Shown here: positions 1 to 64,000 of the stretch, in pieces
How positions within the stretch are numbered: the stretch's first letter is position 1
Layout of the letters: each line of letters starts with the position of its first letter
DNA from: Thermoproteota archaeon
GTDB lineage: Archaea > Thermoproteota > Thermoprotei_A > EX4484-217-1 > JAPDJV01
Direction of reading: 5' to 3'
Length of the DNA: 64,000 bases
Assembly (NCBI GenBank): GCA_029258925.1
Contig: JAPDJV010000004.1
Location: 21,277 to 85,276, forward strand
The notes under the pieces: generated by a model
Told to the model about the DNA's origin: nothing
Databases searched by the model: none
Seen by the model: the letters and a program-made list of their open reading frames with translations, nothing else
Position numbers and translations under genes: made by a program

Positions 1-2
1 AA

Positions 3-776
3 ATAGTTTCGCTCCCAGTTGCTGTGGGAGTGGGAGAAATACGTATGGAGCACGGAGTAATACCTGCTCCAGCCCCGGCAACGCTGGAGATAATAAGCTT
101 GAAGAACATTCCATTCCTGCTTAAAAACGTTAACGCGGAGCTTGCAACACCGACGGGAGTAGCGCTTCTAGCATCAATAGTAGACGTGTTCGCGGACAAT
201 TTGCCTGTAGTAAGCGTTGAGAAAGTAGGTTATGGTGCTGGATGCAAAGATATTAAGAGAATACCAAACGTTCTAAGAGTTTTCACAGCCAGAACTCTTG
301 GAACCAGCATGATTGAGCCTATAGTAGTGCTTGAAACAAACGTGGACGACACTCCTGGCGAAGTAATAGGACATGCTGTGGACAAGCTTTTAATGGAGGG
401 AGCGCTGGACGTCCAAGTACTGTTCTCCCTTGGGAAAAAGAACAGGCCATTCCATATAATACAAGTATTAGCTAAGCCGGGTATGGAGGAGAAGCTTGCC
501 AAAATATTGATGAGGGAAACAGGGACTCTCGGGGTTAGAGTACATGAAATATACAGGTACGTTGCTGATAGAGTAGAAAAACCCATAGACATCGAGATTA
601 GAGGGAAGAAGTACGAGCTTAGAATTAAGGAGTCTAAGCTTGAAACAGGCGAAATCGTCAACGTGAAACCCGAATACGACGATCTGAAAAAGATATCTGA
701 GGAAACAGGCGTTCCATTATCTAGGCTGAGAGCTAGCGTATTGAGGAAGGTCCTCGGAGGAGAATTTGGGAACTAG
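3..776 (+). CDS. larC: LarC-family nickel-insertion protein (nickel-pincer cofactor), 5' truncated by the window edge
   Basis: The frame is open from base 3 upstream of the listed start (IVSLPVAVGVGEIRMEHGVIPAPAPATLEII). It has the HGxxPxPAPAT motif and a C-terminal LETNVDDTPGEVIGHAVDKLLMEGALDV region typical of LarC. Confidence 0.85.
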   Translation: MVSLPVAVGVGEIRMEHGVIPAPAPATLEIISLKNIPFLLKNVNAELATPTGVALLASIVDVFADNLPVVSVEKVGYGAGCKDIKRIPNVLRVFTARTLGTSMIEPIVVLETNVDDTPGEVIGHAVDKLLMEGALDVQVLFSLGKKNRPFHIIQVLAKPGMEEKLAKILMRETGTLGVRVHEIYRYVADRVEKPIDIEIRGKKYELRIKESKLETGEIVNVKPEYDDLKKISEETGVPLSRLRASVLRKVLGGEFGN

Positions 777-917
777 ATTTGAAAAAGGTTTGAATTTTAA
801 AAGTTTAAGCATATTTCTTCTTTTAGGTGTTACTAGTCTATTTTGAAGGTGTTAACACAAATTTAATTTATTTTTAAACTATAGTTAAAAAATAGAAATT
901 GTGCAGAGGTTATAAAA

Positions 918-2744
918 TTGGAGTTTGAACGTGAAAAAGTTATTCTAGCCGCCACCATGGCGGCAACATTTAAGCCCGATTTAATGACCAACGATAAAAT
1001 AGAAGCTGCAACAAGGGGACATGGAACTCTAGTTATACCCGTCCTATGCGCTGCCAACTCTATAGCAGAAGACATTTTGAGAGGCATAGACGTAAAACTT
1101 GTTGACGCGTCAGCACCGGAAATACCGCTCGACATAATTGTTGAGAGAGCTATTAAAGCAGCTAAAAACGCGGGGGCATCGCCTGAAAACGCGGCTCTAA
1201 TAGTTGCAGCACTAGCATACTTCTCAGGTGCAGCGGCTAGAGCAGGAGTTCCAATGGCTAACAGGAAGCTTGGAGCACTTGCAAGAATACATGCTGGAGC
1301 ATGCAGGACGAGCGCGATTGCCCTAGTAACAAACAAGTTTACTCATAGAATACCAGCATTCCCAGCTTACAAAGCAGTATACGAGCTTCTACTCGAGAAG
1401 AAGCTTACGAGAGTTGACGGTGCAAAGCTTCCACCATTCATAGCTGGCGGAGCAATATATGGTCACAGCGCTCTAGGAGAAGACATTAACGTCCCGGAGC
1501 TAGCGAAGAACGCTGCGAAAGTGGCAACAGAGGCAATGATGAAGGCTATGGAGGGTGCTGGGATAACAGCATACCCCCTCTGGCCAGCTCTAATAGGTGC
1601 AGCAGTAACTATGGAAATAGTTCACCCAGACTCCTTCCTAGGAGAAGAGTATGGTCCATTCGGGACCGTTGACTCAGCTTATGCTGCAGGCTTAGGCGCA
1701 GTTGAAGCAGCTAAGCTACCTGCTAAAATACATGTTAGAGGTACTGGAGAAGAATTCGACACCGCGAAGGTTATAGGGGACTTCGGGCTGATATTGAAGG
1801 ATATTGGAGGGCCATCCGTAATCGGCTCAATGGCATTGAACGAAATATTCGCTGGATTCCAGGAGTCAGCTATAATTGGAGCAGGCTTCTCAGGCGGACC
1901 GGTCAACCCGCCGCTGGGACACCTATGCGGAGATGTTGTTCCAGCAATAAGGCTACTATTGAAGCATGGAGGAGACGTGTATAAGGCAGCCGAGGACGTC
2001 AAGAAGTACAAGTTAGAATCTTTCATAGATCCCGAGATGGCTCTGTGTGCTCTAAACACTATTGCTAGGAAAGCGGAGGAGGTCATGAGAGGCCCAGTAA
2101 CTAGAACACTGATATTGGCAAGCGAGGACACTAGGGATAGGGCAATCTATAGGAGAGCTGTGAAGGCATACGAGATGATTAAGGCTGGGAAGAGCGTTGA
2201 GGAAGTTGCTAGAGTTCTAGACGAGGAGAGGAAGGAGTATGTTGAGAAGAGGGGTTCAATGATACTATCCGCTTTCACAGGGAAGAAGATAGAGTTGAAG
2301 TTCACCGAGCTGAGACCACAAGCCAGGAGGAAGGATCCGTTCACGAAGAAGTACTGGGGATTCGACTCCTACATAAGCTACGATGTAGTGATAGAGGATA
2401 AGAAGTATCACATCGAAAACCTTTCAGCTAAAGCAGTACCGGAATACGTGTTGGAAGGTAAGGGTGCAGAAGACCCGCTCTACGGTCTAGCACTGTTCGC
2501 TGGAGCAGTTATTGCCCAGGAACTCCAGTACATTGGGCACACAATAATAAACGTCACTGTTCCAGCAGCAGTAGCAGCAATATTAGGCTTAGATCCAAAG
2601 GAGGCTGCTAAGGCAGCTGAGAGGGGAGCATACTTAACTAGGGCAATACCAGGAGCAAAGGAGAACGCTAAGGAAGTTGCGAGAATAGCCAAGAAAATAT
2701 ACGAGGCTCTCCTACAGGAGAAGCACGAAATCCTCCCACCCTAA
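918..2744 (+). CDS. Uncharacterised 608-aa protein, family not recognised; Gly/Ala-rich, enzyme-like
   Basis: Long clean ORF from a TTG start with an upstream purine-rich GAGGT. It lies between larC and a convergent LarC-C-terminal-like gene. Confidence 0.8.
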   Translation: MEFEREKVILAATMAATFKPDLMTNDKIEAATRGHGTLVIPVLCAANSIAEDILRGIDVKLVDASAPEIPLDIIVERAIKAAKNAGASPENAALIVAALAYFSGAAARAGVPMANRKLGALARIHAGACRTSAIALVTNKFTHRIPAFPAYKAVYELLLEKKLTRVDGAKLPPFIAGGAIYGHSALGEDINVPELAKNAAKVATEAMMKAMEGAGITAYPLWPALIGAAVTMEIVHPDSFLGEEYGPFGTVDSAYAAGLGAVEAAKLPAKIHVRGTGEEFDTAKVIGDFGLILKDIGGPSVIGSMALNEIFAGFQESAIIGAGFSGGPVNPPLGHLCGDVVPAIRLLLKHGGDVYKAAEDVKKYKLESFIDPEMALCALNTIARKAEEVMRGPVTRTLILASEDTRDRAIYRRAVKAYEMIKAGKSVEEVARVLDEERKEYVEKRGSMILSAFTGKKIELKFTELRPQARRKDPFTKKYWGFDSYISYDVVIEDKKYHIENLSAKAVPEYVLEGKGAEDPLYGLALFAGAVIAQELQYIGHTIINVTVPAAVAAILGLDPKEAAKAAERGAYLTRAIPGAKENAKEVARIAKKIYEALLQEKHEILPP

Positions 2745-2750
2745 CCTTTT

Positions 2751-3242
2751 TTAAATATTTACCTCAAGCATGCCGCTTAGAGCAGCTGACTCAACAATCC
2801 TCTTCATAAGTCTAATAGGCTTTATCACGCCTCTCTCACTTAAAATTCTACTGAGCCTAACCAGGTCGTCGAACTCCGCTTTAACGAACACTACTTCACC
2901 CTTATGGTAAACTCTTTTAACACGCACAGCCTCCTCCACCCCAGCCCTGCTACACTTAACAGTAACGTTGACAAAATCAAATGGTATACTATGATGAGCA
3001 CACTCGATAACCCTGTAACCAGTGATCCCAAGCTCTCTCACCAACACTTCAACAACACCATCAACGTGCTCTTCGTCGACATCTATGAGAACAACATAAC
3101 TTGGCCTATTCTTCTTCGAAATAGAGGGGATAACGTTTATACTGTTCACCTTAAGGGAACTCGATAATTGAATTAAGTGTCCTATCGACTCACCCGTAGT
3201 GCTGTCAACACTTATTACCAGAAACATCAATATCTTCCTCAA
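2751..3242 (-). CDS. Stand-alone LarC C-terminal-domain-like protein (LarC2-like)
   Basis: VISVDSTTGESIGHLIQLSSSLKVNSINVIPSISKKNRPSYVVLIDV...GEVVFVKAEFDDLVRLSRILSERGV aligns by eye with LarC ETNVDDTPGEVIGHAVDKL...SLGKKNRPFHIIQVL...GEIVNVKPEYDDLKKISEETGV. Confidence 0.75.
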   Translation of the reverse strand: MRKILMFLVISVDSTTGESIGHLIQLSSSLKVNSINVIPSISKKNRPSYVVLIDVDEEHVDGVVEVLVRELGITGYRVIECAHHSIPFDFVNVTVKCSRAGVEEAVRVKRVYHKGEVVFVKAEFDDLVRLSRILSERGVIKPIRLMKRIVESAALSGMLEVNI

Positions 3243-3662
3243 TTAAAAGTCAACTGGACAGTATTTAAGGTTAATCAGCACCCTCAAGTTCAAAAAGCAT
3301 GCAACTGAGGGAGCCTGAGAGAATCTATGGATACAATGAGTTGATGTTTAAATTTATGTTAAGTATAAGGACGTGCTTAACTCCTACACACCTAAAGCAC
3401 GTGTTAATAATGAACTGTCATAGACACGTATGTTAAAAGCATGTTATGAAGTAACGTATTGGTGTGTCTTCGCCTCATCGCAACGCTCCAATAATTTTTG
3501 TTCACACACAATCCTTGTATGATCTTTTAAATATTGAAGTGTTTCAATAAATTTTTCTACATATTAGCATCTTGAAATAAATTTATTTTTATTGCATAAA
3601 TAGAGCATTTTTGGAAAAATTTTTAAATTTGAATTCTGTTGTATACTTAGAGGAGAAAAACT

Positions 3663-3962
3663 GTGTTATTTTTAGCATACTGGGAACTGAACTCGGATAA
3701 GGACATAAGGGAAGTGGCCAAACTGGCAGGAGAGCTCACCAAGAGTGGGAAGTGGCCGGCTAAAGGCGTGAAGATACATGTATACACTATTACTCCAAGT
3801 ATTCCACAGTGGGGTGTAACAATAGTTGAGGGTGAAAGCGAGGAGCAACTGTTCAATAATCTACTAGCGTGGATAACTGCCAAGCCCGGAATCTTCAAGA
3901 CATATGAAATTGCCCCGGCACTACCCGTGGAGAAAGCCATTCCCCTAGCATTTAAATATTAA
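3663..3962 (+). CDS. Small DUF3303-like protein (99 aa)
   Basis: MLFLAYWELNSD...GKWPAKGVKIHVY...WGVTIVEGESEEQLFNNLLAWITAKPGIFKTYEIAPALPVEKAIPL resembles the DUF3303 pattern; AT-rich promoter region upstream. Confidence 0.6.
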   Translation: MLFLAYWELNSDKDIREVAKLAGELTKSGKWPAKGVKIHVYTITPSIPQWGVTIVEGESEEQLFNNLLAWITAKPGIFKTYEIAPALPVEKAIPLAFKY

Positions 3963-4080
3963 GGCTATCCATGCCTTAACTCTTTTTATAATAATAAAAA
4001 ATAATATTCTTCTCTCTAAACGTCGACAGTCTCCCCGAGTTACATGATTATTTCAAGTCTAACCACATGTTCTCCAGCGT

Positions 4081-5598
4081 TTAAGATTTTTCCGCCACTA
4101 TTTGTGTTAGAGACCTCTTCCTCACTTCTTCTAGCAATATTTTAGTGAATTCCTCTAACGGCATATCCTTGACCTGTATGTTGCCTCTGCCTCTAATAGT
4201 TACAGTATTGTTCTCAGCTTCTCTTCTCCCAACCAGTACTATGTAGGGTATTGCCTCATCGTATGCTCTCTTAATCCTCTTACTCAGCGTTTCCTCCCCG
4301 AAGTCTGTGTCGACTCTAATTCCATTACTTCTGAGGTATCCTGCAACTTTTTCAGCGTAGGGGATTATGTCTCTGCTGACAGGTATGACTCTTGCTTGGA
4401 TCGGAGATATCCATGTTGGAAGTCTTCCGCTGAAGTTCTCCAGAATTATTGCCATGAATCTCTCTATGCTTCCCAGGAGTGCCCTGTGGATCATTACAGG
4501 CCTCTTCTTCGACCCGTCTCTATCAACATATGTTAAATCGAATCTTTGAGGCAGGGCGAAGTCCACTTGTATCGTGCTGCACTGCCACCATCTTCCGAGG
4601 CTGTCCCTGAAGTATATGTCTATTTTGGGACCGTAGAAAGCCCCCTCTCCCTCCTTGACTTCGTAGGGTAGTCCGAGCTCCTCCAAGCTTTCCATGAGGA
4701 CTTTGGTCGCCTTCTCCCACATCTCCTCGGTGCCGATGTATTCCTCAGGCCTTGTTGAAACATAGATTTTAATGTCTTCGCCGCTGAAACCGAATATCTT
4801 GAGCACTCCCATGACTTCCACGATTATGTTCTTCACTTCCTCGCCAACCTGGTCTTCTCTGAGAAACGCGTGTCCATCGTCCTGGGTGAATCCTCTAAGT
4901 CTTAGTAGACCGTAGAGTTCGCCTCTCTTCTCCCACCTATAGACTGTTCCGAACTCGCTTAGCTTCACTGGTAGGTCACGGTAGCTTCTAGGCTTAGACT
5001 TGTAGATTAATATGTGGCCGGGACAGTTCATAGGCTTAATACCATATTCTTCCCCGCCTATTTCCGCTAGAACCATTTTATCCTTGTATAGATCGTAGTG
5101 GCCACTAATTTTCCACAGAAAAGCCCTGTAAACATGTGGCGTGTAGACTTCCCTGTATCCGAGCCTCTCATTAACCTCCCTAATAAGACCTATCAGTTCT
5201 TCTCTTATTATCTGGCCGCGTGGATGGTATATGACAAGTCCTTGACCAGCCTCCTCGTAGAAGCCGAAGAGGTCGAGTCTGCGACCCAGAACCCTATGGT
5301 CTCTCATACTGGCTTCTCTCAACCACTCCAAGTACTTTTCTAGTTCACTAGCAGACTTGAATGCTACACCAGATAGTCTGAGGAGTTTTAAGCCGGGTTG
5401 TGGAGTGTGTGCGGAGATGTTGAGTATTTTAATTGCTCCAACCTTCTCAGGGGAGATCTCCACGTCTGGCTCAATATATGCATGGAATTCTCCAACTCTG
5501 TAGACACGGGTTCTCCCGAGAAATTCTACTAAGGGCTCTACTTCACTGCGGGCTTCAACTATTTCAATATCTCTCTCCTCGGCCTCAATGACCTTCAA
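4081..5598 (-). CDS. thrS: Threonyl-tRNA synthetase (the true N terminus probably extends upstream to about 5799)
   Basis: Class II aaRS motifs ([79 protein letters not shown]) plus an anticodon-binding domain. Confidence 0.92.
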
Positions 5599-5949
5599 CT
5601 CTATTGCTTTAGAATCCTCCTCGCTGAGCCAGCTGTCTCCAACCGGTAAGAAATCGCAGTTGAAGCCTCTATCAGATATGCTTGAACCTAACGGCTTGAA
5701 TTTTCCTTTGAAAAGCTCCGCGACAGCGTATTGTAGAAGTATTGATGCTCTAGCTAGGATTTGATAGTCTAGAAGGATTTCGATGTTTGGTGCATTGGAT
5801 CACCACTCTGAACATTATGGGAAGCTAGTATTAAAACCCTATGCTACAGACCCCGCAATTTAAAACACTTGGTATTGGAGAAGTTCTTGAAAACCCTTTA
5901 ATCCCCTCAAAACTTGTATATGCAATGTCTGGGCGCTCTGTTTAAGCTA

Positions 5950-6843
5950 TTATTTCTTCGCTTCTTTAACCAAGTACTCCACTATTTTGCCTGCAATGTT
6001 CACTCTGGATACTGACTGAATGCCTTTCCAACCAGGCTGACTGTTCACTTCGAGAACACGATACTCTCCTCCATGTTCAACTATGTCTACACCAGCTATT
6101 CTGCAACCTATTATTTCAGCAGACCTCACCGCGAGCTCTCTGAGTTCCCCGGATGGTTTGAAGGGTTCCGGTATTGCCCCCCTAGCAATATTAGTCTTCC
6201 ACTCCCCGCGCTTAACTTGTCTCCTAATCATTGATGCCACTACTTCCCCGTCTATCACAAATAATCTCAGATCTCTGCCCCCATGCTCTATGAATGGCTG
6301 CATATATGCTACTTTATGTATGAACTGTAGTTCTCCAAGTATTCTCCAAGCCTCATCGGGCTTCTCAATGAGCATTGAACCCAGGCCCCTGGATCCGAAC
6401 AGCGGTTTCAAGACCAGTTTGTTTTTCAGCTTGTCCACGTAGTTCATGGCAGCTCTGGGATTCTCTGTCACGAAGGTTTCGGGTACAGGTATGCCGTTCC
6501 TGGCTAGAACATGTAGTGTTCTAAACTTGTTTAATGCTATTTCAATAGAGCTCGGGGGATTGATTATTGGGATCCCATAATCTTCTAGGCCGTGTAGGAA
6601 GTCTAGTCTGAACATTGCTTCGTCGAGACTGCACTTCCCCAATGGTCTAACAAATCCAATGCCTAGCTCCTCAACTAAGTTAATTGTCTTATAGATGAAT
6701 ACCGTTTTCCCGCCGACTATGTGGGCACTAAGCCTCTTATAGCTTATTGGAACACATTTATGCCCCTTGTTCTCAGCCGCCCTACGTATACTATTAGTGG
6801 CCCATCCATTAATGTTCCTAGTGAAGACGCCTATTACTACCAT
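5950..6843 (-). CDS. RimK-family ATP-grasp ligase; likely H4MPT:glutamate ligase (MptN) or CofF-like
   Basis: ATP-grasp pattern LVLKPLFGSRGLGSMLIEK...RDLRLFVIDGEVVASMIRR...VLEVNSQPGWKGIQ, located immediately downstream of H4MPT genes. Confidence 0.75.
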   Translation of the reverse strand: MVVIGVFTRNINGWATNSIRRAAENKGHKCVPISYKRLSAHIVGGKTVFIYKTINLVEELGIGFVRPLGKCSLDEAMFRLDFLHGLEDYGIPIINPPSSIEIALNKFRTLHVLARNGIPVPETFVTENPRAAMNYVDKLKNKLVLKPLFGSRGLGSMLIEKPDEAWRILGELQFIHKVAYMQPFIEHGGRDLRLFVIDGEVVASMIRRQVKRGEWKTNIARGAIPEPFKPSGELRELAVRSAEIIGCRIAGVDIVEHGGEYRVLEVNSQPGWKGIQSVSRVNIAGKIVEYLVKEAKK

Positions 6844-6872
6844 TACCCCACCTACTCTAAATAAAAAATATT

Positions 6873-7832
6873 TTAATTTTCTTTTAATCCTATGCTTTCA
6901 AGGAATATTTTCGGATTCAGCTCTCCCGCCTGAATTGTTGCACCTGTTTCAACGTGTACGACTGCTATTTTAGCTGGAGCAAACAGCCCCGGATCGATTT
7001 TATAGAAGTCTCCGCCAGCTTCCTCGAATATTTTAGAGAATGGCTTACCGTAGGAGGGAGAATTCAGTGAAGGTGTTTTCTCAACTATTTTCTTAAGCTT
7101 ATAGAAATTCTCGTATGATATGTAGTAGTATGCTTCACCCATGTAGAGCTGTGCATCATTTGTTCTACCCATGGCCTCGACGAATCTGGGGTGTCCCGGG
7201 GCAACTGGTGCTCTCCCTATGCCGGATACGAAGGAGTTTAATGGGAGGCCTAGAGTGTGCATTTTATGTATGCCTGTCTCAACTATTCTAGCACTTATTT
7301 GAACGCTTCCAGAAATACTCCGAGTCGGAGTTACTATCATGTATAGTCCTTCAGGGGAGACGCCCGTGCTATTGCAAAGGTATTCAACCACTTCCTCACT
7401 GGGTAATTCAAGAGATTCTAAAACTATCACTGTCTCGCTGCTCTCATCAGCATAGTTTAGTTCGTCGAACAAATGCTTCGGTTTCTGGGAGAGTGCTCTA
7501 GCTGGACCGCTTCCCATAGCAAAATATTTCCCAACTCTTATAGACCAGCCAGCGTACTGGCTTGCCATGCAGGCTATTGGAGGATTGTCTGTTGAAACAG
7601 TTACGTATGGTATGATCTTACCCTCTAAATCGCCCAGTGTAACAGATACTTTGCCAAGTCCTCCCATGCAGACTTCGGCTACAAGTCTTCCCGCCTCTAA
7701 TCCGCCTCTAGCTCTCACTCCAGCATCTATGACTGTCGCACCCCTAATCTTCAACACATCTACTCGGAGCCTCCTAGCGTTGTCTAAGATTTTAGATATG
7801 ATCTCCATTGCAAGCCTGTTAACACTTACCAT
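6873..7832 (-). CDS. mch: Methenyl-tetrahydromethanopterin cyclohydrolase
   Basis: Mch-like VDAGVRARGGLEAGRLVAEVCMGGLGKV, SQYAGWSIRVGKYFAMGSGPARAL, IGRAPVAPGHPRFVEAMGRTNDAQLY. Confidence 0.9.
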   Translation of the reverse strand: MVSVNRLAMEIISKILDNARRLRVDVLKIRGATVIDAGVRARGGLEAGRLVAEVCMGGLGKVSVTLGDLEGKIIPYVTVSTDNPPIACMASQYAGWSIRVGKYFAMGSGPARALSQKPKHLFDELNYADESSETVIVLESLELPSEEVVEYLCNSTGVSPEGLYMIVTPTRSISGSVQISARIVETGIHKMHTLGLPLNSFVSGIGRAPVAPGHPRFVEAMGRTNDAQLYMGEAYYYISYENFYKLKKIVEKTPSLNSPSYGKPFSKIFEEAGGDFYKIDPGLFAPAKIAVVHVETGATIQAGELNPKIFLESIGLKEN

Positions 7833-8683
7833 GCTTCTACACCACCTACTTCAAGTAATTCTGCCAATTCTTCAAGATACTTGTTTAAGTCTAGGTTTAA
7901 GTACAGTCTCCCCCTACCACCAACAACGCTGTCTCCTATCAACAACAATATTCTACCGGTTACAGCCCATTTCCCCACTTTCCCCTTACTTAAAACGCTG
8001 TCAGGGTGGAAGCTTGGAAGAATTCTTGGAACAACTCCCCCAATAACTATTTTACCTTTAACCATTCTTGCACCTGGCAATCCATTGCAGCCCCCTCTAA
8101 TAAATATTGATCCACCGATCATAGAGTATCCTGGCATTATCCCGGAGGATCCCTCGACAATTATTCTGCCCCCACTCATGCCCTCCCCTATGTAGGATCC
8201 AGCACTTCCATGTACTATGATCTCTCCTCCACTCATACCCTTACCGGGCTTCTCGCCTGGAAGCTTTGACCCTAAATGGTCGCCTGCATTCCCGAAAACC
8301 TCTATAATGCCGTCTTTCATCTTTGACCCAAGCCAGGAGTCCGCGTTTCCCCTAACAATCATCATCCCGCCTTTCATCTTGTATCCTAGGAAGCAACCTG
8401 CTTCTCCCTCAATAATTATTCTACCCTCACTCATCTTGTAGCCAACATACCTGATCTTATTACTGCTATCGATAATGAGTTCGACAGTGTCCTCGGGTTC
8501 AGGGCTACAGGAGACCTCGAATATTTCTCCTAACCTCAGCCTTGAATTCCCTTCCCAGACAGGTAGTTCGAGTATCTCCTTAATGCTCTTTCCCTTGATA
8601 TTATCTGGGCTCATACTTCTCGCGTCAACTGGTACGTGGAATTCCTTCTTGGGTTGAATAAAGTATCTTGGCATGTACCGCAC
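7826..8683 (-). CDS. fwdC: Formylmethanofuran dehydrogenase subunit C
   Basis: Repeated beta-helix units (GxxMKGGMMIVRGNADSWLGSKMKDGIIEVFGNAGDHLGSK) as in FwdC/GltS C-terminal domains; next to fwdA. Confidence 0.9.
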   Translation of the reverse strand: MRYMPRYFIQPKKEFHVPVDARSMSPDNIKGKSIKEILELPVWEGNSRLRLGEIFEVSCSPEPEDTVELIIDSSNKIRYVGYKMSEGRIIIEGEAGCFLGYKMKGGMMIVRGNADSWLGSKMKDGIIEVFGNAGDHLGSKLPGEKPGKGMSGGEIIVHGSAGSYIGEGMSGGRIIVEGSSGIMPGYSMIGGSIFIRGGCNGLPGARMVKGKIVIGGVVPRILPSFHPDSVLSKGKVGKWAVTGRILLLIGDSVVGGRGRLYLNLDLNKYLEELAELLEVGGVEAW

Positions 8684-8686
8684 CTT

Positions 8687-10399
8687 TCATAAGAGTGTTT
8701 TCACGGGAATCTCCCTAGGCTTCCTGATCTCGCTGAGATCTACGATGAAGTTTGAGTACTGAATTGAATAGTAGTATGGAAACATTTCCCTCACTTTATC
8801 AACAATAGTTTTAGACAGGTCTTCCGGGATCTCCGGTTTAACGTAGAGTGTCGAACCATAAGTTTCCTCTACTACTCTCCCCCCTCTAACAACTATTCTC
8901 CCGTCTTTGAAGACGTATTCTGCTCTCGATAAGGCTTTTTCAACGATCTTCCAGTCTCTCGAGGGATCCACTTTCCCCGGGTCGATATTGTATATTGCTA
9001 TGTCTGCTTGAGCCCCTATCCCCAGATGCCCCTTGAAGTCTTCTAATCCCAAAAGCTTTGCTGGTGCAGCCCTTGTTGCTATAATTATGTCGTTGAAATC
9101 GAATTCCTCGTCTACTGCTGGTAGAGCAGTTTTCTTAAGAGCCCTCCTATTAACCTTCTTCATCTCCTCTTCTCTAGCACGCCTACTCATAAGCCACGCT
9201 ATGACTCTAGGATACTTAGTGAATGGCCCTGCGTTCGGATGGTCTGTTGTAATAAATGTTCTCCAAGGATCTTTCGTCAACAATGCTACTTCTAAACCTA
9301 TAGTCCACTGAACAGTGTTAACATAGTTCCTTCTCCTATACCTGTAGGGGACTATTCCGGAAGCAGTTTCTGCTTCAACGTCTGCGAAAGCCCACTTCCA
9401 CCTAGATATGTGGAATAATACGTGTTCGAAGGGGGCATCTGCCGTCATTGTTGTGACCGAACCGAATATTATTTGACCCAGATCCACGCTGGCATTCCTC
9501 TGCCTCCTCAAAATCCTAGCTATTTCCTCTCCCCCGCTTCCAAGAGTTGCCCAAGTACTCCCCTTGTACCCCGTGAACTGGACGTGAGTTATGTGCATGG
9601 ATATCTTGTTTCCCGTAGAGTACTTGGAGGATAATTCTAGTGTTCTAGTTGTTGTCGAATAGTTGCCGGGATAGCCCAGTCTATTGCAGTGGACATGTAT
9701 TGGGTGTGGCAGGTTTAGCAGGGTGCTTGCCTCCCCGAGCATCAATATTATTTCTCTAGGCGTCAAATTGTATTCTGGAAGCTGTGTATCCAAGTCTATA
9801 CCATACCCTTTCCCATATAGCCATGCTAGATCTGCTCCCGGGTCAACTATTTTAACTCCGTAACCCTTGGTTGCGTGGAGAAGCCAGGCAATGTAGCCTG
9901 CAAGCCCCTTCAAGTCTCCCTCTGAAATATAGTCTAGTGCGATCCAGTTCGAGTCCATTAATATTAGAGTCATCTTATCGATTATTGGAATAGAATCCAA
10001 CTCCTCATGAGTATGCCTCGTTTTAAGCGGTGGACTAGCTGCCTCAACCACTGTCGTGTAGCCTAGGCGAGCATAACCGTAGCCTATTTTATACACGTTT
10101 GGAACAGTTCTCCCCGTCTGAGACCTTAGACCCATTTTCCCGGGGATGTTAGTGAGGTAGTGGTCTTCTACCATCATAACTCTGCCAGTGTTGACTTTGG
10201 GTCCAGCAATATGCGAGTGTACATCTATTCCTCCAGGAACGACCATCATTCCCCTTGCATCTACTACAATAGTCTCCCTGGGGTCTAGGGATGATGGGTC
10301 AACTATTACCCCGTTCCTTAACCCTATATCAATTACCTCTCCCTCGACACCGTTTAGGGGATCGTAGACTATTCCCCCTTTTATCAGGAAACTCTTCAA
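8687..10399 (-). CDS. fwdA: Formylmethanofuran dehydrogenase subunit A (amidohydrolase fold)
   Basis: GGIDVHSHIAGPKVNTGRVM, HPIHVHCNRLGYPGNY, HITHVQFTGYKGS, FITTDHPNAGPFTKYPRVIAWLMSRRAR. Confidence 0.92.
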   Translation of the reverse strand: MKSFLIKGGIVYDPLNGVEGEVIDIGLRNGVIVDPSSLDPRETIVVDARGMMVVPGGIDVHSHIAGPKVNTGRVMMVEDHYLTNIPGKMGLRSQTGRTVPNVYKIGYGYARLGYTTVVEAASPPLKTRHTHEELDSIPIIDKMTLILMDSNWIALDYISEGDLKGLAGYIAWLLHATKGYGVKIVDPGADLAWLYGKGYGIDLDTQLPEYNLTPREIILMLGEASTLLNLPHPIHVHCNRLGYPGNYSTTTRTLELSSKYSTGNKISMHITHVQFTGYKGSTWATLGSGGEEIARILRRQRNASVDLGQIIFGSVTTMTADAPFEHVLFHISRWKWAFADVEAETASGIVPYRYRRRNYVNTVQWTIGLEVALLTKDPWRTFITTDHPNAGPFTKYPRVIAWLMSRRAREEEMKKVNRRALKKTALPAVDEEFDFNDIIIATRAAPAKLLGLEDFKGHLGIGAQADIAIYNIDPGKVDPSRDWKIVEKALSRAEYVFKDGRIVVRGGRVVEETYGSTLYVKPEIPEDLSKTIVDKVREMFPYYYSIQYSNFIVDLSEIRKPREIPVKTLL

Positions 10400-10400
10400 A

Positions 10401-12185
10401 TTACTCCCCCCTAAGCCTCCTGACTCTGCTGAGTATTTCCAGTAGTATTCGGTGGTCTTCCATTACGCCTGTCGGCGGCTCGATGATTTTCTTAACTCTG
10501 AGGGGAACCCCGTCCATTCTATACGCTGTTCCCCCAGCTTCTACGCCGCTCATAGCTGAGGGTATGACAACATCTGCTATCATAGCTGTTAGACTCCACT
10601 TGGGGTCGACGACTATTAATGGGATTTTCGAGAGGTTTTCAACTGCTTTCCGGGGGAAGTGGGCTACTGGATCGCTTGCAATTATCAATGCTGCATCAAC
10701 ATCTCCCCTGATCAACGCGTCCGTTGCTGTTGTGAGGCCCGGTATGAATTTCGGTATCCCCCTCATGAAGTCCACGCTAAACGGGTATCCTGTTAACCAG
10801 GTTGAAACTTGACATGCCCCTGTAACATTGTAGTGTCCCCTCATAGGTACGACTGTGAACCTCGTCCAATCGTTTAAGTCGTGGGCAAGCTTGATTAACT
10901 CCTCTAGGCTCCTGTACCTGGGCTCGTTCATCGTGAGACCCATGCCGAAGAACCCTACGCCGTACTTGCAACTTCTAAGAGCATCGGCTAGCTCGTATAT
11001 TTTCTCCCTTGGAACCCCTGCTACGGTGGATTGCTCTATATCTAGGTCTTTGACGGCCATTCTCAGAGCAGTTATGAGCTCGTAGTCTTTGCCGGGCTCA
11101 ACCATTATGAATTCGTCTGCCATCCTAGCTGTAGCAGTTCTCCTAACATCTATGACTATAACTCTTCTATCCTTCCTCCCCTTAACATGCTTCCCGCCCT
11201 CGATAACCCATCTCTTAAAGTGGTTTGGGTGGGCCTCGGCTGGATTACATCCCCAGAACAATATTAGGTCTGCTAGATGCCTCACTAATCCTAGGGTGCA
11301 TCTCGCTGCACCGGCTTCCATAACGCCTATTGTCGTTGGGCCATGGCAGACAACAGTAGTGTTATCTATTATTGCACCAAGGTATTCGGCCAACTCCACT
11401 CCAACAATTATTGCCTCGTTGACTGTTGAACTTAAACCGAATATTAATGGATGTTTTGATGAAGCAAGTATTTCAGCTGCCTTATCCAGTGCCTTGGGAA
11501 GCGTGCATTCTTCTAGGAGGCCGCTGGGACTCCTAATGTATGGTTTAACTATTCTATCCCTATGGTAATTTCTTATCTTGGATGAGCCCAGCGGGCATGC
11601 TCCCACAACTTTTTCAACAATGTTACCGTTGAGGTGTACTTTGATGAAGTCGCACAGGTCTCCGCAGAAGGGGCAGACGAAGTCTTCTATAATCTTCTTC
11701 TCGCCCTCCCTTAAATCTAGTTCAACAGGGTGTGCATCAACTCTCCTACCAGTTATTATACTGACTAGCTCCTCCACGCTGGGGACTTGTTCCTCTGTTG
11801 GCCTTACTTTAGCTGGGATATTCTTGTACTTCGGCATTCCCGTTCCATCTGTTAGTGGGCAGACCACGGCGTTTGCCCATGGACCCATTGGGATAAAACC
11901 TGTGCCTCTAGGTAGACCTGGATCAATTGAAACGTTGACTACTATAGCACCATGTTCTGTTTCAACTCTCACCCTACTATTCTTCTCGACACCTATTAAC
12001 TGGGCGTCTTCAGGGTTTAAGCTGAGTGTTGAAGCTGAAAGCCTGTACCTCCTACTCCTCTTTCCCTCAGCTTCCATGCTCATTCCTTGAACTAGACTCC
12101 TCCCCGTCACCAGCAATATTTCTAGCTGGCGCCTCTCCCCAAGCTTCTCTTCAAGCGCCTCCTGCACGATGCTCGTTGAAGTCAA
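10401..12185 (-). CDS. fwdDB: Formylmethanofuran dehydrogenase FwdD-FwdB fusion (N-terminal D-type molybdopterin-dinucleotide-binding domain, C-terminal B catalytic domain)
   Basis: The N-terminal ~150 aa (LLVTGRSLVQGMSMEAEGK...LNPEDAQLIGVEKNSRVRVETEHG...GTGFIPMGPWANAVV) match FwdD. The rest (CPFCGDLCDFIKV...TVVCHGPTTIGVMEAGAAR...WGCNPAEAHPNHFKRW) matches FwdB. Confidence 0.9.
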   Translation of the reverse strand: MTSTSIVQEALEEKLGERRQLEILLVTGRSLVQGMSMEAEGKRSRRYRLSASTLSLNPEDAQLIGVEKNSRVRVETEHGAIVVNVSIDPGLPRGTGFIPMGPWANAVVCPLTDGTGMPKYKNIPAKVRPTEEQVPSVEELVSIITGRRVDAHPVELDLREGEKKIIEDFVCPFCGDLCDFIKVHLNGNIVEKVVGACPLGSSKIRNYHRDRIVKPYIRSPSGLLEECTLPKALDKAAEILASSKHPLIFGLSSTVNEAIIVGVELAEYLGAIIDNTTVVCHGPTTIGVMEAGAARCTLGLVRHLADLILFWGCNPAEAHPNHFKRWVIEGGKHVKGRKDRRVIVIDVRRTATARMADEFIMVEPGKDYELITALRMAVKDLDIEQSTVAGVPREKIYELADALRSCKYGVGFFGMGLTMNEPRYRSLEELIKLAHDLNDWTRFTVVPMRGHYNVTGACQVSTWLTGYPFSVDFMRGIPKFIPGLTTATDALIRGDVDAALIIASDPVAHFPRKAVENLSKIPLIVVDPKWSLTAMIADVVIPSAMSGVEAGGTAYRMDGVPLRVKKIIEPPTGVMEDHRILLEILSRVRRLRGE

Positions 12186-12187
12186 TA

Positions 12188-13036
12188 TTATGGTCGCCTC
12201 GGCTTCTCCAAGAGCTTTTCCTTAACGAGTATTGTCCCGTCGGAGTGGTGCGGTTTTCTCTCCAACGTGTCACCGTATTTCTCTATCTCTCTTGCTTCAT
12301 CAGCTAGTCTAGCCGCTACTCTCATGGCTTCGTGTGCTGCTGCAACGATTAAAGTGTACTTCTCCCTCTCCTTTACCTTGAAGCATCCCTCCGTTGTTAA
12401 ATCGGCTACTCTTCTTGCAATCTCGTATGCTGCCATTGCTTTAGCTCTAGCATACGGGTTTCTGAATCCCGCTCTCTCAACAACCCACTTGTCCACAACG
12501 ATCTTCGGTAAGACAGGTTTCTCCCCCTTCTTAAGTGCTTCAACAACCTTATCTATTTCCTCATATAGTAGTCTGAATACCCCCGTTATAGATAACACTT
12601 TTATGATGTCGCTGTTGTACAGTGCCATTTCAACTGGGTCGAGAAACTCTCTTCTAGCACCTATCATTGAGTCGCCTAACACTATTATGTAACCGAACCC
12701 CCTTTCCTCCAAGTCCCCCACTATCTTCTTCGTAGGCGCGTCTGAGATCACTATTACAGGTTTGCCTGCTGCAAGCAATATTTCCCTCGCTCTCGTTGGC
12801 CCGGGTAGTGTTGCATTAGGGCTTACGACAATGTATAAGTCGTGGTCTCCTCCCAGAGCCCTGTTTGCAACTTCTTCTCCATAGGTTTCGGAGAACATTT
12901 TCGCGCCTGTTGAATAAACTCTCACTTCAATATCTTTTCTATCGGCTCTCTCATCTAAGAGATATTCTATTAGGACTGCTGATCCTATTGCACCCATTTT
13001 AACTACTCCAATACTTATGGGTTTTACTTCACCCAA
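12188..13036 (-). CDS. mtd: F420-dependent methylene-H4MPT dehydrogenase
   Basis: IGVVKMGAIGSAVLIEYLLDERADRKDIEVRVYSTGAKM...VVSPNATLPGPTRAREIL...GDSMIGARREFLDPVEMALYN resembles Mtd. Confidence 0.9.
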   Translation of the reverse strand: MGEVKPISIGVVKMGAIGSAVLIEYLLDERADRKDIEVRVYSTGAKMFSETYGEEVANRALGGDHDLYIVVSPNATLPGPTRAREILLAAGKPVIVISDAPTKKIVGDLEERGFGYIIVLGDSMIGARREFLDPVEMALYNSDIIKVLSITGVFRLLYEEIDKVVEALKKGEKPVLPKIVVDKWVVERAGFRNPYARAKAMAAYEIARRVADLTTEGCFKVKEREKYTLIVAAAHEAMRVAARLADEAREIEKYGDTLERKPHHSDGTILVKEKLLEKPRRP

Positions 13037-13086
13037 CCATTTCCACCTCCAAACACCATTACCATAATTACGTGAAGCACGGGAAA

Positions 13087-14013
13087 TTACGGGTTGAATC
13101 CTTTTTCAAGAGCAAGCTTGATTGCATCCTTCAAGTAGATCTTATATGGGCCGAGGCTTCCCCCATAATTGCCTGCATCTATCTTCACTATTCCAGGCAC
13201 CTTGGAGGCTTCTATAGCTGCAACACCCATCGCTAAAGCGACGCTCTTAAGATTTAAACCATTTATTACAATCTCGTATACGCAGTTCACGTTCTCCGGG
13301 ATCTTAGTCTCCTCGACAATATCTCTTATTGTTGGACAATAATAATGGTTTGTTGTTGCACGGAGCTTGGGGTACTTTATGCTTCCAACCTTAGAGCCCG
13401 ATCTAACTATGCCTCCCGGGAAAGGTGTTATTACATGCCTACAGTTTTCACGTATTGCTTTTACTGCTCTCTCAGCTGCTTCAAGCCCCGAATCCAAGCT
13501 TTCAGCGAGAATTAGTATATTTCCTCCGGCAACACCCTTAACAACCCCGAACACATCCTCTATTATGAACTCTCCCTCCATTACCGGTATTCTCCAAATA
13601 GTCCTACCATTAAGAACATCCTTTTTCTCGAATCCATCTCCAAATTTAGCTAAAGCTCTCCCAACATGTATTTTCCTCTTAACCCTTGGAAGACCATCCC
13701 ATGCTGCAGTTGTTGGACAAGTGAGTATTGTTTGCCCAACTCTAAGAGTCACCTGGCCTTTGAGCTCGGGAACACCTAGATGATAGATTTGTATGAGTGC
13801 TCCAATCCTCCCATCCGGAGTCTTCTCCCCCGGCACAATTCTTTCAATCCCTGCCTCAGCTGGACTCATTATAATAGAAGTTGCAAAACCTGTTGCAACG
13901 CTTGCAGCCGTCAGAGCCCACTTTTCATTTCTGGCTGTAACAAGTATTCTGGTTGCATACATGGGGAATGCCTCGGCAAAAGTATCCTCAATAATCACGT
14001 TATTAATTTTCAA
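13087..14013 (-). CDS. ftr: Formylmethanofuran:H4MPT formyltransferase
   Basis: Ftr-like IIEDTFAEAFPMYATRILVTA...GFATSIIMSPAEAGIE...TCPTTAAWDG...GYGGSLGPYKIYLKD-type C terminus. Confidence 0.9.
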   Translation of the reverse strand: MKINNVIIEDTFAEAFPMYATRILVTARNEKWALTAASVATGFATSIIMSPAEAGIERIVPGEKTPDGRIGALIQIYHLGVPELKGQVTLRVGQTILTCPTTAAWDGLPRVKRKIHVGRALAKFGDGFEKKDVLNGRTIWRIPVMEGEFIIEDVFGVVKGVAGGNILILAESLDSGLEAAERAVKAIRENCRHVITPFPGGIVRSGSKVGSIKYPKLRATTNHYYCPTIRDIVEETKIPENVNCVYEIVINGLNLKSVALAMGVAAIEASKVPGIVKIDAGNYGGSLGPYKIYLKDAIKLALEKGFNP

Positions 14014-14340
14014 AAATCAATCATCTCCGGACTCATATATTTAAATAAACGTTCATACACATTTTAACATAGTTTCGCAACGATATTAAAAGATTTTTCT
14101 TAAAGATAGACTAAGATAACACGTGTGAATTTTAGTAGTTATTTAACATAAAAATTTACACGAGCGTTTTAAAGGCATAAGCATTATACTAGTTATGAGC
14201 TTTAATGATGTAATATTAATATTGATAATACTTACATACGTTATACATTTAAGTTGTTAATGAAAAGTTTGTGCATTTTTAAAAAGTAAAATTATAGTAA
14301 AATATAAATTTAGTAAAATCTTATAATAATATATCGATGG

Positions 14341-15873
14341 GTGAGTTTTATGGTAAGTCCCGAAGTTTTAAAGAAAATGGTTAATGATCTTCTAGCTGTT
14401 CAAAAAGCTGACATAGCTGTTATAAAAGAGAAGAGAGGCGGGGTATTCAAGGTTGCAGACGCTAAGCCGTACGTGGACGCAGTTAAGAAGATGGAAGCAT
14501 TGGAGGGCATGAAGAAGGAGGTCATCGACTTACATGTTAAAAGCGTTGAGCTACACTTCGAAATATTAAACGACATATGTGTTGACAACACTATTAGGCC
14601 CGAGGACGACCCATTTGTAGAGCACTACCAGACACCTGCAATCCTGGAAATACTATACGACCTAGACCCGGCGCTCAGGGAGAGCGTTGAGAAATTCGTC
14701 AACTCCTTCGACGTGAAGGACATTAAGGCAATAATAGGGAAGGAGGCTATTAGGAGGTATACTGGTTTCTACGGTCCAACATGTGTGGTAGACTTCGCTG
14801 TTTCAGCTGGGAGCACTTCAGGACTATTCGGCTTCATACTGGACAGACTAGACATACCGAAGAAGTATAAGGAGACTATCCTAGCAGCCAAGAGCTGGGG
14901 TATGAACACAAGCTATGGTTTCGGTACAGCATTCACCGAGGCTATGGAGGCAGGCAAGACTGTTGAGGAGGCACTTGCAACCGAAATAGAGTGGTTGAAG
15001 AAGATATGGTTGACACCAGTTGACGCTCAAGTAGAGTTGATGAAGAAGCTCGGACACAAGAGCTTCGATCCAGCAGTCTACGAGAAGAGGTATAAGGAGG
15101 GCATTAAGCCCTATGTTAAGGCGGCATTAGACGCTGGAGTGAGTGAAGCAAACATTGTGGTTGTTCCAGCATACTGTGTTGGAGACGTTGGGCACCACAT
15201 TGCCCAGAGCATGTACAACATGGCTAAAGACGACGTAGTAATGGCAATACTTGAAGCAGTAACATGTACCCTCGAGAAGAACATAACTAAAGCATTAGAG
15301 GAGGGCAAATTAAAGAACGAATACGCTGTTCTAAGCTTCGCAGGAGGAACAACTGCTGCAGCAACAACATTCATACTAGGCTTAGACGGATTCACAGTGC
15401 CAATGGTAGTCGACTTGTTAACTAAGAGATTCTTCAACTACGTGCAGAAGTATCCTGGAAGAGGACAGGCAGCAGAACTACACAACGTCGACTTCATGGA
15501 CATGCTTGTTAGAGGAGAGAAAATAATCGCACCGCCACCAATAGGCAAGGGCGGTATACTCAAGGGTGTCAAACTAGACTTCTCACCAATACTAGAAAAC
15601 GAGGTAATCATGAACCCGCAGAGGTATACCTATCCTGGATGCGCTATCACAGTGAGGTTCTCAGCTCTGATGAGGCTAGCTGACTTCCCATGCCTACTGA
15701 CAAGCGAGCCCGTAACTGCCACTGTGAACACCTATATCGTAGCACTGCACCCAGATGTACCAGTATCACCACCACTCATATGCAAGGACTGTGCTGTAGC
15801 CAGATTGATGAGTGGAAGAAGATTCCACTGCTACTATAGGGTGGGAGTGGCAAAAGAGAAACCACTCTACTAA
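14341..15873 (+). CDS. DUF2193-like archaeal protein (510 aa)
   Basis: Long ORF preceded by a ~330-bp AT-rich intergenic region. Overall pattern recalls DUF2193 proteins of methanogens. Cys/His-rich C terminus (LICKDCAVARLMSGRRFHCYYRVG). Confidence 0.65.
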   Translation: MSFMVSPEVLKKMVNDLLAVQKADIAVIKEKRGGVFKVADAKPYVDAVKKMEALEGMKKEVIDLHVKSVELHFEILNDICVDNTIRPEDDPFVEHYQTPAILEILYDLDPALRESVEKFVNSFDVKDIKAIIGKEAIRRYTGFYGPTCVVDFAVSAGSTSGLFGFILDRLDIPKKYKETILAAKSWGMNTSYGFGTAFTEAMEAGKTVEEALATEIEWLKKIWLTPVDAQVELMKKLGHKSFDPAVYEKRYKEGIKPYVKAALDAGVSEANIVVVPAYCVGDVGHHIAQSMYNMAKDDVVMAILEAVTCTLEKNITKALEEGKLKNEYAVLSFAGGTTAAATTFILGLDGFTVPMVVDLLTKRFFNYVQKYPGRGQAAELHNVDFMDMLVRGEKIIAPPPIGKGGILKGVKLDFSPILENEVIMNPQRYTYPGCAITVRFSALMRLADFPCLLTSEPVTATVNTYIVALHPDVPVSPPLICKDCAVARLMSGRRFHCYYRVGVAKEKPLY

Positions 15874-16751
15874 ATCAATTTTTTACGTTTTTTACTTCGT
15901 ATTCTAGCTAGTCTAACCAATATAACTGGGTAGTGTGGTATTTTCTCTAGGTGGCTCCAAGTAACCTCTTCCACACCGACGTTAAATCTCTCGGCAACCT
16001 CAAACACTGTCCTACCCGCACCGAAACCCCTAACTCTATCAGATATCTCCGATATTTTCAGTAAGGTTTCCAAGTCAACAAGCCTCCCGTAGTAGCCTGT
16101 GGGGGTTGCCATTGGTTTAAAGAATTTCCTGAAGAATCTGGCCGTGAGATACGATATGAAGCCCATGTTCACCAAACCCTTGACGTCAGTTGGCCTAGAG
16201 GCTAAAGCTATTCTCAGCCCTTTAACAAGATAACATCTATCGCTGTCAACTATCAAGACATTAACTTTCTTCCCGGTAGCATTGAATATTTTAAGCGAGA
16301 TCATTTTTGCAAGTTTCCCCGGGCTCTTTACTGGAATAGAAACAATAGTCCCCGGAAGATTGCTTGTATCAATACCCCCTTCGCTCATGGGTTTCAACAC
16401 TTGTAGGAATCCTCCTACTCTGAGTGCTAGCTGCTTGTGTCTAGCAAGAGTGTTTAAGTCGAGGGTTTTAATCCATGAAACGTTTGCTTCTTTCAACGTG
16501 AACGAGAGAATTTTACCCCATAAAACCCTCATTACTAGATAGGTTGCTAGCTTCGTTAGTATTGATGGTTTAATAATGGATTCATCGTATACTAGGCCTT
16601 TCGCCACGGAAACAGCTTTATCGCTCAACACTATGAAGTCTCCGCTCAACAATATTTCATCGTATGCCTTCAATATCTCCGAAACAATATCTGTTCCAGG
16701 CTTCCAGACTCTAAAAGGCTTCTTGAATACTTTTAATACCAGCTTTGCCAA
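15870..16751 (-). CDS. CofE-like F420-0:glutamate ligase family protein
   Basis: GDFIVLSDKAVSVAKG, GGIDTSNLPGTIVSIP, FNATGKKVNVLIVDSDRCY resemble CofE motifs. Confidence 0.65.
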   Translation of the reverse strand: MAKLVLKVFKKPFRVWKPGTDIVSEILKAYDEILLSGDFIVLSDKAVSVAKGLVYDESIIKPSILTKLATYLVMRVLWGKILSFTLKEANVSWIKTLDLNTLARHKQLALRVGGFLQVLKPMSEGGIDTSNLPGTIVSIPVKSPGKLAKMISLKIFNATGKKVNVLIVDSDRCYLVKGLRIALASRPTDVKGLVNMGFISYLTARFFRKFFKPMATPTGYYGRLVDLETLLKISEISDRVRGFGAGRTVFEVAERFNVGVEEVTWSHLEKIPHYPVILVRLARIRSKKRKKLI

Positions 16752-16855
16752 AAACTCTCCATCTCCATAAACAAACAGTTCAACGCATTTCCTCGGAGAT
16801 TCAGCGCTACTTTATATAAGGGTTTATATTTTAATTTTAAAGCTGAGGTAGTGAA

Positions 16856-17008
16856 ATGGCTTGCCATAAGCTTAAGGGTATTCTCAGACTAGCAAACGTG
16901 TTCAGCGTTAACTTGAGTAGAATATCTATTGTACCCGGAACAGTTTACGCTATGGTTGACGGGAGAAGAGCTCTGTGGAATCGGATTAATATCATATTTA
17001 GCCGCTAG
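16856..17008 (+). CDS. Possible small ORF (50 aa) upstream of the nucleotidyltransferase
   Basis: ATG with upstream GAGGTAGTGAA; MACHKLKGILRLANVFSVNLSRISIVPGTVYAMVDGRRALWNRINIIFSR*. The next gene has its own AGGAGGTGA right at this stop. Below the length cut-off of the ORF track. Confidence 0.35.
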   Translation: MACHKLKGILRLANVFSVNLSRISIVPGTVYAMVDGRRALWNRINIIFSR

Positions 17009-17015
17009 GAGGTGA

Positions 17016-18029
17016 ATGAACATTATAGGTGTCTCCGAGAGGTATGGAATTATTGAGGGAGTATACTTCAAGGTCTTCGATAACTCGATATTTTACTCCA
17101 AGGGAATAGTTCATCCGCCATGGGGCGTAGTGGGATATCCCAAGTATGTTCCAGATGAAAGAGGCAGTAGAGTCTCTCCTAGTGGGGTAAGATATGTTAA
17201 GTATGAAGGTTTACATGAGCAATCCAAAGTGTTGAAGGAACGCTATAATTGGACTTTAAGGTTTGATAAATGTTTTGGAACAGTTGTACCAATAATACCG
17301 TTATCCAGCATCAGGGAAGTTTATGATCCAATAATAAAGCTCTCTTCGATGAGAATCGAAGACCCAAGTAGTCCCGTAGTGGAGTTGGCGGAGGTCTTAG
17401 GGGAGGCAGCTGGCTGGAATAATGTTGGAATATCTGGTTCACGTCTTGTCGGATTAGATGTCGAGGGCTCCGACATAGATCTAGTAGTGTACGGGGTTGA
17501 GGAGGGCTCTAAGGCGTATGCGAAGCTTAAGGAGGCTTTCATGGAGATCGAGGATTTCAGGGGTTATAGGGAAGGAGAATTACTGAAACTTTACATGGCG
17601 AGAGCCAGGGAAACACCGTTATCTCTCCAAGAATTTTCTAGACAGCAGTCTAGGAGAGTTCTTGAGGGCTTCTTCAAGGATGTAGAGTACTTTATTAGGA
17701 TAATTGACCCCGGGGCCGAACCCCCCTACTCTAGTTATAGGAGTATTAGCTTGGGCACTGTTGTTGTTAGGGGCGTTGTAGTAGATTCTTCCAAGAACTA
17801 TTTCACTCCGGTTACTTATAGCGTGGAAGTCGAGGAAGTGCTATGTGGAACTAGTAATGCAGTGGACGCTACAAGCCTCTACAGTCTTAGAGGAAGGTTC
17901 TGCGAGATTTTACTAGATGGCGAAAGATTTGAGGCTGGAGGTAAGCTTGAGAAACTGATATACGAGGATGGGAGTGAGGTTTTCAGAATATATCTTGGTT
18001 ACAAAGGGGACTATGTTAGGATCCTTTAA
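17016..18029 (+). CDS. Predicted archaeal nucleotidyltransferase (pol-beta-like)
   Basis: NTase signature VGISGSRLVGLDVEGSDIDLVVYG; N-terminal VHPPWGVVGYPKYVPDERGSR domain shared with the next gene; RBS AGGAGGTGA. Confidence 0.75.
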   Translation: MNIIGVSERYGIIEGVYFKVFDNSIFYSKGIVHPPWGVVGYPKYVPDERGSRVSPSGVRYVKYEGLHEQSKVLKERYNWTLRFDKCFGTVVPIIPLSSIREVYDPIIKLSSMRIEDPSSPVVELAEVLGEAAGWNNVGISGSRLVGLDVEGSDIDLVVYGVEEGSKAYAKLKEAFMEIEDFRGYREGELLKLYMARARETPLSLQEFSRQQSRRVLEGFFKDVEYFIRIIDPGAEPPYSSYRSISLGTVVVRGVVVDSSKNYFTPVTYSVEVEEVLCGTSNAVDATSLYSLRGRFCEILLDGERFEAGGKLEKLIYEDGSEVFRIYLGYKGDYVRIL

Positions 18030-19101
18030 TCCACCTTAAGGGCTTAATGTAGTCTCTTCCACCTGCCTCGAAAGATCCAACAACTATCCTATGGTACTCT
18101 TCTCCCCTCCTGATGTCTCTCACATGCTCAAGTTTGCCGTAAACCAGTATTTTCTCTCCTGGAGACGCTAGGTCGCAGTATAGTCCCTCGTAGCTTGTGA
18201 CTTCGACAATATTCCTGCTACTGGGCCCCTCAACAACTTTCACATAGTCTACGAGGTATGTTGCTGGGAGGAATATGGAGTCGGAGCTATCTACAACCCT
18301 TGCAACAGCTTTAACCATCCCTATCCCCCTGAAAACTCTATCTCCATAGTTCTCCGTAACCTCATCCTCCCTCTTAACAGGGTGAACGGAGAACTGTCTT
18401 CCCCTAAATAAGGCCCTATTCCACTTATCCCTACCATATAACATTCTTGCCTCGCTCAATGTGAGGGGATGTATTTTAACAATATTCTCAGCCCACTTCT
18501 CCAGAATACTGCCACTCGCCATTTCGAATCCTGATTTAGGGTCTGAATACAGTTCTAGTAGAGCATCCTTTACCTTCAAGCTCTCCCGTCTACCGTAAAC
18601 TATTAGATCTATGTCGGAGAACTCCACGTTATGTATTTTAAGTAGTATGGAGCCCGAGATCCCCATTGAAGTAGGGGGCACACCCGACTTCTCAGAGAGT
18701 ATTGAAACTATTTCGATAACCTCTTCTTCTAAGAGGTCTGCGGGTGACCTCAATATTTCAGCGAGTCTCTCCTCAGGTCTGTAATGTTTCTTAATCTTAT
18801 TTTTTGGAACCTCGATTAACTTGAACCCCAGTACTCTATCATACGTAATGTAATCTGGGTACATTTTTTCCAAGAACTCCATCACCCTTCCAACGCCTTC
18901 GGCACTGTAGTATGGAAGTATTCTCCCATACAACGTGCCTCTCTTAGACCACTTAACTCTATGTCCGGCATCGTATCCTGGAACATACTTCAAGTAAGCT
19001 ATTACCCTATCCGGTGGATGGATGTTTCCTATGACACAGAACATGAGGCCCTCAAGGGTTTCAAGGAAGTCTCTGTCAGCGAACTCTCTCAAATCAATCA
19101 C
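18016..19101 (-). CDS. Predicted archaeal nucleotidyltransferase, paralog of the convergent neighbour
   Basis: MGISGSILLKIHNVEFSDIDLIVYG and IHPPDRVIAYLKYVPGYDAGHRV, same architecture as 17016-18029. Confidence 0.75.
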   Translation of the reverse strand: MIDLREFADRDFLETLEGLMFCVIGNIHPPDRVIAYLKYVPGYDAGHRVKWSKRGTLYGRILPYYSAEGVGRVMEFLEKMYPDYITYDRVLGFKLIEVPKNKIKKHYRPEERLAEILRSPADLLEEEVIEIVSILSEKSGVPPTSMGISGSILLKIHNVEFSDIDLIVYGRRESLKVKDALLELYSDPKSGFEMASGSILEKWAENIVKIHPLTLSEARMLYGRDKWNRALFRGRQFSVHPVKREDEVTENYGDRVFRGIGMVKAVARVVDSSDSIFLPATYLVDYVKVVEGPSSRNIVEVTSYEGLYCDLASPGEKILVYGKLEHVRDIRRGEEYHRIVVGSFEAGGRDYIKPLRWIKGS

Positions 19102-20548
19102 CTAAAATTCTATCTAAATCACTTAACCCGACTTCGAGCACGCATGTCTTGGCTACTGCTACAGACAAGTTTTCCTCTTTGGGAACACTAGCTCTTCCAC
19201 CTATTTCCAGAGTTGAGAGAGATGCTGCTGCAACGGCTCTCCTAGTTGCTTCAACAACTGTCTTACCATCTAGAACGCCGTGTATTAAGTGTGCTGCGAA
19301 GCAGTCTCCTGCCCCGGTTGGGTCGAGAGGCTTGACTGGCGGTGGCTTAATATGGTGTGCGATATCTTTTTCGACAACCAGCGCTCCCTCCTCGCCCAGC
19401 GTTATTATAATTCTCCTAGCACCCATGTCGAGCAGCTGTGTAGGACTGTCGAAACCCTTGTCTTTGACTATCAGCCACTTATCTTTGTTCAATATTATGG
19501 TTGGAGAATATTTTATGAGATTCATTGTCTGAGCAAACCTCATTCTAAGAGCCTCTATTAGAGGCCTATAGTAGACTTCAACTTCTCCACTAGCAATTCT
19601 CATAGCTCTCTCAGCTACCTCGTTGAAGACTTCTCCAACATACATGGCCTTAGTCGAAGAAACGAGTTTTCTGAGAGTATCCTCCGATATCTCTCCTGGG
19701 AGAGGAGATAGTGTGGAATTCTCTGAGATAAGGCATGTAATAGTGTTTCTTCCCCCCTCCAACCCTATTACAACCTTAACAGTTGCCCCCCACTTATCTA
19801 GAATAACATTGTTCACGTATACGCCTTCCCTAATAAAACTCTCAATACATTTGAGTCCACTGTAATCACAGGCCATTTTCCCTATAAAACAAGTTTTCCT
19901 ACCGAGTCTAGCCAGGTTGACTGCCACATTCGCTCCACTGCCTCCAGGTGCCTCAAGTAATAGTTTTACATGAATTGACCCACTTCTCTCCACGAAGTAG
20001 TCTACTGCCACCGAGCCCAACACTATTACGTCGAATTCTCCGTTCAACTTCCCCGACTCGGCTATGTAAGATTCCATTGCAGACATTATTATCTGTCTTA
20101 TAACCTCCTCTCCAGTAATAGAGAATGTTTCCCTATCAGATATTATCCTCCTAGTTACCTGATCGTATAAGCTCAAAATGGCTCTCTTGAGCTCCATAGC
20201 GCTTAGCTCCGAGGGGGACTTGAATAACATATTGAACCAGACGCCTAAATCAGTTAAAGTATAGTATTTAACGTAAACAGTCTTGGTCCCCGACCTTATT
20301 TTCTCGATACCTTCACTAAGTATTTCGGATTCAACAAGCCTCTTCAAATAATTTATGATAGTCCTATTGGAGTGCCTCCGCAGACTGTTAATTATGTCTT
20401 TTTGGTAAAGCTTTTTTCCTGGCTCGAACAATCTCAAAACTTCCACTATTATGGGGGAGGAGAATATTGTTAGCAATATTTTCCTTCTATCGTAAGGGTC
20501 ACGTGGCAACGGTAGGACTATTGGCCAATACTTTTCCACTTTAAACAC
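19094..20548 (-). CDS. PfkB/ribokinase-family kinase with N-terminal winged-helix-like domain
   Basis: The N-terminal ~110 aa look like a wHTH (FEPGKKLYQKDIINSLRRHSNRTIINYLKRLVESEILSE). C-terminal PfkB motifs: GGSGANVAVNLARLGRKTCFIGK and DPTGAGDCFAAHLIHGVL. Confidence 0.8.
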   Translation of the reverse strand: MFKVEKYWPIVLPLPRDPYDRRKILLTIFSSPIIVEVLRLFEPGKKLYQKDIINSLRRHSNRTIINYLKRLVESEILSEGIEKIRSGTKTVYVKYYTLTDLGVWFNMLFKSPSELSAMELKRAILSLYDQVTRRIISDRETFSITGEEVIRQIIMSAMESYIAESGKLNGEFDVIVLGSVAVDYFVERSGSIHVKLLLEAPGGSGANVAVNLARLGRKTCFIGKMACDYSGLKCIESFIREGVYVNNVILDKWGATVKVVIGLEGGRNTITCLISENSTLSPLPGEISEDTLRKLVSSTKAMYVGEVFNEVAERAMRIASGEVEVYYRPLIEALRMRFAQTMNLIKYSPTIILNKDKWLIVKDKGFDSPTQLLDMGARRIIITLGEEGALVVEKDIAHHIKPPPVKPLDPTGAGDCFAAHLIHGVLDGKTVVEATRRAVAAASLSTLEIGGRASVPKEENLSVAVAKTCVLEVGLSDLDRILGD

Positions 20549-20571
20549 CTTGACTTAGAGCTTGTATAGAA

Positions 20572-21249
20572 TTAAGTAGTCTCATTATTATTGATTTTTC
20601 CCAGAATCCTCATTAAAACAAGCCTAGTTCTGGGATTACAGCCTATTCTGAGAGCTTCCTCCAAGTCCTCGGGGTAATCCAAGTCTACTCTAACAGTATT
20701 CTTAGAGTAAACTCTTACAGCTATGCCTCTCTCAATAGCTTTAGCAAGATTTACCCAGAAACTTCCAACACCGAAAACAGGCTTAATCACGTTTGGCGGC
20801 TTCAAAAGTATTATGTTTGTTCCCCAATCTCTTGCTGGCGATAGAACAATGGCTTTAACATATTTTTCCGCTAGCGAAACTATTTCCTGGAAGTCTTTCG
20901 AGGATGCACAAGGTATGTCTGCTACAGTTATAATAATGCTTTCAGCACTAGGATATGTTTTCTCAATATAATCTATTGCCTTCCTAATAGCCTCAACTCT
21001 CCCGACGCCCTCGTCGAGCAACACATCACACTTACTCCACTTAGAATAGTACTCTCCGATCCTTGTGGAAGGAGTCACAATTATTACTCTATCGACGATT
21101 TTCGAAAGTTCTTCAACGACGTCCTCGAACATTGCTCTAACTAACTCGGCCCTCTCCCTTAATCCGACCCTCCTAGCCAGCCTCTTCTTAGATTTCTCGA
21201 AGTCCTTGACAGTAACTATACCTATTAATCCAGTATTCAAAGGTCTCAC
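20572..21249 (-). CDS. cofC: 2-phospho-L-lactate guanylyltransferase (F420 biosynthesis)
   Basis: CofC-like VTVKDFEKSKKRLAR...L...RAMFEDVVEEL...VTPS...DEGVGRVEAIRKAIDYI...VADIPCAS...VFGVGSF...VRVDLDYPEDLEEAL. Confidence 0.82.
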   Translation of the reverse strand: MRPLNTGLIGIVTVKDFEKSKKRLARRVGLRERAELVRAMFEDVVEELSKIVDRVIIVTPSTRIGEYYSKWSKCDVLLDEGVGRVEAIRKAIDYIEKTYPSAESIIITVADIPCASSKDFQEIVSLAEKYVKAIVLSPARDWGTNIILLKPPNVIKPVFGVGSFWVNLAKAIERGIAVRVYSKNTVRVDLDYPEDLEEALRIGCNPRTRLVLMRILGKINNNETT

Positions 21250-21353
21250 TCCTATGAGGAAATCAGTTAGTTGGCGCTTAAGTATTATTGGGTCATTTTG
21301 ACTCTTATAGTATATTAAAAGTTAGCTTATTGTTACAGGTGCGCGATTTGTAT

Positions 21354-22601
21354 ATGATCCAGGGCTGGGAGAAGAAGGTTATTAGAGGGGATATTCAGAA
21401 GTTTAATGTGCCGTCGGGATGGCCGTTTGAACCAGGAGACTACAAGGTTGGAAACCCTTATCATCCAGCTGCTGTCGTGGTACCGTTGGGTTCGCCCAGA
21501 CTGGAGTCTAAGGCTCTTGAATACGGTTGTGCCATAGTTGGAAGATGTAGGACAGCTAACATAGGTATAGAGAAGCTTGTGTGCAATGTTGTGTCAAACC
21601 CTAATATAAGGTGGCTCGTGGTAGTAGGCCCGGAATCCGAGGGGCACCTCAGCGGGCAGGCAATAATCTCTCTTATTGAGAGAGGTGTTCACCCGGATAC
21701 GAAGAAGATAATTGGAGCGAAGGGTCCTTCCGCTAGAATACCTAACATACCGATTGAAATTGTCGAGAGGTTTAGGAGGCAGGTTAGAGTAGTGGACATG
21801 CTGGGTGTTCTAGACGAAGATCTCTTGAAGGCTGTTTTAAGGGGGGTTGTTCAGGAGCCCTGGAATAAGGTTGAAGTAAAGGTTAAGGGTAAAAAGTATG
21901 TCCTGTACGATCCGGGAGCATACTTAGATGAGCCTCCAATAATAGTCTCACTGGAGAAACTTTTCTCAGTTAAGGGTGTGAGAGTAGAGTCGACGTCATA
22001 TACTCAGACAACTATAATTGCCAGAAGCATAGGGGAAGCATACCCGTACATAGTTTGGCTATTGGATCACGGCTCATTTGTTGAATACGTTGACGAAAGG
22101 GGCTCCAGGGTAAGAGAACTTCTCAACATACTAATACATGTGAGGAAGCCTCTGGCCGAACCAATGGTTCCCAGAGAATACAATATCTTGTCAAGAAGCG
22201 AGCTGGAAGAATACGCTAAAACGTATCTGAATCCAAGTAGGAGGGGCTTCGAGTACACTTATGGTGAGAGAATAGTGGCGTATCCTACTAGAGTAAACCA
22301 GCTAGAATACGTTGTCAAAAAGCTCTCAAACAACTACAATACTAGGAGAGCAGTTATTGTGACCTGGTATCCTCCTAAAGACACCGTGGTAGATGAAGTA
22401 CCGTGTTTAACCACAATAATGTTCAATTGCAGGAATGGAGTACTACACGAAACAGCTGTTTTAAGGAGCAACGACATGATCAGAGCTTGGCCTGCAAACG
22501 CGTACGCCCTAGCGAAGCTCCTGAAATACGTGTCCCTAAAAATAGGTGTTGAACCGGGAACCCTCACCACTCTAAGTATAAGTGGCCACAAGTATCTCTA
22601 A
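21354..22601 (+). CDS. Fusion protein: MtrA-like (tetrahydromethanopterin S-methyltransferase subunit A) domain plus C-terminal thymidylate-synthase-like domain
   Basis: N-term: SGWPFEPGDYKVGNPYHPAAVVVPLGS...IVGRCRTANIGIEKLVCNVVSNPNIRWLVVVGPESEGHLSGQAIISLIERGV...KIIGAKGPSARIPNIPIEIVERFRRQVRVVDM (MtrA). C-term: HVRKPLAEPMVP...FEYTYGERI...RRAVIVTWYPPKD...VPCLTTIMFNCRNGVLHETAVLRSNDMIRAWPANAYALAKLL...SGHKY (ThyA-like). The track ORF begins at 21288, but ATG 21354 is the better start. Confidence 0.85.
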   Translation: MIQGWEKKVIRGDIQKFNVPSGWPFEPGDYKVGNPYHPAAVVVPLGSPRLESKALEYGCAIVGRCRTANIGIEKLVCNVVSNPNIRWLVVVGPESEGHLSGQAIISLIERGVHPDTKKIIGAKGPSARIPNIPIEIVERFRRQVRVVDMLGVLDEDLLKAVLRGVVQEPWNKVEVKVKGKKYVLYDPGAYLDEPPIIVSLEKLFSVKGVRVESTSYTQTTIIARSIGEAYPYIVWLLDHGSFVEYVDERGSRVRELLNILIHVRKPLAEPMVPREYNILSRSELEEYAKTYLNPSRRGFEYTYGERIVAYPTRVNQLEYVVKKLSNNYNTRRAVIVTWYPPKDTVVDEVPCLTTIMFNCRNGVLHETAVLRSNDMIRAWPANAYALAKLLKYVSLKIGVEPGTLTTLSISGHKYL

Positions 22602-22896
22602 TGCAGACCTGTGATTCGATGGGAACCACAGCTTATTTTAATAAATTCAAGTACGCTGAAACACCATGATCTAGGAGCACGAATGTGCCCATTGCGAAAC
22701 ATTTTCATCAAGTAATACTCTAACTAAGGAGAACTTGTTGAGAGAGCAATCAACCCATATCTGCCATAACCGGGACTTCTTGTTGAAACTTCTAGAAGTC
22801 CAGATCCCTTAGCTTTAACATGTTTCAACTATGTGCAGCTTTTGCAGAAACACAGCTAGATTAAGAACAATGACTTGAAGACTTCAATTATCTCCG

Positions 22897-23406
22897 TTAT
22901 AATACTTTTGCCTTTCTAAGAGCCTCTGCAATTATCGATGCTAGGATGGCGTTCGACACTATGCTTAGTGTGACAGCTGGAAAAGATATGGCAATCCAGA
23001 ACTCGACGAAGCCTGTTAACCCTTTACCAGTGTATACGGCTAGAACCAGAGCTATCGGAGTTGAAGTCGTGAAGTATCTGAGGCATTGTCCAACTATTAT
23101 TGCTATTCCAGGCCTCATCTTCTTCAACAGCAAACATGTGATAACCCCCATGATCCCATCACCCAGTCCAGCGGGCATCTCTATTATTGCTTGCCCTGTC
23201 CAAATACTTGCTCCAACACCTTTAATGACTCCCACCAAGAATACTAGGGGTGGAGGTAGCAGTATAGATGACACACTTATGGCTGTGCTCCCCAGATTAG
23301 GGTTTCCCAGAACCATTGGAACTCTTATGAAAGTCAGAGTTATTGCTAGAGCAGAGAAAAGTCCCGCTGCCGAAAGCATTCTAGTTAAATTCTTCAATTC
23401 TAACAC
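22897..23406 (-). CDS. Multi-pass membrane protein, ECF-transporter S-component-like
   Basis: ~5 hydrophobic segments; ALAITLTFIRVPMVLGNPNLGSTAISVSSILLPPPLVFLVGVIKGVGASIW resembles an S-component. Confidence 0.55.
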   Translation of the reverse strand: MLELKNLTRMLSAAGLFSALAITLTFIRVPMVLGNPNLGSTAISVSSILLPPPLVFLVGVIKGVGASIWTGQAIIEMPAGLGDGIMGVITCLLLKKMRPGIAIIVGQCLRYFTTSTPIALVLAVYTGKGLTGFVEFWIAISFPAVTLSIVSNAILASIIAEALRKAKVL

Positions 23407-23496
23407 CTTAAATCATAATTGGGGAAGTTAAGATTTTAAATTTTTGAAATAAAAGCTTAAAGCATCGTATTTGAACCAAGAATTTAGGGAAGTAGA

Positions 23497-24006
23497 GTGA
23501 AAATGAGTGAACTCAGGGAGATCCAGAGAAAGCTTGTTGACTTGGGTGTACCATTGGAGAAAGCGATTAGAGCTGTAATGTTGTCTCAACACGTTAAAAT
23601 AATTGCTTTAAGAACGGTCAACGACAAGGTTAGGGGGGCAACAATTCTGGTTCCTAGTCAGAGGATAGTTTTCAGAGGAGAAAGAGCTTCTAAAATAGCA
23701 GCACGCATGGCTCTGAACTCCTATTTGAAACCGGTATCAATAGCTCCAGTAATAGTTGTTGGGTCAAGAGGTTTACCAGTATGGGAGGCAATACACAAGG
23801 TTGAGATAGGTTTCTACGGGGGGTACTGTACTTGCCCAGACGCTGTTTTTAGGCAGAACAGAGCGTGTATCCACATTCTAGCCGCGGCAGTTAAGCTCGA
23901 AGTTGAAGGGATTCTTAGAATAGAAGACATGATGTGGCTTATAGAAGAAATAAAGAAAACATATGGGGAATATGTGGAGAGTGGGGAGAGCGAGGCCGGA
24001 GGATAG
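23497..24006 (+). CDS. SWIM-type zinc-finger protein
   Basis: YCTCPDAVFRQNRACIHILAAAVKL matches CxCx(n)CxH. Confidence 0.75.
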   Translation: MKMSELREIQRKLVDLGVPLEKAIRAVMLSQHVKIIALRTVNDKVRGATILVPSQRIVFRGERASKIAARMALNSYLKPVSIAPVIVVGSRGLPVWEAIHKVEIGFYGGYCTCPDAVFRQNRACIHILAAAVKLEVEGILRIEDMMWLIEEIKKTYGEYVESGESEAGG

Positions 24007-24100
24007 TTTCTTACAGATTCAGGTAATCTTTCGAAAATTCCTTTTAACAATACACTAGCATTCTACACTTACCAGTTTAGTCTAGTACTCTTAGTTGTTG

Positions 24101-25366
24101 TTACTCTTCCTTGCACCTTACACTTGGGGGTGTCCTACATATAATGGACGTTACTAGAGACGACCATAGGAGTCCTCCTAGAATAACTATTAAGGCTATC
24201 GTTGGATATATTTCCGCTCTTGGAAGACCGTATATTGCTGGAAGGAAGCTTACGACAGCTGTTGCAAGACCCTTAGGGCTAATATTCTTCAAAATTTCAC
24301 TTTCAAGTGATCCAAGCTTCAAGGCTCTGCTTACGAGATCTCCTGAAAACCACCTTACTGCTTGAAGTGTGAATAGTAAGCCTGTGCTGAACAAGCATAG
24401 ATACGGGCTTAAGTACACTGCTAGGCCTAGGAATACGAAGAAGAAAGATCTTATGAGGAAAGCTATCTCGCCGTGGAATTCTATGAGCTTCTCCTTGTTT
24501 ATGTTGAGCGGCTTCTCGAGGTTAAGCATTTTGCTTACTGAAACAGAGTTGCCTAGCACTAGTCCATAGATTAATGCAGATATTACTCCAGCACCTGTCC
24601 CCCCAAACGCCTCTGCTATAATATATGTTGCAAACAGGTTTGCAACTGTCAGAAGGTAATCATATCTAGCTTCTCTTATCTTATTCAATATGAACAACCA
24701 TATTAGCCCCATTACGAAGCCCATTAGGAACCCTGTGCTAACAGTTGTTAGAAGAGATCTGGTTTGAAGCCATGAAGCTTTTCCCCCCATAACCATGAAG
24801 TTCACTATCATTATAGACGTAATAATGCATATTGGGTCGGTTAGCACAGACTCCAATATTAGAACATCCTTTATTTCTCCAAGCTCAAAACCCTTCTTCT
24901 CTAATCTACCAAGAATCCCTGCTAGGGGGACGACACTTATCCCAGCTGCCATGGACGATAGGAGGAGTGCCTCCAGCGAGCTTAGAGCACCCAAATCCCC
25001 CATAATACCCAGTCTTGAAACATGGTATGCGTAAAGGCTTCCAAATAGGAGAGACAGCATGAAGGTTAGCAGAGCCAGACTTATGCTCTTAGGCATCTCA
25101 TGTATGAACTTGTATAAGTCTATGTTTAACCCTGCGTCAAACAATATTATTGCTATAGCAATGCAGGTCATCATCGGAGTTAGTCTCATGAAAATATCAT
25201 GTGGGTAAAAGCCTAAAACAGGCCCTATAACCACGCCTAGGAGCAGGAGCCATAGGACATCGGGTATACCTGTTTTCTCCTGCAAAGCGTGTCCAACGCT
25301 ACCAACGATGATAGTGAAGCTAACTAAACTTAATATGCTCAGCGGATCTATCATATCCATCATCAA
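24101..25366 (-). CDS. Cation:proton antiporter (CPA family)
   Basis: ~12 hydrophobic segments; LLLGVVIGPVLG, IILFDAGLNIDL, LESVLTDPICIITS, PKGLATAVVSFLP. Confidence 0.85.
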   Translation of the reverse strand: MMMDMIDPLSILSLVSFTIIVGSVGHALQEKTGIPDVLWLLLLGVVIGPVLGFYPHDIFMRLTPMMTCIAIAIILFDAGLNIDLYKFIHEMPKSISLALLTFMLSLLFGSLYAYHVSRLGIMGDLGALSSLEALLLSSMAAGISVVPLAGILGRLEKKGFELGEIKDVLILESVLTDPICIITSIMIVNFMVMGGKASWLQTRSLLTTVSTGFLMGFVMGLIWLFILNKIREARYDYLLTVANLFATYIIAEAFGGTGAGVISALIYGLVLGNSVSVSKMLNLEKPLNINKEKLIEFHGEIAFLIRSFFFVFLGLAVYLSPYLCLFSTGLLFTLQAVRWFSGDLVSRALKLGSLESEILKNISPKGLATAVVSFLPAIYGLPRAEIYPTIALIVILGGLLWSSLVTSIICRTPPSVRCKEE

Positions 25367-25652
25367 CGTCTTTAAGTTTCATAGGAAAAGTTGAGTATAT
25401 AAAATATTCCACTTTAAGACTTAGGGAAAGACAATTATTATACGAGGATTTTGATTTTAAGAACCCGTACGGCTTAACTCAGCATTATATCCTAAACCCG
25501 GCTAATGGAATTATTGGTTCAACTGTTCGAGGCTGCATGTTGCTCGAATAAATAACTTTGGTATTAGTGAACGATACATTTCACCCTTAAATACTCCTAA
25601 CTAAAATAGTTCTGTGAAGCCAGAATCTCTCTTATTGGCTGGAATAATATCT

Positions 25653-25934
25653 ATGGTGATTCATGTGGTGTATATCGAAATAATAGGTTATGAAGGCGAG
25701 GAGGAGTTCGACGAGGCTAAACGGGTTGTCGTTGAAGCTGTTAACAGGCTTTCGCTAGAAGACGTTTTAATAATGGAGTATTCTCCAGACAGCTTTGAGG
25801 CTACAAGCAAGTACGGTATACTTCTCTCTCCAACGATATGTATTGATGGAACAGCAATGTTCATTGGAAGAGTTCCAAGTCTAAGCGAGGTAATTGATGC
25901 ATTAATTAGGTCTACCATGATGCCATATGTCTAA
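25653..25934 (+). CDS. Small thioredoxin-fold-like protein
   Basis: VIHVVYIEIIG...VVVEAVNRL...VLIMEYSPDSFEATSKYGILLSPTICIDGTAMFIGRVPSLSEV. cis-Pro-like 'SPTICIDG', no CxxC. The track ORF begins at 25614; the internal ATG is a better start. Confidence 0.55.
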   Translation: MVIHVVYIEIIGYEGEEEFDEAKRVVVEAVNRLSLEDVLIMEYSPDSFEATSKYGILLSPTICIDGTAMFIGRVPSLSEVIDALIRSTMMPYV

Positions 25935-25940
25935 CTACAA

Positions 25941-26825
25941 CTATGTTCCAAGAGCTTCCCGTATCCTATTAATTAGAGAATCATGATCATCTAGTCCAAC
26001 TGTGAATCTATGGAGTTTTGGTATTGGTGGAAGCCTCCTCTTATGCTCGCTTCTGAGAATCATTCTGAGGATAGTCTTACATTTGTCAACCGGTACTTTC
26101 GAAATCCTACACGCAGTCTCCAAATCAAAACCTTTATCGACAAACAAGTACATGAACCTGTCGGCTTCATCATAAGTGAATCCAAGCTCCCTCTCAGCAA
26201 GCTGCCCCCTCCAAAGCCTCGGACTACTAGGTTTCAATGCTATTTTCTCCGGGATACCTAAGTATAATGCGATTCTCCTAACCTGCGTCTTGTAGAGGTC
26301 TCCTATTGGCAGGAAATCTACTCCCCCATCACCGTACTTGGTGTAGTATCCCAGTAGGATCTCGGATTTATCTCCTGTACCGCAGACAACTCCCCTCATA
26401 ATGTTTGCATGGTAATATAGTATGGTCATCCTTATTCTAGCAAGCATATTCCCCCAGGCAATCCTATCTCCTCCATTCTCCCCGAGCATGCTCTTGAATG
26501 ATTCAAAAATGTTCTTAACATCTATTAAACGGTATTCAACTCCAAGCCTCTTAGCTAAACCTACCGCGTCTTCAACATCTCCTTTAGGAGTTATTTCGGA
26601 ATGGGGTAATATGAGAGCGTAGACCATTTCCGGTCCAACAGCTCTAGAAAGCAATGCTAGTGTTGTAGATGAATCCACTCCACCGCTTAAACCAACAATT
26701 ACCCTCTTAACTCCAGCACTCTCAACAAATTCTCTTATGAAGCTAACAACTTTCTCAACAACACGGTCAAGTTTCGGAGTATAGAGTTCCAACAAAAGAT
26801 TTGTGGACTCATTCAAGTACACCAC
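25941..26825 (-). CDS. nadE: NAD+ synthase (ammonia-dependent)
   Basis: IVGLSGGVDSSTTLALLSRAVG; CGTGDKSEILLGYYTKYGDGGVDFLPIGDLYKTQVRRIALYLGIPEKI; KPSSPRLWRGQLAERELGFTYDEADR. Confidence 0.93.
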   Translation of the reverse strand: MVYLNESTNLLLELYTPKLDRVVEKVVSFIREFVESAGVKRVIVGLSGGVDSSTTLALLSRAVGPEMVYALILPHSEITPKGDVEDAVGLAKRLGVEYRLIDVKNIFESFKSMLGENGGDRIAWGNMLARIRMTILYYHANIMRGVVCGTGDKSEILLGYYTKYGDGGVDFLPIGDLYKTQVRRIALYLGIPEKIALKPSSPRLWRGQLAERELGFTYDEADRFMYLFVDKGFDLETACRISKVPVDKCKTILRMILRSEHKRRLPPIPKLHRFTVGLDDHDSLINRIREALGT

Positions 26826-26886
26826 CTAAAGTAAAGATCGTACCAAATACTTATTTGTTGAGCTATTATATGTTAGTTACCTGGTA

Positions 26887-27039
26887 TTATCCGTCAATAA
26901 TTATGTGATGGAGTTTCTCAGCCATATACATCCTGAATGTTGTACTCATGCCCTCTATGGCAAGAATTTTGTCTACAGCATCATCACTCATATTTTCTAG
27001 ATTACTCCTTAATTCGGTTCCAAGGACCTCACCTTTCAC
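26887..27039 (-). CDS. Possible small ORF (50 aa, GTG start)
   Basis: VKGEVLGTELRSNLENMSDDAVDKILAIEGMSTTFRMYMAEKLHHIIIDG*, protein-like composition in an otherwise empty intergenic gap; shorter than the ORF-track cutoff. Confidence 0.3.
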   Translation of the reverse strand: MKGEVLGTELRSNLENMSDDAVDKILAIEGMSTTFRMYMAEKLHHIIIDG

Positions 27040-27137
27040 TTTAATATTGAATTGTACACTTATTAAAGTAATCCGTTTGACTATGTGAAAAATGTTTTAG
27101 CTCAAATTAATTGAATAGAACACTGTTCTAAAGGTTC

Positions 27138-27683
27138 TCAGTAGATTTCGTAGCTTGTTGTAGTAGTGTAGTGTGGTCCCCCCAAATGCATTATCGGCTT
27201 GAAGACCTTTGCGTCGAAAACGTCCACCCCTACGAAGAACTCTTTTTTAACAGCTGAACCGACTATTCTACCAATGAACAACGTGTGGTCCCCTGTTCTA
27301 ATAGAGTTTTCAACTTCGCATTCAAGCCATGCAACACAATCTTCTATTAGAGGCAGACCTAGCCTCGAACCTCTCCTGATTTTCAGGCCAGAAATCTTTA
27401 GCTTGTCTTTGTCTCTACCTGAAACAATCCCAAAAAACCTCACTTTCTCAAAAAGCTTTATATCCGGCACGTTCACCGCGAACATCTTTGTCTCTGAGAT
27501 AAGTTTGTGAGTGTATCTCTCGGGGGATATTGAGACTGCTATTAGGGGCGGGTTGTGCGAAACCGGCATTGCCCATGCAGCGGTCATAGCATTACATTTG
27601 CCGTCAGCTCCACAAGCAGTTATTATCACTGTTAGCTTTGGGTGAAGTAATCTTATGGGGTTTGAAGGCTCGACCAAGCTCAT
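27138..27683 (-). CDS. Flavin reductase / flavoredoxin-like FMN-binding protein
   Basis: HPKLTVIITACGADGKCNAMTAAWAMPVSHNPPLIAVSISPERYTHKLI; SIRTGDHTLFIGRIVG. Confidence 0.82.
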   Translation of the reverse strand: MSLVEPSNPIRLLHPKLTVIITACGADGKCNAMTAAWAMPVSHNPPLIAVSISPERYTHKLISETKMFAVNVPDIKLFEKVRFFGIVSGRDKDKLKISGLKIRRGSRLGLPLIEDCVAWLECEVENSIRTGDHTLFIGRIVGSAVKKEFFVGVDVFDAKVFKPIMHLGGPHYTTTTSYEIY

Positions 27684-27898
27684 TGTAGCTCACTTCATTC
27701 ACTATAAATAACAAATTGTAATATTTGTTTATCGCTCAGATGCAAAGACGTTCCGTATCTTAGTTCACATTCCATGAAGACTTTGAGAGGAGCTGCTCTG
27801 ATAGTGTGGGGGCCCGATGATACGGCCCCAATGAGCCTAGAGGAACCTGAGGATGATGTGTACTAAGGCGTGTGCGGTCTCGTCAACTCTCACCAAAG

Positions 27899-29206
27899 TT
27901 AAACCTCTCTCCTAGAGATCTGTTCTCTGTATATCGATAGGTCGCCTGTGATAACGTACGATACTGCTGAAGCTGTCAGTGCTGGTACTAGGAACGTGTA
28001 GCCACCAGTTATTTCCACCACCATTATTATAGCTGAGAGCGGCACTTTTGCGGCTCCCGAGAAGAACGAGGCCATACCTATGAGTGCATAGGCTGAGGGC
28101 TGCGACACCACATCTGGGAACAGGGAGGCAAATAGGCCTCCCAGTGTGCCCCCTATCATGGCCCCTATGTAGAGGGATGGAGCGTAGACTCCACCGCTGC
28201 CACCTGATCCTATAGTGAGCCCTGTGGCCACCATCTTCAGGAGTGCTAGGATGCCCATCAACTCCCACGGGCACTCGCCTTCCAGCGCGTCGGCCATGAG
28301 CTCGTAGCCCGGTCCTAGGATTTGAGGATAGCCTAGGCTTATGAGACCCAGTGCTAACGCGCCTATGAATGGCTTGAAGTGTGGTGGCAGTTTGAGGAGC
28401 TTGAAGGCTCTGTGAATGCCGTAGAATAGTCTAACGTAGAACATGCCGGTGACGCCTACGATTAATCCTAGGAGTAGGAATAGGGCTAGTTCAACGGGAT
28501 TCCTGTAAGCGTACTCCGGGTGTGATAGCAGCGGCTCCCAGCCCACTGCTGAACAGTATATTGAGTGAGCTATGACGCTACCCATGATGGAGGGCACTAT
28601 GGCATCTACTTCCAAGTCCCTCCTGTAGAGGACCTCGACAGCGAACATGGCTGCTCCCAGCGGAGCCTTAAATATAGCTCCTATCCCGGCAGCTATCGAG
28701 GATACTACGAGCATCCTCCTATCCCTAACGTCAAGTCTAAGAAGACTGGCTAGGGTTGAGGCGAATGACGCCGTTATCTGAGCTATAGGTCCCTCCTTAC
28801 CAGCACTACCACCGGACCCTATGGTTAGTGCTGACGCCACCATTTTCACGAGGCCCGTCCTAAACCTCATCATCGACCACTTCCTGTGGATAGCCCTGGT
28901 CACAGCGTCGGTGCCGTGTCCCTCAGCCTCGGGAGCCACCGTGTACACTATGAGTCCTGAGAGCAGGCCTCCAAGGCCCAGTGATGCCACTAGCCCGTAG
29001 GGATGCAGGTTTCTGAGAATGTTGAACAAGTTCTCGAGGATTGCTAATAGCGTGGTGAAGGCTAGAGCTGCTACACCACCTATAATGCCCGAGATGAGGC
29101 CGAACGCTACCCACTTCTCCAACTCCTTAAGTGTTCCAACCTTGAAGCCTAGGGAGAGCGCTAGGAACGTCAGCCTAAGCTTAAGCCTATGATATGCTCG
29201 GCCCAA
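27899..29206 (-). CDS. ClC-family chloride channel/antiporter
   Basis: GSGGSAGKEGPIAQITASFAS, GIGAIFKAPLGAAMFAVEVLYRRD, TIGSGGSGGVYAPSLYIGAMIGG. Confidence 0.93.
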   Translation of the reverse strand: MGRAYHRLKLRLTFLALSLGFKVGTLKELEKWVAFGLISGIIGGVAALAFTTLLAILENLFNILRNLHPYGLVASLGLGGLLSGLIVYTVAPEAEGHGTDAVTRAIHRKWSMMRFRTGLVKMVASALTIGSGGSAGKEGPIAQITASFASTLASLLRLDVRDRRMLVVSSIAAGIGAIFKAPLGAAMFAVEVLYRRDLEVDAIVPSIMGSVIAHSIYCSAVGWEPLLSHPEYAYRNPVELALFLLLGLIVGVTGMFYVRLFYGIHRAFKLLKLPPHFKPFIGALALGLISLGYPQILGPGYELMADALEGECPWELMGILALLKMVATGLTIGSGGSGGVYAPSLYIGAMIGGTLGGLFASLFPDVVSQPSAYALIGMASFFSGAAKVPLSAIIMVVEITGGYTFLVPALTASAVSYVITGDLSIYREQISRREV

Positions 29207-29319
29207 CGCCTAACCCGTCCTAACACTCATTGTAATCATAACTCCCCCAAGCCTAATAAGCTCTATAGCCTAATACTGTTTAAGAGAATGCTGTAGGCTT
29301 CAGGTGGTGGTATCAAGAG

Positions 29320-29982
29320 ATGTATATGTTAATAGTTGGCGGTGGTGGCATAGGTGAGGCCCTTACTAGCAGGGTGTTGAGAGAGTATAGGGGGATCAAG
29401 GTCACCTTGATAGACATCAAGGACAAGGTTTGCGAGAGAATATCAAGAAGGTATCCAATGGTTAACGTGATCTGCGGGGACGCAACAGACCCCCACGTGC
29501 TCGAGGAAGCCGAGGTCTCGGAAGCGGACGTGTTCATAGCTGTCTCAGGAGACGACAAGGTTAACATAATGTCGGCGCTGCTAGCAAAGAAGTTGGATGC
29601 GAAGAAGATCATAGTGAGAGTAAAGAATACTGTTTACGAGGAGCTAGCCTACATGCTTGGCATAGAGTACGTGATAAATCCGGCTAAGAGCGCAGCAGCC
29701 CAAATAGACGCAATAATAAGGACGCCGGGACTTGTAGACCTCCTCGAGATAGCTAGGCGTGATGTCGAAATGTTCGAATTGAAGGTCGGCGAGGACTCCC
29801 AGTACGCTGGTAGGAGGCTTGCTGAGACACCACTATACTTAGACGACAACACTGCACCCGTGCTCATCTTCAGAGGGGGCGACATACTGTTGCCTAAGCC
29901 CCACATTAAGGTCGAGGTTGGCGACAAGATACTCGTGGTGAGGAAGAAGAGCGGGCTATTAAGCCACATACTCTACAGGTAA
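29320..29982 (+). CDS. TrkA-N/TrkA-C (RCK/KTN) potassium-transport regulator-like protein
   Basis: MLIVGGGGIGEALTSRVLREYRGIKVTLIDIKDKVCERISRRYPMVNVICGDATDPHVLEEAEVSEADVFIAVSGDDKVN, C-terminal TrkA_C-like. Confidence 0.9.
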   Translation: MYMLIVGGGGIGEALTSRVLREYRGIKVTLIDIKDKVCERISRRYPMVNVICGDATDPHVLEEAEVSEADVFIAVSGDDKVNIMSALLAKKLDAKKIIVRVKNTVYEELAYMLGIEYVINPAKSAAAQIDAIIRTPGLVDLLEIARRDVEMFELKVGEDSQYAGRRLAETPLYLDDNTAPVLIFRGGDILLPKPHIKVEVGDKILVVRKKSGLLSHILYR

Positions 29983-30146
29983 TACCAAGCAAGTGGACGG
30001 GGACGATGCTTGTCGAGCCTAGGTGGAGTGCCAATGGGTGTATGCTTGAAATAATCTAGGTAACGGAGGTACTGTGTTGCCACGTATAAGTCGCACTCGT
30101 TAAACAATAAGGGAATGAAAACGGTAAAAAGATGTTGCAGAATGTG

Positions 30147-30878
30147 TTAAACGTTCACCTTTACGAGAGCGTCTAGGGTTGCCTCAGCGGCTTTCTCAAC
30201 TATGTCTCTCAACTCCTCGGCAGTTGCATACCCTAGCTCCTCGACTAGGCTATCACTGACCACTAGTAGGGCTCCAGTCTTTACCCCTCTCATCCAGCCC
30301 AGGGCAAATATAGCTGCACACTCCATCTCAACAGCTATAACCCCTCTCTCAGCCCACTTCTTGACGAACTCGGGGTCTTCGGCGTAGAAAGCATCACTGC
30401 TGAACACAGGGCCCACAACGGGGTTGAGTCCATGCTTCTTAGCATTCTCGTAGAGCAACATTGCGACCTCTGGGTGTGGTGCTGCTGGGAGGTATGCGTC
30501 GGGCGCGTACATGCCAATAGAGTTCCCACCAGGCATGTAGGCTGCTCCTGAGGCTATTACGACGTCGCCTACTTTGAGGCCCTTAACCATGCCACCGCAC
30601 GTGCCCAGTCTGACCACCACCTTAGCGCCGAGCATTCTGAGCTCCTCGAAGACTAGGCTTGCTGAGGGCCCACCTATTCCGTGGACGGCTACCGACACCG
30701 GTATACCCTTATAGGTGCCAGTGTAAACAAGTAAACCCCTATTCTCGTTCACTAGCTTAGCGTCCTCAAGCATTTCAGCTACCTGTTTAACTCTAGCCGG
30801 ATCACCTGCAACTACAATCCTATCAGCTACCTCCTCGGGCTTAGCCAGTATGTGGAATGGAGGCTTCTTAACCACCAA
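30147..30878 (-). CDS. Nucleoside phosphorylase (PNP/UDP family)
   Basis: RIVVAGDPARVKQVAEML, VAVHGIGGPSASLVFEEL, VVRLGTCGGM, GVIAVEMECAAIFALGW, ALLVVSDSL. Confidence 0.92.
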   Translation of the reverse strand: MVVKKPPFHILAKPEEVADRIVVAGDPARVKQVAEMLEDAKLVNENRGLLVYTGTYKGIPVSVAVHGIGGPSASLVFEELRMLGAKVVVRLGTCGGMVKGLKVGDVVIASGAAYMPGGNSIGMYAPDAYLPAAPHPEVAMLLYENAKKHGLNPVVGPVFSSDAFYAEDPEFVKKWAERGVIAVEMECAAIFALGWMRGVKTGALLVVSDSLVEELGYATAEELRDIVEKAAEATLDALVKVNV

Positions 30879-31269
30879 AACCCCTACACCACCGGTTAGT
30901 TTAGGTGTCTTTCTCCTTATTTTATGTTAGGGTTAAAGGAGTAGTGGTGCTAGAGCGGTTATAGCATGTACTAGGCTGCTCTCGGTGAGATCAACTGGGC
31001 TGTCTGGTCTAGGCTTGATCCGCGGGAGAATATCTTGATGCTGCCGCTGTTATTGATCCATGAAGACAAAGGACAGGGCCATGTAGTGATAGAGGAATGT
31101 CTCACTACTCCCAGACTATAGGATGCGTAGACAGGAAATCCAGAAGAAATCCAAACCGAGGAAGATATCTAAATTTACGTGTCTCAGAGTTTTCCACGAA
31201 ATGTTTGAAGAGTTGTAGAGAGCTTGTCGGGGATGCAAATGTAAATCGTGGTAGCATACTTGGCTACAT

Positions 31270-31875
31270 TCATATAAGCCAGTCCAATATTTTTCGGGAT
31301 AGAATAGGCAGCATTCTTAATGTGAGGAATAGTATCAACATCAACAATAGTATTAGGAAAATTCCACTAATTGAAGAATGGAAGCTTGTTAGAAACGGGA
31401 AGTACAGTAAGTAGAGGATTATGGAGGAAGCCATGTATAAAGAGTTTCGGAACAAGACTAGAGAGTCTTCGTAACTTAACCCCTTCTTCACGCCGTACTT
31501 CCTAGCGGGGAAAATTGAGAATGTGTCGATCAGTTTCTTCAAGCTTGGGAGGGCTCTTAAAACTAGAAGCGTGAAGGCCGCGAAGAAAATTAAAGAACAA
31601 GTAACCCTAGTCTGCCAGTTCAATTCACTTGCTAATGGAATAAACACTAAGTTCCCGAAAAGCCATATTAGGAAAGCACCTAGGAGATTATGAAAAGTCT
31701 TTGCACCGTAGGTTTTTAAACACTTTTGGAATTCTCTTATTTCCTCCTCAATCTTGTCTTCCACTTTCAATACCTCTTCACTTGAGGTTGTCGATTTAAA
31801 AAAGGTTAATTGGGGCTTATGTTTTCTTGATTCTTCTCTCAAGCTCTTCGGCCCATCTTGCTGTGTACCTACCAA
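31270..31875 (-). CDS. Multi-pass membrane protein, paralog of the upstream gene
   Basis: GAFLIWLFGNLVFIPLASELNWQTRVTCSLIFFAAFTLL is similar to FAAILIWVFGELVFLPIAKGMTQEFMGYPVHSIISFIIVVALAIIVF in the neighbour. Confidence 0.6.
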   Translation of the reverse strand: MVGTQQDGPKSLREESRKHKPQLTFFKSTTSSEEVLKVEDKIEEEIREFQKCLKTYGAKTFHNLLGAFLIWLFGNLVFIPLASELNWQTRVTCSLIFFAAFTLLVLRALPSLKKLIDTFSIFPARKYGVKKGLSYEDSLVLFRNSLYMASSIILYLLYFPFLTSFHSSISGIFLILLLMLILFLTLRMLPILSRKILDWLI

Positions 31876-32440
31876 TTACTGTTGCGATCGCTCTGCAGCT
31901 TCTCCAGAGAGCAAAGATCCCCCATATTACTATCAGTATCAAGACTATTGCCGGGATGGCTGGATGGATTTCGGCTAGATAGTTTGCGAACAGCAAGTAC
32001 GCTAGTGACACTACAATCACGTATAGTATGCCGTCTAATGCGATTCTGTAGTTCTTGTAGGTCTCGATACTCACTTCCCCGCTCACTTTTCCAAAATGAT
32101 ATGCTAGAACTCCTGCTAAGCCGCTAGTAAGTCGCCGGATGTCGACGAAGACTGTGAAAACTATTATTGCTAAAGCAACGACAATAATAAAGCTGATGAT
32201 AGAGTGCACAGGGTACCCCATGAACTCCTGCGTCATTCCCTTCGCAATTGGCAGGAAAACTAGCTCTCCGAAAACCCATATCAGTATCGCTGCAAAAACT
32301 GATAGAGCAACTCTTGCACCTACTTGCCGTAAAGCCTTTGCAGATTCAAGATACATTTCTGCCCCGAACTCTTCTATCTTCTCCTTTCCTTCTCGCTCTT
32401 CACCAACAGTTTCCTCTTCACTCGAATTCATAATGTTCAC
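31817..32440 (-). CDS. Multi-pass membrane protein, paralog of the downstream gene
   Basis: Four hydrophobic segments; overlaps the start of 31270-31875 in a different frame; shared IWVFGELVF/IWLFGNLVF motif. Confidence 0.65.
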   Translation of the reverse strand: MNIMNSSEEETVGEEREGKEKIEEFGAEMYLESAKALRQVGARVALSVFAAILIWVFGELVFLPIAKGMTQEFMGYPVHSIISFIIVVALAIIVFTVFVDIRRLTSGLAGVLAYHFGKVSGEVSIETYKNYRIALDGILYVIVVSLAYLLFANYLAEIHPAIPAIVLILIVIWGIFALWRSCRAIATVIGRYTARWAEELERRIKKT

Positions 32441-32793
32441 CTTCTAAACCGCTTTTGAAGACCAAAATAGTACAGGTCTAGGCAAATTTACTTTAAACTC
32501 CAGATATCTGAGGCCAATAAAATATTGGGGAAACACCTTAAATACTTTTTGCGAAATTTTCAACCAACTGATCCATTGCCTCACCATATTGCCTGAACTA
32601 TCCGCAAATATTTTCATCTACCTGCATTTTCACAATGATACTGGTTACGTTTCAGTTCTTCAGGTTAACTTCTCTACCTCTACAATTCTCTCCAGGCTGT
32701 GTGATGAGATATTATTATCAGGTAGCGTTTCCCCATATTAGAATCGAGGATTCCGTATAGACCTATAATATTGTTGTCCTCGTTTAAGGACCA

Positions 32794-34602
32794 TTACTTT
32801 TCTTCTTCTCTAGCTTCCTCAAGTTCCTCCATGGCTTTATCGTAGGCTCTTATAATGCACTGCATTGTAACTACTCCTAAAAGCCTCTTATCGCCTCTTT
32901 CGACTACTGGTAGTATGCTTATTTGGTTCTCAACAATCCTATGCATCACGTCTAATAGGCTTTCATCCGGGTATGCTACTATCACGTTCCTGACCATTAT
33001 CTCATTCACTCTAACATCTTCGAGTTTCCTATCTCTAACCTTGTAGACGTCCTCCATGGATATCACTCCTACAAGTCTGCTATCCTCGACCACCGGGACA
33101 GCTCTCACACCATGCATTCTCATTATTTCAGCTGCGTCTCTCAGAGAAATCGTTGGACTTATTGTTGGATATCTTGTTCTCATAGCATTCCTCACCTTCA
33201 ACATCCTAAGTAAGTGGATCATGTATTCGCCTACATGTGCAGGGGAGTCCGCCTTAGTTTCAACCTGTTCACTGTACATTGTATAGTCTCCTGTTAGAAT
33301 ATAGGCTAATGCTGTTGTAAGCATTGCTGGAAGCAGTAGGCCGTAATCTCCCGTAATTTCACTCACCATTATCATTGCTGCTAGAGGACACTTAGATATC
33401 CCCCCGAAGAAAGCCATCATGCCCACTATGGTAAATGATATTAGAAACGACTCCCTGTCGAAAATTATCATTGGGAATTCTCGTGCAAATATTTCTCCAA
33501 GAAGCATGCCGATAGTTGCTCCAACAGCTATTGTGGGAGTGAATATTCCACCGCTACCTCCAGACCCTATGGTGATAGAAGTCACTATCATTTTTAATAG
33601 GAAAATCACTATCATCGCCATTATTGCCATTAGAAACGTGTTATCAAACCACGACGATACTTCTCCGTTCAACAGGTATTTTATCCAAACATATCCTCCC
33701 TCAACTATTTGTGGAACAAATATGCCCACTATCCCAACAATTAGTCCACCTATAGCTGGCTTAGCTATCCTTGGGATTCTGAGAGACTTGAATAGTGATC
33801 TAAATCTATGGAGGAGTTGTACGTATACTATGCTCGTTACCGCGCACACTACGCCCAGTATTGTGTAGAAGAGTAGTTCGAGAGGATTCTGGAAGTATGT
33901 TTGAGGCACGAAGAATAGCGGTCTCCACCCACTGTAAGCTCCGTAAATAGAGTATCCTACAACGGACGCTATGAACGCTGGTACTAGTGCTTCAACCTCG
34001 AAGTCTCTCTTGTATAGAACTTCCATTCCGAAGAGTGCTCCCCCCAGTGGAGCCTTGAATATAGTTCCTATACCGGCTCCTAGGCCGGCAGCTATAGCTA
34101 TTCTCTTACTCCTAGGATCGAGTTTAAGAATAGATGAAATTATTGAGCCGACTCCCGCACCTATCTGGCCCATTGGTCCCTCTCTTCCAACACTTCCGCC
34201 GGATCCTATGGTTAAAGCCGATGCAATGGCTTTTACTGGTGGAACTCTCGATCTTATCCCTCCTCTAGGATTATGGAATGTGGCTATGGCTGCACCAGTT
34301 CCCTCCCCCTCGGTTTCAGGTGCTATCACGTAGACTAGCAATCCTCCAAGCAGACATCCCAAGCAAGTTATTAATGGTTGCAGTAATGCTATCTCATTGT
34401 TCCACGTCGCCTCGAATGGGATTACTGGTATCCTGCTCTCCAACGACACGGTTGATATTAGCAAATGATATTCTAAATAGTCTGTTATCTGGGAGAAAAG
34501 TATTGTTGAAACACCTATGACCAAGCCCATAAATACTCCTATTATAGCCCACTTCTCTAGGTAGCCTAGTAGTCTAACGAATCTATTATTCTTCATCAGC
34601 AT
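32794..34602 (-). CDS. ClC-family chloride channel with C-terminal CBS-domain pair
   Basis: GSGGSVGREGPMGQIGAG, GIGTIFKAPLGGALFGMEVLYKRD, TIGSGGSGGIFTPTIAVGATIG; CBS-like MRTRYPTISPTISLRDAAEIMRMHGVRAVPVVEDSRLVGVISMEDV. Confidence 0.93.
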   Translation of the reverse strand: MLMKNNRFVRLLGYLEKWAIIGVFMGLVIGVSTILFSQITDYLEYHLLISTVSLESRIPVIPFEATWNNEIALLQPLITCLGCLLGGLLVYVIAPETEGEGTGAAIATFHNPRGGIRSRVPPVKAIASALTIGSGGSVGREGPMGQIGAGVGSIISSILKLDPRSKRIAIAAGLGAGIGTIFKAPLGGALFGMEVLYKRDFEVEALVPAFIASVVGYSIYGAYSGWRPLFFVPQTYFQNPLELLFYTILGVVCAVTSIVYVQLLHRFRSLFKSLRIPRIAKPAIGGLIVGIVGIFVPQIVEGGYVWIKYLLNGEVSSWFDNTFLMAIMAMIVIFLLKMIVTSITIGSGGSGGIFTPTIAVGATIGMLLGEIFAREFPMIIFDRESFLISFTIVGMMAFFGGISKCPLAAMIMVSEITGDYGLLLPAMLTTALAYILTGDYTMYSEQVETKADSPAHVGEYMIHLLRMLKVRNAMRTRYPTISPTISLRDAAEIMRMHGVRAVPVVEDSRLVGVISMEDVYKVRDRKLEDVRVNEIMVRNVIVAYPDESLLDVMHRIVENQISILPVVERGDKRLLGVVTMQCIIRAYDKAMEELEEAREEEK

Positions 34603-34657
34603 CGCTTCGATCGTGATTATTTCTTCATCCTTTCAAGCTATTAGAATGTTCCATTAT

Positions 34658-35356
34658 TTAACGTTTAACGTTTTTCTCATAATAGTTGCAGACTGCTTTC
34701 ATGGGACACTCGATGCATTTCGGCCTTCTTGCTCTACAATACTTCCTCCCCAAAGAAATCATTCTCAAGTGGGCCTCCAAATAGTCTTTCTCCCTGAAAA
34801 CCTCCATCAAAACCCTTCTAACATCCTCGTATCCAGCATCTTCTGATACTAGGCCCAGCCTCTTAGAAACCCTCATTACATGCGTGTCAACGGGAAATGT
34901 CGGTTTACCAGCGTACATTAATAATACGACGTCGGCAGTTTTCCTCCCAACTCCAGGTAGACTGAGAAGTCTGCTCCTAGCCTCCTCTAAGGGGAGCTCT
35001 CTTATCCAACTTAAGTCTCCGCCAAACTCTTCAACTATCTTAGATGCAAGCTCCCTTATCTTCCTAGCACGCCTCCAATGTAGACCGGCCGGTCTAATAG
35101 CTTCAGCTATCTTATCTAGCGGTGTGGACAATATTTTCTCCAAGGATACTTCGCCGAGTTTGCTCTCAAGTCTCCCATAAGCTTTTATCGCGTTCCTGTC
35201 CGTAGTGTTCTGGGAAAGTATTACTCCAATAATGAACTTAAAGGGATCATCGTACAGTCTTCTGATATTCCTCACAACGAACCTCTCGTCATTCAAGTCT
35301 ATATTTCTCAGCAGAGAAAGTATTCCATCTCCAGGGATCTTCAAGTACTTCAGCAC
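34658..35356 (-). CDS. Endonuclease III-like DNA glycosylase (HhH-GPD, 4Fe-4S)
   Basis: FIIGVILSQNTTDRNAIKAY, LLSLPGVGRKTADVVLLMYAGKPTFPVDTHVMRVSKRLGL, CRARRPKCIECPMKAVC. Confidence 0.92.
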   Translation of the reverse strand: MLKYLKIPGDGILSLLRNIDLNDERFVVRNIRRLYDDPFKFIIGVILSQNTTDRNAIKAYGRLESKLGEVSLEKILSTPLDKIAEAIRPAGLHWRRARKIRELASKIVEEFGGDLSWIRELPLEEARSRLLSLPGVGRKTADVVLLMYAGKPTFPVDTHVMRVSKRLGLVSEDAGYEDVRRVLMEVFREKDYLEAHLRMISLGRKYCRARRPKCIECPMKAVCNYYEKNVKR

Positions 35357-35415
35357 CTAAAGCTTATTCACAAGACTTCGAATATAGTTTTTTCGAGGAA
35401 AAGGTGTGAAACTAC

Positions 35416-36195
35416 ATGCCGTTTGATCCAGTAAGGTTTGCCAAAATAGTTGAGGAAAGTGTTTCAAGAATTAGGCTAGGTGTTGTGGAGAGAAGGTATG
35501 CCAGGTTTAGGGGTGACAGGTGGTATGGTGGGATAGCAACAGGAGACGTTGTAGGATGCAATCTCAGATGCGTTTTCTGCTGGGCTTCAACCATGAGAGA
35601 CCACTTGAAGTGCAAAGGCTTCTACTGTTCTCCGAGGAAAGCTTATGGGAGACTTGTTGGAATAGCCAGTTCGAGAGGATTCTTTAAAGTTAGGCTGAGC
35701 GGGGGAGAACCTACTATAGCATGGGAGCACGCTAAGAGCGTTGCAGAGCTCATCGTTAAAGCGGGTTTGAGATTCGTTTTGGAAACAAACGGCATATTGA
35801 TAGGTGCAAGACCCGAAATAGCACAGGATATCGCTGAAATGGAGGGCGTGGTAGTCAGAGTTTCCATTAAGGCAGCTAACCCCAAAACATTTGAAAAGCT
35901 TACAGGGGCTAGAAGAGAGTTTTTCTGGATGCAGCTTAAGGCATTAGAGAACCTCTTGGAGGCTGGCCTAGTGCCTGGCGAAGAATTTTATCCAGCAATA
36001 ATGCTCAGCTTTAATGATGACAGAGAAATTTCATGGCTCGAGGAGAAGATTGCAAGCATAGATCCGGTTCTAGTAGAGTATGTGGATCGAGAATATGTCA
36101 TAATGTATCCCAGAGTCAGGAGACAGCTTGAGGAAGCAGGCATAAAGCCCAGGAAATACTATTCTCCCAACGGGATTCCAAGAGAGATGGTGTAA
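35416..36195 (+). CDS. Radical SAM protein
   Basis: TGDVVGCNLRCVFCWA (CxxxCxxC-like) and KVRLSGGEPTIAWEH. Confidence 0.85.
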   Translation: MPFDPVRFAKIVEESVSRIRLGVVERRYARFRGDRWYGGIATGDVVGCNLRCVFCWASTMRDHLKCKGFYCSPRKAYGRLVGIASSRGFFKVRLSGGEPTIAWEHAKSVAELIVKAGLRFVLETNGILIGARPEIAQDIAEMEGVVVRVSIKAANPKTFEKLTGARREFFWMQLKALENLLEAGLVPGEEFYPAIMLSFNDDREISWLEEKIASIDPVLVEYVDREYVIMYPRVRRQLEEAGIKPRKYYSPNGIPREMV

Positions 36196-36237
36196 ATATT
36201 TAAGTTTCTTAAGAACATTTTTAATTAAGGTGTTAAA

Positions 36238-36540
36238 ATGAACATAAAATTCAATCTTGTCGCAATCATACTAGCATTAATGTTGATAGCTCTCGCAGTG
36301 GTAATAGTGTTGAAACCAGATTTACTATGGATTCTCGTACTTGCATCATCGATAGTTCTGGGGATAATAGGTGCGATAGTGGGCTACGCCATGGGAGGAC
36401 TGCTGGGGGCAGCAGTATTCTTCCTAGTAGGCTTGATAATACCGCCGCTTCTAGCAATAATCCTAGTATTCCTCCTAATATTAGGCCTCGTAATTCTGGG
36501 GTTATTGCTCATAGCGTTAATAATTAAAATATTGCTGTAG
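36238..36540 (+). CDS. Small highly hydrophobic membrane protein (100 aa)
   Basis: Three predicted TM stretches by eye (LVAIILALMLIALAVVIVL; ILVLASSIVLGIIGAIVGYAMGGLLGAAVFFLVGLIIPPLLAIILVFLLILGLVILGLLLIALII); ATG after a RBS-like AAGGTG. Confidence 0.6.
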   Translation: MNIKFNLVAIILALMLIALAVVIVLKPDLLWILVLASSIVLGIIGAIVGYAMGGLLGAAVFFLVGLIIPPLLAIILVFLLILGLVILGLLLIALIIKILL

Positions 36541-36608
36541 ACCTTTAATACGTGGATGATGACCAACCTCGTTTAGGATAGGTGACTGATGCACCGGTTA
36601 CTGACACG

Positions 36609-37772
36609 CTAATAATAATCGTATTCTATGTTTGAGAGTATGTGAACATTCCCTATGCTAACCCTCCTCAACCCGGCTCTCCTAGAAGCTTTAAGACACT
36701 CCTCTGCATGCCTCCTACTCGTTGTCGGAAGATCGCTCATCAAGTAGTCTGGGTGGAACGCTAGTAGCCTATAAGGTACATTGGGGTTCAGGGAAGCTAT
36801 GAACTCAGCTATCTTCTCGACTTCACTAACACCAACATATCCCGGCACTAGAAGAGTGCTAACAGTTACTAGCGGGACCTCGGGTCTCTCATCGAATCTC
36901 CTAATAGCTCTCTCCAAATTTTCGAAGATTTTCTTGCAGTCTACTCCAGTTAAAGCCCTGTATATTGTGGGGGTCCAAGCCTTAATGTCGAATTTAACTA
37001 TTCCGCCAGTCTCGAGACTGAGCTCAACAGCTTTATCGAGAAAAACATTATTCATTAAACCATTAGTTTCCCAGCAAACTCTGAGAATTCTTCCTCTTTT
37101 TTCCTCAACCATTATCCTGGATGCTTCAAGAGCATGTTGCATTTGCGGCGAGGGATCTCCCCCAAAATAGCATACGCATGAAACCCTATCGTTCACTGCC
37201 GATGCAAGTTCTCTTGCAGTACGTATAGGCGAGAGCTCCCTAGTCATATTCCTGTACTGCCAGTTCTGGCAGTATAGGCAGTCTAGGTTGCATGCACCAT
37301 AGAATACTGCTAGATTATAATAGCCTCTCTCAGCTCCACGACTACTATAACTGTACTCAGGATAACCTACACCAGTACAGCCTGGGCAAACCCAGTCTGC
37401 AACACAGTTTGTTGGAAGAGGATCATAATACCATGTAACAACTCCTCTATCAGGTGTACCAGCAAGCCTGACAATTCTGCCATCCCTGTTCTCGACGAGA
37501 CCGCAGAAACCCTTCCCCCCGGCGGGAATAATACAATTGTTCCCGCACAAGCCACATGGAACTCCACCGGGATCTCTCGGAGGCTCACCGGGTAAACCAA
37601 ACCTGCCCCTACTCTCCCTGTGAGCATCTAAAATAATCTTCAATGCCTCCACGCCGTTCTCAACAAGACACTTGTTGCAAACGCCTAGAGCATCACTTAT
37701 AACAATAGACCTACTGCCACAAAGTTTACACTCCTTCTCTTCCGCCCACCTAGAACTCAAAATCCAAATCAT
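36609..37772 (-). CDS. Radical SAM protein, pyruvate-formate-lyase-activating-enzyme-like (AmmeMemo-type family)
   Basis: FYGACNLDCLYCQNWQYRN, CYFGGDPSPQMQHALEASRIM, RVCWETNGLMN; N-terminal Cys-rich zinc-binding-like CKLCGSRS...CNKC and CGLCGNNC. Confidence 0.88.
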   Translation of the reverse strand: MIWILSSRWAEEKECKLCGSRSIVISDALGVCNKCLVENGVEALKIILDAHRESRGRFGLPGEPPRDPGGVPCGLCGNNCIIPAGGKGFCGLVENRDGRIVRLAGTPDRGVVTWYYDPLPTNCVADWVCPGCTGVGYPEYSYSSRGAERGYYNLAVFYGACNLDCLYCQNWQYRNMTRELSPIRTARELASAVNDRVSCVCYFGGDPSPQMQHALEASRIMVEEKRGRILRVCWETNGLMNNVFLDKAVELSLETGGIVKFDIKAWTPTIYRALTGVDCKKIFENLERAIRRFDERPEVPLVTVSTLLVPGYVGVSEVEKIAEFIASLNPNVPYRLLAFHPDYLMSDLPTTSRRHAEECLKASRRAGLRRVSIGNVHILSNIEYDYY

Positions 37773-38145
37773 AAAACTCTACCTCAAGACCCCAAACTAA
37801 CTCTACGCCTACTTGAAATCCTTTCACCACCAACACTATTATATCGCTACCTCATAATAAATAGGTTCCCGAAGCAATATACAGGGAGAAACTTGTAGGC
37901 AATTATATGATAATGTGGGATCTACATGAAAACTTCATAGTGCAACTCTACATTAAACCGTTACTAAGAAGCTTAGAAGACAATTTGTTAGACTATTCAA
38001 TAGGTAAAGGCTATTCAACGAACGTGCTTCCATATAGGTGAAGGAAACTATGTTATAAAGTTTCGGCAAGTCAACAAATACTGTTCTCGTAAAAGGTTTT
38101 CTTAAATCCTTATTTTATTGGTGTCTGAAGTGTTATCGTTATTGT

Positions 38146-38976
38146 TTACTTAACGTTTACGACGTCTAGTTTCATGTCTAGGAGTGGAGCGTCTATTATT
38201 TCCTTGCCTACATCGATTATGTCAACGTTTTTCTCTATAATTTCGGGTATATTGCGGATCTTTATGTTTCCACCGAAAGCTAGTTTAATTTTGCTTCTCA
38301 CATTAAGTTCTCTCAGTTTTCTATCGACTTTCTCAACATCTGCTAGATTGCCTGTGTCCACCATGATTATGTCTGCTCCGTGAACTACTGCTTCAACAGT
38401 CTCCTCTTCCAAGCTCATTGTTTCTCCTCTAATTTGAACGACTTTTACTCTATTCTCGAATTTTCTGGCTGCTTCCAGGGCTTTAGCTATTCCACCGAAC
38501 ATTCTAACATAGTTTTTGTCAATGTACACGAAGGGCTCATCGGTTATTCTTATGCCTACTCCACCAGTTCTTATGGCCTCCCTCAGCAACTCCTTTACTT
38601 CAATAGGCATTTTCTTCCATGCGCCGCAGACAACTCTTATTTTACCTCTTGAAAGCTCTACAGCTCTTCTAGCTGCTGTTGCTACACCTGAGGTCTTAGC
38701 TATGATTCCAATAAGGTGGTCTTCTGCTAAAGCCACTTGCTTCGGGTTCCCTCTTAAAACAACTATTACATCGTTCTTCTTCACTTCCGTCCCAGAAGGC
38801 ATTATTTCCAGTATTTCTAAGCCTAGTTTCAGAGCTTTCTCCTTCAATCTCTCCATGCAAGCTAGGATACCGTCTTGCTCGACTCTAATCACAGCTGTAA
38901 CTCTTCTAGACATTATGTCCTCGAATATTATGTCGCGTATGTCAGTTACTTCACGCAATTCCCCAAAACACTCCAC
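38146..38976 (-). CDS. Quinolinate phosphoribosyltransferase (NadC)-fold protein, divergent
   Basis: DIIFEDIMSRRVTAVIRVEQDGILACME...LRGNPKQVALAEDHLIGIIAKTSGVATAARRAV...ETVEAVVHGADIIMVDTGNL...KLAFGGNIKIRNIPEI...VDIIDVGKEIIDAPLLDMKLDV: NadC-like, but TRKT and HR motifs not recognisable. Confidence 0.72.
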   Translation of the reverse strand: MECFGELREVTDIRDIIFEDIMSRRVTAVIRVEQDGILACMERLKEKALKLGLEILEIMPSGTEVKKNDVIVVLRGNPKQVALAEDHLIGIIAKTSGVATAARRAVELSRGKIRVVCGAWKKMPIEVKELLREAIRTGGVGIRITDEPFVYIDKNYVRMFGGIAKALEAARKFENRVKVVQIRGETMSLEEETVEAVVHGADIIMVDTGNLADVEKVDRKLRELNVRSKIKLAFGGNIKIRNIPEIIEKNVDIIDVGKEIIDAPLLDMKLDVVNVK

Positions 38977-39030
38977 ACTACAATAATTTCAAATAATATT
39001 ATGAAAAAATGTTATGTAATTGAGGGGCCC

Positions 39031-40500
39031 CTACTTACATAATACTTCTTCTGGGGGAATCCCCCTCTGCTTTAACCATTTCGGCATGAGCTTCTTCTCT
39101 ACTTCCTCGTCTACTTCAGGTGCTTTCTCCACCAGGTATTCTGCTAGCGATTTACTCATGTTTATTGCGCCGTAGACTCCGTCGAATACTATCACTTTAT
39201 CAGTCTTCCCTATCTTATATGCGAACTCCATAGCTGTTTCGAGGTCCTCTGCTATTACAGCGTGCTTCATGAACTCTATGTTCTGTGGGTCACGGTTGTA
39301 CACGTCTGCCTGCTCCTTTGTTACAACTATTACTGGAAACATCTTCGACCAGAACACGCTTGGATATCCTCCCCAAGCATAGTTTATTACTATAACCTTT
39401 ATTGCAGGGTTCACTGGTGGAACCTCTGGGATCAAAGGTCTGTCTTTTTCATCGTAGTATGCTTCAGTATACCATGTGTATGGTGGTAGGGGGTTGTCTA
39501 AGTCGAATAAGTCTATGTTTAGGCCCGTGAAGTTAGCGAATATTACTCCACCCGAAAACGTGTATGGTATTGGCGTTCTATAGTCTAAGACGACTATGCA
39601 TTCGTCTATTTTACTCAGCAGCCTCATGACTTTTCCATAGTATCTCAGGTTATCTACTATTATCCTACGATCCAGTCTATCGAGATCGTTATCGGCGTAA
39701 ACTCCTAGTATACCTACTGGTGAAGCTCTTAGGAATACTGAGAAAGCCCACTTGTCCTGAACGAACTTCGAGTTGAATATTGCTCTTGCAACGAAGTTTG
39801 CTCCCCTTGGTCCAAGATTATGGTGGTACGCTGATCTTGTTTCAAGTCTAGCGTACGACATGCCGAATGGTTTAAATGCTCTATCCACATGTCTATGGAA
39901 ATGTACTTCTCTCACATCAGTGTTATGTGCATGCACTATTTTATCCGCATCATAAGCTGCTCTGAGACCATAGAATGTTCCGATCTCGGTCTCTATGGGT
40001 ACTCCCGGATCCAAGGGTGAAATTCCATACGCTTTCCCATTGAAGTATTCGTCCAACTTGAACCTCTTAATATATTCCTCGGACTCTCTATGTCTTAACC
40101 CTACGCCGACCTTCAACCTTATGTTTGTAACTCCAGTTTTACGTTCGATGACGTCCTTTATCGTCTTGAGCATTTCAGCGTATGGTTCTCCTCCAAGAAT
40201 GGTGAAGCCGTGGTGTGATCCGAGTATGTTCACTGAGCGTGCTCCTTTAATTGGAGACATATCGACGTTTTCCAAGGCCTCCTCGGTAGCGTCTCTAATA
40301 GCTTTTGGATTAGGTGGAGGCCATAATGGTTTAGGTATGTCTGGGAAGAGTTCAGATATCTTAATGGAAACCATGTTAGGTAGCTCGGATGCACGTTTCT
40401 TGACGTATTTTGGGTCCACCCCATATATTGAGGGAGCTGGTGGTAATGGAGCTATGGGGGGGCCTATTACTCTACTTTTATCGATTTTATATTGAGGCAT
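39031..40500 (-). CDS. Uncharacterised 489-aa protein, possibly distantly LarA-like (DUF2088); His-rich putative metal site
   Basis: VGVGLRHRESEEYIKRF and ADKIVHAHNTDVREVHFHRHVDRAFKPFGMSYARLETRSAYHHN resemble LarA regions only loosely. 16-nt gap to the ferredoxin gene upstream. Confidence 0.5.
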   Translation of the reverse strand: MPQYKIDKSRVIGPPIAPLPPAPSIYGVDPKYVKKRASELPNMVSIKISELFPDIPKPLWPPPNPKAIRDATEEALENVDMSPIKGARSVNILGSHHGFTILGGEPYAEMLKTIKDVIERKTGVTNIRLKVGVGLRHRESEEYIKRFKLDEYFNGKAYGISPLDPGVPIETEIGTFYGLRAAYDADKIVHAHNTDVREVHFHRHVDRAFKPFGMSYARLETRSAYHHNLGPRGANFVARAIFNSKFVQDKWAFSVFLRASPVGILGVYADNDLDRLDRRIIVDNLRYYGKVMRLLSKIDECIVVLDYRTPIPYTFSGGVIFANFTGLNIDLFDLDNPLPPYTWYTEAYYDEKDRPLIPEVPPVNPAIKVIVINYAWGGYPSVFWSKMFPVIVVTKEQADVYNRDPQNIEFMKHAVIAEDLETAMEFAYKIGKTDKVIVFDGVYGAINMSKSLAEYLVEKAPEVDEEVEKKLMPKWLKQRGIPPEEVLCK

Positions 40501-40516
40501 TCAGGATCCCCCACAC

Positions 40517-41110
40517 CTAAACTTTTGCTTCTCCTCTAGTTAACTTCTTCAATAACATTTCATCCTCGTCGAAGTAGAATCCTCTAGCCCTATACTTCTC
40601 CCTAACCTTTTTTGGTATCTCGAACACTGTTGGACAGATACCGTACCATGCATGTCTACCTGGCTTGGGTTTAGGCTCAATGCCTACTGCTCTGAGCAAC
40701 CTGAGTATTGGCTGGATACACTCCACTTTACACCCAGTCCTAACGCCGGTCATTCTAGATATTTCCTCAGGAGTCTTGGCTCCTAAGATTATTGCTGCAG
40801 CAACCTCTTTAGCCCTGGTTCCAGTACAGAAGCATATTATCTGCTCCGGGTGGAAGCCAGCATTCCTACATATTTCCTCAACTTTCTTAAAGTCTACCTT
40901 GCTCACGTCGACCCTTACAATTTTTGGTTCTGGTAGGCGCTCCATTGTTATAGCGTAGTTCGGACATCTCTCATAGCATGCTCCACAACCCATGCAAGTA
41001 TTTGGGTCTATCTTTGGGTATTCACCTGGCGTCCAAGATATTGCCTCCGTGGGACAAATGGACCAGCACAAACCGCACTTTACGCATTTCGAGTAATCTG
41101 TTTTAGCCAT
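40517..41110 (-). CDS. 2x[4Fe-4S] ferredoxin with C-terminal BFD-like [2Fe-2S] domain
   Basis: CVKCGLCWSICPTEAI...CMGCGACYERCPNYAI; C-terminal IICFCTGTRAKEVAAAIILGAKTPEEISRMTGVRTGCKVEC. Confidence 0.8.
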   Translation of the reverse strand: MAKTDYSKCVKCGLCWSICPTEAISWTPGEYPKIDPNTCMGCGACYERCPNYAITMERLPEPKIVRVDVSKVDFKKVEEICRNAGFHPEQIICFCTGTRAKEVAAAIILGAKTPEEISRMTGVRTGCKVECIQPILRLLRAVGIEPKPKPGRHAWYGICPTVFEIPKKVREKYRARGFYFDEDEMLLKKLTRGEAKV

Positions 41111-41186
41111 GAACGCTACATACCTTACCGTGGCAGAACCCTCCGTAAAAGTTTTAACATGTGTAATTAATTTTGTTTAACGATAT

Positions 41187-42098
41187 TTAATCTTTATGTG
41201 CGCAATGTTTCATTTTAGACCTTAACACCTCCCTTAATTCCCCAGCAATCAAATTAGCTATCTGCTCCTTAGACAAATTATTGTTTAACCCCCTGATAAG
41301 AGCATTTAAACCGATTTTCACCTCATCTGTTGGTCCGGGCAACGCTATTATTAGGGACTCCCCTACTCTTCCAACACCTATCCTCACACCATCCTTAAAG
41401 TGCCTCCCCTTACCCTTATCATATTTTACTATGTAGGGTGTGGCCGCATTGGGGTCGACTCTCAGAAGACCTTCAATAGTCTTATCCTTGGCCTCGGCTC
41501 CAACGCCTCCCGTGAAAATTATGAGTCCATACCCGTTATCCAGTGCTCTCTGAATGGAATTCGATATAACGTATTCGTCGTCGTCCAGTACTCCGCCCAC
41601 CGTGACATCGTAGCCTAGCTTAGTTAATTCTTCCTTGATTAGAGGAGAATTAGTGTCCTTAATTAAGCCCTCCTTAACTTCTGAACCCGTGGAGAATACT
41701 ATGGCTCTCTTAGAAATCCTCTTCCTCATCTCCTTGACTATCTGCACGGTTCTCTCAAGAACTTCTTTAGCCTCGCTTTCCTCGACAGCTATTAAACCTA
41801 GGATGCCCTCTGAGTGAATTGTTGTCTGAGGAGTCACTTTAACACCGGGTACTTGCGATAATTTTCTCAGCAACTCGTTTTTCTTGCCTATGATTTGCTT
41901 AGCTGAGATGGTGCTCCTAAGTATGTCTACTACCATCAATTTCTCTCTAACGTCCGTAACCATAACCTCGCTCTCATCTAAGCCTAGAACCTCGGCAACA
42001 GCTCTGGCAACGTCTTTCAAGTTAACATTTGACAACTCTATGTTCTCAAACCATATCTCAGTTTTCATCAACAAATTTAACTCGACATCTTCTTCCAT
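41187..42098 (-). CDS. MoCF-biosynthesis/CinA-like molybdopterin-binding domain protein with N-terminal extension
   Basis: FSTGSEVKEGLIKDTNSPLIKEELTKLGYDVTVGGVLDDDEYVISNSIQRALDNGYGLIIFTGGVGAEAKDKTIEGL. Confidence 0.8.
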   Translation of the reverse strand: MEEDVELNLLMKTEIWFENIELSNVNLKDVARAVAEVLGLDESEVMVTDVREKLMVVDILRSTISAKQIIGKKNELLRKLSQVPGVKVTPQTTIHSEGILGLIAVEESEAKEVLERTVQIVKEMRKRISKRAIVFSTGSEVKEGLIKDTNSPLIKEELTKLGYDVTVGGVLDDDEYVISNSIQRALDNGYGLIIFTGGVGAEAKDKTIEGLLRVDPNAATPYIVKYDKGKGRHFKDGVRIGVGRVGESLIIALPGPTDEVKIGLNALIRGLNNNLSKEQIANLIAGELREVLRSKMKHCAHKD

Positions 42099-42319
42099 AA
42101 ATTGACACTTCCACCAAGAATGTGTAGTCTAAAAATAAATAAGGTTTGTTAGAGGCTCCCATACATCCAAACAAACTCTGCGAATCAAACTGCTCGTTTA
42201 AGGGAAATTATTGCTTAGATCATCAAAACTGCTATGAACCCGCCGAGTAACCTTAACGGTTTTTCTCCAATTTGACGGAGAGCCCGCTCTAGTCTTTGTA
42301 GACCAGCCTGCATGTTAGC

Positions 42320-43168
42320 TTACTTGAATCTAATGGTCACTGAGCCGAGTTTGTCGAATGTTGCTCTCACAATGTAGCCTGGTTTAATGTCTACTGCCGC
42401 AATAAGTGATCCCGAAAGGATTACTTCTCCAGATTTAAGGTAAGTACCGTAGGAGGCCAGTTTGTTAGCTAGCCACGCTACTGATGAAACAGGATTGCCC
42501 ATAACAGCTGCTCCAGCAGCTGTTGAAATGATTTCCCCGTTAACTTCGAATACTAGCCCTACTAGGCGTAGGTCGATGTTCCTAACATCTACTATTCTAC
42601 CTCCGAGAACGAACCTGGCTGAAGAAGCGTTATCGGCTATGGTGTCCTGGATCTTAATCTTCCAATCCCTAATACGGCTGTCAATAATTTCTAGAGCAGG
42701 CATCACTCCCTCTGTTGCGCGTAGGACATCTGCGGGAGTTATTCCCGGACCCTTCAAGTCATCTTTTAATACGAAGGCGATCTCAGCCTCTATCTTAGGC
42801 TGAATGAGCTCCCTCAAGTCTATGCATTCTCCCTCCAATACGATCATTCGATCAGTTAGGTGTCCGTAGTCGGGTTCGTTAACCCCGAAAAGTTTCTGCA
42901 TACCTTTACTCGTTAACCCTATCTTCTTACCAACGATCTTCTCTCCCCGAGTAATCTTCGCGTCTACATTTTTTAATTGAATTCTATAAGCATCTTCAAT
43001 ACTTATTTGCGGATATGTTTTTGTTAATGGATCGATGGGTTCGCGCTTCTCCTCAGCTTCCAGAAGCATCCTAGCTAATTCATCTATTGGTATAGGGTTG
43101 TGTGTAGTCATAGCATTACACCTACAAACTATAATTGCCATTATTAAAGTATTTAAAGTTAAATTCAA
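42320..43168 (-). CDS. 2-keto-4-pentenoate hydratase / 4-oxalocrotonate decarboxylase-like (FAH superfamily)
   Basis: SIEDAYRIQLKNVDAKITRGEKIVGKKIGLTSKGMQKLFGVNEPDYGHLTD; QPKIEAEIAFVLK; GNPVSSVAWLANKL. Confidence 0.88.
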   Translation of the reverse strand: MNLTLNTLIMAIIVCRCNAMTTHNPIPIDELARMLLEAEEKREPIDPLTKTYPQISIEDAYRIQLKNVDAKITRGEKIVGKKIGLTSKGMQKLFGVNEPDYGHLTDRMIVLEGECIDLRELIQPKIEAEIAFVLKDDLKGPGITPADVLRATEGVMPALEIIDSRIRDWKIKIQDTIADNASSARFVLGGRIVDVRNIDLRLVGLVFEVNGEIISTAAGAAVMGNPVSSVAWLANKLASYGTYLKSGEVILSGSLIAAVDIKPGYIVRATFDKLGSVTIRFK

Positions 43169-43263
43169 ATATTATATAGACCACATTTCGTGATCTGAGC
43201 TGTAAAGGATATATGTTTTAATATGCTAACTTTGGCCATAATATATTTAAATTTGTACATCAA

Positions 43264-44073
43264 TTGATTAACGGTGGTCTCATGATCGAGCTTCGCCCTC
43301 CCATAATATCAAATCTTAACGTGAATCTAGAAGGTAGAGTTGCAATAGTAACAGGTTCTAGTAAGGGTATAGGTCGTGCAATAGCATTATCTCTGGCTAT
43401 GAGCGGTGCAGACGTTGTCATCAACGGGAGGAAAAAGGAGGATTTGATGAAGACTGCTGAAGAAATTAAGGCTTTGAATAGAAGAGTTCTACCAGTAGTA
43501 GCGGATGTGAGTAAGTGGGATGATGTTAAGAGGATGGTTGACGAGACAATAAAGCATTTTGGCCATATTGAGATAGTTGTCAACAATGCTGGAATCCTTG
43601 GACCAGTAAAACCCGTACATGAAATCACTGTGGAAGAGTGGGACAAGGTATTAGCAATTAACTTGGGGGGAGCATTTCTAGTCATAAAAGCCGTAGTACC
43701 ATACATGATTAAACAGAAATATGGTAAAATAATTAACATATCATCTGTAGCAGGTGTTGAAGGAAACAAGAATATGGTACCATACTGTGCATCCAAAGCT
43801 GCACTAATAGGGTTAACTAAGGCGCTGGCGGAGGAACTGGGACCCTACGGGATAAGAATAAACGCTGTTTGCCCAGCACTAGTGGAGAAAACCTATTTGA
43901 CTGAGAGCATGCCACCTGAGCAAAGAGAATTTCTAGCGAAGAAGATACCTTTAGGCAGGTTATGTAGGTTAGATGAGGTTGCCGATTTAGTAAAGTTCCT
44001 AGCATCAGATGCATCAGACTTCCTAACAGGGTACGCGTTTGTTTTAGCTGGTGGAAGAGCTAGATGCCACTAA
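43264..44073 (+). CDS. SDR-family oxidoreductase
   Basis: GRVAIVTGSSKGIGRAIALSLA; VNNAGILGP; ISSVAGVEGNKNMVPYCASKAALIGLTKALAEELGPYGIRINAVCPA. Confidence 0.93.
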   Translation: MINGGLMIELRPPIISNLNVNLEGRVAIVTGSSKGIGRAIALSLAMSGADVVINGRKKEDLMKTAEEIKALNRRVLPVVADVSKWDDVKRMVDETIKHFGHIEIVVNNAGILGPVKPVHEITVEEWDKVLAINLGGAFLVIKAVVPYMIKQKYGKIINISSVAGVEGNKNMVPYCASKAALIGLTKALAEELGPYGIRINAVCPALVEKTYLTESMPPEQREFLAKKIPLGRLCRLDEVADLVKFLASDASDFLTGYAFVLAGGRARCH

Positions 44074-44131
44074 ATTTTCTACCCCATATTTTATTTGGGA
44101 ACAGTGTTCCACGTAGCTGAGAAAAAAAGTT

Positions 44132-45523
44132 TCAATAGTCTCCTACGATTTCCCTAGCTTTTTCAATAATGTTCTCTGGTATCGATATTACTTCGGGGAA
44201 GACGCCCTTCAGTCTAGGGGGCAGAGGCTTTGTTGCATCTATGCCTCCCCGCGCAGTAAATCCGTTGAGTGAAGAAGGGTCTAGAGGCGATCCACGGGCA
44301 CCCTCAACTACAATGAGATCTCTGTCTAATTGAGAACGCGTTGCTATAGCCCACAATACTTCATCCTCATCAAATATGTCTACGTCACTGTCCACTACAA
44401 CAACGTGTTTAACTACTTCGTAAGCGCTTAAAGCTGCAAGTATGGCGTTTTTCCCATCTCCCTCACGCATCTTCTCTATTTGAATATAGCAGTGGAATCT
44501 TCCGCAACCGGATGGAGGCAAGTAAACGTTTCTAACACCCGGCACCACGTTTTTAACAGTGTGGAATATTCTACTCTCAACAGGTATGCTTCCTAGGAAG
44601 AAGCAGTCTCTATGTCCCGGAATCACGTCGAGGTAAATGGAGTTTTTCCGCATGTTTATGGCTCTAACAACTATGACTCTTCCATCCCTGTTCACCGGGC
44701 CATATGTTTTAGGGAATTCTCCGAAAGGCCCCTCAGTCTCTCTCACATTAGGTAAGACTTCCCCCTCAATCACTATTTCTGCATCAGCCGGTATTAGGAA
44801 GCTCTTACCCCAAGTTGTTGAGGGGGTCAGTCTTAATGGTTCGCCTAGAACCCCGCCGATAACATGGTATTCGTCAACTGTAATAGGCTGAACCGTCTGG
44901 GTTCCAAGGTAGAAGGCTGGGTGGTGGCCTATCACTATTGCTATGGGCATCCCCAAGTTCCTATCCTCATATCTCCTATGGTAAATATCAGTGTGTCTAC
45001 CTTTAATGAATAGTGAGACGAGTTTCCTAGGACCCTTATACATGTCTCTAATAGTTGCAGCATTATAGCCGTACTCCGGATCCCAGACAACGTGTACGCC
45101 GCCAGTAATGTATGGCCCAGCATCTTTCTCGTAGTGCTTTATTATTGGAAGCATCCTTAAGTCGGCTTCCTCCCCTGTCAACACGACTTCTTTAACAGGT
45201 GCATCGTTTTCATCGACCACTACAGGCTCTACTCCCCTAGTCTCCCTCTTATAATACTCTAGGGCGAGGAGTCTGTTGCTAGTGTTCAGAGCCCATGCAC
45301 ATCTATCTCTGCTGGCAAACAAGTTTGTTACTAACGGTATTCTAGACTTTGATCCCAGGAGATTGTTGATGTTCTTGAAGAATAGTATTGGATACTTACC
45401 TTGTTTACCAAGAAGCCACACAATAGCCGCTATCTCCAGACTCGACTCAATATTAGCCTCTATGGTCAACAAGTTATCTGGATGTTCTCTAGAAATAAAC
45501 TCTAAGTAACTTCTTAAATCCAT
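44132..45523 (-). CDS. UbiD-family (prenyl-FMN) decarboxylase
   Basis: NTSNRLLALEYYKR; GPYITGGVHVVWDPEYGYNAATIRDMY; IVIGHHPAFYLGTQ; EGPFGEFPKTYGP. Confidence 0.9.
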   Translation of the reverse strand: MDLRSYLEFISREHPDNLLTIEANIESSLEIAAIVWLLGKQGKYPILFFKNINNLLGSKSRIPLVTNLFASRDRCAWALNTSNRLLALEYYKRETRGVEPVVVDENDAPVKEVVLTGEEADLRMLPIIKHYEKDAGPYITGGVHVVWDPEYGYNAATIRDMYKGPRKLVSLFIKGRHTDIYHRRYEDRNLGMPIAIVIGHHPAFYLGTQTVQPITVDEYHVIGGVLGEPLRLTPSTTWGKSFLIPADAEIVIEGEVLPNVRETEGPFGEFPKTYGPVNRDGRVIVVRAINMRKNSIYLDVIPGHRDCFFLGSIPVESRIFHTVKNVVPGVRNVYLPPSGCGRFHCYIQIEKMREGDGKNAILAALSAYEVVKHVVVVDSDVDIFDEDEVLWAIATRSQLDRDLIVVEGARGSPLDPSSLNGFTARGGIDATKPLPPRLKGVFPEVISIPENIIEKAREIVGDY

Positions 45524-45994
45524 GGTTTTCCCCCAACCAGAATAGTCCTAGTACTTTATTGTAGATGAAACCAGTATATTAAAATACCTTGATAAAGTCT
45601 CTCCAGATGGAAGCAAGTACATGGTGCATAGTGCTTAAGCAATCTTTAAATTGGCTAAATATTTTGATGGCCATTGTCACGACTACGGTCATCACGGCGA
45701 TGAGAGCCGTCAAATCATGTAGATGTTTGCCCATACTCTCAGACAATTGTTCGACTGTTTTCTCTCGAAGACTTGTGAAGGCTTGAAATCGAGTTATTAA
45801 AGTTATAAAGATTGCCGGACTTACTAATGAAAGCCGAGATCGTAGCTGGCGTGAGGTAAGTTTCTCATGTAACAATACTTCTTCTCCTGCAATAAGATTA
45901 CGTAAAGTAAGTTAGTATTGAATAATTATTGCTGATCGGCTGTAGCCTGAACTGGTGGTAGAATTAATATAAAATAAAAATATTGTTGTTTTAT

Positions 45995-47914
45995 TTATGC
46001 TATTTTACCTATTTTAGCTAGCTCGTCTGCTACGTCTGCTAGTCCTAGTTCTTCTAGCTTCTTCCTCGTTATGTAGCCTGTCTTCTTATCCCAGCCGAAT
46101 GCTTCATATGCTTCGTCGAGGAGTTCATCGAACTTTATGACAGCCTGTCCCTTTGCTGGTCCCGTGGTTACTGGCTCTAGCAGTCTCTTTGGCAGAGTGT
46201 CGTGTCTCCTGTCGAATCCTTCTCTAATGTTGAATGCTCTCTTCAAGTTCCATGCACGCTCGGCTGCTACCAGCAGGTCTTTGCCAGTTACTTCTATGCC
46301 TGTTAGAGAGCTGTATAGTCTGGCCAGTCTCTTAGGCGTTAGACAGCTGTCCTCGGAGCCCCATAATGGGAATCTGCATATACCTAGGCTTTCGGCTAGC
46401 TCACCGTGTAGTGCTAACAATCTATATGCTATTCCTCTCTTAACACCTACCTCAGCATACTTGTCTGGTGGTGGCCATGGTAGTCCAAACTCTCTTAAAC
46501 CGTTATCTAATGGTATGAAGTCGTATGCTCCAGCCCAGTTCGGATGCATGTGACATGCTCCTCTGGGTGTAACAGCGTACTGTATTACGAAGTTCCTTGA
46601 CTCTCCTCTTGGATCATGTGCTGGAACCTCTAGTCCCTTAACGTGGACAGCGAACTCATCGGCACCCTTACCTATCTTCTCCGCTGCTTTCTTAACTCCT
46701 TCAGCCAGAACGTCTCCGAATCCCTCTCTCTTAGCTATTGCATCCACTAACGTTAATATTACATCTGGGTCTCCCCATCTAAGCTTTAAGCCGCCAGTGT
46801 CCTCCTCGGTTATGTATCCTCTCTCGAATGCTTCAATAGCGAAAGCAATCACGTTACCCGTTGATATAGTGTCTAGACCATAATTGTTGCACAAGTAGTT
46901 TGCTCTCACTACCGCCTCTAAGTCTGTTAGTAGTGATTGTACGCCTAGCATATCTGAGGTCTCGTACTCTGGTCCCTCATGTAGTGGTGTCGGATACTTG
47001 CCGTCTGGCACCCAAGAGTATCTACCGCAACCTATCGTGCAGCCGAAGCAAGCTCTCCTCTTAACCAAGTACTTCTCGGCTAACATGTCTCCTGACATGC
47101 TGTCTGCTTCAGGGAAGTAGGTTGTCTTGAAGTTCATTGTTGGGAGTGCGCCTGCAGCATTCAACGCGTTAACTAAGCCTATAGTGCCCAGCATACCTAG
47201 GATTTCCCTGAAAACATACTTCTTCATTGCCTCGTGTGCTTCCAAGGCGTCTTCGAAGAACTTGTCTGGTTTCGCTGGTACAATGCTCTTCTCGCCGAAA
47301 ACCACGATAGCCTTCAAGTTCTTGGATCCCATTACAGCACCGCCGCCGCATCTTCCAGCAGCTCTATCATAGTCGTTCATTATAGCAGAGAACTTCACAA
47401 GTTTCTCTCCAGCAGGTCCAATACAAGCTACTGAAGCCTCAGGTCTACCAACTTCCTCTAACAGTATATCTGTCGTCTCGTGAACGGTCTTGCCCCAAAG
47501 ATGCTTGGCGCTACGTATCTCAGCTGAACCATCCTCCACGTAAAGGTAGACTGGCTCATCAGCCTTCCCAGTGATAATTATCATGTCGAATCCTGCAAAC
47601 TTTAACATTGGACCGAACTTTCCACCGGACCTAGCCTCTCCCCATGCTCCAGTTAGTGGAGACTTGAATTGATAGAATATGCTGCCGCTACTTGGCACGA
47701 GGGTTCCGGTGAGCGGTCCTGTTGAAGCAACCAGAATGTTCTCAGGGCTTAATGGATCAACTCCGCCCTTCATTTCATTCCATAGTATTCTTGCTCCGAA
47801 TCCAGCTCCACCCAAGTATAGCTTGGCCCACTCGGGCTTCAAGTCCTCTACTGAGACCTTCTTCTTGGAGAGGTCTACTCTAAGTATTTTACCCATATAC
47901 CCATACCACTTCAT
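45995..47914 (-). CDS. Aldehyde ferredoxin oxidoreductase (tungsten-type AOR family)
   Basis: MGKILRVDLSKKKVSVEDLKPEWAKLYLGGAGFGARILWNE; LTGTLVPSSGS; RRACFGCTIGCGRY; GACHMHPNW. Confidence 0.93.
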   Translation of the reverse strand: MKWYGYMGKILRVDLSKKKVSVEDLKPEWAKLYLGGAGFGARILWNEMKGGVDPLSPENILVASTGPLTGTLVPSSGSIFYQFKSPLTGAWGEARSGGKFGPMLKFAGFDMIIITGKADEPVYLYVEDGSAEIRSAKHLWGKTVHETTDILLEEVGRPEASVACIGPAGEKLVKFSAIMNDYDRAAGRCGGGAVMGSKNLKAIVVFGEKSIVPAKPDKFFEDALEAHEAMKKYVFREILGMLGTIGLVNALNAAGALPTMNFKTTYFPEADSMSGDMLAEKYLVKRRACFGCTIGCGRYSWVPDGKYPTPLHEGPEYETSDMLGVQSLLTDLEAVVRANYLCNNYGLDTISTGNVIAFAIEAFERGYITEEDTGGLKLRWGDPDVILTLVDAIAKREGFGDVLAEGVKKAAEKIGKGADEFAVHVKGLEVPAHDPRGESRNFVIQYAVTPRGACHMHPNWAGAYDFIPLDNGLREFGLPWPPPDKYAEVGVKRGIAYRLLALHGELAESLGICRFPLWGSEDSCLTPKRLARLYSSLTGIEVTGKDLLVAAERAWNLKRAFNIREGFDRRHDTLPKRLLEPVTTGPAKGQAVIKFDELLDEAYEAFGWDKKTGYITRKKLEELGLADVADELAKIGKIA

Positions 47915-47919
47915 CTACC

Positions 47920-48429
47920 TCACCTCCTCCTAGGATAGGGTTTAAATGGTACAAGCTCTTTTCTTTGAAGTCTCGCAGTGAAGAACCTCTTGTAGAATAC
48001 TGCTTCCCTAGCGTCAACAAACTTCAACGCATCCTCAGGACACACTTTAATGCATGCAGGGTCTCCGCCACATAGATCACACTTCACAGCCTTCTTCTTC
48101 TCTGGATCAAGAGTCATGGCGCCTATGGGGCATACTGCAACACAGTTCCCGCAACCAGTACACTTATCTCTATCTACAACAACTGCCCCGGTCTTCGGAT
48201 CTCGTGAAATGGCATTTACTGGGCACACGTTGATGCATAGGCCGCACTGGCTGCAGAATATGGGTGCGTCCACAGGCTCGTGGTCTATTCTTACGACGTA
48301 TATTCCTGAAAACGCTGGGTTCATCACGTTAAAGTGTTTCAATGAACATGCTAGAACGCATCTGTTGCATCCTGTACATTTATCTGGTACAACAACTAAA
48401 ACTTTAGGCAAGAACACCACCCTAAACAC
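47920..48429 (-). CDS. 4Fe-4S polyferredoxin (AOR partner)
   Basis: CTGCNRCVLAC, CSQCGLCINVCPVNAI, CTGCGNCVAVCPIGAM, CDLCGGDPACIKVCPEDAL. Confidence 0.9.
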   Translation of the reverse strand: MFRVVFLPKVLVVVPDKCTGCNRCVLACSLKHFNVMNPAFSGIYVVRIDHEPVDAPIFCSQCGLCINVCPVNAISRDPKTGAVVVDRDKCTGCGNCVAVCPIGAMTLDPEKKKAVKCDLCGGDPACIKVCPEDALKFVDAREAVFYKRFFTARLQRKELVPFKPYPRRR

Positions 48430-48544
48430 ACTGTTGTGTATAGTATTTGTATAAGTAAAAGATAAAACTTTTGTAATCCTTTATTTAAAAATGTTAATCA
48501 GAGTTGATGAAGAATATAATTAGGGAGTAACCCGTATCTGTGTA

Positions 48545-48835
48545 GTGATGGGTATGGTGATTAAAATATTGTATGCTGGATTCGTAGCTGAAATCACAGG
48601 TAGGTACTCTGAGGAGTTGAATTTAGGATGTGAGTTGACGGTTAGAGACGTTCTCGGAGTACTCTGCGAAAAGCACGGTCCCAGATTTAAAAGCGAAGTC
48701 TACGATCCTAACAAGGGAGAGCTTAAACCAAATGTAATGGTATTACTTAATGGAGTTAACGTTACAAACAAGCTCGACGTAGGCGTCAGTGAAGGAGACT
48801 TCATAACACTACTACCTCCAGTAAGCGGAGGATGA
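48545..48835 (+). CDS. MoaD/ThiS-family sulfur carrier protein
   Basis: IKILYAGFVAEITGRYSEELNL...VMVLLNGVNVTNKLDVGVSEGDFITLLPPVSGG, terminal GG. Confidence 0.9.
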   Translation: MMGMVIKILYAGFVAEITGRYSEELNLGCELTVRDVLGVLCEKHGPRFKSEVYDPNKGELKPNVMVLLNGVNVTNKLDVGVSEGDFITLLPPVSGG

Positions 48836-48944
48836 AAGAGAAGTTAAACGTTTTTGATAGAAAAGAAGTAGATATTTTCTTTTCAAAACATTTGACCCGC
48901 TTTTAAACCACACTGAAATGTTTGTTTGATAAGTTCAGCGGCTA

Positions 48945-50186
48945 CTAGCTTCTCTTCAATACTTCTCTCACCATGTTTACGAATTCTTCGTCGGTTAGGG
49001 GCCTCTTCATTTTAATGGCTTCCTCCTTAACCTTCAACAATACCTTCATTACTTCTTCCTCTGAAGCCTCAATGCCTAGACTCCTCAACTTGTTGATTAT
49101 AGAAGCTTTACCGCTCTTCTTGCCTATCACTATTTCCACATCTTTTCTGCCCACTAGAGGAGGTACGAATGGTACTACTTCTGTTGGTCTAGTGTCTTTA
49201 ACCGTGATCCACCAGTCAGCTATGATGCCTGATTCTATTCTGAAAACGTTGAGCCCTACTATGGGCTTGTGGGGTGGAATGCTCACTCCAGAAAGCTCCT
49301 CGACTATTTTCGAGACCTTGTACAGTTTCTCTAGTTTAACGTTGACGTCTACGTTTAATAACAGTTTCAACGCTAAGACTAGTTCTTCTAGTGCAGCATT
49401 ACCGCTTCTCTCTCCAATACCGTTTACTGTTACATGGGCTACGGTCGCGCCCGAGATTATTGCCGCTATGGTGTTTGCCACGCCTAATCCGAAATCGTTG
49501 TGTGCGTGTATTTCTATGGGTACCTTCACGAATTCCCTCAGCTTCCCTATGAAGTACTGTATTGCGAGGGGCGAGCATACTCCGAAAGTGTCTGCAACAG
49601 TAAGTGAATCCATGTACCCGTGAACCGCATCTATAACCTTCCTTAAAAAGTCGAATTCGGCTCTAGTTGCATCTATGGTGAAGAAAGTTACGTAGAGTCC
49701 ATGTTGCTTAGCATATTCTATTGCCTCAACAGCCCTCTCTATAGCCTTCTCCTCAGGCCACCTGTAAGCATATTTAATTATGTGTCTACTGGACGGGAGC
49801 TCCATGACCACTCCAGGTACATCGCATTTCAGAGCCATATCAACATCGTTCTTCAAACACCTGCTGAAAGCCATAACCATAGCGTTCAAGCCCTGCTTGG
49901 CAATCTCTTTTATTGCCTCGAAGTCGTCTCGAGACACCGAAGGCATTCCAGCCTCTATTCTGTCAACACCTGCCTCGTCCAACGCTAAGGCTATTTTCAG
50001 CTTATCCTCTTTCCTAAAAACTATCCCAGGCTGCTGCTCTCCATCTCTTAACGTGGTATCATGTATTATCACTTTCTCGGGTAGCTTAAGACCCCTCCTT
50101 ATCTCATCAACATAGTTGTATTGACTAACAAACCATTTATCAGTAAACCATGGAGTATAATGAGACATCATAATCTCCGCTGTCAA
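48945..50186 (-). CDS. HMGL-like acyltransferase: homocitrate/2-isopropylmalate synthase family
   Basis: VIIHDTTLRDGEQQPGIVFRKEDKLKIALALDEAGVDRIEAGMP; VADTFGVCSP; EIHAHNDFGLGVANTIAAIISGA; VNGIGERSGNAALEEL. Confidence 0.85.
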   Translation of the reverse strand: MTAEIMMSHYTPWFTDKWFVSQYNYVDEIRRGLKLPEKVIIHDTTLRDGEQQPGIVFRKEDKLKIALALDEAGVDRIEAGMPSVSRDDFEAIKEIAKQGLNAMVMAFSRCLKNDVDMALKCDVPGVVMELPSSRHIIKYAYRWPEEKAIERAVEAIEYAKQHGLYVTFFTIDATRAEFDFLRKVIDAVHGYMDSLTVADTFGVCSPLAIQYFIGKLREFVKVPIEIHAHNDFGLGVANTIAAIISGATVAHVTVNGIGERSGNAALEELVLALKLLLNVDVNVKLEKLYKVSKIVEELSGVSIPPHKPIVGLNVFRIESGIIADWWITVKDTRPTEVVPFVPPLVGRKDVEIVIGKKSGKASIINKLRSLGIEASEEEVMKVLLKVKEEAIKMKRPLTDEEFVNMVREVLKRS

Positions 50187-50418
50187 GTATCTTTAAATAT
50201 ACTTTAAAAGTTTTCGACAACCTATCTGCAACCAGCATATTCCACGGAAACTCGATGTACTGGAAGAATGTTGTAGCAATTGTTATAGAAGAATACGTTG
50301 CGGAATCCAGTGCTCGTTGATTTCATGGAGCTTCAATGTTCGGGGGAATAGGATTCATGGAGTACTCTAAGAGATATAAACTAAGCTTATGCTAAATTCT
50401 CTGGAAAAAGTTTACTAA

Positions 50419-51423
50419 TTGACGTGGAGGAGGTTTATGGAGAGTCTTTACATAGCAGTTGATGTAGGTGCAACTAATATTAGGGTTGCCCTAGGCGATG
50501 CAGAGGGAAGACTCTACGTGAAGTTTAGGGAGAAAACTGTTAGAAGTGGGGGTAGGCTATCTATTGCAGAACAGATTCTGGAAATTATAGGGAAAAGCGT
50601 TTCACCAAGAATGTTGGAGAATGTTAATGCCATTGGAATAGGCTCAATCGGCCCTCTAGATTTGAAGAGGGGGAGAATAGTTGGAACACCTAATCTTCCC
50701 TTCGACGTAGTGGAGCTTGTTGAACCGCTCAAGAATAGACTTAGGAAACCAGTCTACCTAGTCAACGACTGTGTTGCGGGAGTTATGGGGGAGTGGGTTT
50801 ACGGTGCTGGCAGGGGCTATAGGAACGTCGTTTACATTACTATTAGTACTGGGATAGGTGGGGGAGCAATAGTCGACGGCCACCTGTTGCTAGGTAAAGA
50901 CGGTAATGCACATGAGGTTGGACACATGGTTGTAGATCTTGAGGGGATCATGGAATGTGGTTGTGGTTGCAGAGGCCACTGGGAGGCTTATTGTTCCGGC
51001 TCAAAAATCCCCGCCTACGCTGAACACCTCTTATCCACTATGCCCGTGGAAGAGGTTAGAGCAAGTAGCCTATACCACCACTACGTTAAGGGTGAGCTGA
51101 CCGCTGAAATCATATACAGGGCTGCAGCTGAAGGAGACAGAATTGCCATGGAGATAGTCGAGGCTATCGGTAAAATAAATGCCATTGGCGTTGCGAACGT
51201 GGTAAACGTTTACGACCCGGAGCTCGTAACTATTGGAGGCGCAGTAGCTTTAAGAAACAGTAGCCTAGTGCTCCAACCCATAATAAAATACGTGAAGAAA
51301 TACGTTGTAAACAGGCTTCCAAAAATAATGCTTACACCTCTAGGCGAAGACATAGTGCTTTACGGTGCACTGGCAATCGCTGCAAATCCGCCCCGGGAAC
51401 TCTTGGAGGCTATGGGAATCTAA
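50419..51423 (+). CDS. ROK-family sugar kinase
   Basis: AVDVGATNIRVALGDAEGRL; VYITISTGIGGGAIVDGHLLLGKDGNAHEVGHMVVD; CGCGCRGHWEAYCSG. Confidence 0.92.
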   Translation: MTWRRFMESLYIAVDVGATNIRVALGDAEGRLYVKFREKTVRSGGRLSIAEQILEIIGKSVSPRMLENVNAIGIGSIGPLDLKRGRIVGTPNLPFDVVELVEPLKNRLRKPVYLVNDCVAGVMGEWVYGAGRGYRNVVYITISTGIGGGAIVDGHLLLGKDGNAHEVGHMVVDLEGIMECGCGCRGHWEAYCSGSKIPAYAEHLLSTMPVEEVRASSLYHHYVKGELTAEIIYRAAAEGDRIAMEIVEAIGKINAIGVANVVNVYDPELVTIGGAVALRNSSLVLQPIIKYVKKYVVNRLPKIMLTPLGEDIVLYGALAIAANPPRELLEAMGI

Positions 51424-51434
51424 GTTGTACACGT

Positions 51435-51923
51435 TTAGTATGAAACATCCACAACTAGGGGATTTAGTGTCTTCACAAGCTCGTCAACACTTATTTTAAC
51501 TAAAGCGTAGTTCGATCCCCCTCCAACCAATACTTCTCCTCTACCAAGAGCTGAAGAATCTATTAGGAGAGTGAGTTTTCCAACTTCCTCCGTTAACGGA
51601 CTGACTTCACCCGGCCTGAATCCCGTTATTTCTTCAACTTCTCTCGGAGTTGCAAGCCTGCACTCCCTTACTCCTATCTTGTCTCTAAGCTTCTCGAAAT
51701 CCAGTTTCCTCTCCCCGGGCAATATGACTGCATAAGGCTTATTGTCTCCTAGAACTATGAGCGTTTTCAAAATCTTTTCTTCCGGGAAGCCGGAGGCTTT
51801 TGATGCTGTTCTAACAGATGTAACCTTACTCTTAAAATACATTACCTCAGCCTTAATTCCTCGACAACTTATAAACTTCACAACCTTGCCTAAATCACCC
51901 ACTCTAACCCCCCATATAAACAT
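51435..51923 (-). CDS. YbaK/ProX-type aminoacyl-tRNA deacylase family protein
   Basis: TSVRTASKASGFPEEKILKTLIVLGDNKPYAVILPGERKLDFEKLRDKIG; PGEVSPLTEE; VLVGGGSNYALVKI. Confidence 0.85.
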   Translation of the reverse strand: MFIWGVRVGDLGKVVKFISCRGIKAEVMYFKSKVTSVRTASKASGFPEEKILKTLIVLGDNKPYAVILPGERKLDFEKLRDKIGVRECRLATPREVEEITGFRPGEVSPLTEEVGKLTLLIDSSALGRGEVLVGGGSNYALVKISVDELVKTLNPLVVDVSY

Positions 51924-52267
51924 GATATATGTTAAATAAATATTACTCGCTGGAGCCCACAGATTTTAGAACATTGCACCGGATATTTGGCTTCAAGCTT
52001 TGAGGAAATAGATCAGCCGATCACATGAGAGTTTAAAGAGCTATGTTTCGGATATTGCAAACGAGTTAAAGAGCATATACCGTGAGTGCTTATTCACAGA
52101 GCCAGTAATTATCGAGGATCCCTATAGTCGTATACTCTGCTCGCTGGTGAGGGCCGCTTTAAGAGGAGAAGTTTAATGTAGGCGGCTACCATGAGATATC
52201 AAACTTTTTATCTAAGTACTCCAAATAGTTTATGTAAAGTCAACTTGTATATAGGGGTTTTAATTAT

Positions 52268-53374
52268 ATGGTTAAATCAGATATTCTTGAGAAAAGGCTT
52301 TCAAGGTTTCAGAAGCTTTTAGAAGAAAATGGCATAGATGGAGCTATGATTAGAACGCTGAGTTCATTCGAGTATTTCGCTGGAGTAAAATGGCTTAGAC
52401 CAGCACTCTTCGTTCCAGTTAGGGGGAGGCCTGTTGCATTTATACATTCTTGCGAGAGAGAGGAGTTCTTGGAGAAGTCTTGGATAGAAGAGGTTAGAAC
52501 CTATAGGAGAGTAGAGGAGCTTGTAAGGCATGTAATAACCACAATGAAGGAGTTCGATTGCAGAGTTGTTGGATTAGATTACAGTATTGAAAGAGACTCT
52601 TATGCACTATTCTACGAGTTATTCAAGAAGTTTAACCCTAAAATCGAGGTTAAGGACATACACTCATTGATAATGGAGCTTAGAATTGTTAAGGAAGGAT
52701 GGGAGATCGAGAGGATTAGGCGTGCCGGGGAAATAGCTGAGAGCGCCATGAAGGCTATTCTAGATAATATTGATGAAGGTGTGAGCGAGCTCGAGCTAGC
52801 GGCTGAAGCAGTATATGTTATGATGAAGAAGGGGTCGGAGAACCCCCACATATATGTGAACGCTGGCCCTAAACCTAGAATCCACGCCGAGCCCCGGAGA
52901 GACGTGAGGATTGCTAGAGGAGACACTATTATGGTCACTATTGGAGCAGACTTCGAGAACTACTATGCAAATCTTTCGAGAACAATATTTTTCGGCACTC
53001 CAAGTACTGGGCAGCAGAGGGTTTTCGAAGTAGTGAAGGCCATGTACGATAGAGCTATCAGAGAGGTTAAACCTGGAGTCAAGTTGATGAGTATTGAGAG
53101 GAAGCTGAGGGACTTTGCTGTAGAGAAGGGTTTCGGAGAATACTATGTAACAGGCTTCATACACGGCGTTGGACTTCTAGTAGAAGAAGATCCTATCACA
53201 ACGATAGTTGTAGCACATAGGGGGTACACTATTAGAGAGGGTATGATTCTAGCATTCATACATGCGCCACTACCCGTCCCGGGAATTGGATGTTTTAAAC
53301 TAGAGGATACGTTTCAAATATTCGAGGAGAAGATAGCTCCAATAACACAATTCCAAGTAGAATTAGTTTTGTGA
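52268..53374 (+). CDS. M24 (Xaa-Pro peptidase/creatinase)-fold protein, metal ligands apparently degenerate
   Basis: M24-like architecture (EGWEIERIRRAGEIAESAMKAILDNIDEGVSELELAAE...GFIHGVGLLVEEDP), but VTIGADFENYYANLSRT replaces the usual two-Asp pattern. Confidence 0.82.
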   Translation: MVKSDILEKRLSRFQKLLEENGIDGAMIRTLSSFEYFAGVKWLRPALFVPVRGRPVAFIHSCEREEFLEKSWIEEVRTYRRVEELVRHVITTMKEFDCRVVGLDYSIERDSYALFYELFKKFNPKIEVKDIHSLIMELRIVKEGWEIERIRRAGEIAESAMKAILDNIDEGVSELELAAEAVYVMMKKGSENPHIYVNAGPKPRIHAEPRRDVRIARGDTIMVTIGADFENYYANLSRTIFFGTPSTGQQRVFEVVKAMYDRAIREVKPGVKLMSIERKLRDFAVEKGFGEYYVTGFIHGVGLLVEEDPITTIVVAHRGYTIREGMILAFIHAPLPVPGIGCFKLEDTFQIFEEKIAPITQFQVELVL

Positions 53375-54594
53375 GTGAGATTATGAGGGGAGATAAGCCT
53401 GTTGAAATAGTTAGAGGAGTTTACTGGATTGGTGTAAACGATACTGAAACAGACTTGTTTGAGTCTATTTGGAGCTTACCACATGGAGTATCCTATAATT
53501 CATACTTAGTTATGGGAGAGGAGGGAATAGCGGTAATAGACCTCGTTGCCTCGAAGTACGGCGGTAAACTGTTGAAGAACATTTCTGAAATAGTGGATCC
53601 GTCCAGAATATCGTATATTGTATTAAACCATCTGGAACAAGACCATACGGGTTCCCTGCCGGAAGTATTGGAGAAAGCACCAAATGCTAGAATAGTTGTG
53701 TCAAAGGTAGCGGCATCTATGATAAAATACTTCTACGATGTTGAAGAGGAGAGAATCATTGTTGTTGGGGACGGGGAGACCTTGAGTATTGGTGGGAGAA
53801 CATTGGAATTCGTATATTTGCCCTGGTTACACTGGCCTGAAACCATGGGAACATATTTGGTTGAAGACAAGATATTGTTCTCGTGCGATGCTTTCGGGAG
53901 CTACGGTGCACTATTAGATGGAGTGTTTGACGACGAAGTGGACATGGCATTGTATTTGGAGGAGGCTAAAAGGTACTTCTCAAACATTGTATCGAAGCAC
54001 TCGAGTTTCGTGATTAGAGCAGTCGAAAAATTGAAGTCAAGGAACATCGAGATAAAAATTCTTGCTCCAAGTCATGGACCAATATATAGGAGAAATCCTG
54101 GGATGATAATAGAGGAGTACGTTAAGTGGAGTAAGCCGGAGCTGAGGAAGAAGGTCGTCGTAATATACTCTTCAATGTACGGGAACGTTAAGAAGCTTAT
54201 AGATGAAGCTGTTAAAGTACTTAGAGCCAACGGTGTGGAGACCATATTATTTGATGTAGCTAGAAGCGACATAAGCTACATACTCAAGGAAACCATTGAT
54301 GCGAGCACAATACTTGTAGGCTCGTCAACCTACGAGGCAAACGTGTTCCCACTGCTAAGCAAGGTTTTAGACTTCCTGGCATTGAAGAATACTGGTAAAG
54401 GGAAGACTGCCGGTATCATAGAAGTTCACGGGTGGGCTCCTACAACGAAGTTTGTTAGACAAAAACTCGTGGAAGCAGGCTTCGACATTATTGAGCCAGT
54501 TGTCGAAGTCAGGGGGACTCCTAGAAGCAACGACATTCGAAGAGCTAGGGAGCTTGCCAGAAGAATATGGAATGTAGTGCTCCAAATAGAGTAG
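53371..54594 (+). CDS. A-type flavoprotein (FprA-like; beta-lactamase plus flavodoxin domains)
   Basis: VLNHLEQDHTGSLPEVLEKAPNARIVVSKVA; LPWLHWPETMGTYLVEDKILFSCDAFGSYGAL; VVIYSSMYGNVKKLIDEAVKVLRANGVETILFD. Overlaps the upstream gene; ATG 53383 is an alternative start. Confidence 0.9.
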   Translation: MSEIMRGDKPVEIVRGVYWIGVNDTETDLFESIWSLPHGVSYNSYLVMGEEGIAVIDLVASKYGGKLLKNISEIVDPSRISYIVLNHLEQDHTGSLPEVLEKAPNARIVVSKVAASMIKYFYDVEEERIIVVGDGETLSIGGRTLEFVYLPWLHWPETMGTYLVEDKILFSCDAFGSYGALLDGVFDDEVDMALYLEEAKRYFSNIVSKHSSFVIRAVEKLKSRNIEIKILAPSHGPIYRRNPGMIIEEYVKWSKPELRKKVVVIYSSMYGNVKKLIDEAVKVLRANGVETILFDVARSDISYILKETIDASTILVGSSTYEANVFPLLSKVLDFLALKNTGKGKTAGIIEVHGWAPTTKFVRQKLVEAGFDIIEPVVEVRGTPRSNDIRRARELARRIWNVVLQIE

Positions 54595-55030
54595 ATCTCC
54601 TTGAACTCGTTGCTCCACTAATGTTACAAGCATGTAAAGAACGGGAGCTACTTTCACATACATTTTTCATGTTTTGAGCACTTGGCAGTTCTCCGGTAAT
54701 TTTGTGCTATTCAAACTAATACCTTTTCTCTCTTACCGTGTTAGAGTACGCTATACACAGTACTGAACTACTCTAAGAATTATGAATATAAAGATGATAT
54801 CACGTATCGAACTTGCCTGAGAACTTTAGGTAAATGTGACTTACGTTATGAAGCGTAGCCACTCTTAGAAGGGGGAGTCGAGACCAGCGTCTTGCAGACT
54901 TAGTATGAGACAATTCAGCGAAAAGAAAATCTGAAAATTAATTACATGCTTCACTATATCAATAGGTTGGCTCAGGGTATGTTACACCATGTAAGTGTGA
55001 ATAAAATTTTACTGTGTAGAATTATATGAA

Positions 55031-55471
55031 TTATGATTCGCGGAGCTTCTTTAAGACTTTCTCATACTCCCCTAGTAGGTGATATGTTTCGACTCCTGCT
55101 CTCCTCGCGCTAGTTACTTGGGTCTTATCATTAGATATTAGTATCGACTTAGTCTTCTTAGCGCATGCTATGAAGAAGGCATCTACTGCTCTACACCCAG
55201 TGCTCAAGGCCACCTCGAGAGCAATATTGTGAAATTCCTCGCAACCGACCAAATTTACAAACCTTATTACTTCATTGATGTGTTCTTTGACAACATCTCG
55301 AGGCTTATATCTCACTAAGACACCTGATAGCTCAATGGGTAATAGCTGAGGCTCATAGATATCTAGTCCTCTATCTGATATAAGGTCTATGAGTGTAGTA
55401 CCGATATCATGGCGATCCTTGCTAAACGATATGAAAGCACCTACGAGAATAGAGGTGTCCAATACTATCAT
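55031..55471 (-). CDS. PIN-domain toxin (VapC-like)
   Basis: MIVLDTSILVGAFI...IELSGVLVRY...CRAVDAFFIACAKKTKSILISNDKTQ; 3' partner of the antitoxin. Confidence 0.82.
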   Translation of the reverse strand: MIVLDTSILVGAFISFSKDRHDIGTTLIDLISDRGLDIYEPQLLPIELSGVLVRYKPRDVVKEHINEVIRFVNLVGCEEFHNIALEVALSTGCRAVDAFFIACAKKTKSILISNDKTQVTSARRAGVETYHLLGEYEKVLKKLRES

Positions 55472-55668
55472 CTTCGCTCCTCCAAGAGAACCCTAAGTGG
55501 ATCCTCTCTAACATCTCTATACTCTTTCGCCAACCTCTTAACAGCATCGTTAAATCCGCGAGCACTCCTCATGATAATAACCTTAACTCTCTCTCCCTCT
55601 CTTAAATCAGCTTCCTCCAAAAGCTTTAACACACCCTTCTCATATACTGCTTCAACCATTTTAGCCAT
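55468..55668 (-). CDS. AF2212-like (DUF104) antitoxin, VapB-like partner
   Basis: VEAVYEKGVLKLLEEADLREGERVKVII; 4-nt overlap with the PIN gene. Confidence 0.82.
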   Translation of the reverse strand: MAKMVEAVYEKGVLKLLEEADLREGERVKVIIMRSARGFNDAVKRLAKEYRDVREDPLRVLLEERR

Positions 55669-56119
55669 GTTATTATCCTCCGCAAAATCTTTCTGTATAT
55701 AGCTCTGATAAATGAATTGACGCTAAGATTAATCACTATGTTTTGTAGTGGATCCGGGAATTTTAACTTACCGTCTCTCCCTAGATATCCACTCCAAGTA
55801 TTCCACGTAATTTCATGGCTATATCTGGAGATTTGTGATAGGAGTTGAGTTTAACGGAATGATTCTCCCATTTACGAGACCACACCCTGAGTGCTTAGAG
55901 CATTGCTTTCATTACTTATAGAACAAATCTCCTTCTCCTCAGCAATCACTTGACACAAACCCATTATAAGTTACTTTAAGGACCCCTCCTGTAACTTAAC
56001 TACTTGAGAAAGTATTCAGCGTAATAACCTCGGAAATTAGAACATGTTCGATTTAGAGATTGTCGCGTGAAATTAGGCATGTTTCCGAGACTTTGGATCC
56101 TATAAGTCCGTATGGAGGT

Positions 56120-57163
56120 TTAGGGTGAGTGCTTCAGGAATGTTTTGCTCTTAAATATTATCTCATTTGTCACATCAACAGTTTTCGCTGTTCCCCCAAT
56201 GTCCTGAGGCAATACTTTGCCCTCCTCCACCGCTCTTACTATAGCACTGTTTATAGCCCTCGACAACTTCTTCAATTTTTCATCAGAATATTTTTCTCCA
56301 AGCCACTCTAACATTAGGGCTGCAGCCCTGATTTCACCTATTGGATTAGCTATTCCCTTCCCAGCAATCGATTTCGCTGTCCCGTGGACAGGTTCAAAAG
56401 CAGCATAGTTCTCCCCTATCTGGGCTGAACCACATAACCCTAAGCCTCCAACTAATCCGGCGACGAGGTCTGAGAGTATGTCACCGTATAGGTTCGGTGT
56501 TACGATGACATCGAATATTTGAGGTCTTTTAACGAGCTTGTATGCTGCAGCGTCAACGATCACTTCATCGTGCTCTATGTCTCCGTATTCCCGTGCTATT
56601 TCGAAAAATATGTTCCTGAATAGTCCATCAGACTCTTTCAGAATGTTCGCTTTATGTACTACTGTGACTTTCCTCCTTCCAAGTTTTCTAGCTAAATCGA
56701 AAGCAAACCTAACGATTCTCTCAGTAGCGCTCCTCGTTATAATACGGTAGCTAATAGCCTTGTCGTCAAACCTCTCCTCAACACCTGAATAAGCCCCCTC
56801 AGTGTTTTCTCTAACAATTATTACGTCGAGTTCTCTCAGGGAAACGTTTTTGAAGCTCTTGAAAGGCCTCACGTTAGCGTAGAGTCCGAGAGTTTTCCTC
56901 AAATATACGTTCACACTCCTATAAGTCCCAGGTCCCACGGGAGTTGTTACAGGTCCCTTGATCAATGCATCCGTGCTTCTTATCTTATCTAGTGCATCGT
57001 CCTCTATCGGCTTACCTGTCTCCTCATAGTATTTCCATCCGGCATCTATCTTAATGTACTCAGCGTCGAATCCGAGTTCTCCCAGTAGTCTTAGAGCTTC
57101 GGATACTATTTCAGGGCCTACTCCATCTCCCTCTATCACAGCTATCCTGTACTTTCTTCCCAT
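56120..57163 (-). CDS. Isocitrate/isopropylmalate dehydrogenase family; isocitrate-dehydrogenase-like substrate loop
   Basis: IAVIEGDGVGPEIVSEALRLL; GTYRSVNVYLRKTLGLYANVRP (SxNxxLR pattern); VTPNLYGDILSDLVAGLVGGLG. Confidence 0.88.
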   Translation of the reverse strand: MGRKYRIAVIEGDGVGPEIVSEALRLLGELGFDAEYIKIDAGWKYYEETGKPIEDDALDKIRSTDALIKGPVTTPVGPGTYRSVNVYLRKTLGLYANVRPFKSFKNVSLRELDVIIVRENTEGAYSGVEERFDDKAISYRIITRSATERIVRFAFDLARKLGRRKVTVVHKANILKESDGLFRNIFFEIAREYGDIEHDEVIVDAAAYKLVKRPQIFDVIVTPNLYGDILSDLVAGLVGGLGLCGSAQIGENYAAFEPVHGTAKSIAGKGIANPIGEIRAAALMLEWLGEKYSDEKLKKLSRAINSAIVRAVEEGKVLPQDIGGTAKTVDVTNEIIFKSKTFLKHSP

Positions 57164-57657
57164 GGGAAGACACCATGCCTCCTATAGTACTCGACTACCC
57201 CTCCCTCCAGAACTATCCTCATTATTTTAGGGGGGTAAGGTTTGAACTTGAATGATAGGTTTCTGGTAATATTCCTTATAATGCCCCCCTCTAAGCTAAC
57301 CTCAATAATGTCCCCCTCGAAGGTTTTCTCGTATACCTCGGGGGCTATTATTACTGGGAGACCTATGTTAATGGAGTTCCTGAAGAATATTCTTGCAAAA
57401 GATTTTGCGATAACTGCCCCGATACCTGCGATCTTCAGGAGGCGGGGAGCATGCTCCCTACTTGAACCACAGCCGAAGTTTCTTCCAGCAACAATGATAT
57501 CTCCCTTGCCCACTTTTTCCGGGAACTCCGGGTTAAGGTCTATTAGAACGTATTTAACCAGTTCCTCCAGATTCTGGGTTTTGAACTTGTATCTTCCCGG
57601 GATAATATTATCTGTATTCACGTTGTCTCCGAACTTCCATACGCGGCCTCTAATCAT
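57142..57657 (-). CDS. 3-isopropylmalate dehydratase/aconitase-type small (swivel) subunit
   Basis: GRVWKFGDNVNTDNIIPGRYK; AGRNFGCGSSREHAPRLLKIAGIGAVIAKSFARIFFRNSINIGLPVI. Confidence 0.93.
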   Translation of the reverse strand: MIRGRVWKFGDNVNTDNIIPGRYKFKTQNLEELVKYVLIDLNPEFPEKVGKGDIIVAGRNFGCGSSREHAPRLLKIAGIGAVIAKSFARIFFRNSINIGLPVIIAPEVYEKTFEGDIIEVSLEGGIIRNITRNLSFKFKPYPPKIMRIVLEGGVVEYYRRHGVFPWEESTG

Positions 57658-57661
57658 TTTT

Positions 57662-58924
57662 TCACCTCAAATACTTTCTCGGATCAGCTATTCTCCCCTC
57701 AATTGCTGAAGCCGCTGCTGTGAGAGGGGAAGCCAAGTATACTTCACTTTTCCTATCACCCATTCTCCCCTGGAAGTTCCTGTTAGATGTGGAAACAGCT
57801 ACTTCCCCCGGTCCAAGAACACCCATGTGTGCCCCAACACACGGGCCACATGTAGGCGGCCCGACCACGAATCCTGCTTTCAAAAATATTTCTAAAACAC
57901 CTGTCTCTAAGAGCTTGTAGTATACTTCTCTCGATGCAGGTATTGCTATGCAACGAGTATTCTCGTTAACTCTTCTCCCCTTCAAAATTCTCGCTGCAAC
58001 GTAGAAGTCCTCGAATCTGCCGTTAGTGCAGGACCCTATGAACACTTGGTCGACTTCCACCCCCTCCACTTCACTTATTGACTTCACATTGTCAACGTTG
58101 TGTGGTGCAGCAATTTTCGGCTCCAACTTCCCGGCTTCAACGTGGAATTCGTCGACATATTCTGCGTCGGGGTCGGGTGTTACGGGTTTAATCGGCGACT
58201 TGACTCTGTTTTTAAGCCATTCAACAGTTTTCTCGTCCACGGGTACTAGACCCGTTTTTGCACCCATTTCTACAACCATGTTTGTGAGAGTCATACGGGA
58301 TTCGACACTTAGTTCCCTAATAGTGTCTCCGTGGAACTCTACAGCCATGTAGTTTGCACCATCACTTCCAAGACACCCAATAATGTGGAGTATTACGTCT
58401 TTAGACAGTACTCCCTTGGGAAGGCTTCCATCGACGACTATCTTAAGAGTTTCCGGGACACGTAGCCATATTTTACCGGTCATCATGGCTATTGTGGCAT
58501 CGGTGCTTCCTACACCAGTAGCGAATGCTCCGAAGGCACCGTGTGTTGTTGTATGTGAGTCGGCTCCCACTACTATCATACCCGTGTTCACGTGGCCTTT
58601 CTCAGGTATGATTTGATGGCATATTCCCGTCCCTATATCGTATAATTTTATTCCATGCTTCTCAGCGAACCTTCTCATCTCCTCGTGAACAATGGACATT
58701 CCAACCGATGGACTGGGTGCTGCATGGTCTATGATGAAGACTATTTTACTCGGGTCGAAAACTTTCTCGCAGCTAAACTCGTCTCTCATAACTTCTATGG
58801 CCAGTAGAGCTGTTCCATCATGTGCGAAGACTAGGTCTACGGGGGCTATGGTGAATTCTCCTGCAACTAGATTGCGATTAGAGGCTTTGCTTAGAATTTT
58901 CTCGGCCATCGTCATTCCAGCCAT
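57662..58924 (-). CDS. 3-isopropylmalate dehydratase/aconitase-type large subunit
   Basis: [98 protein letters not shown]. Confidence 0.93.
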   Translation of the reverse strand: [420 protein letters not shown]

Positions 58925-60262
58925 CTAAATTAAACCCCTCAAATGCCTTGGCAACTTGTCTCTGTATTTTTCGAGGATTTCGGGCACGTGTTTCTTGAGT
59001 AATGTGATCATTTCTCTATCAGTTATGGGGGTGGTTCTGCCAGTCTTGTATATTTCAGTAATTTCATTGTATATCTCGGCTAGTCTTGGATCGTTTTTCA
59101 TGTCCTCCCAGCTACTCGAACCAAACATCGATTTAAGCCAGAAGGCTACTCCAGCTCTCCCAGAGTAGGGTGTTATGGATACTGTGTAGGGTATTCCGAG
59201 GACAGCGTTTGGGTCATAGGATAAGTATACTTGAGGATTCTTGAGGAGGCCATCTATGTGTATTCCAGCCTTAGTCCTGAAAGCGTTTGCCCCAAGTATT
59301 GGCTGGAATTCAGGTATTTCGAAACCTATTTCCTCGAAGAACTCCTTTATCTTCTTCAATACCTTCAAATTCATCCCCCCAGTAGTTCCCTTAAGTTGAA
59401 CGTAGAATAATGCCATTGCTTCAAGGGGACAGTTCCCTGCTCTCTCACCCATACCTAGGAGTGTACAGTTGGACATTGATGCTCCGGAAATCCATGCTAC
59501 AACATGGTTTGCTACAACCATGTGGAAATCGTTGTGTCCATGGAACTCTATTTTCTCCCCTGGCACACCACCGTCTCTAATTAATGCTTTAACTATTCTA
59601 GGTATGCTCCTGGGGAGGGGGACTTCTTCGAATGGTAGTCCTAGTCCAAGAGTGTCAGCTATCTTCACTTCAACCTCAACCCCATACTTCTCCCCCAAAT
59701 CGAACACTTTATGTATGAAGGGTATTGCCAGACCGTAAATGTCCGCTCTCGTAATGTCTTCTAGAGAAGCTCTAACAGAAATCCCCTTCTTAAGGGCCTC
59801 CTCTATTACTGAAAGATACTTTTCAACTGCTTGACTCCTAGACAACCTGAGCTTGTAGTATATGTGGTAGTCTGAAATAGAGGACAATATTACTGCCTTA
59901 TCTAAACCAGCCTCCTCTACTAGTTTTAAGTCGCTGAAAGTTGCTCTGATCCAGGCTATTGGTTTAGGGTAATCGTATCCCAGCTCCTTTACCCGGCGAA
60001 CAACCTCCCTATCCTTATCAGTGTAGAGGAAGAATTCACAAGACTTTATAATACCGCTTCCAGCGTCAAGCTCATTTAATAGCTGATATACTTTAACTGC
60101 CTCCTCGATTTTCAGAGGCCTCCATGCCTGCTGGCCGTCTCTCAGAGTAGTGTCGGTGATGTAGAGATTCCACTTTAAAGACTCCATACCGGTTCTTGGT
60201 AGATCGGTGAAGGGGTACAGGTTATTATAGAAAACCTTTTCCTCATCCAAGCATTTCACCAA
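58925..60262 (-). CDS. HMGL-like acyltransferase resembling Re-citrate synthase (homocitrate-synthase-related)
   Basis: ITDTTLRDGQQAWRPLKIEEAVKVYQLLNELDAGSGIIKSCEFFLYTDKDREVVRRVKELGYDYPKPIAWIRATFSDLKLVEEAGLDKAVILSSISDYHIYYKL...EFHGHNDFHMVVANHVVAWISGA, recalled as close to the clostridial Re-citrate synthase pattern. Confidence 0.78.
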   Translation of the reverse strand: MVKCLDEEKVFYNNLYPFTDLPRTGMESLKWNLYITDTTLRDGQQAWRPLKIEEAVKVYQLLNELDAGSGIIKSCEFFLYTDKDREVVRRVKELGYDYPKPIAWIRATFSDLKLVEEAGLDKAVILSSISDYHIYYKLRLSRSQAVEKYLSVIEEALKKGISVRASLEDITRADIYGLAIPFIHKVFDLGEKYGVEVEVKIADTLGLGLPFEEVPLPRSIPRIVKALIRDGGVPGEKIEFHGHNDFHMVVANHVVAWISGASMSNCTLLGMGERAGNCPLEAMALFYVQLKGTTGGMNLKVLKKIKEFFEEIGFEIPEFQPILGANAFRTKAGIHIDGLLKNPQVYLSYDPNAVLGIPYTVSITPYSGRAGVAFWLKSMFGSSSWEDMKNDPRLAEIYNEITEIYKTGRTTPITDREMITLLKKHVPEILEKYRDKLPRHLRGLI

Positions 60263-60599
60263 GTTATTTTAACTCTGTTTGAAGAAAGTAAAAACTAATT
60301 AAATTTTTCGCCTTTAATCTACAAAAAGCATTCGAAATTTTATTTGAAATTTTTAAATATTGTTCGATACAGAACTTGAATCACTCCATAATTGGTTATC
60401 TAAGATCACCTTTACGTCAACTCCATTGATTATTAGGAAGCCTAATTATTCCCTATAGGGAACGTGTTGTAGTAAGCCGTTTTATAGGTTCATGCTGGCA
60501 TTGAATACAGTTAACTTAGAGAAATGTGGTCAGAGCTTATTGAATAGTTTTGTTGCGTAAAAAATATTTGCCTCATGGAGTTTTATGTAATTGCTTGAA

Positions 60600-62600
60600 T
60601 CACCTGTCATGGTCAGCTGGGCAATTATCTAGGCTCCAATATATTACTGGTATGTCCGCTATGTTCACTCCGCTCATGATTCTAGGCATTGCTACGAGAA
60701 TATTGTCGAATGTCGGTCCTCTAATCTTAACCCTATATGGTCTAGGCTTCCCATCGCTAACTGCGTGGAAACATAGTTCTCCCCTAGCGCTCTCAATACA
60801 GTGCAGTGACTCTCCCTCAGGTATGGGGCCGAACGGCGTTATTACTCTACCATTCTTCATCTTCCTCTCAGCTATAGGTCCCCCTGGAATCCTCTCAAGA
60901 CACTCCTCTATTATATTCAAGCTCTCCTCCATCTCCATTCTCCTGCAGAGTGCTCTCGAATAACAGTCTCCCCCCTCACCTACTGCAACGTTGAACTCTA
61001 TTTCATCAAATGCCTCGTAGGGACTTGTCTTCCTCAAATCGAAATCTACTCCGGAACCCCTGATATTCGGGCCTGTCACGTCTAGTCTTATAGCTGTTTC
61101 AGAATCAAGCACACCTATATTCTTAGTTCTCTCTATGAAAACCTGGTTGTTGAAGCATAGGTCGTCGTATACTTTGAGTCTCTTCCTCATGTATTTCAGT
61201 ATCTCCAGTGCTCTGCTCTTGAAGTCTTCAGGCATATCCCTCCTAACTCCCCCCGGAATATTGTATATATGGTATATTCTTGCACCCGTAAGCTTCTCGA
61301 GGAGGTACAATATCTTCTCCCTGTCCCCCCAAGCTATTTTCATCACTGTTCTGAAGCCTGTAGCGCTCGCTAGGAAACCTAGGTTTAATAGGTGGCTTTG
61401 GATCCTGCTTAGCTCACCCTGTATGGTTCTCAAGTATGATGCTCTCCTTGGAACATTTATCCCAGCTATTTTCTCAACGGCTCCAATGTAGGCTAGCTCG
61501 TAGCTTGCTCCATCTAGAACACATACTCTCTGAACTATCATGATGTTCTGCCACCAAGTCCTGTACTCCATTAGCTTCTCGAACCCTCTATGCAGATACC
61601 CCGGGTTTGGCTTTGCCTCTAAAACCTTCTCCCCGTCAACTCTCAATATTATGTCGAAGTTCCCCGAGGCCGGGTGGCATGGTCCGAATGGTAGAACTAT
61701 TTCTCCTGGACCAGCCTCCTCTTTCAACGGGGGGACTTCGAGGAGTCCTCCCTCCTTATTCACTTTCTCCTCTTTGCCAGTGTAGCCGCTTTGAACGGCG
61801 AACATGGCTTCAACTATTGCAAGACCTATGGGTTCAGGTCTAGGTGGACATCCTGCTATCCATACATCGACCGGAATATACTTGTCCAAGTTCTTTATTG
61901 TATTGTAGCTGTCCCAATATGTTCCACCTGTCATAGGGCAGTTTCCGAGGGCTAGGACGAATTTAGGCCAAGCCATTTGCTGATATACTCTTATTATCCT
62001 CCTAAGAGTCTTAACAGTCACGTATCCTCCAACAATTAACACATCTGCATGCCTAGGAGACCCGACAGCTATGAGCCCGAATCTCTCCATGTCGAACCCG
62101 CTGCTAACCCATGGAACAGCCTCTATGAAGCAACATCCCGTCATATAGTTTAGAACCCACAGGCTCCTAGATCTACCCCAATCCACAATACTCTTTATCT
62201 TAGGCGGGGAGGGCATTTCCAGAGCAGGCTTCTCCCCCAGCTTATCGGGGGGATACAGCAGTTCTTTTTTGTCGAATACCACTAGGAACGGGAAGTTCGT
62301 GAACGTTAATGCCTTACTCGGGCACACGTCTACGCATAAACCGCAGAAGCAACATTTAGAATAGTCTATTTGAGGGTGGAAAACCTTCTTACCATCCCTC
62401 TCCCTCTCAACCATTACTATAGCATTGTTTGGACATATTCTTTCGCACAGCCTGCAACTCCTACACTTGTCTTCATCGAAGAAGTGTCTGCCCCTGAACC
62501 CCTCGGTCAACAGCATTTCAGGCGGGAACATGAATGTTATGGGCTTGCTCTTCAAAAGGCCGCTAATGGCCTTAATAGGTTTAACTATGTTCTCAAACAT
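60600..62600 (-). CDS. NuoI-NuoB-NuoD-like triple fusion (8Fe ferredoxin + small subunit + large subunit of group-4 hydrogenase/complex I family)
   Basis: CRSCRLCERICPNNAI...CCFCGLCVDVCPSKAL; then YMTGCCFIEAVPWVSSGFDMERFGLIAVGSPRHADVLIVGGYVTVK...LGNCPMTGG...WIAGCPPRPE; then GPCHPASGNFDIILRVDGEKVLEAKPNPGYLHRGFEKLMEYRTWWQNIMIVQRVC. Confidence 0.9.
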   Translation of the reverse strand: MFENIVKPIKAISGLLKSKPITFMFPPEMLLTEGFRGRHFFDEDKCRSCRLCERICPNNAIVMVERERDGKKVFHPQIDYSKCCFCGLCVDVCPSKALTFTNFPFLVVFDKKELLYPPDKLGEKPALEMPSPPKIKSIVDWGRSRSLWVLNYMTGCCFIEAVPWVSSGFDMERFGLIAVGSPRHADVLIVGGYVTVKTLRRIIRVYQQMAWPKFVLALGNCPMTGGTYWDSYNTIKNLDKYIPVDVWIAGCPPRPEPIGLAIVEAMFAVQSGYTGKEEKVNKEGGLLEVPPLKEEAGPGEIVLPFGPCHPASGNFDIILRVDGEKVLEAKPNPGYLHRGFEKLMEYRTWWQNIMIVQRVCVLDGASYELAYIGAVEKIAGINVPRRASYLRTIQGELSRIQSHLLNLGFLASATGFRTVMKIAWGDREKILYLLEKLTGARIYHIYNIPGGVRRDMPEDFKSRALEILKYMRKRLKVYDDLCFNNQVFIERTKNIGVLDSETAIRLDVTGPNIRGSGVDFDLRKTSPYEAFDEIEFNVAVGEGGDCYSRALCRRMEMEESLNIIEECLERIPGGPIAERKMKNGRVITPFGPIPEGESLHCIESARGELCFHAVSDGKPRPYRVKIRGPTFDNILVAMPRIMSGVNIADIPVIYWSLDNCPADHDR

Positions 62601-62611
62601 TCACGACACCC

Positions 62612-63085
62612 CTAAACACCGTAAACCTCCCTCACATACTTTCTCGAATCAAAGTCTTTCCTGAAGGGGGGAGGCCCACTCCACTCTTCTAAGAGGAGCG
62701 GTTTGAGCATGTTATTCCATTCAAAAACTATTCCAAACATTTCCCAACACTCTCTCTCATGCATTAAACTGTTCTCCCAGATCTCACCCAGACTCTCAAT
62801 AACCGGTTTTTCTCTATCCAAGCTTGTTGAAACCTTAACGTATAGTGAATCCTTCAATCTGTGCGCTATGAAATATACCTCGAAAACGCCTTTCTCAATC
62901 CAGTCCACTGCTGAAATTGTCAGAAGCCTTGTGAAGCCGTTCTCCTTGAGGTATCTTGCTGCACCAAGGTACTTCTCTCTTCCAACTTCAGCGAAAACGG
63001 TGTTTTCCCTTAGAATGCATTTTGCCCCAAATTTCTCGGATAATTCTTTAATTAAGGAGTCGAGATTGTTAGACATATTTAACAC
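62612..63085 (-). CDS. NuoC-like (30-kDa/EchD-type) subunit
   Basis: LTISAVDWIEKGVFEVYFIAHRLKDSLYVKVSTSLDREKPVIESLGEIWENSLMHERECWEMFGIVFEWNNMLKPLLLEEWSGPPPFRKDF. Confidence 0.87.
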   Translation of the reverse strand: MLNMSNNLDSLIKELSEKFGAKCILRENTVFAEVGREKYLGAARYLKENGFTRLLTISAVDWIEKGVFEVYFIAHRLKDSLYVKVSTSLDREKPVIESLGEIWENSLMHERECWEMFGIVFEWNNMLKPLLLEEWSGPPPFRKDFDSRKYVREVYGV

Positions 63086-63254
63086 TAGATATTAACAATA
63101 CTATAGAACAAAATATAAAGGTATCTTTTGAACACAGTTAATTTAGCTGACAGCAACAATTCTCAAATCATTGTCCTATTAATAGCATACTTTAAATCCC
63201 CATTCTCTAAGATGTTATGAGCAGTTAGACATTAGTAATATTTTCGGCACTGAC

Positions 63255-63836
63255 GTGGTGAGCGGCATGGTTTTAACACCACTACATTATCCACAAGCCT
63301 ACTTCTTCTACAAGCTCGGTGAGAAGAAGTTCAGTTTCCCAGGTCTCCTGGTAGGCAGTTTCCTACCCGACATAGAGATACCGGTGCTCATCCTATTAGG
63401 TTGCAACTACCCGTATTGTAGACTTGTTCTACATAGTTTCCTGGGATCCCTCATGTTCTCTTGGATAATAGGGTTAGCCGTGCTACCATTATACAAGTTT
63501 TTCTTAAAATCGTTCTTAAAGTATCGGCGCGAGATTAAAGTGGACATGTTAGCTTACATCGTATCCGTTGAAATATCCTCCCTAACACACGTATTCGTTG
63601 ATGGAATGCATCACTCATACAATCCACTACTATGGCCATTCACCAGCGAGAGCATAAACATTCTCATACCATTCGGGAACAGGTTTGCCACACACATAAT
63701 ATTGCATATCATATTCTTTGCTTTAACAGCGATTATAATCTTCGTTGAATTAAGTAGGAAGAGAGTGGTTCAAGGATTGAATTTGGAGTCTCTTAGGAGA
63801 AGTATAGTGGTACTGCTAACGTTGGACGATAATTAA
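63255..63836 (+). CDS. Multi-pass membrane protein, DUF4184-like / metal-dependent hydrolase-like
   Basis: LTPLHYPQAYFFYKLGEKKFSFPGLLVGSFLPDIEIPVL and HSFLGSLMFSWIIGLAVLPLY; conserved HxxxP/DxE/H residues. Confidence 0.65.
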   Translation: MVSGMVLTPLHYPQAYFFYKLGEKKFSFPGLLVGSFLPDIEIPVLILLGCNYPYCRLVLHSFLGSLMFSWIIGLAVLPLYKFFLKSFLKYRREIKVDMLAYIVSVEISSLTHVFVDGMHHSYNPLLWPFTSESINILIPFGNRFATHIILHIIFFALTAIIIFVELSRKRVVQGLNLESLRRSIVVLLTLDDN

Positions 63837-63884
63837 CAAGTAACTTTTCGGCAAGCCGTTCATCTAAACCGTATCTTCATCTAT

Positions 63885-64000
63885 CAATTTATATTGTATT
63901 GGACACGGTTAGGTTCATCACGGTCTCCGCTGAGCCGCCTACGGGAGCCTTTTTAGCTCCCCTCGGGAACCCAGCGGTCACCAATAAACTCTTAGAGCTT
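63885..64000 (+). ncRNA. Putative structured RNA gene, cut by the window end (unclassified)
   Basis: TATA-like TTTATATT near 63886; GC-rich segment with nested perfect complements CCGCTG (63927-63932)/CAGCGG (63972-63977) and GGGAGC (63943-63948)/GCTCCC (63956-63961); no ORF. Confidence 0.35.

Follow-up and report, generated by a model that had tools for sequence, protein, structure and literature searches.

A single open reading frame (ORF) in the 64,000-nucleotide stretch of DNA analysed here (the window) joins an MtrA corrinoid domain to an archaeal thymidylate synthase (TS) domain. Gene content strongly supports the view that the cell depends on this fusion alone for de novo dTMP synthesis. 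The reading that we lean towards, although it falls short of an even chance, is that of a dedicated dTMP synthase whose one-carbon unit would be delivered by the fused corrinoid. If this is true, then B12, and not a folate-like cofactor, gives the methyl group for dTMP in an uncultured thermoproteal archaeon.

The ORF (21354..22601, + strand) encodes 415 amino acids and is uninterrupted from its ATG at 21354 to the stop, with an in-frame TTG upstream at 21288. The original prediction of an MtrA-like and a TS-like domain in one ORF is borne out by Pfam, NCBIfam and fold comparison, and the profile check proposed for the two halves puts both above cut-off. Pfam assigns residues 18-167 (21405..21854, +) to MtrA (PF04208; 147.5 bits, cut-off 25, E 4e-43) and residues 299-414 to Thymidylat_synt (49.4 bits, cut-off 24.3). 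It reports only these two domains, and the Thy1 domain of ThyX (PF02511) is absent. In NCBIfam, residues 221-414 (22014..22595, +) match the archaeal H4MPT-type model TIGR03283 (thy_syn_methano) with 193.8 bits against a cut-off of 174.55. Both domains are also recovered by a PDB sequence search. Between them lies a linker (21855..21953, +) with the motif QEP...YDPGAY, a motif that standalone MtrA proteins, in alignments, likewise have C-terminal of their MtrA domain. The C-terminal membrane anchor is missing, as had been claimed, and it is the TS that comes after the MtrA domain. In an AlphaFold2 model (mean pLDDT 82.8), the MtrA half superposes on the crystal structure of MtrA with cobalamin (5laa) over about 150 residues (Foldseek, rmsd 0.9-1.0 Å), and the TS half separately matches the ThyA fold. 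The model backs each fold by itself, while their mutual placement is unsure (pTM 0.51).

An assembly artefact was considered and rejected. The same fusion recurs in independent metagenome-assembled genomes (MAGs) at 30-46% identity, which rules out an indel-made fusion in this assembly. The motifs quoted in the original prediction are all present (GHLSGQ with His98, PCL with Cys351, RSND and SGHKY), and none of the three contrary results named beforehand occurred, namely a single domain, an indel-made fusion or loss of the catalytic Cys/His in all homologues.

The case for a role in dTMP synthesis comes from the host genome (1.75 Mb, 98.4% complete), which holds a single match to the fusion protein. 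Searches of this genome found no second ThyA, no ThyX, no thymidine kinase and no canonical MtrA, and the idea that one of the first three lay hidden in it was therefore rejected. The suggested survey of thyA/thyX loss covered 50 related genomes that are at least 90% complete. ThyX is present in 46 of them. The four that lack it (G000, G143, G179 and G215) all carry a ThyA-family gene, as does only one ThyX-bearing genome of the 50 (Fisher p 2e-5, uncorrected for relatedness). Furthermore, the three genomes of the same order all have ThyX and lack any match to the fusion, a pattern suggestive of replacement of ThyX by the fusion in this lineage. The earlier proposal of a dTMP-forming or C1-transfer enzyme is thus strongly supported as far as dTMP formation goes, and its donor would be either methyl-corrinoid or methylene-H4MPT.

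The dUMP site of the TS half is intact. When aligned with E. coli ThyA (a reference sequence checked against PDB entries), Arg331-Arg332 (22344..22349, +) correspond to the phosphate-binding Arg126-Arg127 and Cys351 (22404..22406, +) to the catalytic nucleophile Cys146. The predicted catalytic Cys is therefore retained, and it is found in 7/7 fused homologues. In the RSND...N segment (22464..22499, +), Arg371, Ser372, Asp374 and Asn382 match dUMP-site residues 166, 167, 169 and 177, and His412-x-Tyr414 (22587..22595, +) match His207/Tyr209, after which the chain ends one residue later. In other words, the equivalents of R126, R127, C146, R166, S167, D169, N177, H207 and Y209 are all kept.

The presumed pterin side of the domain is different. 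A PRxH motif, located at E. coli K48-H51, occurs in 13/13 standalone archaeal TSs of the alignment and in 0/7 fusions. The ThyA residues aligned with it presumably lie on the folate side. Similarly, 1-19 residues follow HxY in the fusions (one in the present protein) versus at least 20 in standalone TSs. A broken longer C-terminus was rejected, since the frames downstream of the stop hold no TS-like remnant. PRxH and the C-terminal segment are features of most standalone TSs sampled here and do not belong to a published definition of the family. Three standalone TSs of one family (f36; L084-L086) lack PRxH as well, and two others have an altered form, which means that its absence does not by itself prove a change of donor. 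Nevertheless, the loss of both features favours corrinoid delivery. A change of cofactor has a precedent within the ThyA fold, since one of the top fold matches is annotated as a riboflavin-dependent monooxygenase with dCMP and FAD.

The main and close rival is an ordinary methylene-H4MPT-dependent TS, in which the MtrA domain would act as a scaffold, as a regulator or as a module for pterin or docking, and a corrinoid, if present, would be incidental. We rate this as a serious contender, a step behind corrinoid delivery. Methylene-H4MPT has been proposed as the source of both the C1 unit and the hydride for methanogen TSs. The TIGR03283 score above the equivalog cut-off speaks for this rival and against corrinoid delivery, and genes of methylene-H4MPT metabolism (Mtd, Mch, Ftr and Fwd) lie within the same window. 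They form a block (5950..14013, - strand) with an MptN/RimK-like ligase, Mch, FwdC/A/B-like proteins, Mtd and Ftr. As predicted, this block ends about 7.3 kb from the fusion, which adjoins a divergent cofC for F420 synthesis (20572..21249, -; PF01983, E 3e-28). With enzymes of the Fwd, Ftr, Mch and Mtd types and CofC all encoded in the window, methylene-H4MPT should be available. Beside the H4MPT genes there is also a DUF2193 protein (14341-15873, +; E 1e-217). Against an ordinary TS stand the missing PRxH motif and C-terminal segment, and the retention across the clade of His98 and most corrinoid contacts.

These contacts lie in the MtrA half, where the corrinoid pocket is mostly intact. Asp29-Tyr30 (21438..21443, +) correspond to Asp17-Tyr18 of the nucleotide-tail pocket of MtrA, Thr67-Ala68-Asn69 (21552..21560, +) to Thr53-Glu54-Asn55, and His98 (21645..21647, +) to the cobalt ligand His84 (contacts from PMC4915002). 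Equivalents of all seven cobalamin contacts checked (Asp17, Tyr18, Thr53, Asn55, Gly57, Asn64 and His84) are kept, and the cobalt His is present in 9/10 members of a supported MtrA-domain clade. Most likely, to judge from these alignments, the N-terminal domain carries a cobamide with His98 as its lower cobalt ligand. However, Glu54, which in MtrA hydrogen-bonds the cobalt-ligating His84 (PMC4915002), is replaced by Ala, and the pocket conservation is modest, with 4.5% of random column sets equally conserved. The predicted retention of the cobalt His thus holds. The wider claim of a cobamide link gains from the conserved pocket and from the loss of presumed pterin-side TS features, and loses from the absence of Glu54.

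In the proposed mechanism, the TS domain would bind dUMP and Cys351 would activate C5 in a ThyA-like manner. The C5 enolate of the Cys-dUMP adduct would then attack methyl-Co(III) of the fused corrinoid to give dTMP, and pterin would not serve as reductant in this step. The corrinoid would presumably be recharged from methyl-H4MPT. We infer corrinoid occupancy, the methyl-Co donor and this recharge route from the features described above. In its full form, the proposal is a third kind of TS, with a ThyA-type domain methylating dUMP from the methyl-corrinoid of a fused MtrA in a pterin-free active site and no dihydropterin formed. This fuller version is held slightly more tentatively than corrinoid delivery as such. 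Several observations go against corrinoid delivery. Glu54 is lost, one fusion has no cobalt His (see below), domain orientation is unsure and pocket conservation is modest. In addition, no charger was found, since searches of the host genome for MtrH and for a Pterin_bind methyltransferase that could charge the corrinoid were negative (the MtrH search was positive in the controls M. jannaschii and M. acetivorans). CobS was not found in the host genome either, so a complete cobamide may need salvage. Perhaps the corrinoid is instead a reductant or redox centre, with the carbon coming from methylene-H4MPT. The kept cobalt ligand would fit, and a non-pterin reductant would be expected to avoid dihydromethanopterin. 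However, we know of no precedent for an MtrA-type domain in such a role, and this seems very improbable.

Across 301 genomes of the phylum and a scan of GTDB representatives, the fusion turned up in several independent MAGs. The same domain order is found, for example, in Thermoprotei archaeon B15_G16 (L036, 46% identity, and a second paralogue, L069), in a Thermoproteales MAG (L002/L038), in AUK163 (L013), in B12_G16 (L020) and in uncultured archaeon LFW-46 (L045). On one B15_G16 contig, L036 and L037 lie in identical 17.2-kb stretches of inverse orientation, possibly an assembly duplication. A second fusion group (L016, L017, L021, L022, L025, L028, L089 and L094) has an MtrA-like N-terminus, a TS and about 100 further residues. 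Its cobalt His is absent in 7/7 members aligned over the MtrA part (L094 left out). A PterinBD-DUF4346 domain (PF14251) was matched in four scanned members, with L016 above cut-off and L017 below, and in Pfam this domain is absent from the C-terminus of the present fusion. The original prediction was right that the two domains are real, while this wider archaeal family, including its His-less PterinBD branch, was invisible from the sequence alone.

The two groups thus appear to be complementary, one having the cobalt His without PterinBD and the other PterinBD without the cobalt His. This is the main argument for corrinoid delivery. It also counters a point in favour of an ordinary TS. His-less fusions exist and are apparently the sole TS of their genomes (e.g., G189 and G111), but they bear the extra PterinBD domain that the present protein lacks. 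The main exception to the complement is L002, which has Tyr at the cobalt His position and is apparently the sole TS of its 87% complete genome.

Phylogeny adds a further consideration. The MtrA domains of most fusions, without L013 and L020, form one supported clade (96/96) with three MtrA-only relatives. The fused TS domains fall outside the main standalone TS clade and are not recovered as a single clade, although their monophyly is not rejected (AU p 0.358). Some relatives (L003, L004 and L041) have retained the MtrA domain and lost the TS core, so the MtrA domain can work without TS, which counts against corrinoid delivery. L003 and L004 belong to ThyX-bearing genomes (G319 and G320), the former of which also has other MtrA-TS copies. 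This persistence would suit a chain that combines two separate activities, methyl carriage by a soluble MtrA (e.g., for methionine synthase) and a pterin-dependent TS, and MtrA is the predicted methyl donor of MesA methionine synthases (PMC7857596). However, the host's core methionine synthase is encoded immediately after CdhD/CdhE, the donor to be expected for it, and the repeated fusion to TS would require another reason. We regard two activities as unlikely.

The same methionine synthase cluster (cdhD-cdhE-core methionine synthase, L103 1201-4670 on contig G000:C36, in the host genome outside the window) offers a precedent, by analogy, for the corrinoid-fed anabolism that we favour. Core methionine synthases have no folate-binding domains and are predicted to receive methyl from MtrA or CoFeSP, and a cdhD-cdhE pair followed by such a gene was read by Price et al. 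as corrinoid-fed methionine synthesis (PMC7857596).

Two other ORFs of the window were without match in Pfam, NCBIfam and PDB sequence searches. One of 608 residues (918-2744, +) sits between LarC-like (nickel insertion) ORFs at 24-776 and 2751-3242, and one of 489 residues (39031-40500, -) sits between ferredoxin-type and QRPTase-like genes.

To our knowledge, thymidylate is made either by ThyA or by ThyX, each drawing its carbon from a methylene-pterin. If true, a corrinoid-fed route would add a third way. It would let an H4MPT-using archaeon avoid dihydromethanopterin formation and would apply to the making of DNA precursors the corrinoid-fed logic that core methionine synthases are proposed to follow. 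Even with a methylene-H4MPT donor, nature offers family members that have the cobalt His and others that lack it, on which the role of the MtrA domain could be tested. Both domains are known. No paper describing the MtrA-TS fusion or DUF4346 was found in a search of the freely accessible literature.

Four known systems invite comparison. The fusion shares with MtrA of the Mtr complex (TIGR01111, PF04208) the fold of 5laa, the cobalt His and the cobalamin contacts. However, it scores 146.5 bits, below the TIGR01111 equivalog cut-off of 249.15, has no membrane anchor and no Glu54, carries a TS and resides in a genome without MtrH. It resembles archaeal H4MPT-type TSs (TIGR03283) in its score above cut-off and in all dUMP-site residues, and differs in lacking PRxH, ending right after HxY and having an N-terminal MtrA domain. 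The MtrA-like-TS-PterinBD proteins of other Thermoproteota (L016, L017 and relatives) have the same order of MtrA-like domain and TS with the reverse outfit, no cobalt His and a PF14251 domain. Finally, the MesA/MesB/MesC core methionine synthases are an analogy only (PMC7857596). They too are anabolic methyltransferases without a pterin-binding domain and with a supposed corrinoid-protein donor, but enzyme and acceptor are unrelated and their donor is a separate protein.

Follow-up and report, generated by a model that had tools for sequence, protein, structure and literature searches.

Complex I is regarded as the product of combining exchangeable modules, namely a hydrogenase-like head and Mrp-like pumps. 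A two-gene locus in the window, the 64,000-nucleotide stretch of Thermoproteota DNA analysed here, encodes head subunits of this kind, three of them joined in one chain. This raises the question of which electron donor and acceptor such a head serves, and on which membrane arm, if any, it works.

The NuoI-NuoB-NuoD chain and its distribution

Both genes lie on the minus strand at window positions 60600-63085, with the following features.

62612..63085, minus strand: NuoC-like subunit of 157 aa with a GTG start, which opens the two-gene unit
60600..62600, minus strand: NuoI-NuoB-NuoD fusion, 666 aa, a single ATG-to-stop ORF
62202..62600, minus strand: NuoI domain (aa about 1-133) with an N-terminal amphipathic helix and two [4Fe-4S] motifs, from NuoI profiles
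61779..62201, minus strand: NuoB domain (aa about 134-274), from alignment to 6u8y_J and NdhK and from the B-domain tree
60600..61700, minus strand: NuoD domain (aa about 301-666), a large subunit of the type of membrane-bound sulfane reductase (MBS), in which only C360 and C660 are kept

The initial annotation described an orphan NuoC preceding a single I-B-D chain, and this was confirmed as an intact ORF with NuoC upstream across a gap of 11 bp, an arrangement in which NuoC adjoins the fusion in all complete relatives examined. Pfam and NCBIfam profiles named all parts (Complex1_30kDa, 2.9e-25, for the NuoC-like subunit; Complex1_49kDa, 3.9e-78, Oxidored_q6, 5.9e-20, and Fer4 for the fusion chain). 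The top PDB sequence matches of the C, B and D parts were chains of Pyrococcus furiosus MBS, with 6u8y_K, the MBS K subunit, matching the NuoC-like protein.

The flanks held no antiporter or NuoH genes, as had been noted from the sequence, and this is borne out within the available flanks, of which the one upstream of NuoC is short because contig C6 stops 0.9 kb away, at window base 64000 (C6:85276). No NuoE, NuoF or NuoG genes were seen in the neighbourhood of the head. Upstream of NuoC lies a divergent YdjM-like gene (63255-63836). The fusion is followed directly, on its own strand, by a chain-elongation cluster of the isopropylmalate/homoaconitase type (56120-60262, minus strand) comprising a homocitrate-synthase-like protein, large and small hydratase subunits and a dehydrogenase, whose products could be 2-oxosuberate-type thiol cofactors or amino acids.

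The I-B-D fusion was found in 19 further genomes from Asgard archaea, Bathyarchaeia/Hecatellales and Thermoproteota. A contig scan recovered it at full length, with 57-73% identity, in Baldrarchaeota, Hecatellales, Bathyarchaeota, Jordarchaeum, Heimdallarchaeota, Lokiarchaeia and one Thermoproteota MAG, and whole-genome searches placed it in 13 of the 227 Asgard-phylum genomes (one of these copies being cut by a contig end), in 4 of the 256 genomes of the Hecatellales class, and within the window's own order. Seventeen complete copies, each from a different genome, carry the full-length chain without interruption. This settles the doubt over an indel that the initial annotation had raised and rules out an assembly or frameshift artefact; one additional copy (L020/L097) carries an in-frame stop. 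The dN/dS values between close fusion pairs ranged from 0.035 to 0.195, and the fusion is under purifying selection. The orphan state in several lineages might suggest a remnant head, kept by chance or decaying after loss of its arm. However, this already disfavoured explanation is highly improbable in view of the dN/dS values, the retention of all cluster cysteines and the intact frames of the 17 copies. A recent foreign origin was rejected on composition, as GC and GC3 lie within about 1.2 s.d. of the window genes. In open-access full text we found no published I-B-D fusion; the Nuo fusions already known are CD and BCD, not IBD (PMC12361115).

Large-subunit branch and small-subunit cluster site

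The fusion retains all 12 cluster-ligand cysteines. Eight belong to the I domain, which has two CxxCxxCxxxCP motifs (Cys 46-56 and 83-93), and four to the B domain, where the tandem C156 and C157, with C221 and C251, make up the full ligand set for the proximal [4Fe-4S] cluster. The NuoD domain reads RVCVLD (C360) and SLDNCPADHDR (C660) at the positions where group-4 [NiFe] hydrogenases carry the Ni ligands RxCGxC and DPCxxC. The initial reading of one cysteine per pair was exact, and alignment does not restore the missing ones, ruling out an intact [NiFe] site masked by misalignment. The equivalents of the quinone-binding Nqo4 H38 and Y87 are Asn and Val (GPCHPASGNF, RVCVLD), whereas C360 and C660 align with C85 and C385 of MbsL. 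An AlphaFold2 model of the fusion (pLDDT 85.7, pTM 0.88) matched complex I 49-kDa chains through its NuoD domain (Z about 49), and this domain aligned with MbsL (6u8y_L) at a TM of 0.91 of target and 41% identity. Foldseek and VIA matches span only the D domain well, so that the I and B folds were judged by sequence alone. An extra cysteine, C308 (61670-61700, minus strand), lies in a loop of the active-site chamber, giving GPCHP as compared with GPQHP in nearly all relatives; it is also present in the orphan of the Bathyarchaeia genome G599.

In a tree of 85 large subunits (IQ-TREE PMSF), the fused proteins formed a single clade (100/100), which together with the MBS-type subunits (98/95) and the subunits of unfused orphan B-C-D-I clusters (98/95) made up a larger clade (98/96), apart from Nuo/Fpo and from the hydrogenases. 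The sister group of the fused clade is unsettled, since a grouping of fused and orphan proteins was not rejected (p-AU 0.59). A Nuo/Fpo-type quinone reductase was rejected, as both the quinone ligands and the clade mismatch. The one-cysteine-per-pair pattern occurs in all members of the larger clade except the fused L155 (genome G283), which has lost both cysteines (RINVLD/DNAPADHDR) and kept the fold motifs; the C360/C660-type cysteines are therefore not essential to the family. In P. furiosus MBS, C85 and C385 are present and the double mutant stayed active (PMC7684303), and the trait is thus probably not the catalytic feature. The initial annotation had called this active site intermediate between NiFe-hydrogenase and Nuo/Fpo. 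Its account of the cysteines holds, but the state is already known from MBS, with which the fusion groups; what is new is a single-chain MBS-branch head with a complex I-type motif and varied arm pairing.

That motif lies in the small subunit. Every fused member in the small-subunit tree has GCCFIEA with tandem CC (TGCCFIEA in the window protein), and neither the MBS-type CxxC motif (CTGCGGIE) nor the hydrogenase motif CNxCD is present; in the unfused orphans the corresponding motif is NSCGF, which has just one cysteine. In MBS the proximal cluster is held by three Cys, C25 being no ligand, and the open iron has been proposed for sulfur chemistry (PMC7684303). The corresponding cluster of the fused family is probably fully ligated, beside an MBS-type large subunit without quinone ligands. 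As read from these motifs, the unusual site of the fusion lies in the small subunit, where the tandem CC of complex I occurs within an MBS-type clade; owing to this departure from the open-iron site, the activity of MBS is not simply transferable to the fused family. We found no published report of an MBS-type large subunit combined with a complex I-type cluster motif, and because it combines the two, the fusion can be used to test which residues set the electron acceptor.

The head can thus be compared with several known systems. With the K, N, J and L subunits of P. furiosus MBS (Mbx; 6u8y; PMC7684303), it shares the large-subunit clade, the two retained cysteines, the loss of Ni and quinone ligands and, presumably, a ferredoxin-fed three-cluster wire, but it has I, B and D in one chain and tandem CC where MBS has CxxCG, and the window genome co-encodes no Mrp-type arm. 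The unfused orphan clusters of genomes G135, G136, G156 and kin and of G599 are likewise MBS-branch and arm-less, with the same large-subunit cysteine pattern, but consist of four separate genes (B-C-D-I) and have the single cysteine of NSCGF. The complex I Q-module and Fpo have the same subunits B, C, D and I, the same D fold and the tandem CC of NuoB, whereas the fusion lacks the quinone His/Tyr and an arm and falls in a different clade. Group-4 [NiFe] hydrogenases with a complex I-like arm (Asgard archaea, PMC11291895; contig C3 of the window genome) have the arm type used by the Lokiarchaeia fused head, but they keep four Ni cysteines and CNxCDIE, and constitute a separate paralogue.

Membrane arms in the window genome and its relatives

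The window genome is 98.4% complete, and genome-wide statements rest on profile searches. On contig C3 these located a single NuoH and a single set of antiporter subunits, encoded together with separate hydrogenase B, C, D and I genes, which have full RICGIC and DPCFAC motifs, in one operon. With this hydrogenase head and the fusion, the genome has two large subunits for one NuoH. An arm is therefore encoded elsewhere and the fusion does recur, which goes halfway towards the refutation that the initial annotation had set out, but the arm has a hydrogenase head of its own. The surplus of NuoD-type subunits over NuoH was exactly one in the window genome and in G001, G127, G135, G288, G300 and G599, and the surplus subunit is the orphan head in each of these except G001, which has four large subunits and three NuoH.

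Relatives link the fused head to different arms. In two Lokiarchaeia loci (L022/L023), the fused head comes last in an operon A-H-J-J-K-L-M-C-IBD, whose NuoH and NuoD are the only ones found in both assemblies. In G001 (locus L018), a Thermoproteota genome of the window's order, the order is Mrp-type genes-A-H-C-IBD, with the arm directly upstream of NuoC; a divergent hydrogenase B-C-D-I head lies on the other side of the same Mrp-type arm (L093, 5623-17214). An Mrp-type arm and MbsM are co-encoded with the fusion only in the G001/G003 relatives, not in the window genome. In the NuoH tree, the Lokiarchaeia NuoH fell in a hydrogenase-type clade with that of the window genome (support 0.954), and the G001 NuoH grouped with MBS-type NuoH (support 1.0), so that one head family occurs on two arm families. 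That operons pair the fused head with two unrelated arms indicates, for the clade, a head transferable between arms.

Most fused copies and the unfused sister group have no arm adjacent. Orphan fused copies lie inside long contigs, L161 on one of 965 kb and L160 on one of 44 kb, and unfused orphan heads without an adjacent arm were found in the Asgard genomes G135, G136 and G156 and in the Bathyarchaeia genome G599, in which the only NuoH are of Ech/Hyc-like types. The unfused loci with NSCGF are L186 8522-10992 (G135), L168 (G156), L169 (G136) and L163 8789-11170 (G599). A count on the head tree gave a minimum of two changes of arm linkage inside the fused clade; for this reason the orphan state may be the older one.

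One could suppose that the window locus is an ordinary MBS-like complex, its own arm unassembled and split off by the contig end, which coincides with the window end; in the same-order G001 the arm adjoins NuoC on its upstream side. However, the gene directly upstream of NuoC in the window is divergent, in contrast to the same-strand arm genes of G001, and the interior orphans L160 and L161 demonstrate that the orphan state is real elsewhere. We regard this explanation as improbable.

The best explanation overall, in which we place about even confidence, is that the locus encodes a complete ferredoxin-fed peripheral arm of the MBS branch that is transferable between membrane arms. In complex I, the amphipathic helix at the N terminus of the I domain faces the membrane. 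The corresponding helix of the fusion spans residues 2-18 in the AlphaFold2 model (hydrophobic moment 0.52), and is kept in most orphans and shortened in Hecatellales. The loop motifs GP.H..SGNF and PWV.S.FDMERFG are near-invariant in orphan and arm-linked copies alike. In the isolated model, confidence is low at 17-24, 166-169 and 307-313, the counterparts of the NuoH-facing loops of complex I, as would be the case for a structure lacking its partner. Whether the head docks on the hydrogenase arm in the window genome is, in our judgement, evenly balanced. We propose tentatively that one pump serves two interchangeable heads in one cell, a [NiFe] hydrogenase and the fused MBS-branch chain with its complex I-type cluster, differing in the acceptors of ferredoxin electrons. 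Were one pump shared by two heads, these archaea could switch their energy conservation from H2 production to another acceptor and back.

A one-chain head that is found with two unrelated arms, but in most cases with none, would illustrate module exchange in living organisms, among Asgard archaea and their relatives. Its recurrence in about twenty archaeal genomes suggests that the head is pluggable onto different pumps, or that it may work pump-free.

Electron donor, acceptor and metabolic setting

The NuoC and I-B-D proteins very likely constitute a ferredoxin-fed head of the MBS branch, and the initial annotation was judged right in describing the locus as a redox module that is coupled to ferredoxin, is altered in its active site and has no co-encoded membrane arm. 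The FrhB-type F420 subunit (PF04432), which relatives have, gave no match in the window genome. This speaks against an FpoF/FrhB-type subunit as the entry point for F420H2 in the window's organism, and makes ferredoxin the likeliest donor. Reduced ferredoxin would deliver electrons to the two I-domain clusters, from which they would pass to the B-domain tandem-Cys cluster and then to an acceptor in the B/D chamber, predicted from its motifs to have neither a Ni site nor quinone ligands. Kinship with MBS leads us to guess, with some doubt, that this acceptor could be a disulfide or sulfane-type compound. In the window genome, the head would either borrow the arm of the hydrogenase or function as a soluble enzyme.

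As a stand-alone cytosolic oxidoreductase, the protein would transfer electrons from ferredoxin to a soluble disulfide, polysulfide or other compound at an exposed B/D cluster, with no ion pumping. The lack of an arm beside most fused copies and beside the sister orphan clusters of G135, G136, G156 and G599, the surplus of one NuoD over NuoH and the repeated changes of arm linkage are all consistent with this. On the other hand, the amphipathic helix and the NuoH-facing loops are kept, the low confidence of these loops in the isolated model fits a missing partner, and close relatives lie in arm operons. We consider a cytosolic enzyme plausible but doubtful. Of the phrase "soluble or divergently tethered" in the initial annotation, the soluble part is unproven, as Lokiarchaeia and same-order relatives have the head in full-arm operons and the membrane-facing helix is kept.

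In three Asgard genomes (L155/G283, L160/G301 and L161/G300), genes for FdhA (TIGR01591, above cut-off), an FdhB/FrhB-like protein and FlpD lie beside the orphan C-IBD genes in two orientations, suggesting a soluble partner in those genomes. Some Asgard relatives of a cytosolic enzyme might accordingly be fed by the adjoining formate dehydrogenase/FlpD module, which we hold to be conceivable with equal reserve, and a formate-linked head in Asgard archaea is possible. Formate linkage as a general rule was rejected, as FdhA-FdhB-FlpD adjoins the head in three genomes only.

Other genes of the window encode the C1 branch based on tetrahydromethanopterin (Ftr, Mtd, Fwd and Mch), a flavodiiron protein and a protein resembling aldehyde:ferredoxin oxidoreductase; on contig C38, as read from sequence, there is an HdrA-like/FlpD/Mvh-type hydrogenase cluster. 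These genes point to an anaerobic metabolism rich in ferredoxin, and a second route for discharging the reduced carrier would make sense there. A 489-aa ORF (39031-40500, minus strand), with no match in Pfam (1e-5) or NCBIfam (1e-20), adjoins a protein with 2x[4Fe-4S] and a BFD-like [2Fe-2S] domain (40517-41110). A second fusion was observed in the formylmethanofuran dehydrogenase, where FwdD (aa 23-141) and FwdB (aa 169-588) are joined in one chain (10401-12185, minus strand) inside a complete Ftr-Mtd-FwdDB-FwdA-FwdC-Mch cluster (13087..6873).
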